IMG/VR virus record: IMGVR_UViG_3300026510_000010
Coordinates: 1 to 30,925 of that record
Reading direction: 5' to 3' (one strand)
Source of the DNA: a virus
Length of the DNA: 30,925 bases
Shown: positions 1-30,925 of the stretch, piece after piece
Layout: each line of letters begins with the position of its first letter
Position numbering within the stretch: the stretch's first letter is position 1
Notes under the pieces: generated by a model
The model's database searches: none
What the model was told of the DNA's origin: nothing
What the model saw: only the letters and a program-made list of their open reading frames with translations
Translations under genes and position numbers: made by a program

Positions 1-84
1 AAACCAGAAACCACTCAATGAATTTTGAAATGTAACATTGTTAATATGTGGAAAATTTATGGGAAAACAACTAATGAAAATAAT

Positions 85-171
85 ATGTCAGAAATATTAA
101 AAGCTGAGGAAATTGCAGAGCTAACGGGTGCAAAAACAGCCGGCGCACAAAGCCGAGTTTTTTCATCCTAA
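85..171 (+). pseudogene. Truncated DUF4224 family protein (integrase-associated)
   Basis: The frame reads 28 residues and stops at TAA 169-171. The segment AEEIAELTGAKTAGAQSRV matches the N-terminal pattern of DUF4224 proteins, short phage proteins usually encoded just before a tyrosine integrase. After SRV the match ends and the next sequence is the C-terminal third of an integrase in another frame, so an internal deletion has removed the rest of this gene and the start of int. The breakpoint lies at about 158-166. ATG 85 fits the family's usual start; ATG 46 is in frame upstream. Neither has a strong ribosome binding site. Family assignment is from pattern recognition. Confidence 0.7.
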
Positions 172-470
172 GAGCTGCAATAAAGAAATCACGCGAACAA
201 AAACGCCATGCAGATAGCGTTATCAATATCATCGCAAACGAACGCGGGCAAGCCTATACCTCAAACGGATTCAAAAGTAACTGGCAGCGCCTTATGAATA
301 AAGCAATGGCCACCAGCACAATAAAAAACAGATTTACATTCCACGATCTAAGAGCAAAAGCGGGTAGTGATGCCCAAGGAAACGCGCAAGAATTATTAGG
401 CCATGCCAGCGAAACAACAACAAAAATGGTATACGAAAGAAAGCCTTAGAAAGTAAGACAGATACGATAA
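162..470 (+). pseudogene. int: Tyrosine integrase, C-terminal remnant
   Basis: Read from about 162, the frame encodes the catalytic C-terminus of a phage tyrosine recombinase. HDLR is at 342-353 (box II His and Arg), LGH at 396-404 and the nucleophile tyrosine in VYERK at 432-434. The N-terminal arm-binding and core-binding domains and the first catalytic Arg are absent, removed by the deletion that fuses this piece to DUF4224. A TAG at 447-449 follows KP, and the same frame then reads KVRQIR before TAA at 468-470. That looks like a late nonsense mutation of a normal RKxRKVR-type tail, though the TAG could be the natural end. The gene runs toward the attachment core, as lambda int does. It cannot encode a working integrase. 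Confidence 0.85.
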
Positions 471-707
471 AAAGTTAGACAGCATATAATAAGTTAGACA
501 TTTGATTAGATTGAAACTAACAGAATGCAGCACTAATGGGGTGGACGATGGGGCTCGAACCCACGACAACCGGAATCACAAAGAGATTTTCTATTTTGTT
601 TATTTATATATTATTCAATTACTTATGTTTTTTATGTCTAACTATATTTATGGTTTGTGCGTGTTTTAAATCATATTGTTATGATTTTTATAGACGTAAA
701 GTTAGAC
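453..707. repeat. GTTAGAC repeats flanking the attachment core (putative integrase arm sites)
   Basis: GTTAGAC occurs at 474-480 and 493-499, inverted at 636-642, and again at 701-707; a one-mismatch copy GTAAGAC is at 453-459. Several share the longer form AAAGTTAGAC or AAGTTAGAC. They surround the tRNA-derived core at 537-581 on both sides. Four exact copies of a 7-mer in about 235 bp is far more than chance. Repeated short motifs around a core are how tyrosine integrases recognise attP, so these are candidate arm-type sites. That role is inferred. Confidence 0.6.
537..581 (-). other. Attachment-site core: 3' part of tRNA-His
   Basis: On the minus strand this 45-bp stretch begins with an anticodon loop TTGTGAT (anticodon GTG). 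It continues through the 3' side of the anticodon stem, a TTGTC variable loop, a T arm with GTTCGAGCC-type sequence, the acceptor 3' strand and an encoded CCA. It closely resembles bacterial tRNA-His from position 32 to the end. There is no 5' half: sequence beyond 581 is unrelated. A phage-borne 3' tRNA fragment beside an integrase gene is the standard form of an att core, since it restores the tRNA on integration. It is not a functional tRNA gene here. Confidence 0.85.
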
Positions 708-713
708 GAACTT

Positions 714-1538
714 TTACACTTCTTCAATATCAATAGACGCTTTATCTGCACTGTAATAAGTGCGTGTGAAGCTACCTAATTTTTTTTGTTTTCCATAAAT
801 CTGATAAATTTGCTTTTCTTGTGTATCAGCTGACGATGGAAAAATACTGATAAAAAATGGCTTTGACATTCCATTTCTTATAAAAAACTCCATAAGCCAT
901 TTTCTATCCGTCGGCCCTATGTTTTTAAGTGTGAATTTTAGCGACTTATAAACAGCGCAGCGATTTGTGTTAAGGTCACCTGATTCACTTCTTTTGTGTT
1001 TGCTAGTATCAGTAAACGAAAGCGAAGCACCATAATCTGCATTATTTGTTGGGCTTAGATATTTCCCTATGACTAAAAAACACGCCTCTATATAGCCTGC
1101 TGAATTCGCTGTATCTACTATATCTATGACAACCTTTTGCGCTGTCTGTTCTGCAAAAAACAGAGTTGCATAAGTACCTCCGCCATAGGCATAAGCATTA
1201 GCACTTAACACGCCTGAAAAATCAATCTTATCAATTGTCGTGTATTCACAGCAAAGAAGCGTGCCGGTATCTAAAACTGGCGTGGTATCACCCGATAATG
1301 TATAGCATCTAACTCGCATTGTTGCTGTTGATGATAAATTACAAATTGGCATAGATACGCAACTGACAAGCGATGACGCCATAGTCGCTGTGATTGTTGC
1401 GCTTGTCCCAACTGATCTGTAAACCTTGCTTTTACTATCAAGCTGGGTGTTTGTAATCGCTAAAATGCCCGCCGTGCTGCTGGCTGAAAGTGCTGCTGTT
1501 TTTGCTGTGTTTGTTGGTACTATTCTTAAATTTGTCAT
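714..1538 (-). CDS. Tail-tip-associated structural protein, unknown function
   Basis: A 274-residue protein and the last gene of the late operon, ending about 130 bp from the attachment core. I place the start at ATG 1538 because its A is shared with the stop of the preceding gene (TAATG), the junction type used throughout this operon; an earlier in-frame start at 1556 would overlap more. The N-terminal half is rich in Ser, Thr and Ala with alternating hydrophobics, suggesting beta structure. The C-terminal third is more mixed (KWLMEFFIRNGMSKPFFISIFP). No signal peptide or membrane segment is seen. Position directly after the tail-tip proteins suggests a distal tail or receptor-contact component. 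I do not recognise a specific family. Confidence 0.6.
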   Translation of the reverse strand: MTNLRIVPTNTAKTAALSASSTAGILAITNTQLDSKSKVYRSVGTSATITATMASSLVSCVSMPICNLSSTATMRVRCYTLSGDTTPVLDTGTLLCCEYTTIDKIDFSGVLSANAYAYGGGTYATLFFAEQTAQKVVIDIVDTANSAGYIEACFLVIGKYLSPTNNADYGASLSFTDTSKHKRSESGDLNTNRCAVYKSLKFTLKNIGPTDRKWLMEFFIRNGMSKPFFISIFPSSADTQEKQIYQIYGKQKKLGSFTRTYYSADKASIDIEEV

Positions 1539-4500
1539 TAGATAGCGTCCTCCCACGCCTGCACCCAGTATTTTTTGCCGTTACTATTTATGGCTATCCA
1601 AGTGTTTGTAGCTGCTGAAGTTCCAGGCTTCGTCGTTAGTGTTGACGTTACTGTTTGCCCACCTGTTGCATCAACTGTGCCTATATTAACATCTGGTGCT
1701 AATGAGACATTTGAAGCTGGTCTATACGGCGTATTAGCAGCAAATGTACTTTGTATATAATTACTAAATAATATGCCTGTTGGTGCTAGTGTAGGTTCTT
1801 TATTTACATTTCTATATGCAACGATAGCAATAGAATAGTAATCGCTTACAGGTAGCCCACTTTTTTTGAATGTTCTGACATTTGGTAATAGTTGTGATGT
1901 TGCCTCTAATGCCATAAATGTACCAAACACATACGCGTTTGAATCTGTAGCTGATTGATAAACAACTATAAAAAACCCATCTATATTAGCCTCATCTGAT
2001 ACACTATAGTTCCAATTAAATGACATCGTTACCGTTAAACCATCAGAACTTAATATATGCGTAATATCCGTAGCATTATTATTTAATGTTGGATTTACAA
2101 TCGCGGTGTAGTTTAGGTTATTAGCGTTATTTGAGTCTAATACCAATTGATCTACATTATTAAGGATAGTATCAGCAGTATAAACAGGAATTCCACTAGT
2201 CAATTCATTTGCTCTAATCCTCCAATCAGGGGCAGTAGTAGGCTGAATAACTGGCGTTGTATACTGAACACCAGAAGCTGAATTTCTAATTGCTGCAATG
2301 CCCACTCTATAGTTTCTATCTATAGGAACACCAGTAAAAGTGTATTTTTTAGAGTCTATAGGAAGAAACTTAACAGAATCCTCAATGGTTACTGGTCTGA
2401 ATGTTATTGGATTAGGTATGGTACTTTTATACGGCTCAGTTTGCACTATATAATCTGTTATATCACCACCTATTCCTGTATACAAAACAAACTCGTCTAT
2501 ATAGCCATTAAACGCAAAATAATTAGAGCCTGTATTACCTAGCATTGCAGAACTATCTATGGTGTAACCATATGCCTCTGTAAACTTTAGTATACCATCA
2601 AAGAATATGTAAATATTACCATCCACGAAACTTGCTTTTATCGTAAACCAAGTATCTAGCCAATCTAACGAACCACCAGAAAATGTATGTAAAGGGATTG
2701 TGCCTATGTGTGTATTTCTTACAAATATATCTCTAGGGTTACTTATATTACCGCCATTAAGTTCAAATGATAGGTTATTCCCTAAATTAGCAAAAACCTG
2801 AGGGCTGCCATTACCAGTATTTGCTGAAGAAAACCTAACCCTAAACTCAAACCAAAAATCACCTGAAATTGTAGCAATTTCAGGTGGAAAGATTATTGTA
2901 TCCCCAATTTCACCGCCACTTTTAGCCGCGAAGAATGCACTAGCAGCCCCAAAAACCTTAGCATCAGTAGATGTAATAGCTGTTCCTGTTACACTTAAAT
3001 TATTCTTACTACTATCAGTAAAAGTAGTTCCTCCATTATACCCGTCAAAGTGTAGCAATAAGCTTGCTTCTGGTGGTGGATTAAGAGTGAGTGTTGGCGC
3101 TGTTGTTGGTACTGGGTAAGTAGACGGTAAACTAACTGCCGTTCCAACTACTAGCCTAAAATCATCTATATAACCATTAAAACCCTGCGTTAAATTGCTT
3201 CTACACCCTAGTTGTATTGATGACATATTAATGGCAGACGAATAATTGCTAATTTTAACTAATTTTCCATTGTAGTATATTAAGTAGTTGCCGCTTCCGC
3301 TCTTCCTTAATATTCTGATATGGTTAAATTCACCAGTAGTAACATCAGCAAAATCTACAGATTTTGCGAATGATTGGCCTGCAAAACTTAAGGTTAACTT
3401 TCCGTTAGTTCCTATACTTACATATGAGTAAATATTACCAAAAGAAAGCAAAAACTCCTCACTTGTAGGTATGGATTCTATCTTAAATCTTATGTCTATT
3501 GTAAACGCTTCATTCAGCGCTATAGAAATAGGAGCTGTAGGAACATAGTTAATATAGCTAGTAGACCCAGATTGATTTAGTAAAGCGCTACCGTTAAACC
3601 CTCCATTACTGGCATTAATCGTTACATTACCGATAGTTGAAGATGTGCCATTGCTAGTTAAATCTGAAGCATCAGTGTTAAGCGGTATATGTACTGCACT
3701 TCCTGCTATTGTTTGTAATTGTTCTGTTGGTGCTGGTATATCTATTTCAACAATCCCCTTACCTGATATTAGCCTAATGCCATCAAGCGAACCATTTAAA
3801 CCAAATTGCCAACCAACAGAATCTGACAATGCCCCAAAAGTTGATACTTGCGCGACATTAAAAGCATTAAATGTCTGCAATGAATAATCTAACCTGCTTA
3901 TATTACCGTTTAGCCCAAATAGTATAATATCACCAAGCCGCTGTATAACTATATGATTCCACTGACCAACTGTTACTGGAGTGCTTATTACGTAAGCCGT
4001 ACCTTCAATAGTAAAATGAAGTATTCCTGTATCATCAAATGACAGATCACTGCCGCCAATTTTCATATAATAAGATGTAAAACCAGACGCGGGCAGGCTA
4101 TCTGGCTTTATCCAATAATCCAAGCAATAGTTGCTACCTACTGGCATAGACCACTTACTTGCATTAAACGGAATAGTTGCATGCTGCCTAGACCCTGATG
4201 AGTTTGTAAAGTGCATCGCCTCACCAAACTTACCAGCAGCGATTGTAGGTGTGCTGTCAAAAATGCTTACTGCGGGGCTTGATAATGTAAGATGCCCACC
4301 TTGTGCCTCTTCTTTTAGATTTCCTGTAGCGGTGTCAAAATTAAGTAGCATTACAACATTTCCATGTGTATTTTTGTCTATTGGCACACCACTAACGCTA
4401 CCTACTGCGCTATCTGTTCCAACCTCATAATAATACAACGCTAATTGCTCTGCGGGTACGCTACCCTGAGTATATTGCTCCCATGTCAGTGTTATATCTC

Positions 4501-5335
4501 TTAGATTATTACCCACCCCTGTTATAGCTATATCAACCGGGATAAGTGCGTAACTACCATCTGAAGAGTCGCCCCCTGCCCCATCTCCTCCCGTAGGAGC
4601 GCCTGATTGGTATGGGATAGCTGTTTCATTATCAAGTATTGCAACTGAAACTCCTGTTGTTCCGACCGCTAAACCACCAGTTGCACTCGTTGGGTAATAA
4701 GAACCTATATTTCCGGTAGTATCTACATGTCTAATCCATGCAAAACCGCTAAATTTAGGTAAATCACGGAATGTCTTTACAGTGTCAGAAGTTTGAGCAA
4801 TATTAGTTGCGGTGCTTCTATCATTAGTCGCACTGTACCATATTTCAGTATAATCATAATCCCGCTCAACTGGTTTAGTTATCGTAAGCTCTACATAATC
4901 GACACCACCTTTAGCAGTAAATGAAGTTGCTGCTGGGCCTATTGTGTCCTGTCCAGAATTAAACGCCAAATCAACTGACCATGCGCCGTTTTTATCGCCA
5001 TAATTCGCCCGAACTTTTACGACTAAATCTTGATTTGCCAGTGTTTCAGGCACTTTTACACTGGCTTCGGTTAAATCAATATATTTAAACGGTGCAAGCG
5101 CATTATTTGTGATATTTTTATAGGCTAATGTGTAATTGCTAAAACTATCAATAGTCGGTGTCCATGTTACTGTAGACTCTATATAAGTTTCGCCTGATTG
5201 ATTTAACAGCGTTTCTTGTGTGACTGCCAGACCGATAACCTGAGATGGCGTTGTAAATACGAACGGCGCTGGCGATACAAACCGAGTTGCGGCTGCTTGC
5301 AGTATTTTGTCTTTATAGTTCGCAATAATTGCCAT
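1538..5335 (-). CDS. Large tail-tip/adhesin protein with Fn3-like and three LamG-like domains
   Basis: A 1265-residue structural protein between the putative hub protein and the terminal tail gene. Residues about 30-230 look like fibronectin-III-type beta domains (VTWTP, YTLAYKN). Three laminin-G/concanavalin-like modules follow at about 325-535, 545-738 and 755-955. Each has the same landmarks: an opening such as LLNFD or LLHFD, a central WIKP/FKIE/FRVRF strand, a GxWNHI-like strand and a closing IDDFRL/IDEFVL/LDGIRL motif. An Fn3-like sequence resumes after residue 985 and the protein ends in W, Y and N-rich strands. LamG folds commonly bind sugars, so this is a likely receptor-binding protein. 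The start overlaps the stop of the preceding gene by one base. Exact receptor unknown. Confidence 0.75.
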   Translation of the reverse strand: MAIIANYKDKILQAAATRFVSPAPFVFTTPSQVIGLAVTQETLLNQSGETYIESTVTWTPTIDSFSNYTLAYKNITNNALAPFKYIDLTEASVKVPETLANQDLVVKVRANYGDKNGAWSVDLAFNSGQDTIGPAATSFTAKGGVDYVELTITKPVERDYDYTEIWYSATNDRSTATNIAQTSDTVKTFRDLPKFSGFAWIRHVDTTGNIGSYYPTSATGGLAVGTTGVSVAILDNETAIPYQSGAPTGGDGAGGDSSDGSYALIPVDIAITGVGNNLRDITLTWEQYTQGSVPAEQLALYYYEVGTDSAVGSVSGVPIDKNTHGNVVMLLNFDTATGNLKEEAQGGHLTLSSPAVSIFDSTPTIAAGKFGEAMHFTNSSGSRQHATIPFNASKWSMPVGSNYCLDYWIKPDSLPASGFTSYYMKIGGSDLSFDDTGILHFTIEGTAYVISTPVTVGQWNHIVIQRLGDIILFGLNGNISRLDYSLQTFNAFNVAQVSTFGALSDSVGWQFGLNGSLDGIRLISGKGIVEIDIPAPTEQLQTIAGSAVHIPLNTDASDLTSNGTSSTIGNVTINASNGGFNGSALLNQSGSTSYINYVPTAPISIALNEAFTIDIRFKIESIPTSEEFLLSFGNIYSYVSIGTNGKLTLSFAGQSFAKSVDFADVTTGEFNHIRILRKSGSGNYLIYYNGKLVKISNYSSAINMSSIQLGCRSNLTQGFNGYIDDFRLVVGTAVSLPSTYPVPTTAPTLTLNPPPEASLLLHFDGYNGGTTFTDSSKNNLSVTGTAITSTDAKVFGAASAFFAAKSGGEIGDTIIFPPEIATISGDFWFEFRVRFSSANTGNGSPQVFANLGNNLSFELNGGNISNPRDIFVRNTHIGTIPLHTFSGGSLDWLDTWFTIKASFVDGNIYIFFDGILKFTEAYGYTIDSSAMLGNTGSNYFAFNGYIDEFVLYTGIGGDITDYIVQTEPYKSTIPNPITFRPVTIEDSVKFLPIDSKKYTFTGVPIDRNYRVGIAAIRNSASGVQYTTPVIQPTTAPDWRIRANELTSGIPVYTADTILNNVDQLVLDSNNANNLNYTAIVNPTLNNNATDITHILSSDGLTVTMSFNWNYSVSDEANIDGFFIVVYQSATDSNAYVFGTFMALEATSQLLPNVRTFKKSGLPVSDYYSIAIVAYRNVNKEPTLAPTGILFSNYIQSTFAANTPYRPASNVSLAPDVNIGTVDATGGQTVTSTLTTKPGTSAATNTWIAINSNGKKYWVQAWEDAI

Positions 5336-6807
5336 TAAATAATAACCCCAAGTTTTACCGTAAATTTAAACCAATCAATTTGACGCTTTACTATCACACC
5401 TGTTTTACCGGCGCTTAATCCAAATCGGCTATGTGTCAATGTCGCTGCATCGCCTAGTTGCGATTCTATTAGCGGTGTAAAACATTCAGCCGTGTAGGTA
5501 ATTCTCGGCGTTGAATAAATTGCTAATAATCTCCCTGCCTCTGTTTGTGCGTCGCCATCATCAAGCAAAAGTGTGTCTTTTTGTTTAGGCTCGTTATCGA
5601 GTTTATATTTTGTTGCAATTAATGCATCGCTGCTTGATCGTGATACCCATTGTTCATAATAAAATGCTTTGTGCTCTTCAGGGATTCCAGTTTCTAAATT
5701 ATTTTGTACTGTCCAGTTTTTGCAGAACCCTAATTTTATAGCTGATTTTACGGGAAGTCTGTCAGAAACTGATAGCTTATTTTCTAACATATTGACTGGC
5801 GTTATATCAACTGGCGTTCCTACTGCTGGGAAGTCTATTTTTAGCAATCTCAATTTACCAGCGCTTGATATAACAGCTTGAGCGCCTACGCTAGCGCATA
5901 TCTGATTGATAGCGACTAAAACATTGGTTCTGCTGTCGATATAAATACCCACTGGCTGAGGGTTTGCCGTGTCGAAAGCTGAAAAATTTGCCGCGTCAAT
6001 ATCTGCTGCTGTAAATCGCTCTGATAATTTCCCATAGCCTGTTGCCAGACGTTCGACTAATTTTGAGACGGTATTATAATAAACGCTGGGCTTATCGCCC
6101 TGAACACTACATGTTATTGCGCCGGACGGGTTTTGATCGAGCGTAAATTTGCCATTAGCTAAGTTTTTAGTAAAACTGACTGGCACGCCGTTGTCCCTGA
6201 CTTCGATAATATCTTCAATTGCCCCATCATGAACCTGATATTCAAGCGTTGTTTCATCAACTAAAAGCGGCGTAATATTGAAGCACTCACCAAGGCAAAT
6301 AGGCAGTAATTTGTCTTGATTTATCGTTAATCCACCCAGTTTAGTATCAGAAACTGGGGTATTTAGGCGCTGTAATTTATCGCGTATCTTTATATTGAGA
6401 GATGTATTATTCTTGCTGTCTATGTCGTCAATAATGCCGTCAAAAATAAGCCTAAAATCTGATCGCTGCCACTGCACATCACCGATGAAAACCTTTATTT
6501 GTCGATTAACCCAGACATGATCTAACATATCGTCATAAATGCCGTTATAATTTTCAAGCTCTACGTCACCAAAAGACAACTTTGCATTGCTTTCTAATGA
6601 GAGCGATTCTGTGAATTTAATCCCGCCTTTTATGATGTTTAAATAATCTGTATTGGCAGGCGTATCAGTTGAGCTTGTGACATAGTTTTTTGAACTAAAA
6701 TAATGCGTTGTTTCAGTTCCGGACACATTCGCAACGGCTTCAACTAAAATACATCTTATTGCATCTTGCTCTGCTAACCATGCTGTGTATTGAGCGTTTG
6801 TTATCAT
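5335..6807 (-). CDS. Putative tail hub / tail-tip attachment protein
   Basis: A 490-residue protein encoded directly after the tape measure, with a 4-base overlap (ATG 6807, tape-measure stop 6804). The N-terminus has a WLAEQDAIRCILVEA segment, followed by beta-rich sequence (KVFIGDVQW, RLIFDGIIDDI, TSLNIKIRDKLQRLNTPV) typical of hub proteins that close the tail tube at its distal end. The C-terminus contains short beta strands (GDAATLTHSRFGLSAGKTGVI). No lysozyme or peptidase motif is seen. The order tape measure - hub - adhesin supports a role as the platform between tail tube and receptor-binding protein. Family not named with certainty. Confidence 0.6.
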   Translation of the reverse strand: MITNAQYTAWLAEQDAIRCILVEAVANVSGTETTHYFSSKNYVTSSTDTPANTDYLNIIKGGIKFTESLSLESNAKLSFGDVELENYNGIYDDMLDHVWVNRQIKVFIGDVQWQRSDFRLIFDGIIDDIDSKNNTSLNIKIRDKLQRLNTPVSDTKLGGLTINQDKLLPICLGECFNITPLLVDETTLEYQVHDGAIEDIIEVRDNGVPVSFTKNLANGKFTLDQNPSGAITCSVQGDKPSVYYNTVSKLVERLATGYGKLSERFTAADIDAANFSAFDTANPQPVGIYIDSRTNVLVAINQICASVGAQAVISSAGKLRLLKIDFPAVGTPVDITPVNMLENKLSVSDRLPVKSAIKLGFCKNWTVQNNLETGIPEEHKAFYYEQWVSRSSSDALIATKYKLDNEPKQKDTLLLDDGDAQTEAGRLLAIYSTPRITYTAECFTPLIESQLGDAATLTHSRFGLSAGKTGVIVKRQIDWFKFTVKLGVII

Positions 6808-9800
6808 GCTATTTCTGCCACTTGCGTATTAGTCCAATTTACATCCTCTTGCACACTACTCACTTTTTCTGCTGCTTGTTCATTAGCATCATAGTTAGAC
6901 TCTATTAATGCATTAGTTTGGTCTGCTTGCTCTTTTCTAAGTTCTGAAACTTCTTGCTTTAATGCGCGTATTTCTTCGATAAGCGCATTGTTGTCACCAC
7001 CTGATAGTGTTACTGGGATTATTCTCCCATCTTGCAATGGTGCTGCAGCATCGCCAAAAATAGCAGGCTGTGAGTTTATGCCGCCATCTGAAAAACCTTC
7101 AAGGCCATTTTGTTTAGCCCAGTCTACAATGTTTTTTCTATCCCATCCGGTCGCGTTGGCAAGCTGTATGCTGCTTATACCATTTGCAATGGATGCATCA
7201 TAGGTTTCCTTAAAAGTGTGTGATTTTGCATACTCAGCAATCACTTGATCGCTTATTTTTTTATTAGCTAATGATTTATTTATTCCGTTAGTCAATAAAC
7301 CCTCTATTGCTGCTGAGCTTGTATTAGTTCCAGAAGCAATGCCACCAATAAACTCACTTCTTATACCTTGAGCCTGTGACAGCCCAGTGGATAACTCATT
7401 TTGTTGTTTTAATGTTTGATCGTTTTTGATCGTATCAAGTGATGCGCTGATTGACTCTAGCCATGTAACTGCTTCGCGTGTTGATTCGCTGGTTACTTTT
7501 GCATAGTCTTTTGCGTCCGGTGCGTTTATATCTCCAAGCGCCTTTGTTACGCTGTCGAATATGCCCGTGTAGGTATCGCTCGACGCATAAAAAGACCTAG
7601 CTTTATTTAGGTAAGTATCAGCAAAATCGGTTATGGTTGACATAGCATCAGCATTACCAGATTGAGCCAATATTAATTGCTTCTGAAATTGGCCTTGTGC
7701 CTCGCCTAACATTTGTGCAGGCGTTAAGACTGATAGCGTGTCATTAAGATTAAGGCTATCTAAATATGTACCAATCTGCTTCACGCTATCGACCATACTT
7801 GTAATCGTGTCCCCTTGCTCTTGATATTGGCCTATAATCAAATCTTGCAGACTACGCGCGGCTTGCATCTGCTCTTCATACGAACCGTTTTCTAATAGGG
7901 CCGTATATCTATCGGCCTGTATTTGAAATAGTGCGTCAGGGTCAACTAATTTTGTTATGGCATCAGATAGGCTGGTTTTTTGGTCGGCAATATTTTTGTA
8001 AATGCCTTTATATAAATCATCAATGCTTTTCTTAGCTTTTTGTATTGCATCAGCACCGGTCAACAATCCTAAATTTAGCGCCTGTAGCATTTGCTCAGTA
8101 CTGCCACCGGCATCACGAATAGACAGTATTGACTCTGTAAATGACTCAGCAATACCGCGTAGTGATTTTTCTAGGTCGCTTTGATTTAATCGGTCATACG
8201 TTTGCTGTAAAACCGTTGTATTTTCTGTTAATACGCGATTAAGCTTGCCCCAATCGCTGTACAACTGATTTGCTGCGTCTGAGAGTTGAAGTGTTAGTCC
8301 TAAGTCTTCAGGGCTTGCAATGCCCTTCATAAACTCCTGAGTAGCAGCTTTAATATCAAAACCTGACGCGGTAACGGCCTTAGTATAATCAGCAATATTT
8401 TCAGGAAATACAACACCAAGAATCTTAAATTGATCTGCCATGTCATTTAGGTCAGCATTAAGTCGCTGGCTGTCAGTCATGAAGTTTTCGCGGTATGACT
8501 CTAATGCTGACTGAAAGTTACCTATACCACCTGCCGCATTGCTGGCACTAACTAAATCGACATTATCGCCAAACCCTGAAGAAATTAATAGTTTTTGTGT
8601 CTTTACAAGGTCTTTGTAAACGCCTATCACATCCTCTGTCGAGCCAGAAACGTTTTTCATAACATCGTTTATATTATCAAAACTTTCATTTAATAATATA
8701 GTCTGCTTAGCAACCTGCCCGCCTGTATCGCCTTGCTTATTAATAATTTCTGTAAAATCTATGGCTTTAAATCCGAACTGCGAGAGTGAAACTTGTGCTT
8801 GCTCTACACCATGACTTACTCTAACGAGCGTTTCAAACATGCCCTCACCGACTTGCTGAAAGCTGTTTAGTGCAGGGAAGTTATCAGCAACTAATTTATC
8901 AGCCGACGCACTAAATACACCAGCAAGCGCTTCTTCTATTCCTGCTGTATCAAGACCTTTTAGGCTTATTTTTTCAAGGTTAAGTGTTGAATTTAGTATT
9001 TTATCTTGTAGCGCTGCATAGCCATCACCTGCAAGTATTTCTAACCCTGAAAGCACGGCATCAGTTGAGTTATTTACTATGCCACTAAACCATGTAGCTA
9101 TTTCTCCATCAATCGCCTGCTCTAAGTTTAAAGTTTCGCTATTTGTTTTAAATCCGAATATTTTTTGATAGGTATCAACACGCGCATAGTAATTAGAATC
9201 TAAACCATTTTGACGAGCCTGCCCTAATGTTTGATCTGTATTGAATGACACGCCTGTATCGCGCACTTTTTCTTTATATCCAAATAAGGCTTCAGCAAAA
9301 CCTTTCATTGCCCCACCGAAAATAGGAATACTACCTAGTATGTCATTAAAGCCAGTAATGGCATTAGACATTTTCAATATTCCGCCTGTTAAATTTTTCC
9401 CTAGTCCGACTGTCGGATTAGCTGAAAAACCTTGATACTGGTCAGAACGGTTAATCCCGATTGCTAGCGCTTTTGTGTTGTTGTCGATATTCTGTAAAAA
9501 CACGAGCATTTTAGATGACTGGACAAGACTAAAGTCTGTAGAATCTTCAAGATGTCCAAGGGAATTAGAGAATGATTCTGATACTGCGCTAGGGTCGCCT
9601 AATACTGTCCCGCGTCCCTGTGTTTTTTGTAATTCTGGTGCTGAACTGCCGCCACCAATAGCTGCCATTTGTACTCCAATGGTGGCTAGTTGTGCTGCAA
9701 CTGCTGCACCAACTGCAATTGCCATAGGGAAACCACCATCTTTAAATGCAGCGATAACGGCAGCAACACCATTAATAGTAGCCATTACCATAGTGATTCC

Positions 9801-11669
9801 CATAGCTGTTTTTTGCAATGCTTCTTGCTTTTTACTGCCCTGTTCTGCTGCTGCTGCCATATCGTCGAACATGCCAACAAACGCGCTGCCAACCGTATTA
9901 AAACCTTGTAACTTTATATCAATTGATTTTTTAGCAAGGGCATTATCTCTTGCAGCGAATTCTTTTGTTTTTTGCGCGCGCTCTTCATCTGTACCGGATG
10001 TTGATTTATTTAATTCATCCCATGCTTTTTTATTCTCTTCAACATAGCCACTATTAACATTCAATGCTTTTGACATTGCGTTAATACCATTAGCCATGTT
10101 ATTTATGCTATCTGCTGGGCCGCTAAAAATATCTTGAGAGCTTGCGCTTGCGTCTTTTAAATATCGGTCTATATTATTTAAACCATCAGCGATTAATTTG
10201 TTTGATGCTTTTTGAGTTTTTTCAGAATTTAAAGCCGCTTTCTTTTGCTTTTCCATTGCTTTATTAGCATCATAAATCGCTAATGCTGTTTTTTTCTGCT
10301 CGGTTGTAAATCCTTTTTGTGCAAGCTGGTACGTGAATAATGCGCGTTCGCCTGCTGCTAAAGTAATATTTTTAGTGATTAACTTTTCTAACTCCTTGTC
10401 AAAAGATTGTTTAAGCTCTTCAGCCGATTGAAGTGCAATCTCAGCATTTAATTTGTCTTGCTCAGCCTGTGCATTTTTATTTTCAGCCGCGTCAAGATAA
10501 GATAATTTTTGCTTCTCTTGTGCATCAAGAAAAACAAAATAACTAACAGCCAAATCATCAATAGCTGCTTTTTCAGCATCAGCAGATGAATTAAGAGCAA
10601 TAAGCGCTTCATTAAGTTGCTTACTGCTATTAACTGACGGCTTGATACTTTGTGAGAAAGAATCAAAACTAGAGCTTAAACTATCAATCCCTACAAAATT
10701 AAGACCATCGGCAATACCACCGACAAAATCAGAAAGAACCGACATAGCAGAATTTACCATTCCTTTAAATGCAAATTCTACCTGTAATACTATTGAACTG
10801 AAGGCAGTAACTATCGTTACTCTGAATTTATCGGCTGTTGACATTGAAGCGATAAAAACCTTATCAAGATTCTTTAATACATCTGCAAAATCATTAATGA
10901 ATGATGCTATGCCTATCTCTGCCTGTGTAATAATCAATCTGTCTGCGAACTGACTCCATGCATCTGATAAATTAGATAAAGAGCCGCTTATCGTTGTCAT
11001 CTGTAATGACATAGCGCCTGCAAAGTCAGTGTTGCCTATATTTTGTAAGTACCCTGTAATTTCATCTGCTGATTTATTTACAGTTGTTGATATTCCTCTG
11101 AAAGTAAAAGTAACTTCATCGCCCTGCTGTTTTGACTTTATTCCGAATTCTTTTAATCGTTCAAACTCACCTGTTGTCGCATCAGCAACCGCCTCAATCA
11201 TTTGATTTAAGCTCTTGCCCATAGATGATGCGGTATTACCGTATGAAGTTAAAGCTTTTGCGCTTGGGTCAAGACCTAATGCCTTTAGCTTAATGAATGA
11301 CTCGGTAATCTGATTTACAGTGTATGGAGTTTGACTTGCGAATGATTGTATTCCAGCGAAAGCTTTTTGAGCGTTCTCAGCGCTTCCGGTCACTGTTTGT
11401 AATGAGGACCTTAGAGTTTGGAATTCTCGATTAACTGCGAATATATCTTTAGCAAGTGACGCTATTCCAATTGCACCAATAGCACCGCCAAGCACAGACA
11501 TAGCGCCACCCAAAACGCCTGACGTTCTTGTTAGAGTTGTCATTTCAGCATTTGAGCTTCTAGTAGACTCGCTCATATTATTTATCTCTCGCGTCGTGCT
11601 AGAAATAACTGAGCTTGTGCCGTCCGCATTGGCTCGTATTCTTATTTGCAAATCTAAGTTATTAGCCAT
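6804..11669 (-). CDS. Tail tape measure protein
   Basis: At 1621 residues this is the longest protein here. Residues about 80-260 match the conserved tape-measure domain (FQTLRSSLQTVTGSAENAQ, FASQTPYTVNQITESFIKLKALGL split across that stretch, and TGEFERLKEFGI). A Gly/Ala-rich hydrophobic segment lies at 51-77, and a second long hydrophobic stretch in the middle (around ATINGVAAVIAAFKDGG to QLATIGVQMAAIGG) could insert in membrane on DNA injection. The C-terminus has a GFSDGG...GDAAAP element, then a heptad-like coiled coil (IEEIRALKQEVSELRKEQ). At roughly 1.5 angstrom per residue the tail would be about 240 nm, which fits a siphovirus. It follows the frameshifted tail chaperones, as is usual. 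Confidence 0.95.
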   Translation of the reverse strand: MANNLDLQIRIRANADGTSSVISSTTREINNMSESTRSSNAEMTTLTRTSGVLGGAMSVLGGAIGAIGIASLAKDIFAVNREFQTLRSSLQTVTGSAENAQKAFAGIQSFASQTPYTVNQITESFIKLKALGLDPSAKALTSYGNTASSMGKSLNQMIEAVADATTGEFERLKEFGIKSKQQGDEVTFTFRGISTTVNKSADEITGYLQNIGNTDFAGAMSLQMTTISGSLSNLSDAWSQFADRLIITQAEIGIASFINDFADVLKNLDKVFIASMSTADKFRVTIVTAFSSIVLQVEFAFKGMVNSAMSVLSDFVGGIADGLNFVGIDSLSSSFDSFSQSIKPSVNSSKQLNEALIALNSSADAEKAAIDDLAVSYFVFLDAQEKQKLSYLDAAENKNAQAEQDKLNAEIALQSAEELKQSFDKELEKLITKNITLAAGERALFTYQLAQKGFTTEQKKTALAIYDANKAMEKQKKAALNSEKTQKASNKLIADGLNNIDRYLKDASASSQDIFSGPADSINNMANGINAMSKALNVNSGYVEENKKAWDELNKSTSGTDEERAQKTKEFAARDNALAKKSIDIKLQGFNTVGSAFVGMFDDMAAAAEQGSKKQEALQKTAMGITMVMATINGVAAVIAAFKDGGFPMAIAVGAAVAAQLATIGVQMAAIGGGSSAPELQKTQGRGTVLGDPSAVSESFSNSLGHLEDSTDFSLVQSSKMLVFLQNIDNNTKALAIGINRSDQYQGFSANPTVGLGKNLTGGILKMSNAITGFNDILGSIPIFGGAMKGFAEALFGYKEKVRDTGVSFNTDQTLGQARQNGLDSNYYARVDTYQKIFGFKTNSETLNLEQAIDGEIATWFSGIVNNSTDAVLSGLEILAGDGYAALQDKILNSTLNLEKISLKGLDTAGIEEALAGVFSASADKLVADNFPALNSFQQVGEGMFETLVRVSHGVEQAQVSLSQFGFKAIDFTEIINKQGDTGGQVAKQTILLNESFDNINDVMKNVSGSTEDVIGVYKDLVKTQKLLISSGFGDNVDLVSASNAAGGIGNFQSALESYRENFMTDSQRLNADLNDMADQFKILGVVFPENIADYTKAVTASGFDIKAATQEFMKGIASPEDLGLTLQLSDAANQLYSDWGKLNRVLTENTTVLQQTYDRLNQSDLEKSLRGIAESFTESILSIRDAGGSTEQMLQALNLGLLTGADAIQKAKKSIDDLYKGIYKNIADQKTSLSDAITKLVDPDALFQIQADRYTALLENGSYEEQMQAARSLQDLIIGQYQEQGDTITSMVDSVKQIGTYLDSLNLNDTLSVLTPAQMLGEAQGQFQKQLILAQSGNADAMSTITDFADTYLNKARSFYASSDTYTGIFDSVTKALGDINAPDAKDYAKVTSESTREAVTWLESISASLDTIKNDQTLKQQNELSTGLSQAQGIRSEFIGGIASGTNTSSAAIEGLLTNGINKSLANKKISDQVIAEYAKSHTFKETYDASIANGISSIQLANATGWDRKNIVDWAKQNGLEGFSDGGINSQPAIFGDAAAPLQDGRIIPVTLSGGDNNALIEEIRALKQEVSELRKEQADQTNALIESNYDANEQAAEKVSSVQEDVNWTNTQVAEIA

Positions 11670-11674
11670 TGCTG

Positions 11675-12025
11675 CTACTCTTTAGTTTTATCGTTAAACG
11701 CGCTTAATGCTCCGCTCTCAAGTGACATAATATCACTCATAAGCTGCTTTCGGTGCTTTTTCTTTACGTTATGAACGCTATCCATGATTTGAATAACAAC
11801 TAAATAATTTAATCCTGTAATGCCACTAAATGAATAATTCCATTGCGTGCGACATTCAAGGAATATAGACAAAGCCTGCTCACACTCTGCCCATACTTCA
11901 AAATCATTATTTTCTGGCAATTGCCACGGCTGAACATCAATACCGAGCGCGTTAGCATCGTCAATTATATTCTGATTGTCATACGAGCCGCCACCAGTAA
12001 CCCAGTGACGACCCGCATCTATTAG
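11675..12025 (-). CDS. GT-type extension of tail assembly chaperone (DUF1799-like), reached by -1 frameshift
   Basis: This frame has no good start of its own. It is open from the stop of the preceding gene, and the only early alternative is TTG 11920, which would cut off conserved-looking sequence. It resembles DUF1799 phage proteins (FLECRTQWNYSFSGITGLNY). The frame is exactly -1 relative to the gene at 12022-12381, and the two meet at an A AAA AAC heptamer (12031-12025) directly before the zero-frame TAA. A -1 slip gives a 235-residue fusion of 119 G-like residues plus 116 encoded here, equivalent to lambda gpG-T. It sits immediately before the tape measure gene, where these chaperones are encoded. 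Family match by pattern; frameshifting is inferred. Confidence 0.8.
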   Translation of the reverse strand, partial: LIDAGRHWVTGGGSYDNQNIIDDANALGIDVQPWQLPENNDFEVWAECEQALSIFLECRTQWNYSFSGITGLNYLVVIQIMDSVHNVKKKHRKQLMSDIMSLESGALSAFNDKTKE

Positions 12026-12381
12026 TTTTTTGAGCGTTCCTTTTTATACAGCTCTGATTGCGTTGTACCGCCTTGGATAGCTAGTTGAGCATTGAATAAA
12101 GGCTTTAAAATCCACGGCTCAGAAACTAAAGCATTAGCCAATTCATCATCAAAATAAATAGGCTTGCCCTCTTCATCGGTAACGCCTTCGACATTAACAA
12201 GCGCATCTTTTACAACGTCCTTTACAAGGTCATCATCATCCATCAGGACTTTCCAGTCTTCAGGACTGATAATCTTGAACTCAGCTATAAAATTATGATT
12301 AATTTCCTCGGATAAGTCGCCCGGCTCTGTTGCCACAATTTTAATTTTACGTGTATTTCTTTTGCTTAATTTTAAAGCCAT
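12022..12381 (-). CDS. Tail assembly chaperone (G-like)
   Basis: A 119-residue acidic protein with a good ribosome binding site (AAGGA, 6 bases before ATG). It begins with a basic segment (LKLSKRNTRKIKI), followed by acidic helices (EDWKVLMDDDDLVKDVVKDAL, split about residue 60). No family was recognised from the sequence itself. The call rests on position between tail tube and tape measure and on the programmed -1 frameshift at its 3' end, the hallmark of the lambda G/GT chaperone pair that coats the tape measure and recruits tail tube subunits. Confidence 0.8.
   Translation of the reverse strand: MALKLSKRNTRKIKIVATEPGDLSEEINHNFIAEFKIISPEDWKVLMDDDDLVKDVVKDALVNVEGVTDEEGKPIYFDDELANALVSEPWILKPLFNAQLAIQGGTTQSELYKKERSKN
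12025..12031 (-). promoter_or_regulatory. Slippery heptamer A AAA AAC for programmed -1 frameshifting
   Basis: On the minus strand the last codons of the upstream chaperone are TCA AAA AAC TAA. This places a canonical X XXY YYZ heptamer (A AAA AAC) in the correct phase, with the zero-frame stop next to it. Slipping back one base continues as CTA ATA GAT GCG into the open DUF1799-like frame. I could not identify a convincing downstream pseudoknot or an upstream Shine-Dalgarno stimulator. Confidence 0.8.
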
Positions 12382-12390
12382 TTTTAATCC

Positions 12391-13560
12391 TTATTTAACA
12401 CAAATTCTAATTTCATCATTACCACCACTACCAAACGGGGTGAACGATGTTCCAAACTCCATCATTCGTACGCCATCTGAGTCTGAATATTTAGGGTCGG
12501 TAAGTTGAACGTTTGGCGCTGTAATGCCAAAAATATGACCAGAAACTTGACCATGCTTAACAGAAAATCTTCCGTATGATGCGTTTTTAGCAACTGACCA
12601 CCAGTCTTTAGTAGTAACTAGATTAGCTTCAATACTTACAGTACCTTTTACAGCTCTATCAGTGATAAAAACTGACTCAGCACCAATTAGCTGACGATAT
12701 ACGACGTTATTACCAATATCAAAAGTGAGTTTATCTACAACAGCATCATTATAGCCTAGCAAATTAATATCAGTTGTATTCGCTGTTGAAATAGTAACAG
12801 GTGTCTGATATGCCGTGAAGTTTGCTGCTGGTGCAGGCGCATCTGATATTGTTCCAAGCAATCCTGTGAACTCAAATTTAATTTTAGGGATTGTTTTGAC
12901 CGATAAATCAATTGCCGGTTTGCCTCTAGCGCCTAGTAACACATGTCGAACACCATCAACATTAAAATAAATTGTGACCGACGTATTACCCGTCGCTGTT
13001 CCAAAATCTGAGTTAGGAATATACATAGCATTAGCACCGATACTAAATGCGCTTGTTGAGTCTGGTGCTGTTGTCCATGGCGTAGCAATTGTCGCTAATT
13101 TTGACGAGCCTACATAATTAATAATCTCTCCCTTTTGACCTGAGCCAGTTCCACCCGTAATTTCAATGGTCATGCCGGTATAAAATTCATCAATAGCTGA
13201 CGCTCCAGCGTCAAGTGTTATTGTATTTGTACCACCTGTTGTTGCTGTGCCTGATATTGCCGATGCTAATAATGTCTCGCTAAAATTACACGCTTTAAAT
13301 AAAATACCGTACGCTGGCGCTGTACCTGCCGTTCCTGCTCCGGCAACTTCAACGTCAAAAGTAACTTTTGCGAAATTCTCTACTCGAATCATTCCTGAGC
13401 CACCGAAAAATGGCTTTACAAAATCGCGCTCTACTGTAGAGCCTTCGAGCGGACTAATTTCAGGTGCGCTAACTAGAACAGCATTTGATGGGGCAGCATC
13501 AACGCCATAGGTTGATTCAAGACCAACTGAAATAAGGGTTTTTCTTGTTGCTAAAGCCAT
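12391..13560 (-). CDS. Major tail tube protein
   Basis: A 389-residue protein with an N-terminus typical of siphovirus tail tube subunits (VGLESTYGVDAAPSNAVLV). Residues about 110-180 form a beta module found in many phage proteins (FYTGMTIEITGGTGSGQKG, then YVGSSKLATIATPW), probably an inserted surface domain. The rest is beta-rich, as expected for a tube protein. It has a strong ribosome binding site (AGGAG, 9 bases before ATG). It is encoded just before the tail chaperones, and no sheath gene is nearby, which supports a non-contractile tail. Confidence 0.85.
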   Translation of the reverse strand: MALATRKTLISVGLESTYGVDAAPSNAVLVSAPEISPLEGSTVERDFVKPFFGGSGMIRVENFAKVTFDVEVAGAGTAGTAPAYGILFKACNFSETLLASAISGTATTGGTNTITLDAGASAIDEFYTGMTIEITGGTGSGQKGEIINYVGSSKLATIATPWTTAPDSTSAFSIGANAMYIPNSDFGTATGNTSVTIYFNVDGVRHVLLGARGKPAIDLSVKTIPKIKFEFTGLLGTISDAPAPAANFTAYQTPVTISTANTTDINLLGYNDAVVDKLTFDIGNNVVYRQLIGAESVFITDRAVKGTVSIEANLVTTKDWWSVAKNASYGRFSVKHGQVSGHIFGITAPNVQLTDPKYSDSDGVRMMEFGTSFTPFGSGGNDEIRICVK

Positions 13561-13562
13561 TT

Positions 13563-13715
13563 TTAATGCTCCTGATTAGTTTTTTTTGATGACACGATAG
13601 GCTTATCATTAGAATACTTTTTATCATATTCTTGTTTTGTCATGCGCTGGCTTGTTTTTGGGTCAATTACGAATGAACCCGCTTTTCCTGCGTGTTTGTC
13701 TGTTTCACTTTTCAT
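13563..13715 (-). CDS. Small hydrophilic phage protein
   Basis: A 50-residue reading frame between the tail terminator and tail tube genes, with ATG at 13715 preceded by GAGGAATAAA and stop TAA 13563-13565. The product is very hydrophilic and Lys-rich (MKSETDKHAGKAGSFVIDPK, then SQRMTKQEYDKKYSND). It starts 8 bases after one gene stops and ends 2 bases before the next gene's ATG, so it fills the gap exactly as an operon gene would. I do not recognise a family. Confidence 0.65.
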   Translation of the reverse strand: MKSETDKHAGKAGSFVIDPKTSQRMTKQEYDKKYSNDKPIVSSKKTNQEH

Positions 13716-13723
13716 TTTATTCC

Positions 13724-14149
13724 TCATAAGCTTCTTACAAAATGTGCTGATTTATACGTATCAAGCCATATATAAAATCCATTAGTTAAAGATACTAATG
13801 AACCGCCTGCATATTCTATAGGCTCATAACCTCCGGTCGGCTCAAATCCCAATATTTCATTCATTACAGCATTTTGTAATAATTCTGAATTATCAGAAGA
13901 ATCAGAACCTTTTTGATCTGTTGTGTTTCTAGTTACTATAACGATAGATAACCTATCAACAACCCTCTGATTTACTGCGTTAATCAAAGAATTTTCACTT
14001 GAAATTGATTTTTCCTTAAAGATATAACATCCATCAGGATGCACTCTTCCATGGATTATTTCTGATAGGCTTGCTGCGCCTTTTATCTCATTAAAATAAG
14101 ATGATGCATTCTGAATTAACCTGTCTTGGACTTGCTTTCTTAGAGTCAT
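13724..14149 (-). CDS. Putative tail terminator protein
   Basis: A 141-residue protein with a layout common to tail terminator or tail completion proteins. An N-terminal helix (LRKQVQDRLIQNASSYFNEIKGA) is followed by central beta strands (VDRLSIVIVTRN), then a NAVMNEILGFEP turn and a C-terminal FYIWLDTY segment. Its start overlaps the stop of the preceding gene by 4 bases. It sits between the gp10/virion-morphogenesis-like gene and the tail tube, the usual place for the protein that caps the tail at the head-proximal end. Role by context and pattern. Confidence 0.6.
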   Translation of the reverse strand: MTLRKQVQDRLIQNASSYFNEIKGAASLSEIIHGRVHPDGCYIFKEKSISSENSLINAVNQRVVDRLSIVIVTRNTTDQKGSDSSDNSELLQNAVMNEILGFEPTGGYEPIEYAGGSLVSLTNGFYIWLDTYKSAHFVRSL

Positions 14150-14592
14150 ATCTGTGATAAATATCTGTTAATATCATCAAACATCATGGCCTGAATTTCT
14201 TCTTTATCATCAGTAGATAAACCAAAAAACTCACGTTTAGGAAGTCCACCTTCACCTAAATTGTGCTTTTTTGCTTTTTCGCTATTCTCTCTATCTAGAA
14301 AGAATACAAGAGCGGAATTATTATCACTATCAAATGAAATTGAACCAAGCATTGAATTTGAATATTGAAGATTAACGGTTATATCATCATGAGTTAATGA
14401 CTTCTCTCTTAGATATGCTGCTGAATAAGGTGCAAAATCATTATTATTTACATCCTTACCTAGTCCTGTCCTATCTATTATATTTTGCCTTGACTTTGCT
14501 GCAATTAATTCAAAATTTATTGCAGAATCAACGTTAGACAATCTATTTAAGCCGTTTAATACTTGAACTGTATCAATGCTAACTTCTATCAT
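14146..14592 (-). CDS. Phage virion morphogenesis / gp10-like tail completion protein
   Basis: A 148-residue protein with the recognisable pattern of virion morphogenesis or HK97 gp10-like neck proteins. It reads IIDRTGLGKDVNNNDFAPYS, AAYLREKS, a middle NLQYSNSMLGS element, then AKKHNLGEG and LPKREFFGLS near the C-terminus. These proteins act at head-tail joining or tail completion. It overlaps both neighbours by 4 bases (ATGA junctions), so the connector genes should be translationally coupled. Confidence 0.75.
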   Translation of the reverse strand: MIEVSIDTVQVLNGLNRLSNVDSAINFELIAAKSRQNIIDRTGLGKDVNNNDFAPYSAAYLREKSLTHDDITVNLQYSNSMLGSISFDSDNNSALVFFLDRENSEKAKKHNLGEGGLPKREFFGLSTDDKEEIQAMMFDDINRYLSQI

Positions 14593-15017
14593 CTGAATAT
14601 TACTCGATTTTTAGATATTAGACTTGTATCTTGAGATATTGTTCCTTTACCATCCCAGTCATAAGATAGTCCAAACGATAAAACATTTTTAAATTCATTA
14701 TCATATAACTGCCTGAACATATTCCATTTTGATTCCTTTGGGTTTTCATCAATGAAATCCTGCATAAGAAATAAATATGCAAGTTCAAGTGTTTTATAAA
14801 CCGATAACCTTAGTAACTGTTCAGGTAATAATAACAAATCAGGATTAAACTCTAAAATATATCCCTTACTTTTTGCTACTGGCATAAACCATTCTGTATA
14901 AATAGCACGATCAATAATAAGAGCTGCTTCATTATGTTGATCTGTCCAGTCATCTACACCAAGTTCAAGTATGTCTTTTTGAACTTTTAAAAGGTCGTTG
15001 TCAGTAGAATAGGCCAT
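14589..15017 (-). CDS. Putative head-tail connector / adaptor protein
   Basis: A 142-residue, largely helical protein. It has a long central Leu-rich helix (LLLLPEQLLRLSVYKTLELA, followed by YLFLMQDF) and an acidic C-terminal GLSYDWDGKGTIS segment. Small helical adaptor proteins are encoded just after the capsid gene and bind the portal ring. Position between capsid and the neck/completion gene fits that role. It starts at ATG 15017, one base overlapping the stop of the previous gene (TAATG). No catalytic motif is seen. Confidence 0.6.
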   Translation of the reverse strand: MAYSTDNDLLKVQKDILELGVDDWTDQHNEAALIIDRAIYTEWFMPVAKSKGYILEFNPDLLLLPEQLLRLSVYKTLELAYLFLMQDFIDENPKESKWNMFRQLYDNEFKNVLSFGLSYDWDGKGTISQDTSLISKNRVIFR

Positions 15018-15208
15018 TATGCTTTTACTACGCGACCAGCTTCTATCATTAACTCTGCATCTTCAGTGCTAATCTCAGCAACTAAAAAATCACCTTCCCT
15101 AATAAATTCAACGCCCCACAACATGACTTTTTCATCGTTTGCTGTCGTTAGCGCATGCACTTTTACTTTTTCATTTGATTTTACTTTTTCATTTGATTTT
15201 ACAGTCAT
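15017..15208 (-). CDS. Small phage protein with tandem hexapeptide at N-terminus
   Basis: A 63-residue protein following the major capsid gene, with a good ribosome binding site (AGGTGA) before ATG 15208. The N-terminus carries a duplicated VKSNEK unit from an 18-bp tandem DNA repeat. The remainder (LWGVEFIREGDFLVAEI, DAELMIEAGRVVKA) resembles a small beta fold with a closing GR motif, and is loosely similar in layout to the 67-residue protein at 22008-22211. Role unknown; position suggests a head or connector accessory. Confidence 0.55.
   Translation of the reverse strand: MTVKSNEKVKSNEKVKVHALTTANDEKVMLWGVEFIREGDFLVAEISTEDAELMIEAGRVVKA
15161..15202. repeat. 18-bp tandem repeat inside the 63-residue protein gene
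   Basis: The unit TTTTACTTTTTCATTTGA occurs at 15161-15178 and 15179-15196 and continues for 6 more bases. Because 18 is a multiple of 3 the reading frame is kept and the hexapeptide VKSNEK is duplicated. Likely a replication-slippage duplication. Confidence 0.9.
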
Positions 15209-15227
15209 AATTTCACCTATTAATATA

Positions 15228-15251
15228 TCACGGCTGACAATTCAGCCGTGA
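15228..15251. terminator. Perfect 10-bp hairpin just after the capsid gene
   Basis: TCACGGCTGA (15228-15237) and TCAGCCGTGA (15242-15251) form a perfect 10-bp stem with a 4-base loop, 16 bases beyond the capsid stop codon. On the minus strand it is followed by ATATATTAATAG, not a T run, so it is a poor intrinsic terminator. It may be an attenuator or an mRNA 3'-end stabiliser that gives higher capsid expression than the genes after it. Confidence 0.6.
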
Positions 15252-15267
15252 GAATTTTAAATTTAAC

Positions 15268-16206
15268 TTAGTTACTGATTGATGTTAAACGAGCCAATCC
15301 ACGACGGTTAAATGATGCAAAGTTAGCATACTGTTTAATACGTACAATTTGCTCATCTTTAGACGATGACATACCTATATTTTCTACAACAATTCCGGCA
15401 GGAGTTGCAATTGGATGAATACCACTAACACCAACTTTCTCTGTGCCATCATCAAAAACACCAGCATAAACAGAAGTCAAAGCGCCGGTTGTTAATGCCG
15501 CGCCATTTGCTGTTTCAGTTACTGATAAGTAGTCGTTTTGAAAAATTGGAATACCTTCATATACAGAAACATTACGAGTTGTTCCGTTTGGCATTGTGAA
15601 AGCAATAGTTTCATTAGTACCGCCCAACGAACGTACCAATGCCTTATAGCTTCGTAAAGTACGACCGTTCATAGTGATAAAATCTACTTCACCATCTTTG
15701 GCTTTTACTAAGTATAGCAATTCATCAAGCAATTCAAAAGAAAGCACCTGTGTTGCCGCTGCTGTTGTGTATTGAGCTGCATCAACCATAGAGTGAAACG
15801 AGTTCATAGCTGGCGTTGTTCCTGAGCCTGTTGCCATGCCGGCTTGAAACAAACGCCCAATTGATTTTGCCTTGCTACCAATTTCAAGCTCTAATTGATT
15901 AACACCAGCGCCCATAGACTGAGCCTGTACAAGACCATCCATCTCAGCATCACCAATTAATTTTGTAGCTTTGAAAGTTGCTTGCGTATAAGTAGCGGCT
16001 GATTTATCAGTGATTGTGTCACCGACTGAATACAGCCCAGCGTTACCTAAAGCATTTTCACGGTTTACGATCATTCCCTGACCGGCATAACCAGTAAAAG
16101 GGAGAACAGAAAACATTGGATTTGTTGTTACGATGTCCTCAGCTACGCCTTGTGCAATTTCATCGTTAATTAATTTAGAAGATTCTAATAGCGTTTGAGT
16201 AGCCAT
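15268..16206 (-). CDS. Major capsid protein (HK97-like fold)
   Basis: A 312-residue protein whose N-terminus (LLESSKLINDEIAQGVAEDI, VTTNPMFSVLPF) matches the short, scaffold-dependent class of HK97-fold capsid proteins without an N-terminal delta domain. Later features include DFITMNGRTLRSYKAL, NVSVYEGIPIFQNDY and a C-terminal FASFNRRGLARLTSI segment. The ribosome binding site is AAAGG before ATG 16206. It lies directly after the putative scaffold gene and is followed by a strong hairpin. It assembles the icosahedral head. Confidence 0.85.
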   Translation of the reverse strand: MATQTLLESSKLINDEIAQGVAEDIVTTNPMFSVLPFTGYAGQGMIVNRENALGNAGLYSVGDTITDKSAATYTQATFKATKLIGDAEMDGLVQAQSMGAGVNQLELEIGSKAKSIGRLFQAGMATGSGTTPAMNSFHSMVDAAQYTTAAATQVLSFELLDELLYLVKAKDGEVDFITMNGRTLRSYKALVRSLGGTNETIAFTMPNGTTRNVSVYEGIPIFQNDYLSVTETANGAALTTGALTSVYAGVFDDGTEKVGVSGIHPIATPAGIVVENIGMSSSKDEQIVRIKQYANFASFNRRGLARLTSISN

Positions 16207-16221
16207 TTTTTATTTACCTTT

Positions 16222-16959
16222 TTAATTCATTAGTTTAGCCAGCCCACTCGCGTATTTTTCCTGAGTAGTTTTTTCTCTGTGCTGACCGTTAGTGTTATTT
16301 TGTCCACCGCCTGAGCCTGAGCCGCCATTATCTGAAGATTTTAAAATTCTATCTTTCATTGGGTACGCATCTATAATTGTACGCAATGACTCTTCAAAGT
16401 CGGCTGTTTCACCCGGTCTTTCACGACTAAAAATCTTTTCACCATTTAAGTAACCATTAACAACCAGACCGCCTTTCCCGTTATCTTCAACCTTAAAATT
16501 TTTCTCAAAACTCGATTGAACCATGTCAGGCGGTAAAATTACTTTGTCAGCCAAAAAAGCTGATTTTGCAAACTGGCTTCCGATCATTAAATCGTGAATC
16601 TGTTTATCTTTAGTTGCAATAGACTCGGCTAAAGCGGTTTTTTCTGTGTTGAAAGTTTCTGCAAGTGATTTTTTTAGTGACTCAACCTCGCCCGCATCAA
16701 CAAACTTTTTATCGTCAAAATTCTTAATGGTTTCAATGGCTTTTTTTGCTTCTAATGGGTCAAGCTCTCCATACTGTTCTAACTTTTCTTTGTATGAATT
16801 TGCATCTGTTCGATGTTTTGCAGCTTCGCTGTTTAGCTCTTTGATTTTTGCCATACTTGCAGGCGCATCAAATGCTATCTTTTTTCCATCTTCATGCACA
16901 TAAACGGGTTTGCCATTCTCTAGCACCGCGTTTCCATTGTCATCAATTAATAATTTCAT
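16222..16959 (-). CDS. Putative scaffolding protein (DUF6651-like)
   Basis: A 245-residue, charged, mostly helical protein immediately before the capsid gene, where scaffolds are encoded. The N-terminus is a short beta segment (DDNGNAVLENGKPVYVHEDG), then long coiled-coil-like helices (residues about 35-125). A conserved-looking FAKSAFLADKVILPPDMVQS stretch lies about residue 150, and a Gly/Ser/Asn-rich linker leads to a basic C-terminal tail (EKTTQEKYASGLAKLM). The layout fits internal scaffolds that bind capsid protein through the C-terminus. Family name from pattern only. Confidence 0.7.
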   Translation of the reverse strand: MKLLIDDNGNAVLENGKPVYVHEDGKKIAFDAPASMAKIKELNSEAAKHRTDANSYKEKLEQYGELDPLEAKKAIETIKNFDDKKFVDAGEVESLKKSLAETFNTEKTALAESIATKDKQIHDLMIGSQFAKSAFLADKVILPPDMVQSSFEKNFKVEDNGKGGLVVNGYLNGEKIFSRERPGETADFEESLRTIIDAYPMKDRILKSSDNGGSGSGGGQNNTNGQHREKTTQEKYASGLAKLMN

Positions 16960-17013
16960 TTTTTAGCTTCTCGCTGTAATTAAAAAAAGGCTTCACGCCG
17001 CAAATTTTACTTA

Positions 17014-17042
17014 ATTAAACAGTGTTATATAACATTGTTCAA
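17014..17042 (-). promoter_or_regulatory. Putative promoter with palindromic operator before scaffold and capsid genes
   Basis: On the minus strand TTGAAC (17042-17037) and TTTAAT (17019-17014) are separated by 17 bp, a good sigma-70 arrangement, inside the only sizeable gap (100 bp) in the head operon. The spacer holds a 22-bp near-perfect palindrome (17018-17039, centred on GTTATATAAC, one mismatched pair). A repressor or activator bound there would control the scaffold and capsid genes independently. The transcript leader then contains GGCGTGAAGCC followed by seven T (about 16981-17001), a weak hairpin with a T run. All roles are inferred. Confidence 0.5.
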
Positions 17043-17059
17043 TTAAATGCAAATTATAG

Positions 17060-17839
17060 TCAATCTATAATTCTAAGCCAGTAGTGGCGGCAATTGTACC
17101 CTCCGCAAACCACCATCGTACTTCCTGATTTTTTTCCAGCCCAGCTATCATTATCGAAACCTGCTATTTCTTCTCGTGTATGCACCTTTCCTTTAATATC
17201 AATACACCACTGCCTAGAATCATCTATTAAGCTGCCAAAATATTTGAACTTATCATCCTTCCTTTTTGGCAATGCTTTATCGTTAGCTGTCCTGTAATAT
17301 TGCATTAATCCATCTTGTGCAATGGTAGAGCTATGCCCTGCCATGCTTCTTCCCAAAGTATCTACGCTACCTGTAACCGCGCCTCGTATGCTATTAATCA
17401 AATCTTCTTTGCTTTTCCCATTAATCGTATGGTCAAAAAAAATAGCACTTAGGTTATCTTGTGTCTGTTCTGAGAGTGACTCATGATAAGACCTATCTAA
17501 TGACATCTGAGCTTTTAACGTTGTTTCTGTAACGCCTTGATATACTTCAATCCCTGCATAATCTAATACAATTGAATCAATATCAGTATAACCACCTAAT
17601 ATCGAATCTATCTCTTTCATGTAAATATCAGCAAATGCTTTTCTTGTCTGCTTTAACACTGATTTTGCCTGCGCTAACGAGGTCGATACACCAACAATTT
17701 TGCCATTTTTATTCGTGTATATCTGTTCAAGTAAAATAATAATTCTATTTTCAAGCTTTCGTATAGCGCGCATTAACGATTTTTCATTACGTAAAATTCT
17801 ATCATTTAAAGCGCTGTCTATTTGCTCGGGAGTTATCAT
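17060..17839 (-). CDS. Head morphogenesis protein (SPP1 gp7 / Mu gpF-like)
   Basis: A 259-residue protein with helical N-terminal two thirds. The C-terminus carries the characteristic minor-head-protein pattern: RQWCIDIKGKVHTREEIAGF, then GSTMVVCGGYNCRHYWLRI ending three residues before the stop. Such proteins bind the portal and a few copies stay inside the head. ATG 17839 overlaps the portal stop by one base (TAATG). It is followed by the 100-bp gap holding the putative capsid promoter. Confidence 0.8.
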   Translation of the reverse strand: MITPEQIDSALNDRILRNEKSLMRAIRKLENRIIILLEQIYTNKNGKIVGVSTSLAQAKSVLKQTRKAFADIYMKEIDSILGGYTDIDSIVLDYAGIEVYQGVTETTLKAQMSLDRSYHESLSEQTQDNLSAIFFDHTINGKSKEDLINSIRGAVTGSVDTLGRSMAGHSSTIAQDGLMQYYRTANDKALPKRKDDKFKYFGSLIDDSRQWCIDIKGKVHTREEIAGFDNDSWAGKKSGSTMVVCGGYNCRHYWLRIID

Positions 17840-19239
17840 TACTGACTACCTGCATCCATACCGTTATCTTGTGCGTTCAAGTCGATATTCACTTTATCTT
17901 CATCAATTTCTTTGTTAATAATCGCTTCATTGTCTGGCGTTATCGTAGGAATAGTTTTTCTTGCTATCATTTTTTGTAGTAAATTTTGATAGGTATCACT
18001 TTTAACCATAACTCTTGCTACTGATAAATTATCTAATTCATTTGAAAGAGAGCTAGTATCAAAATCAAGTGGACGATCAATATTAACACCACTAAACAGC
18101 TCACTTTTACCTTGCCATTTTAGCCAATAATAAATAACCTGTGACTCTGTCTTTATAACCGTATTTTTTGATTTTTTAGCTAAGAAAGCATTAAGTGCTG
18201 AGAATTCTTTAGTTAGTGCTTCACCTGACTTTACTTGCGACCCGCTATTTAAACCGCTTGCATGGATGCTTTTGTATATCTCTTCGATAATACCTTTAAT
18301 CCATTCAGTTATTGATTGAATCGGCTCTGCAACTTCAGTTTTTAACCATTCAGGTTTTGAATTAGGGTTTTTGGGGTCGAACTCGATCACATTACCAACG
18401 CCAACCACAGAGTCATCAACTGCATTTGGTGGGAGATATGGTTTCATAAGCATTGGAAATGATGCTAGATTAAAAATCTCTTCGCTGCCACTTAGCAAGC
18501 GCAATATTGCAATATCCATTCTGCTTATCTCTTGAATATCACTTTTGCCGATATTTCTAACCTCGGTCGTTTCATTAATCATGAAAACAAAAGGTATTTC
18601 ATTTAGCGGATTGATACCTCTGCTAATCATTACCGGCTTATCTTTAACTAGCTCCCATACTTCCCACGAATCTCTCCACCATAACCTGTAATTTCCATCA
18701 TCATCTAGCAATTTTATATACGACAAAACAGAACGCCCATTAATTCGATCATATGTCCAGTCTAATATATTTAACGGGGTATATGATGTTATAAACGGGT
18801 ATATGCCATCCTGTAAATCTTGTGATACAGTACGCCTCCCTTCAATAATCGGCTTATCAATAAGTATCCCAATGTGACCATAGATACTCGCCCAGCGCTG
18901 TAAATCATTAACTACATTGCTAAAGCTAACGCCGTTAATGTCAGCATTATTAAGAAACATCTTAAACAAAGCATCGTTAGCTAAAGCACCATAATCATTC
19001 GAGCTAGGCTTTTGAAAAATGTATGAGTTGATTATGTTAATAATTCTAGCTGAGTAATTAAAACCATAAGCACTTTCTTTTCTGTACTTGTACGCTCTGT
19101 CTTCTTCTCGCGTATTCTGTTTTAACACGCCATAATCAATTAATGCTTTAGTTCCTGAATAAGCTGCTTTGAACTTCTCCCACTCATTTACGTTTTTATC
19201 ATATTCTGAATGTGTGCTTTTTAATTCTTTTGTGTCCAT
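17839..19239 (-). CDS. Portal protein
   Basis: A 466-residue protein from ATG 19239, chosen because it lies one base after the terminase stop; in-frame starts upstream to 19329 would overlap terminase by about 90 bases. It has the YDKNVNEWEKFKAAYSGTKA start and INIINSYIFQKPS segment of a portal family, a central stem/wing region (FITSYTPLNILDW, RLWWRDSWEVWELV) and a long helical C-terminus (ASGLNSGSQVKSGEALTKEF, then NAFLAKKSKNTVIKTESQVI). Twelve copies should form the DNA gateway at one capsid vertex. It lies between terminase and head morphogenesis genes, as expected. Confidence 0.85.
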   Translation of the reverse strand: MDTKELKSTHSEYDKNVNEWEKFKAAYSGTKALIDYGVLKQNTREEDRAYKYRKESAYGFNYSARIINIINSYIFQKPSSNDYGALANDALFKMFLNNADINGVSFSNVVNDLQRWASIYGHIGILIDKPIIEGRRTVSQDLQDGIYPFITSYTPLNILDWTYDRINGRSVLSYIKLLDDDGNYRLWWRDSWEVWELVKDKPVMISRGINPLNEIPFVFMINETTEVRNIGKSDIQEISRMDIAILRLLSGSEEIFNLASFPMLMKPYLPPNAVDDSVVGVGNVIEFDPKNPNSKPEWLKTEVAEPIQSITEWIKGIIEEIYKSIHASGLNSGSQVKSGEALTKEFSALNAFLAKKSKNTVIKTESQVIYYWLKWQGKSELFSGVNIDRPLDFDTSSLSNELDNLSVARVMVKSDTYQNLLQKMIARKTIPTITPDNEAIINKEIDEDKVNIDLNAQDNGMDAGSQ

Positions 19240-19240
19240 A

Positions 19241-20497
19241 TCAGTAAAAACCTTTTGTTTTTGGCGCTCGTATGAAATTAACAGGCCATCTGCCATTGAC
19301 AAGATAACCAATGCTGTCGTTCCAGTCATCTATAGCCGGATGATCAGTAAATTTTTCAGGCTCACCTTTTACATAACCCTGTGTTTCTAGTGCGTTAGAT
19401 GATTCAGGGCATTTGTCAGTATTAATCATCATCATATCATGTGATAAAAGAGCATTAACGCTATTTATTCTGTCCCTAACGGCTGGATTTGTGCTGTCAT
19501 ATTCGCATCTGTAACCAGCCTGCTCAATTATTGCTATGTCTGATTGTGTCGCGTTTGTGCGATTTGATTTACCAGTTGAATCTGGATATATGATTAACGT
19601 ATGCCCATCGTATCTAGTTAAATTATTCACAAAATCATACGTATCATGACTAACAAACTCATCTACAAAAACAGCTTTATTATCCTCTGCAACTGCGACA
19701 ACTGCACAACACCCGCCTATATTAAAATCTATGCCAATGTATAGAAACTTATCATTATCATTTATAACTCTATCAGTATGATGCTTTGATCTGTTGAAGA
19801 AATGATAGACTTTGTTTTTTGTAAAACTTACCCAACCACCATAGATGAATGCATCAGCCATTATTGGATCGTAGTTTTTCTTTATTTGCTCTACATACCC
19901 ATCAGGTAGAAACTTATTACTATCAGTTCCGGCCTTTATATAGTGATAACCACTTTCTAAATTCTCACCTTCTCCCCATTGCTCATAGCAAAAACCACTA
20001 ACACCCTGATCTGTCGTGCTTGCGACTGCTAACGTATTCCCGCATGGGTGCGTTGTTTTTTGCCTAATCCTTTCTGTAATTTTTGTCCATGCATGCCGTG
20101 CGTTGTCGATTTTTAACGTGTCTAGCTCATCTACTCCACCGTGAGCTATTTCATAAGAAACAATAGCATCTGGGTCGTGATACGTATCTAAATAATAAAT
20201 TCCATTATTTAACTCTGGTATAGTTATCGTTAAATCTGATTTGTTTAATGTGAATTCATACCCTAGCCTTTTTAAATACGACTGCACACCACTGAGTCCG
20301 CGCCTTTTTGCCAATTTGTATGATGGAAAATAATGACCAACGCTTATGCCAGGGTCTTGCTCCATTAATGTTACAAGACGTATTATTAATCCTTCTGATT
20401 TGCCAGAACCAAAACCACCGAACATTGCTGGATTAACGTATGGTGAAAAAATAAGCTCTTTTTGTGGAGCTGTAATTTCAATGATATTACTCGACAA
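19241..20497 (-). CDS. terL: Terminase large subunit
   Basis: A 418-residue packaging motor. The Walker A motif GGFGSGKS is at residues 27-34 and a Walker B-type VDELD at 122-126, in the HGGVDELDTL context of terminases. The RNase H-like nuclease half has IGIDFN with D257, PDSTG with D306, and a C-terminal IDDWNDSIGY with Asp 390, 391 and 394 as candidate metal ligands. Translation appears to start at TTG 20497, inside the last codons of terS with an 11-base overlap; the next in-frame Met is residue 25, too close to Walker A. AAGGG lies 9 bases before the TTG. Coupling to terS is likely. Confidence 0.9.
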   Translation of the reverse strand: MSSNIIEITAPQKELIFSPYVNPAMFGGFGSGKSEGLIIRLVTLMEQDPGISVGHYFPSYKLAKRRGLSGVQSYLKRLGYEFTLNKSDLTITIPELNNGIYYLDTYHDPDAIVSYEIAHGGVDELDTLKIDNARHAWTKITERIRQKTTHPCGNTLAVASTTDQGVSGFCYEQWGEGENLESGYHYIKAGTDSNKFLPDGYVEQIKKNYDPIMADAFIYGGWVSFTKNKVYHFFNRSKHHTDRVINDNDKFLYIGIDFNIGGCCAVVAVAEDNKAVFVDEFVSHDTYDFVNNLTRYDGHTLIIYPDSTGKSNRTNATQSDIAIIEQAGYRCEYDSTNPAVRDRINSVNALLSHDMMMINTDKCPESSNALETQGYVKGEPEKFTDHPAIDDWNDSIGYLVNGRWPVNFIRAPKTKGFY

Positions 20498-20978
20498 CGT
20501 GAAAAACCCTTTTTACAGGCTCATTATTCTGCTGCGCGTTATTATTTGTTATTTGTGTGCTTGTTGCAAACTTTTGCTGAGTGCCTATTCCAACACGGAT
20601 ATTATTTTGGGCTTTACTAAACTGCTCAATCTCGATCATAGATAGGTCTTTCTTGCTCAAAATTTCTACACTTCTTTTTGCTGCTAGTCCTGCTGCATTA
20701 TCTAAAAAATCATCTAGCTTTTTAGCTTTCAGGAGCTTTGAAACCTCTCTGCTCACTACTTCGCTCACCGCGCTCACTTCCTGCTCACTTTTTGATGCAA
20801 GCGTATGTTTTACATGTATATCTGCATTAACTACTGATTCAAGGTCTTTTGATACTCCCTTAACTAGCTTAGCTATCATTGCAGGGCTTAACGAGTATTT
20901 ATGAGCAATCTGTCTCTGAGTATATGCACCTGTTTTATAGTCTGCTAGCAGCTGTTCTTTGTCGTATTTTTTAGCCAT
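20487..20978 (-). CDS. terS: Terminase small subunit
   Basis: A 163-residue protein starting at ATG 20978 (MAKKYDKEQL); a TTG 36 bases upstream is less likely. Residues about 5-45 form a helix-turn-helix (LLADYKTGAYTQRQIAHKYS, then LSPAMIAKLVKG), the DNA-binding module of small terminases. The middle is charged coiled-coil-like sequence, and the C-terminus is Asn/Gln-rich and ends in VFHVVE. It recognises the packaging start site and loads TerL, which overlaps its 3' end. The gene itself contains a cluster of GTGAGC repeats. Confidence 0.8.
   Translation of the reverse strand: MAKKYDKEQLLADYKTGAYTQRQIAHKYSLSPAMIAKLVKGVSKDLESVVNADIHVKHTLASKSEQEVSAVSEVVSREVSKLLKAKKLDDFLDNAAGLAAKRSVEILSKKDLSMIEIEQFSKAQNNIRVGIGTQQKFATSTQITNNNAQQNNEPVKRVFHVVE
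20751..20788. repeat. Four GTGAGC repeats inside terS (possible pac element)
   Basis: GCTCAC on the plus strand (GTGAGC on the minus strand) occurs at 20751-20756, 20763-20768, 20772-20777 and 20783-20788, with spacings of 12, 9 and 11 bp. They encode a low-complexity SEQEVSAVSEVVSREVS stretch. Repeated boxes in or near terS are a known layout for headful packaging signals. The packaging role is a guess, since simple coding repetition could explain them. Confidence 0.4.
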
Positions 20979-20983
20979 TATTT

Positions 20984-21124
20984 TTAAACCACTGTAAGTA
21001 TATCTGGTGTGCAATTTGAGCGGTCATTACAGGTGGAACGCTCATCGCTATGCGTTCGTGAATTATTAACATAAGCGATCAAATCACTTACGTTTTTCTC
21101 TTCATGATTGTATGTTTTAACCAT
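20984..21124 (-). CDS. Small hypothetical protein upstream of terS
   Basis: A 46-residue frame whose ATG at 21124 overlaps the preceding stop (TGATG) and whose TAA at 20984-20986 lies 5 bases before the terS start, so it fits the operon exactly. The product is hydrophilic with two Cys near the C-terminus (STCNDRSNCTPDILTVV). No family is recognised. The same DNA holds inverted pairs GAGCG/CGCTC (21018-21022 and 21039-21043) and ATCGC/GCGAT (21044-21048 and 21075-21079). The stretch could therefore also, or instead, be a structured cos/pac-proximal region. Confidence 0.5.
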   Translation of the reverse strand: MVKTYNHEEKNVSDLIAYVNNSRTHSDERSTCNDRSNCTPDILTVV

Positions 21125-21636
21125 CACAACACCGAAACAGGAATAATAATAGTTCTGTCAAACTCCTCAATATCACCATTTAACCGAATAACAACAACGT
21201 GATTAATAAGCGTTGCTGTTTTAGCATCTGGCAATACCCCGGTTAATCTTACCTTAGTGTAAATACCATCTACAATAATATCGCTGTCTAACGTTTCGCT
21301 ATTTGTACCCGTCCAAGTCGATGTCGTTATTATATCATCAGTATTTAAAAGCAAATTGTAAGCTTTTGCTTTCCAAGTAACCGAATTATCATCAGTAACG
21401 CCGTTTTCCTTTGTGTTAAATGTCGGCTCAGTTGCGCCACTAATACCACCACTATAACACTCGTACATTAATCCGTTAGGCGTTGCAGGTATGACGACAT
21501 CAACGCCTTTTATATACTCTTTATTTGCTGCCCAATATACAGGCCGATATGATAAAGAATAAAATTTCTTTTCATCTTTATCATATGCCATTTCCTTTGG
21601 TAGTTTTATCGGTGCGCTTCCGCCGCCATAAATCAT
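21124..21636 (-). CDS. Phage surface protein with carbohydrate-binding-like module
   Basis: A 170-residue protein with ribosome binding site AGGA before ATG 21636. Residues about 30-90 (VYWAANKEYIKGVDVVIP, then NGLMYECYSGGISGATEPTF and DNSVTWKA) match the small aromatic-rich module of phage adhesins related to carbohydrate-binding families 5/12. The second half (DIITTSTWTGTNSETLDSDI, then VDGIYTKVRLTGVLPDAKT) looks like a beta domain seen in phage fibre or head-fibre proteins. Its position before terS, among other surface-like genes, suggests a virion decoration or fibre component. Confidence 0.55.
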   Translation of the reverse strand: MIYGGGSAPIKLPKEMAYDKDEKKFYSLSYRPVYWAANKEYIKGVDVVIPATPNGLMYECYSGGISGATEPTFNTKENGVTDDNSVTWKAKAYNLLLNTDDIITTSTWTGTNSETLDSDIIVDGIYTKVRLTGVLPDAKTATLINHVVVIRLNGDIEEFDRTIIIPVSVL

Positions 21637-21645
21637 AGTTAAATC

Positions 21646-22008
21646 CTACGCTGGTTTGCTAATTTCAATTTTCCATGCTGGTGAAGTTACTATGCCGCCT
21701 GTCATTAAAGCCTTCGCTGTAACTGTGGTAATTTCATACTCGCTTACGCCATCATCAATAACCACATGATCTGCTGTTCCTGTCGCTGTAATTGCCATTG
21801 AAGCCTGTGAAGCTATAGTCACATTTCTACCTGAAATATCGCCATTTGCCTTTGTAAAATCCGCGCCTGTGATTGTTGCTGTTGCTAACTTTTTTACTGC
21901 AATATCAGCAAAACTTGTTGGCTGACCTGAGCATACTGTTAAATTAACACTTGTTGCGATCTTATCAAGACCACCATCAATCATTCCTGCTGAAGCATCT
22001 TTAGCCAT
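21646..22008 (-). CDS. Conserved phage structural protein, unknown function
   Basis: A 120-residue protein with an AKDASAGMIDGGLDKIATSV start, a central NVTIASQASMAITATGTADH beta segment and a TSPAWKIEISKP end. This layout recurs in phage proteins of unknown role encoded beside fibre or head genes. The start ATG 22008 shares one base with the previous stop, and GGAG precedes it. It is rich in Ala, Thr and Val with no charge clusters, fitting a beta-rich virion protein. Function not known. Confidence 0.55.
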   Translation of the reverse strand: MAKDASAGMIDGGLDKIATSVNLTVCSGQPTSFADIAVKKLATATITGADFTKANGDISGRNVTIASQASMAITATGTADHVVIDDGVSEYEITTVTAKALMTGGIVTSPAWKIEISKPA

Positions 22009-22211
22009 TACGCAACTCCTTTTAATACATTATCAACCATCAAAACAGATTCGTTTTTATTCGGTGTTGCTGTTGCAATTGCCCCGCTCAAATCTTTTAC
22101 CCATCCTGCACGACAAAAATACTCGCCTAATTTATCACTAACTACGCGAACCTCACCAGCCTCAAACTTTGCGCCATCGTGTAAAAAGCTTGTTAAAATT
22201 TCTACTTTCAT
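22008..22211 (-). CDS. Small phage protein (DUF7210-like layout)
   Basis: A 67-residue protein that starts right after the repeat-fibre gene (GAGG before ATG 22211). The N-terminal 45 residues (VEILTSFLHDGAKFEAGEVR, then LGEYFCRAGWVKD) have the compact layout of small phage proteins often encoded in head or fibre operons. The C-terminal part is Ala/Thr/Asn-rich. It recalls the 63-residue protein at 15017-15208, another small protein with an initiating beta strand and a closing GW/GR motif. Function unknown. Confidence 0.5.
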   Translation of the reverse strand: MKVEILTSFLHDGAKFEAGEVRVVSDKLGEYFCRAGWVKDLSGAIATATPNKNESVLMVDNVLKGVA

Positions 22212-22214
22212 TTT

Positions 22215-23750
22215 TTACCTCATTAAAATATTATTTTTTGACCCTACAACAAAAACATTTCTATTATTACCCAGCATAAATACCGTTCCTACATTTGTCG
22301 ATAATGAAACTGCGCCATCAATTAACGATAAATTATCACTTAAATATGAATGTAGTATATCACTAATAATTAAAGTGCTACATTGCGTTAAATCAATATT
22401 ATCAACTGTATTACTGTGTAAATTACCAGCTATTGATAATAAATTTGCTTGCAATAATGTTAAATTATCACTTGTAATACTCTTAACGCTGTTTTGAATA
22501 TCAATAATAACGCTAAAATCTAGCGTCACATTCTCATCAATCTTGCTATGTAATATCGCATTTATTGATAACGTGCTTGCTTGCGATAGTATCAGATTAT
22601 CACCAATCTTGCTATGTAATGCGCTATCAATAGCAATTATATTTTGCTGTACTAAATCAATATTACTGACTGTATTGCTGTTGATTATATTATTGATATT
22701 TAGCGTATCGCCTGCATTTAGAGTTAGATTATCGCTTAAATTACTCTTTAAATTATTGCTAATAGATAAATTATTGCTTTGTATTAGCGCAAGATTAGTG
22801 CTTGTATTTGAATGGAATGCGCTATTAATAGTTAATGAACCACTTGCTAATAATCCTAAATTATCGCTTAAATTACTATGTGTAATCGCATTTACTGTAA
22901 TAATATTATTTTGTGCTAAAACAATATTATCGCTTGAAGCACTTTTTAAATTACTATCTACAGCTAATGTATTTTGCTGTGATAAAGATAAATTATCACT
23001 CGTTTTTGAATGAAATAAATCTGATATGATTAATAATATGCTTAGTGAACCGCTTAAAGCAAAGTATTTCTTCCTTGGTTTTAGGATTTGATATGGATTA
23101 TCTTTTAATTCTGCAACAACCCAGTCAGGCACGTATTTTCTAAAAACCATTAGGGTATTTACCGCCCCGTTATAGTTATTTAATGTACCACCACCTATAT
23201 ATAACGAGTTACCCCCAGTTAATTTTGCTGGTATTGACCCAGAAACTAATGATGTTCTCATATAGTCATCGTGAGTTACCAAAACTCTATTATTAGCACC
23301 GTCGTATGATGCACTGACATCAGTTGATTTTCCAGCAACTATAGAATTTTGTAAGGTTTCAGCTCTGTTATACCCTGAGAAATTAACGCTCAGAGTATTG
23401 ACTACCTGAGTGTAATTTGCAAAGTTGTCTACCCAAAGGCATAACCCGTTATTATATGCCCCTCCTAGACTAACAAATACATTATTACCGGTTGGTAATG
23501 ATGCTGGGGTAATATTAGCAATGATAGAAGCCTCGGTAGCACCAATACTAAACTTAGCACCACCTGCAATATTAGAAAATCCACTCCCATTAAATACGTA
23601 GTCGGTATTATATAAATGTACTACCTCACCAATATCCCTAATAAAAAGTGAATCTAGCGCATACTCTCCTGCAATACCATCCCAATCAACCTGATTATAG
23701 CTAGTTGGCTTTTCTTTAAATTTTTCCCATTTAGGTATAAAAATAGACAT
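22215..23750 (-). CDS. Fibre-like protein: LamG-like head and eleven 22-residue repeats
   Basis: A 511-residue protein. Residues about 40-210 look like a concanavalin/LamG-like jelly roll (FVSLGGAYNNGLCLWVDNF, VSASYDGANNRVLVTHDDYM, SLYIGGGTLNNYNGAVNTLM), closing with VFRKYVPDWVVAELKDNPYQ. A short linker leads to residues 243-484, eleven consecutive repeats of exactly 22 residues. The consensus is roughly LHSxxSDNLxLxQxxxLxIx, with the anchor residue (H, K or N) at 247, 269, 291 and so on to 467. A last strand region (FMLGNNRNVFVVGSKN) ends the chain. The regular repeat suggests a trimeric beta fibre shaft. ATG overlaps the previous stop by one base. Binding target unknown. Confidence 0.7.
   Translation of the reverse strand: MSIFIPKWEKFKEKPTSYNQVDWDGIAGEYALDSLFIRDIGEVVHLYNTDYVFNGSGFSNIAGGAKFSIGATEASIIANITPASLPTGNNVFVSLGGAYNNGLCLWVDNFANYTQVVNTLSVNFSGYNRAETLQNSIVAGKSTDVSASYDGANNRVLVTHDDYMRTSLVSGSIPAKLTGGNSLYIGGGTLNNYNGAVNTLMVFRKYVPDWVVAELKDNPYQILKPRKKYFALSGSLSILLIISDLFHSKTSDNLSLSQQNTLAVDSNLKSASSDNIVLAQNNIITVNAITHSNLSDNLGLLASGSLTINSAFHSNTSTNLALIQSNNLSISNNLKSNLSDNLTLNAGDTLNINNIINSNTVSNIDLVQQNIIAIDSALHSKIGDNLILSQASTLSINAILHSKIDENVTLDFSVIIDIQNSVKSITSDNLTLLQANLLSIAGNLHSNTVDNIDLTQCSTLIISDILHSYLSDNLSLIDGAVSLSTNVGTVFMLGNNRNVFVVGSKNNILMR
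22299..23024 (-). repeat. 66-bp coding repeat, eleven units without indels
   Basis: The DNA encodes eleven units of 22 codons in unbroken phase. The units have diverged at base level but keep the pattern of hydrophobic positions, the S-D-N triplet and the H/K/N anchor. The absence of any insertion or deletion over 726 bp argues for strong structural constraint on the period. Confidence 0.85.
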
Positions 23751-23923
23751 TACTGATTCAATCCAAAATATTGCTGCAAATATTTAATGTTATTTTTAGT
23801 AACCGCAAGCATCCTGTCATCATCTACAGTTGATGAGTAGCCAACATTTACACTATAGCGTAACTGTTCTAGTGCAATATTAGCTCTGTACACAAGTTTT
23901 TCAGCAGGCTGCTCAGTAGTCAT
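23750..23923 (-). CDS. Small conserved-looking phage protein
   Basis: A 57-residue frame exactly filling the space between two genes: ATG 23923 overlaps the stop of the preceding gene and its TAA overlaps the ATG of the fibre gene, both as TAATG. The product starts MTTEQPAEKLVYRANIALEQ and ends with an aromatic KYLQQYFGLNQ helix. It is mostly helical by appearance. The perfect coupling on both sides makes it a convincing gene. Role unknown; perhaps a chaperone or accessory for the adjacent fibre. Confidence 0.7.
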   Translation of the reverse strand: MTTEQPAEKLVYRANIALEQLRYSVNVGYSSTVDDDRMLAVTKNNIKYLQQYFGLNQ

Positions 23924-24330
23924 TAGATGTCTTGTATATTCTCAGATAACGTATTAACTGAGTTACCTGTTGCTGCTAGTGAATTGGTAGCGCTAGAGTT
24001 CATTTTGAAACTTAACGTATAAAAAGGGGATACATTATCGTAATGTAAAACTTTTCGTACAGGAACTGTTCCATTTAATTTTACTGTCCCTAGGTTTGTT
24101 ACATTTCCATTATCTTCTAAAGTACCTGTAGCTAAGCCTTCTTTAGCTGAAACTGATACATACCCAGTCTCCCCAGCTAAACCAACTAGGTTAATTTCAA
24201 TAAATTTACTTAACGCTAGTTCAGTCGTATTATTAATCTCTACTGAGTCAGTAATACCTCCATTTACTAGCCCATTTAATCCAGCAACTGTAATTGCTGT
24301 AGATGCTCCGTATAATGGTTTAGCACTCAT
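23923..24330 (-). CDS. Phage structural protein, unknown function
   Basis: A 135-residue protein beginning KPLYGASTAITVAGLNGLVN, with regularly spaced beta segments (KFIEINLVGLAGETGYVSVS, GTVKLNGTVPVRKVLHYDN, FYTLSFKMNSS). It resembles phage virion proteins encoded before fibre genes, in which a conserved N-terminal IDNST-like segment (here EINNTTELALSK) is followed by a beta sandwich. Start ATG 24330 overlaps the previous stop by 4 bases. Exact role is not known. Confidence 0.55.
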   Translation of the reverse strand: MSAKPLYGASTAITVAGLNGLVNGGITDSVEINNTTELALSKFIEINLVGLAGETGYVSVSAKEGLATGTLEDNGNVTNLGTVKLNGTVPVRKVLHYDNVSPFYTLSFKMNSSATNSLAATGNSVNTLSENIQDI

Positions 24331-24749
24331 ACTCTCGCCCTCATAACATCACCTAACGTCACACCCACAAATCCTAATAATTCTTCTTTGCTAGTTAGTG
24401 TGTCGCCCATAGCTAAAATAGCTTCCTTATGTGCCGCTGTAAATTCAGGTACATCAGCAATTAAACCATCTAATAAACTGATTAGAGTAGTTTCTACCAG
24501 TGGGTTAGTAATGTCAAAACTAGGGAATTCAGATAGAGCATCCATTGCTTTAGATGCTGAAGTAGAAGTACTATTTTTAATTGGAATCCATGTGTTACTA
24601 GCTACCATCATATACTGTTTAATATTTTGTACAGGAATTGATACTTTAGATGGGATATTCTTTAACTGTAAATCTGCTAGCCGCTCTGCATCAGTCTTAA
24701 CCGTATATTCAGGTTTAGCCAATTCATTTCTTAATGCCGGTTCGTTCAT
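24327..24749 (-). CDS. Phage protein, first gene of the surface/fibre block
   Basis: A 140-residue protein with N-terminus MNEPALRNELAKPEYTVKTD, reminiscent of phage proteins that start ALRxEL..PxY. The middle contains IPVQNIKQYMMVASNTWIPI and the C-terminus is helical (HKEAILAMGDTLTSKEELLG). A strong ribosome binding site (AGAGGGG) precedes ATG 24749. It lies after an 88-bp gap holding a promoter-like sequence and is coupled by 4 bases to the next gene. Function unknown. Confidence 0.55.
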   Translation of the reverse strand: MNEPALRNELAKPEYTVKTDAERLADLQLKNIPSKVSIPVQNIKQYMMVASNTWIPIKNSTSTSASKAMDALSEFPSFDITNPLVETTLISLLDGLIADVPEFTAAHKEAILAMGDTLTSKEELLGFVGVTLGDVMRARV

Positions 24750-24785
24750 TCTTGCCCCTCTTTATCTAAATATTGCGTTCTCTGC

Positions 24786-24813
24786 ATAATATAAACATTC
24801 TAGCTAATAACAA
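24786..24813 (-). promoter_or_regulatory. Possible promoter for the surface/head operon
   Basis: In the 88-bp gap between the lysis cassette and the surface block, the minus strand has TTGTTA (24813-24808), a 16-bp spacer and TATTAT (24791-24786). Matches to the sigma-70 consensus are 4 of 6 and 5 of 6. The AT-rich background makes chance matches common. Confidence 0.35.
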
Positions 24814-24837
24814 GTAATTTTTTATCATGCTCAATTC

Positions 24838-25059
24838 TCATATAAATGCCTTTAATGCCGCTGCCAATCCTAAATTATCTACCAAAATAAGTCCTGCGCT
24901 GCCTATGCAAAAATATTTCACTTTTAAAATATTATTTAATATTTCATTTTGTTTTTGCTCTACCAATGTGAATTTTTTTAATATATCATCTATACGCCTA
25001 CTATGAGTTTCTATGTTAGACTCTAAAAGTGATATTCTAACGCATTCCTCCTGACTCAT
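24838..25059 (-). CDS. XhlA-like small membrane-associated protein
   Basis: A 73-residue protein with an N-terminal amphipathic helix and heptad-like region (ISLLESNIETHSRRIDDILK, EQKQNEILNNI), followed by one hydrophobic C-terminal segment (YFCIGSAGLILVDNLGLAAA). This coiled coil plus C-terminal membrane anchor is the layout of the XhlA (hemolysin XhlA) family found in phage lysis cassettes. It overlaps the o-spanin stop by 4 bases (ATGA) and is the last gene of the lysis module. Role in lysis is inferred. Confidence 0.65.
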   Translation of the reverse strand: MSQEECVRISLLESNIETHSRRIDDILKKFTLVEQKQNEILNNILKVKYFCIGSAGLILVDNLGLAAALKAFI

Positions 25060-25301
25060 TTATCACTCCATGTAGACTTTATCACAGATTCAAGCCTTTC
25101 TTCATAATTTTTATGCGCTAAATCACGACCTGCAACGCGATAATAAACGCTTTCCGGCAGGCATTCTAAATCTTTGTCAATAAAATACGGCATGTCTGGT
25201 TTTTGTGGAATTGGTAGTGGCGCTGTGACATAACGTACACTGCCACAACCGCTAATTACCAAAATAATTACGGTGAGCAATGCCTTTTTTAATCTTTGCA
25301 T
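25056..25301 (-). CDS. Outer-membrane spanin lipoprotein (Rz1-like)
   Basis: An 81-residue protein from ATG 25301, which has an excellent AGGAGG 7 bases upstream; an adjacent in-frame TTG is not needed. The N-terminus is a lipoprotein signal with lipobox ISGC (Cys 19), followed by a proline-rich start of the mature part (APLPIPQKPDMPYF). Rz1-type o-spanins sit in the outer membrane and bind the inner-membrane spanin to fuse the two membranes in the last step of lysis. The gene begins inside the 3' end of the i-spanin gene in another frame, the classic overlapped arrangement. It implies a Gram-negative host. Confidence 0.8.
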   Translation of the reverse strand: MQRLKKALLTVIILVISGCGSVRYVTAPLPIPQKPDMPYFIDKDLECLPESVYYRVAGRDLAHKNYEERLESVIKSTWSDK

Positions 25302-25482
25302 CAACTTCCTCCTGATTTTTTATTACCGTTCTAATTTTTTTGTTTGCACGCCTTACATTATCTAGCGATGCAACCGCGTTATCTTTTTCAGATTTATATT
25401 TTGCTGTGCGATTTATGCTAAAAACCAAACTGCCAGCCAAAATTGCGACTGCTCCTCCTAGCCCAAACAATAACTCGATCAT
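25252..25482 (-). CDS. Inner-membrane spanin (Rz-like)
   Basis: A 76-residue protein from ATG 25482, chosen because GGAG lies 6 bases upstream and the ATG overlaps the previous stop (ATGA); ATG 25494 is in frame but lies in the previous gene. It has one N-terminal membrane segment (LLFGLGGAVAILAGSLVFSI) and a charged coiled-coil periplasmic domain (KYKSEKDNAVASLDNVRRAN, KKIRTVIKNQEEVDAKIKKG), the i-spanin topology. It is shorter than lambda Rz. Its partner Rz1-like gene overlaps its 3' end by 50 bases. Confidence 0.75.
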   Translation of the reverse strand: MIELLFGLGGAVAILAGSLVFSINRTAKYKSEKDNAVASLDNVRRANKKIRTVIKNQEEVDAKIKKGIAHRNYFGN

Positions 25483-25676
25483 AATATTCTCCATATCAGA
25501 AAAGGCGCTGCTAATGCATATAATGATATATTGCTAGGCTCTGGAATATTTGCAATTCCTGTGCTAATTGTATCGCAATCTCCTATCTGGTTTGCCATTA
25601 CTATAATTAAAAATATAAATAAAACAAACGCAATAATTAATACGTAATATAGATTTCTTAAATATGAATTTCTCAT
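25479..25676 (-). CDS. Small two-span membrane protein with PEP-CTERM-like tail
   Basis: A 65-residue protein with a hydrophobic segment at 9-27 (LYYVLIIAFVLFIFLIIVMA) and a second at about 50-64. Between them, PEP at 45-47 begins a tail IPEPSNISLYALAAPFLIWR that resembles PEP-CTERM sorting signals (PEP, hydrophobic span, basic end), although only one Arg follows. It is coupled by 4-base overlaps to both neighbours in the lysis cassette. It may be a holin or holin partner. Confidence 0.6.
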   Translation of the reverse strand: MRNSYLRNLYYVLIIAFVLFIFLIIVMANQIGDCDTISTGIANIPEPSNISLYALAAPFLIWRIL

Positions 25677-25876
25677 TTTTTTAGCCCTTGATTTGTCACT
25701 GTGCGTAAATACACATTCACAGCCGCTATTAACATCATCACGCCTAAATATCCACCGTCCGGCAAGTAGCTCTCTAATAAATCTACACGAGCGCTTAAAA
25801 CAGTAAAAGCCGCAACTCCGATATTAAACCAGAGAGTGCGGCTTTTGTAGTATGGTTTTGACTCTTTACCATCCAT
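25673..25876 (-). CDS. Holin-like small membrane protein
   Basis: A 67-residue protein with two hydrophobic segments (TLWFNIGVAAFTVLSA and GGYLGVMMLIAAVNVYL) separated by a short acidic loop, and a basic C-terminus (GLKK). It begins with the KSRTLWFN motif common to small phage membrane proteins encoded beside lysozyme. The size and two-span topology fit a class II holin that permeabilises the inner membrane. It overlaps the previous stop by 11 bases, and GAGGA precedes the ATG. Confidence 0.65.
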   Translation of the reverse strand: MDGKESKPYYKSRTLWFNIGVAAFTVLSARVDLLESYLPDGGYLGVMMLIAAVNVYLRTVTNQGLKK

Positions 25877-26075
25877 AATTTTTCCTCATGTATTTCATGA
25901 ATTTACGGTAAGACATTTTGTTCATAAGATCAAAAACACAAATATTAAAAATGCGTTCTAAATTTCGTTTTTCTTCATAAAGTTCTATATTTAACTCTGA
26001 CATAACATCAATCATTTGCTCTGCTTCACATATAATGTCAGAAGTTTTTTTAATTCTTTTATACAAATATTTCAT
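25866..26075 (-). CDS. Small charged protein between lysozyme and holin
   Basis: A 69-residue, Lys/Glu/Met-rich, probably all-helical protein (AEQMIDVMSELNIELYEEKR, then FDLMNKMSYRKFMKYMRKNY). It starts 2 bases after the lysozyme stop, with GGA before ATG 26075, and overlaps the holin-like gene by 11 bases. No membrane span or known motif is seen. Its place within the lysis cassette suggests an accessory or regulatory role, but nothing in the sequence shows one. Confidence 0.5.
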   Translation of the reverse strand: MKYLYKRIKKTSDIICEAEQMIDVMSELNIELYEEKRNLERIFNICVFDLMNKMSYRKFMKYMRKNYGW

Positions 26076-26077
26076 TT

Positions 26078-26485
26078 TTATCCATTTTTAATAATTTTTG
26101 CATTTCGTCCAGCTCGTTTTGGCACGTCTACTGCATATTTACTGTTAAGCATTTCGGCTGCTGCCATATCAAAATCTTTAATTTCTAAATATCTATGCAT
26201 ATTCTTAAATTTCTTAAAAGAGACAATGCCGATATTGAAAACCATATCAATTAAAGCGTTTTTTCTGTTTTCTGAGAATTCAGAATAAGATGGATAATTC
26301 TTAAAAAGCTGCTTTTGCGCTTGCTTTAGATCATAATCAAGAAGTTGTTCTGCAATGTGAATTGGTATTCCGTTATCAGTAAGGTTATGTCCATATCCAA
26401 TTGTTACTTTTCCGGCTGGACAGTGATAAGGGACTAATGAAAGCCCCTCGTTTTTCCTTAAAATTGATTTTATTTCTTCATTCAT
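26078..26485 (-). CDS. Phage lysozyme (GH24, T4-type endolysin)
   Basis: A 135-residue muramidase that cleaves the glycan strand of peptidoglycan. The active-site triad of the family follows the E-8-(D/C)-5-T spacing: Glu 13 in NEGLSLVPY, Cys 22 in YHCPAG and Thr 28 in VTIGYGHNL, so this is the Cys variant rather than the T4 Asp form. Later motifs include ALIDMVFNIG. There is no signal peptide or signal-anchor segment at the N-terminus, so it should accumulate in the cytoplasm and need a holin for release; a holin-like gene lies downstream. Start ATG overlaps the previous stop (TAATG). Confidence 0.92.
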   Translation of the reverse strand: MNEEIKSILRKNEGLSLVPYHCPAGKVTIGYGHNLTDNGIPIHIAEQLLDYDLKQAQKQLFKNYPSYSEFSENRKNALIDMVFNIGIVSFKKFKNMHRYLEIKDFDMAAAEMLNSKYAVDVPKRAGRNAKIIKNG

Positions 26486-26772
26486 TACATAACTTTATCA
26501 TCCTCAGCTATTATTTCAAGTTCTCTTTCTGCCGCGCTAATAATATCACGTAAATCCTGACTATAATCTTTATGACCGCGCTTACCAGCACATAAGCATT
26601 TTTTTAATATTGTCATCATTGCGAACGACTCAATTTTGTAAATATACGCGATTCTGAAAGGGTCAAGATTAACTCCTTTATATGAATATCTGTAATGTTT
26701 TCCAGCGTCAATCTTTTGCATAGGTGCGCTCCATAAATTTATTGGTGGGAATTTTAGATTAGGCCAATTCAT
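26485..26772 (-). CDS. Conserved phage protein, unknown function
   Basis: A 95-residue protein with an INLWSAP segment near the N-terminus, a central YSYKGVNLDPFRIAYIYKI stretch and a C-terminal region (LCAGKRGHKDYSQDLRDIIS, then AERELEIIAEDDKVM). This pattern (INLWNAP, GxxxDPYRI, KKxLxAGxxGxKD, then an acidic helix) recurs in gammaproteobacterial phage proteins of unknown function near replication or lysis genes. It is coupled to both neighbours. No catalytic motif is seen. Confidence 0.6.
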   Translation of the reverse strand: MNWPNLKFPPINLWSAPMQKIDAGKHYRYSYKGVNLDPFRIAYIYKIESFAMMTILKKCLCAGKRGHKDYSQDLRDIISAAERELEIIAEDDKVM

Positions 26773-26972
26773 TTTTTCATTAATAAAATTGCTTTATTAT
26801 GTTTTTCAGGGCATCTATCAAGATGTAAATCTAAAAGTTCCTGTGCCTTTTCAAACGTTTCTTGAAGTCGGTTAATTTCGCTAATTGTTAAACCTACCTC
26901 GTCAATAATTTCATCAGGTGTCATAACGCCAATTAGATTTAATACAATCTGGTGAAAGTCTATTGTTTCCAT
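26769..26972 (-). CDS. Small phage protein with possible helix-turn-helix
   Basis: A 67-residue protein. Residues 17-38 (MTPDEIIDEVGLTISEINRL) have the spacing of a short helix-turn-helix, followed by a long helix (QETFEKAQELLDLHLDRCPE). ATG 26972 lies inside the 3' end of the preceding gene in another frame. If the HTH is real it could regulate the late operon that begins just upstream. The match is too short for a family assignment. Confidence 0.5.
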   Translation of the reverse strand: METIDFHQIVLNLIGVMTPDEIIDEVGLTISEINRLQETFEKAQELLDLHLDRCPEKHNKAILLMKK

Positions 26973-27112
26973 CTCAAATCCTCACGAGCTGCTTTATTTA
27001 GTTTACGTATAGCCCAATTAACCAGCTTATCGCCTTTAGATGCCTTAACCCATAATGCTTTGTCGCATGGCTTTACTCTCATAGACAAAAAGCTTGTTTT
27101 AAGTTCGCTCAT
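26960..27112 (-). CDS. Small ribbon-helix-helix-like protein
   Basis: A 50-residue frame from ATG 27112, overlapping the previous stop by 4 bases (ATGA), to TAG 26960-26962 inside the next gene (13-base overlap). The product reads MSELKTSFLSMRVKPCDKAL, then WVKASKGDKLVNWAIRKLNK and AAREDL. A beta strand, then helix A with WVKAA-like sequence and helix B with the W(A/V)xxxLNxAA ending match the compact ribbon-helix-helix fold of Arc/CopG-type proteins in phages and plasmids. It may bind DNA as a dimer. Family by pattern. Confidence 0.65.
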   Translation of the reverse strand: MSELKTSFLSMRVKPCDKALWVKASKGDKLVNWAIRKLNKAAREDLRWKQ

Positions 27113-27405
27113 GATGCCAACCACTTTTTAAGAATGTCTTCGCATTGTTTTACATCGTGCGAAAAATCATCGGTTTTATGCTCGAATACTGAATTACCTT
27201 TTTCAATTTTAAAAACGCAACTGCAATTATTAAAATTATTAAAAATATGAAAAATAATTCTTGTTCCATGATATTTTGTAAAAACTACAGTTACTAATAA
27301 ATCAGGGTGTTTTATTGTCTGAACGCCCATCATTATTGATTCTAACTCAGCTTCTTTTATTAAATATTCAGCTCTTGCTTTTTCTATCTTTTCTAAGTTT
27401 TTCAT
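27109..27405 (-). CDS. Hypothetical phage protein with N-terminal coiled coil
   Basis: A 98-residue protein. I start it at ATG 27405 because AGGA lies 8 bases upstream; the in-frame ATG 27432 has no ribosome binding site. Residues 1-35 form a charged helix (LEKIEKARAEYLIKEAELES), followed by beta-like segments (LLVTVVFTKYHGTRIIFHIF) and a C-terminal CEDILKKWLAS helix. Function not recognised. Confidence 0.5.
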   Translation of the reverse strand: MKNLEKIEKARAEYLIKEAELESIMMGVQTIKHPDLLVTVVFTKYHGTRIIFHIFNNFNNCSCVFKIEKGNSVFEHKTDDFSHDVKQCEDILKKWLAS

Positions 27406-27454
27406 TTTTTTTATCCTAAGTTGCACTTCCATATGCTTTTAATTATTTATATTA

Positions 27455-27727
27455 TTAATATTTTTCTATCATCTCTATAAGTTCGTTAAATTCTTCTACG
27501 CTATATCCTGCAAGTAGTTTCCTGGCTTCTCTAAAATTAACTTTTTCACGGTTATTTTTTCCTGCCATATCACAAGTATTTTTTCCTTTAGAAACCCAAT
27601 TATCACGGTCTTTTTTACTATCAAAACATACTAGATCACCAGCAATGCTTAATTTTTTTGTTACTTTGTTTGGCTGTCCAGTTGTTGTGAATTTTGCGCT
27701 TGTATATTCGAATGCTAAATATCTCAT
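27455..27727 (-). CDS. Hypothetical phage protein
   Basis: A 90-residue protein with strong AGGAG before ATG 27727, the first gene downstream of the inverted-repeat promoter at 27783-27820. The N-terminal half is beta-like and basic (FEYTSAKFTTTGQPNKVTKK, LSIAGDLVCFDSKKDRDNWV). The C-terminal half is helical and acidic (REARKLLAGYSVEEFNELIE). The DxxxDRDxWV layout resembles small phage proteins of unknown role. No motif supports a function. Confidence 0.55.
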   Translation of the reverse strand: MRYLAFEYTSAKFTTTGQPNKVTKKLSIAGDLVCFDSKKDRDNWVSKGKNTCDMAGKNNREKVNFREARKLLAGYSVEEFNELIEMIEKY

Positions 27728-27743
27728 TTTGTTCTCCTAAATT

Positions 27744-27758
27744 CCAAGTCCCGCTTGG
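27744..27758 (-). promoter_or_regulatory. Leader hairpin before the 90-residue protein gene
   Basis: CCAAG (27744-27748) and CTTGG (27754-27758) form a 5-bp stem with a 5-base loop in the transcript leader, about 17 bases before the ATG and 10 before AGGAG. It could affect translation start but is short. Confidence 0.3.
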
Positions 27759-27782
27759 TCGGAAGCTAGTTAATTTCTAACT

Positions 27783-27820
27783 TGTGTACAATTATACGCT
27801 CTTAATTATAAATGTACACA
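27783..27820 (-). promoter_or_regulatory. Promoter inside a long inverted repeat
   Basis: TGTGTACAATTATA (27783-27796) and TATAAATGTACACA (27807-27820) form an inverted repeat with one mismatched pair... the arms pair at 13 of 14 positions around a 10-bp centre. On the minus strand the same DNA gives a perfect -10 TATAAT (27796-27791), a 16-bp spacer and a -35 of TGTACA (27818-27813, 4 of 6 matches). Promoter elements embedded in symmetric TGTACA half-sites suggest an operator for a dimeric regulator. It would drive the small genes and lysis cassette downstream. Confidence 0.55.
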
Positions 27821-27841
27821 ATTATTTTAAATTATTTTACT

Positions 27842-28048
27842 TTATTTTAAATCACGCCTAAAGCTATACATTTTTCCGCCAACAATAATAGAATCTTTAT
27901 TAATCCATTGTGTTATTTGCTGGGGCAATAGCACAACATGTTTTGCAAACTTTGTTTTAGAGCCGTTAAATTCGCTTTTTATGTTATTTGCTTTAATAAT
28001 GCATAAACCATCGTTAAACTGGTTTATTATTTTCTTAGTTTTATTAAC
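27842..28048 (-). other. Open frame of 68 codons without a canonical start
   Basis: Between the nuclease stop and the inverted-repeat promoter, the minus strand is open from 28048 to TAA 27842-27844. The residues look like real protein (IINQFNDGLCIIKANNIKSE, then KFAKHVVLLPQQITQWINKD and IIVGGKMYSFRRDLK), but there is no early ATG, GTG or TTG. The frame is -1 relative to the nuclease gene, which it overlaps by about 20 bases. It could be a decayed gene, start at ATT or ATA, or be a frameshifted extension of the nuclease. I see no canonical slippery heptamer at the junction. Confidence 0.35.
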
Positions 28049-28350
28049 TTATCCAACATATAAATTGCAGCTCCACTTCTTACCATGCTTCCTGTACATC
28101 TATATACTGACCAACCTAGCAACATTGCCTCTCCATATTTCTCGCAGTCTTTCTCGAACCCTGAGCCTCTTGTATGTCGTCCACCTGACCATGTCCCACC
28201 CTCTATCTCTACTGCAAGCATTAAATCTGGATATGCAAAATCAAATCTCCATCGCCTGACCGGATGAAATCTATATTCCCTATAAGGCTCTTGAAGTTTA
28301 AGTAATTTTATTTGTTTACTGAATATCGTTTCTAAGTTTGATTTGCTCAT
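28027..28350 (-). CDS. Putative PD-(D/E)XK-type phage endonuclease (DUF559/Vsr-like)
   Basis: A 107-residue protein with the core of small PD-(D/E)XK nucleases: RFHPVRRWRFDFAYPD with D37, then VEIEGG with E48 and E50. These are followed by GGRHTRGSGFEKDCEKYGEA, LGWSVYR and a C-terminal helix. Small nucleases of this type are common beside phage recombination genes and may process replication intermediates or host DNA. It is the first clear gene after the 537-bp control region. No strong ribosome binding site is seen before ATG 28350. Confidence 0.75.
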   Translation of the reverse strand: MSKSNLETIFSKQIKLLKLQEPYREYRFHPVRRWRFDFAYPDLMLAVEIEGGTWSGGRHTRGSGFEKDCEKYGEAMLLGWSVYRCTGSMVRSGAAIYMLDKLIKLRK

Positions 28351-28622
28351 ATTATTTTTGCCATAGCTATCTTTTTGACCGTATGTGATTGGACTATATA
28401 CGATGCCATTAGTTTTTATGTGTAGTTAGCACAGTTATCAAGTATCAAGCTATTTGCACTCGACTATTTCGCTGTATGTGAATCAGCTCAGGCATAATCC
28501 AAACCTGTATAAATCCTTTTATTATCCTGACTAGGGGTTTTTCCTAGCCATATCACTTTAACGGTGTTTATATCGCGTTACAACACGCAATCGGCTGGCC
28601 AAAATCCGAGCCTGATACTTGT

Positions 28623-28740
28623 TATACTTTGCCCTGATAAGGCTTCTCTTTGAGTAAGTCAAATATGAATTTAAACACTATATACTTTGCCCTGATAAGG
28701 CTTCTCTTTGAGTAAGTCAAATATGAATTTAAACACTATA
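28623..28740. repeat. Perfect 58-bp tandem duplication
   Basis: The unit at 28623-28680 is repeated without a single change at 28681-28738, and the match continues 2 more bases. Each unit contains a hyphenated palindrome TTTGA-GTAAG-TCAAA (28649-28663 and 28707-28721). Identity of both copies implies a recent duplication or active homogenisation. Confidence 0.97.
28634..28720 (-). promoter_or_regulatory. Duplicated promoter-like elements in the 58-bp repeat
   Basis: In each repeat the minus strand has TTGACT (28662-28657 and 28720-28715), a 17-bp spacer and TATCAG (28639-28634 and 28697-28692). The -35 matches 5 of 6 consensus bases and the -10 only 3-4 of 6. They lie just downstream of the ssb terminator and point to the nuclease, lysis and structural genes, so they could be twin late promoters. 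The weak -10 suggests need for an activator or antiterminator. Confidence 0.4.
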
Positions 28741-28751
28741 ATTTTAGGCAT

Positions 28752-28791
28752 AAAAAAGCCCACTTCCAAATTAATGAAAGTGGGCTTTAAA
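28752..28791. terminator. Intrinsic terminator, possibly bidirectional
   Basis: AAAGCCCACTT (28755-28765) and AAGTGGGCTTT (28778-28788) form a perfect 11-bp stem with a 12-base loop. On the minus strand it is followed by a run of T (complement of the A run 28752-28757), so it should end transcription from the antirepressor-ninB-ssb genes about 100 bp after ssb. On the plus strand only three T follow. Confidence 0.85.
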
Positions 28792-28887
28792 GTCACAATC
28801 ACAACTTAGAAAAGTACCCACATACTAATCTAAGCTGTGTAGGCAACTTACGGTTAATAATTATACATAATTTTTCTTATATGTCTA

Positions 28888-29331
28888 CTAAAAAGGAATA
28901 TCATCGTTAAATTGTTGACTATTCTGCTTCTTAGCTGGTTGCTGATTATGCGGCGCGTTGTTTTGTTTCTGAGCTGGTTGCTTACTTTGTTGCGAGTTAT
29001 CCGTTTTATCTAAGAACTGGAATTCTCGTATTCTAATGTCAGTAGCGTATCTATCCGTTCCATCATTAGCCTGATATTTTCTAGTTTGCATCTGACCAGA
29101 AATATAAATCTGGCTTCCTTTTTTGAAATATTGAGCGATAATTTCGGCTTGCTTCCCAAAACTAGATGCTCTAATCCACTCCGTTTTTTCTTTTTTCTCT
29201 CCAGTTTTCTTATCAGTCCATCGCTCACTGCACGCGATATTTATATTAGTTACCGCAGTTCCGTCTTGCATAAATCTTGTTTCAGGGTCTGCGCATAAAT
29301 GCCCGATAAATTGACATAAATTTAAACTCAT
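28888..29331 (-). CDS. ssb: Single-stranded DNA-binding protein
   Basis: A 147-residue SSB. Residues 1-105 are the OB fold (LNLCQFIGHLCADPETRFMQ, VTNINIACSERW, EKTEWIRASSFGKQAEIIAQ, FKKGSQIYISGQM). A Gln/Asn/Lys-rich disordered linker follows, and the acidic tip NDDIPF at the very end is the conserved docking site for partner proteins. It protects and organises single-stranded DNA in phage replication and recombination. AAAGGA precedes ATG 29331 after an AT-rich 85-bp gap. The 3' end is followed by the terminator near 28770. Confidence 0.97.
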   Translation of the reverse strand: MSLNLCQFIGHLCADPETRFMQDGTAVTNINIACSERWTDKKTGEKKEKTEWIRASSFGKQAEIIAQYFKKGSQIYISGQMQTRKYQANDGTDRYATDIRIREFQFLDKTDNSQQSKQPAQKQNNAPHNQQPAKKQNSQQFNDDIPF

Positions 29332-29416
29332 TTTTTTATCCTTTATTTATTTTTAAAAAATCTAACAAATTTACTTGTTAACACTATAACTCATTTACCA
29401 GTTATTTTTAATTTTC

Positions 29417-29728
29417 TTATTTGCTTTCCGTAAATTTAATTTCAATAACGCCATTATTAATGGCATTGTTTAGCGTCCGTAGAACCTGTTCAGCTTGGTT
29501 TGTGCTGTGCATATTCTCCCATTGTTCGACTCCGTAACTATGTAATTCTGTATGGATATTACGCGCCAATGGCATAGTAAATAAATCGTGTGGTTTAGTT
29601 CCCATGCCGCCGCCTAAAACGCCTATTACGTGGTGAGCATCGTCTGCCTGCTGCATTGTTTCACAGCAATACTGCGACTTTACCCATGCTAAATATTTTT
29701 TACTCCTCCATGGATTTACTTTCTGCAT
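29417..29728 (-). CDS. DUF968-like HNH nuclease (NinB-associated recombination protein)
   Basis: A 103-residue protein matching the DUF968/YbcO-type HNH fold. It has an N-terminal SKKYLAWVKSQYCCETMQ, then DAHHVIG (His 32, His 33), GGGMGTKPHDLFTMPLARNI and HTELH (His 59, His 63), with a WE motif after it. Two Cys at 21-22 replace the usual spaced Cys pair, so zinc binding may be lost. These genes sit beside ninB in lambdoid recombination regions, and the ATG overlaps the ninB stop (TAATG). Nicking or resolving recombination intermediates is the likely role. Confidence 0.8.
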   Translation of the reverse strand: MQKVNPWRSKKYLAWVKSQYCCETMQQADDAHHVIGVLGGGMGTKPHDLFTMPLARNIHTELHSYGVEQWENMHSTNQAEQVLRTLNNAINNGVIEIKFTESK

Positions 29729-30174
29729 TAACTTATCTCCCGTTGTTTATTTTTAAAATATTCACCTGAATTTGGTATTGTTACCATACAGCCAATATTT
29801 GTAGCCCAGCTCTCAACTTGCTGCATGAAATAATACATTTCACCAGTATCTAGCTCACTTGTCTTTTTTAGTTCGCTAGTAACGCGCTGTACGCCTGTAA
29901 CCATATCAGTTCTTATCTTATCTTCATATCCTAAAAAAGTGTGCTTTAGACTACTCTTAGTGAATTCTGGTGTCCAATCTTTTTTGCCTTTTTCAATCAA
30001 AAATTTTGATATTTCACCAGTCCATCCGTGGAACGTGCTGTTCTGAGATAGCGACCTTTTTTTATTATATTCTTTTACATCAATAGACCATTCAACAGAC
30101 AAATCTAGGCTGTATAAAAACTTAACTACTGCGCTAAGTGAAATATCATTTTTTATTACAAATTTATTGCTCAT
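29728..30174 (-). CDS. ninB: NinB/Orf recombination mediator
   Basis: A 148-residue protein with the NinB signature KKRSLSQNSTFHGWTGEISK, followed by KSSLKHTFLGYEDKI and a C-terminal DTGEMYYFMQQVESWA helix. Lambda NinB (Orf) binds single-stranded DNA and SSB and can replace RecFOR in recombination; an ssb gene lies two genes downstream. ATG 30174 overlaps the end of the antirepressor frame by 11 bases (ATGAGCAATAA), so its translation was probably coupled to that now-broken gene. Confidence 0.88.
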   Translation of the reverse strand: MSNKFVIKNDISLSAVVKFLYSLDLSVEWSIDVKEYNKKRSLSQNSTFHGWTGEISKFLIEKGKKDWTPEFTKSSLKHTFLGYEDKIRTDMVTGVQRVTSELKKTSELDTGEMYYFMQQVESWATNIGCMVTIPNSGEYFKNKQREIS

Positions 30175-30817
30175 TGTCTAAGTAATTCATATATTTAGAA
30201 GCAATCCACACTTTCCATCTTGCAGTTACAAACAATGTATATCTTATCTTTCCTCCATGCTCTTCTGCTGTAGGAAGCCATTTTAAAAATCCTCTGCTTA
30301 CATAGTTTTGAATTGGTTCGCAACTGTTAGCAAATAAAATGCCCTGCTTTCTCATCAATTCATAAAACTTGTTTATTCCTAAATTCACAATATCTGTACT
30401 CTTAACAAATTCACTAACTTTTATATCACCAGCTTTAATGCTTGCTTCATTTGAAGCAATAATCAAATCATTCTTAAATTCAATTTCCTTAGCTTGATCT
30501 GCTGCAAGCTGCAAAGCTTCTGAATAGTTTTTAGGTATTGTAGGTAAATTTAATTTTTCTAGCTCTTGCCAACGATCAATAATTTTTAATCTATATTTGA
30601 CTTAGTAACCAGAAATAACTAAATCACATTCGCGCCTTGGTAGGTTGAAACAAGGTAGAGCTTTACCTTGTTTGCTTCTATACGTTCCGCGAAAGTCCGC
30701 GACTCCTATTTTAGCATCTTATAATGTGCGCTCTATATCTATCCTAACTTTATCGTGAGCCTTACCTGTCAATTCAGCAATCTCTAAAGATGACATTGTT
30801 TTACTTAATTCATTCAT
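30164..30817 (-). pseudogene. Rha/KilAC-type antirepressor interrupted by two in-frame TAA codons
   Basis: From ATG 30817 one continuous frame encodes a Rha-like N-terminus (MSSLEIAELTGKAHDKVRID), a middle DFRGTYRSKQGKALPCFNLP, CDLVISGY and VKYRLKIIDRWQELE, and a KilAC-type C-terminus (VSEFVKSTDIVNLGINKFYE, then LMRKQGILF). TAA occurs at 30721-30719 (after IERTL) and 30604-30602 (between SGY and VKYR), with matching sequence resuming in the same frame after each. There is no frameshift. TAA is a normal stop elsewhere here, so the gene is broken, though a C-terminal fragment could start at TTG 30514. Such proteins inactivate the prophage repressor or regulate lysis timing. Confidence 0.85.
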
Positions 30818-30832
30818 TTTTATTTTTCACAT

Positions 30833-30901
30833 AAAAAAACCGCTACAGGTTATGCACTTTAGAAGCGGGCTATCAATAAACCCAGTGCATACCTATAACG
30901 G
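30833..30901 (-). terminator. Large branched terminator before the antirepressor
   Basis: On the minus strand CCGTTATAGGTATGCACT (30901-30884) pairs with AGTGCATAACCTGTAGCGG (30858-30840), with one bulged A and two G-T type mismatches. Inside lies a smaller GGG/CCC hairpin (30883-30881 and 30869-30867). The stem is followed at once by seven T (30839-30833), so it is an intrinsic terminator ending an upstream minus-strand unit, 16 bases before the antirepressor ATG. Its length and inner loop also fit a regulatory leader RNA. Confidence 0.75.
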
Positions 30902-30925
30902 CTCAGTATTGATAATTAAGTGGAT

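Follow-up and report, generated by a model that had tools for sequence, protein, structure and literature searches.

The window, that is, the entire stretch of DNA analyzed here (30,925 nucleotides), is the whole of one contig (C257) of a 2.77-Mb bin that comprises 279 contigs and is ∼90% complete. A minus-strand frame of 217 codons that begins 108 bases from the contig end runs from an ATG at 30817 to a TAA at 30166–30164 and contains exactly two internal stops, both TAA, with no frameshift. The upstream context of this gene is absent from the contig. The main features of the locus are as follows.

30164–30817, minus strand: broken Rha-KilAC (putative antirepressor) gene, 217 codons with two internal TAA codons, identified from the frame and Pfam matches
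30719–30721, minus strand: internal stop 1, TAA at codon 33, in a column that is variable among homologues
30602–30604, minus strand: internal stop 2, TAA at codon 72, in a column that is conserved among homologues
30164–30514, minus strand: stretch of 116 codons left open beyond stop 2, counted from its first TTG (the KilAC half), with no Shine-Dalgarno sequence in front
29728–30174, minus strand: ninB (Orf-type recombination mediator), matching PHROGs NinB with an E value of 9e-31
29417–29728, minus strand: DUF968/HNH-endonuclease-like gene, the next in the same gene run, identified from profile matches

Over the same stretch, the remaining two forward frames contain 24 and 27 stops, and ∼19 stops would be expected in a random frame of the same composition, for which the probability of two or fewer is ∼6e-7. 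The translation matches the Phage_pRha family (PF09669) at residues 8 to 88 (E value of 3e-14; 53.7 bits versus a gathering score of 29.9, with X at both stops) and the KilAC/ANT domain (PF03374) at residues 129 to 209, the latter slightly below the gathering score (E value of about 1e-4 to 5e-5; 22.7 to 23.9 bits versus 25.3). The score against the NCBIfam model TIGR02681 (phage_pRha), 24.6 bits, is below the subfamily cut-off of 45.95. The three pieces delimited by the stops each match their own part of the domains separately, the middle piece weakly (E value of 0.07). Judged as a Phage_pRha gene, the locus is not an intact open reading frame, given its two in-frame TAA codons. Two points of the preliminary description, namely, a Rha-KilAC protein of about 215 residues interrupted only by two TAA codons and conserved sequence that continues in phase past both of them, are thus borne out. 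An intact product of this architecture would be expected to function as an antirepressor.

As also described previously, ninB and the broken gene overlap, the last 11 bases of the latter being shared with the start of the former. No Shine-Dalgarno sequence was detected for rha, for the TTG at 30514, or for ninB, and several further genes of the contig likewise lack one. With no such sequence detected at either ninB or rha, it is plausible that the start of ninB depends on translation arriving from upstream.

Other features of the window were recorded in passing. Just upstream of the rha start, a very stable hairpin is followed by a T run (30821–30899, minus strand; z about −5.9); this is likely the terminator of an upstream gene that is cut off by the contig end. 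A perfect 58-bp tandem duplication (28623–28738), which is either of very recent origin or a product of the assembly, is located in a stretch of ∼540 bp without convincing genes. At 28752–28887 on the minus strand, a strong sigma-70-like promoter (11/12, TATAAT) is followed ∼100 bases on by a hairpin and T run, GCCCACTTTCATTAATTTGGAAGTGGGCTTTTTTA; this segment might encode a small RNA, has no Rfam match, and lies near a fold with a z score of about −6. Finally, repeats spaced by 66 bp or multiples thereof (22323–23033) fall within a gene (22215–23750) that probably encodes a repetitive structural protein.

Possible origins of the two stop codons

Homologues were gathered from IMG/VR, GTDB species genomes, and phage records, and 59 non-redundant sequences were used to examine the columns that correspond to the stops. 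Column 33 is variable (E in 11 sequences, K in 8, D in 7, A in 6, S in 6, Q in 1, and others in the remainder), and column 72 is conserved, with S in 41 sequences and N in 12 (together 53/59) and Q in none. Not one of the homologues found terminates at codon 33 or codon 72. A natural end at the first TAA, which the preliminary description had named as one outcome that would overturn its reading, was accordingly not encountered; sense codons occupy both columns.

These columns bear directly on the suggestion, made in the same description, that both stops arose from CAA by directed C-to-T change. Editing of two CAA codons by a deaminase or a diversity mechanism has in its favor that a single change converts CAA to TAA, and nothing else; Gln is found in a single homologue at the first site and in none at the second, where nearly all sequences carry Ser or Asn. 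Furthermore, deriving TAA from the commonest residues of the two columns (Glu and Ser) would imply transversions, not C-to-T changes, and we consider such editing hardly conceivable. A mutator host without MutY was considered as well, the column residues being compatible with G:C to T:A changes, and was rejected: the host bin encodes a MutY that scores above the cut-off and contains no stops.

It could be, instead, that the gene has been split, such that only the Rha half is dead and the KilAC half (30164–30514, or a longer version from a rare start) is made alone. The C-terminal piece does contain 145 codons without a stop and retains a KilAC match (E value of 5e-5), and its end overlaps ninB, so that translating through it could aid the ninB start. 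However, the first ATG, GTG, or TTG in this piece is the TTG without a Shine-Dalgarno sequence, and stand-alone relatives of the piece were not found in IMG/VR. We regard a functional split as unlikely.

A second way in which the gene might remain in use is readthrough of both stops, by a near-cognate or suppressor tRNA or through a local recoding signal, yielding the full-length antirepressor at a low level. The codons downstream of the stops are conserved, the region after stop 1 forms a stable hairpin (z about −3), and a comparative study has argued that nonsense codons are frequently read through (PMC7918605). Nevertheless, more of the contig frames listed end in TAA than in any other stop codon (17/32), homologues have sense codons at both columns, and two serial stops would multiply the loss. 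The search of the host bin (∼90% complete) for tRNAs returned 38 places above the Rfam threshold, of which none that ARAGORN could read decodes UAA, and there is no tRNA on the contig; a suppressor tRNA was thus found in neither place, and a reassigned TAA was rejected given the commonness of TAA as a terminator and the lack of a detected UAA tRNA. A recoding hairpin was also rejected, as the stretch that matches the stop-1 hairpin is comparably structured in homologues without the stop (mean z of −2.05 in 113), and no unusual structure was seen after stop 2 (z of −0.3). Neither stops shared by orthologues nor a stop-specific recoding signal, the hallmarks of programmed readthrough, was observed here, and readthrough of the pair appears very improbable.

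The stops might also be artefacts of assembly or consensus calling, or a minority variant in a phage population that has the intact gene. The fragmentation and incompleteness of the source bin and the location of the gene near a contig end are compatible with such an error, but it would not typically take the form of two distinct clean substitutions with no indel, and the neighboring genes are intact, making this explanation, too, a highly unlikely one.

We conclude that the frame is probably the remnant of a regulatory gene composed of Rha and KilAC domains that was recently disabled when two point mutations, independent of each other, each created a TAA codon. Under this scenario, the two mutations would have disabled an antirepressor gene with an N-terminal Rha and a C-terminal KilAC domain. 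Translation from the ATG at 30817 would yield a peptide of 32 residues at most. Inspection of the sequence found no in-frame ATG, GTG, or TTG between stop 1 and stop 2, so the middle piece would lack a start codon, and the KilAC half would be made by weak internal initiation at best. The phage, or the population behind the assembly, would tolerate the loss of rha or gain from it, since regulators of the Rha type are not essential and can hold back lytic growth, above all in the absence of host IHF. In particular, Rha of phi80 and its relative in P22 is detrimental to lytic growth in IHF-deficient hosts (PMC4936722). No IHF-consensus site was found in the broken rha.

The preliminary description had treated two stops without an indel as unusual for ordinary decay, an assessment that did not survive calculation. 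Between 4.2 and 6.2% of random substitutions in the broken frame yield nonsense codons. At 0.03 to 0.15 frameshifts per substitution, ratios that were assumed, the first two hits to disable the gene would both be nonsense with a probability of about 5 to 45%. With a chance of this size, little can be read into the lack of indels; a pair of nonsense hits is unremarkable and needs no special mechanism. Of the three options that had been offered, the young pseudogene is the best supported, whereas directed C-to-T change and readthrough fare poorly, the former on the near absence of Gln from the homologue columns and the latter on the common use of TAA as a terminator and the lack of a UAA tRNA.

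Nonsense-broken rha genes also occur elsewhere. In one other genome (G519), rha is interrupted by a TAG and a TAA, and in Bartonella sp. B1099 (locus L123), rha carries one in-frame TAA near its intragenic dyad (see below), at a position where a relative (L119) has a sense codon. A further candidate (G615) was rejected as a parallel case, its stop being located in a repeated flanking stretch. More generally, in-frame stops are over-represented among mobilome genes and are short-lived (PMC7918605).

A candidate self-complementary site in intact rha genes

The finding that the structure after stop 1 is common to stop-free homologues led to an analysis of dyad symmetry. Among 60 non-redundant coding sequences with a Rha domain, the best inverted repeat is centered at query codons 35 to 44 in 42 cases; its arms, about 5 to 13 bp long, are mostly separated by a 4-base spacer. 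Against a null model of synonymous codons weighted by the codon use of each gene, 35/60 sequences are significant in this bin (P < 0.05; mean z of 2.56), compared with 1 to 4/60 in the other ten-codon bins (mean z of 0.0 to 0.3). A held-out set of 25 sequences from other genomes and phages gave the same picture, with 15/25 in codons 35 to 44 (mean z of 3.06) and 0 or 1 elsewhere. Both sets together, 50 of the 85 non-redundant intact relatives exceed the null at this position; given that the homologues are related by descent, these counts are not strict probabilities, and the remaining bins within each gene serve as the control.

The arms diverge while the symmetry is kept, as in GGGTGTCGTTT/AAACGAGACCC, GGTGTCTCCA/TGGAGATACC, and CAAGGTACA/TGTACCTTG, and one record has GACTCCTCA/TGAGGAGTC beside GACTATCCA/TGGATAGTC; the residues encoded by the arms change along with them. 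Some genes carry two or three dyads in tandem (loci L088, L111, L117, and L120); the dyad was also seen at loci L015, L281, and L282. In the flanks that were fetched, it was found nowhere but in the rha gene itself or in an additional rha gene. An RNA hairpin was rejected as the basis of the pattern: G-T mismatches between the arms are not enriched (5/46, G-G being the commonest type), which favors symmetry at the level of DNA over an RNA stem.

Two inverted repeats inside the broken frame are relevant here.

30688–30701, minus strand: weak dyad remnant with 4-bp arms at the usual place of the dyad, from inverted-repeat scoring
30648–30673, minus strand: perfect 10-bp inverted repeat, AAACAAGGTA-6-TACCTTGTTT, from a repeat search

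The remnant scores 12, and only 6 of the 85 homologues score as low or lower (median of 19). The perfect repeat lies about 12 codons beyond the usual position and is not significant against the synonymous-codon null.

Taken together, these patterns suggest that a family-wide self-complementary site probably exists at codons 35 to 44 of Rha/Roi-type coding sequences, its symmetry kept while its arms diverge, and that the window copy would have lost most of this site along with the protein. The site may serve as an operator for autoregulation or have a structural role in the DNA. An intragenic operator of the rha family is our leading reading of the dyad, and Clerget and Boccard are said to have reported in 1996 that Roi of HK022 binds a site within its own gene. 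The three tandem dyads at L120, with their differing inner arms, would be more in keeping with a palindrome that is structural or self-templated than with an operator. If true, the operator would provide a simple model for the whole family, with the target of every antirepressor located inside the gene that encodes it. The dyad of the intact genes would matter more than the broken gene and is a lead worth following.

Age of the proposed loss and relationship to known systems

At the 27 Rha-domain columns that are at least 80% conserved, the window copy deviates at 2, compared with a median of about 1 for intact homologues, and 42 of the 59 homologues have a deviation fraction equal to or below that of the window copy. 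The surrounding codons are thus conserved about as well as those of intact homologues, so the inactivation was probably recent. Either the gene lost its integrity only recently or it is still weakly used; ongoing low-level synthesis of the protein would leave conservation near normal, too. No close relative of the broken rha was found, the best match showing ∼60% identity over the Rha domain. Searches of IMG/VR for close relatives with the C-terminal piece, with NinB, and with exact patterns were all empty, none turned up in the genus, and the terminase of the phage is absent from the genus-level genomes searched.

If a regulator that the phage can do without, and that is at times costly, was lost recently, all the observations are accounted for. 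The stops, the intact flanking frame, the codons of the homologues, and the lack of a detected suppressor tRNA were observed; recency, tolerance, and any benefit we infer from them. The broken rha is ordinary in kind, another example of a phage regulator seen soon after its inactivation, and it serves as a caution that paired clean nonsense codons without an indel call for no special mechanism.

Compared with the Phage_pRha family (PF09669; phi80 Rha, TIGR02681), the window copy matches at residues 8 to 88 and retains the conserved SGY..R.KIIDRWQELE block, but differs in its two TAA codons and in scoring below the TIGR02681 cut-off. The in-frame stops described in bacterial and mobilome genes (PMC7918605) resemble the present case in that the rest of the frame is conserved; that study, however, relies on stops shared by orthologues, whereas no orthologue with the stops of the window copy was found. 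The Roi-type antirepressors (Rha plus KilAC) of HK620, HK75, CUS-3, and Vibrio phages are 33 to 36% identical to the window gene over 97 to 98% of the length and, like it, have nin-type neighbors. Unlike the window copy, with its KilAC match just below the gathering score, these genes are intact; furthermore, ninB is located upstream of roi in HK620, HK75, and CUS-3 but directly downstream of the broken gene in the window.
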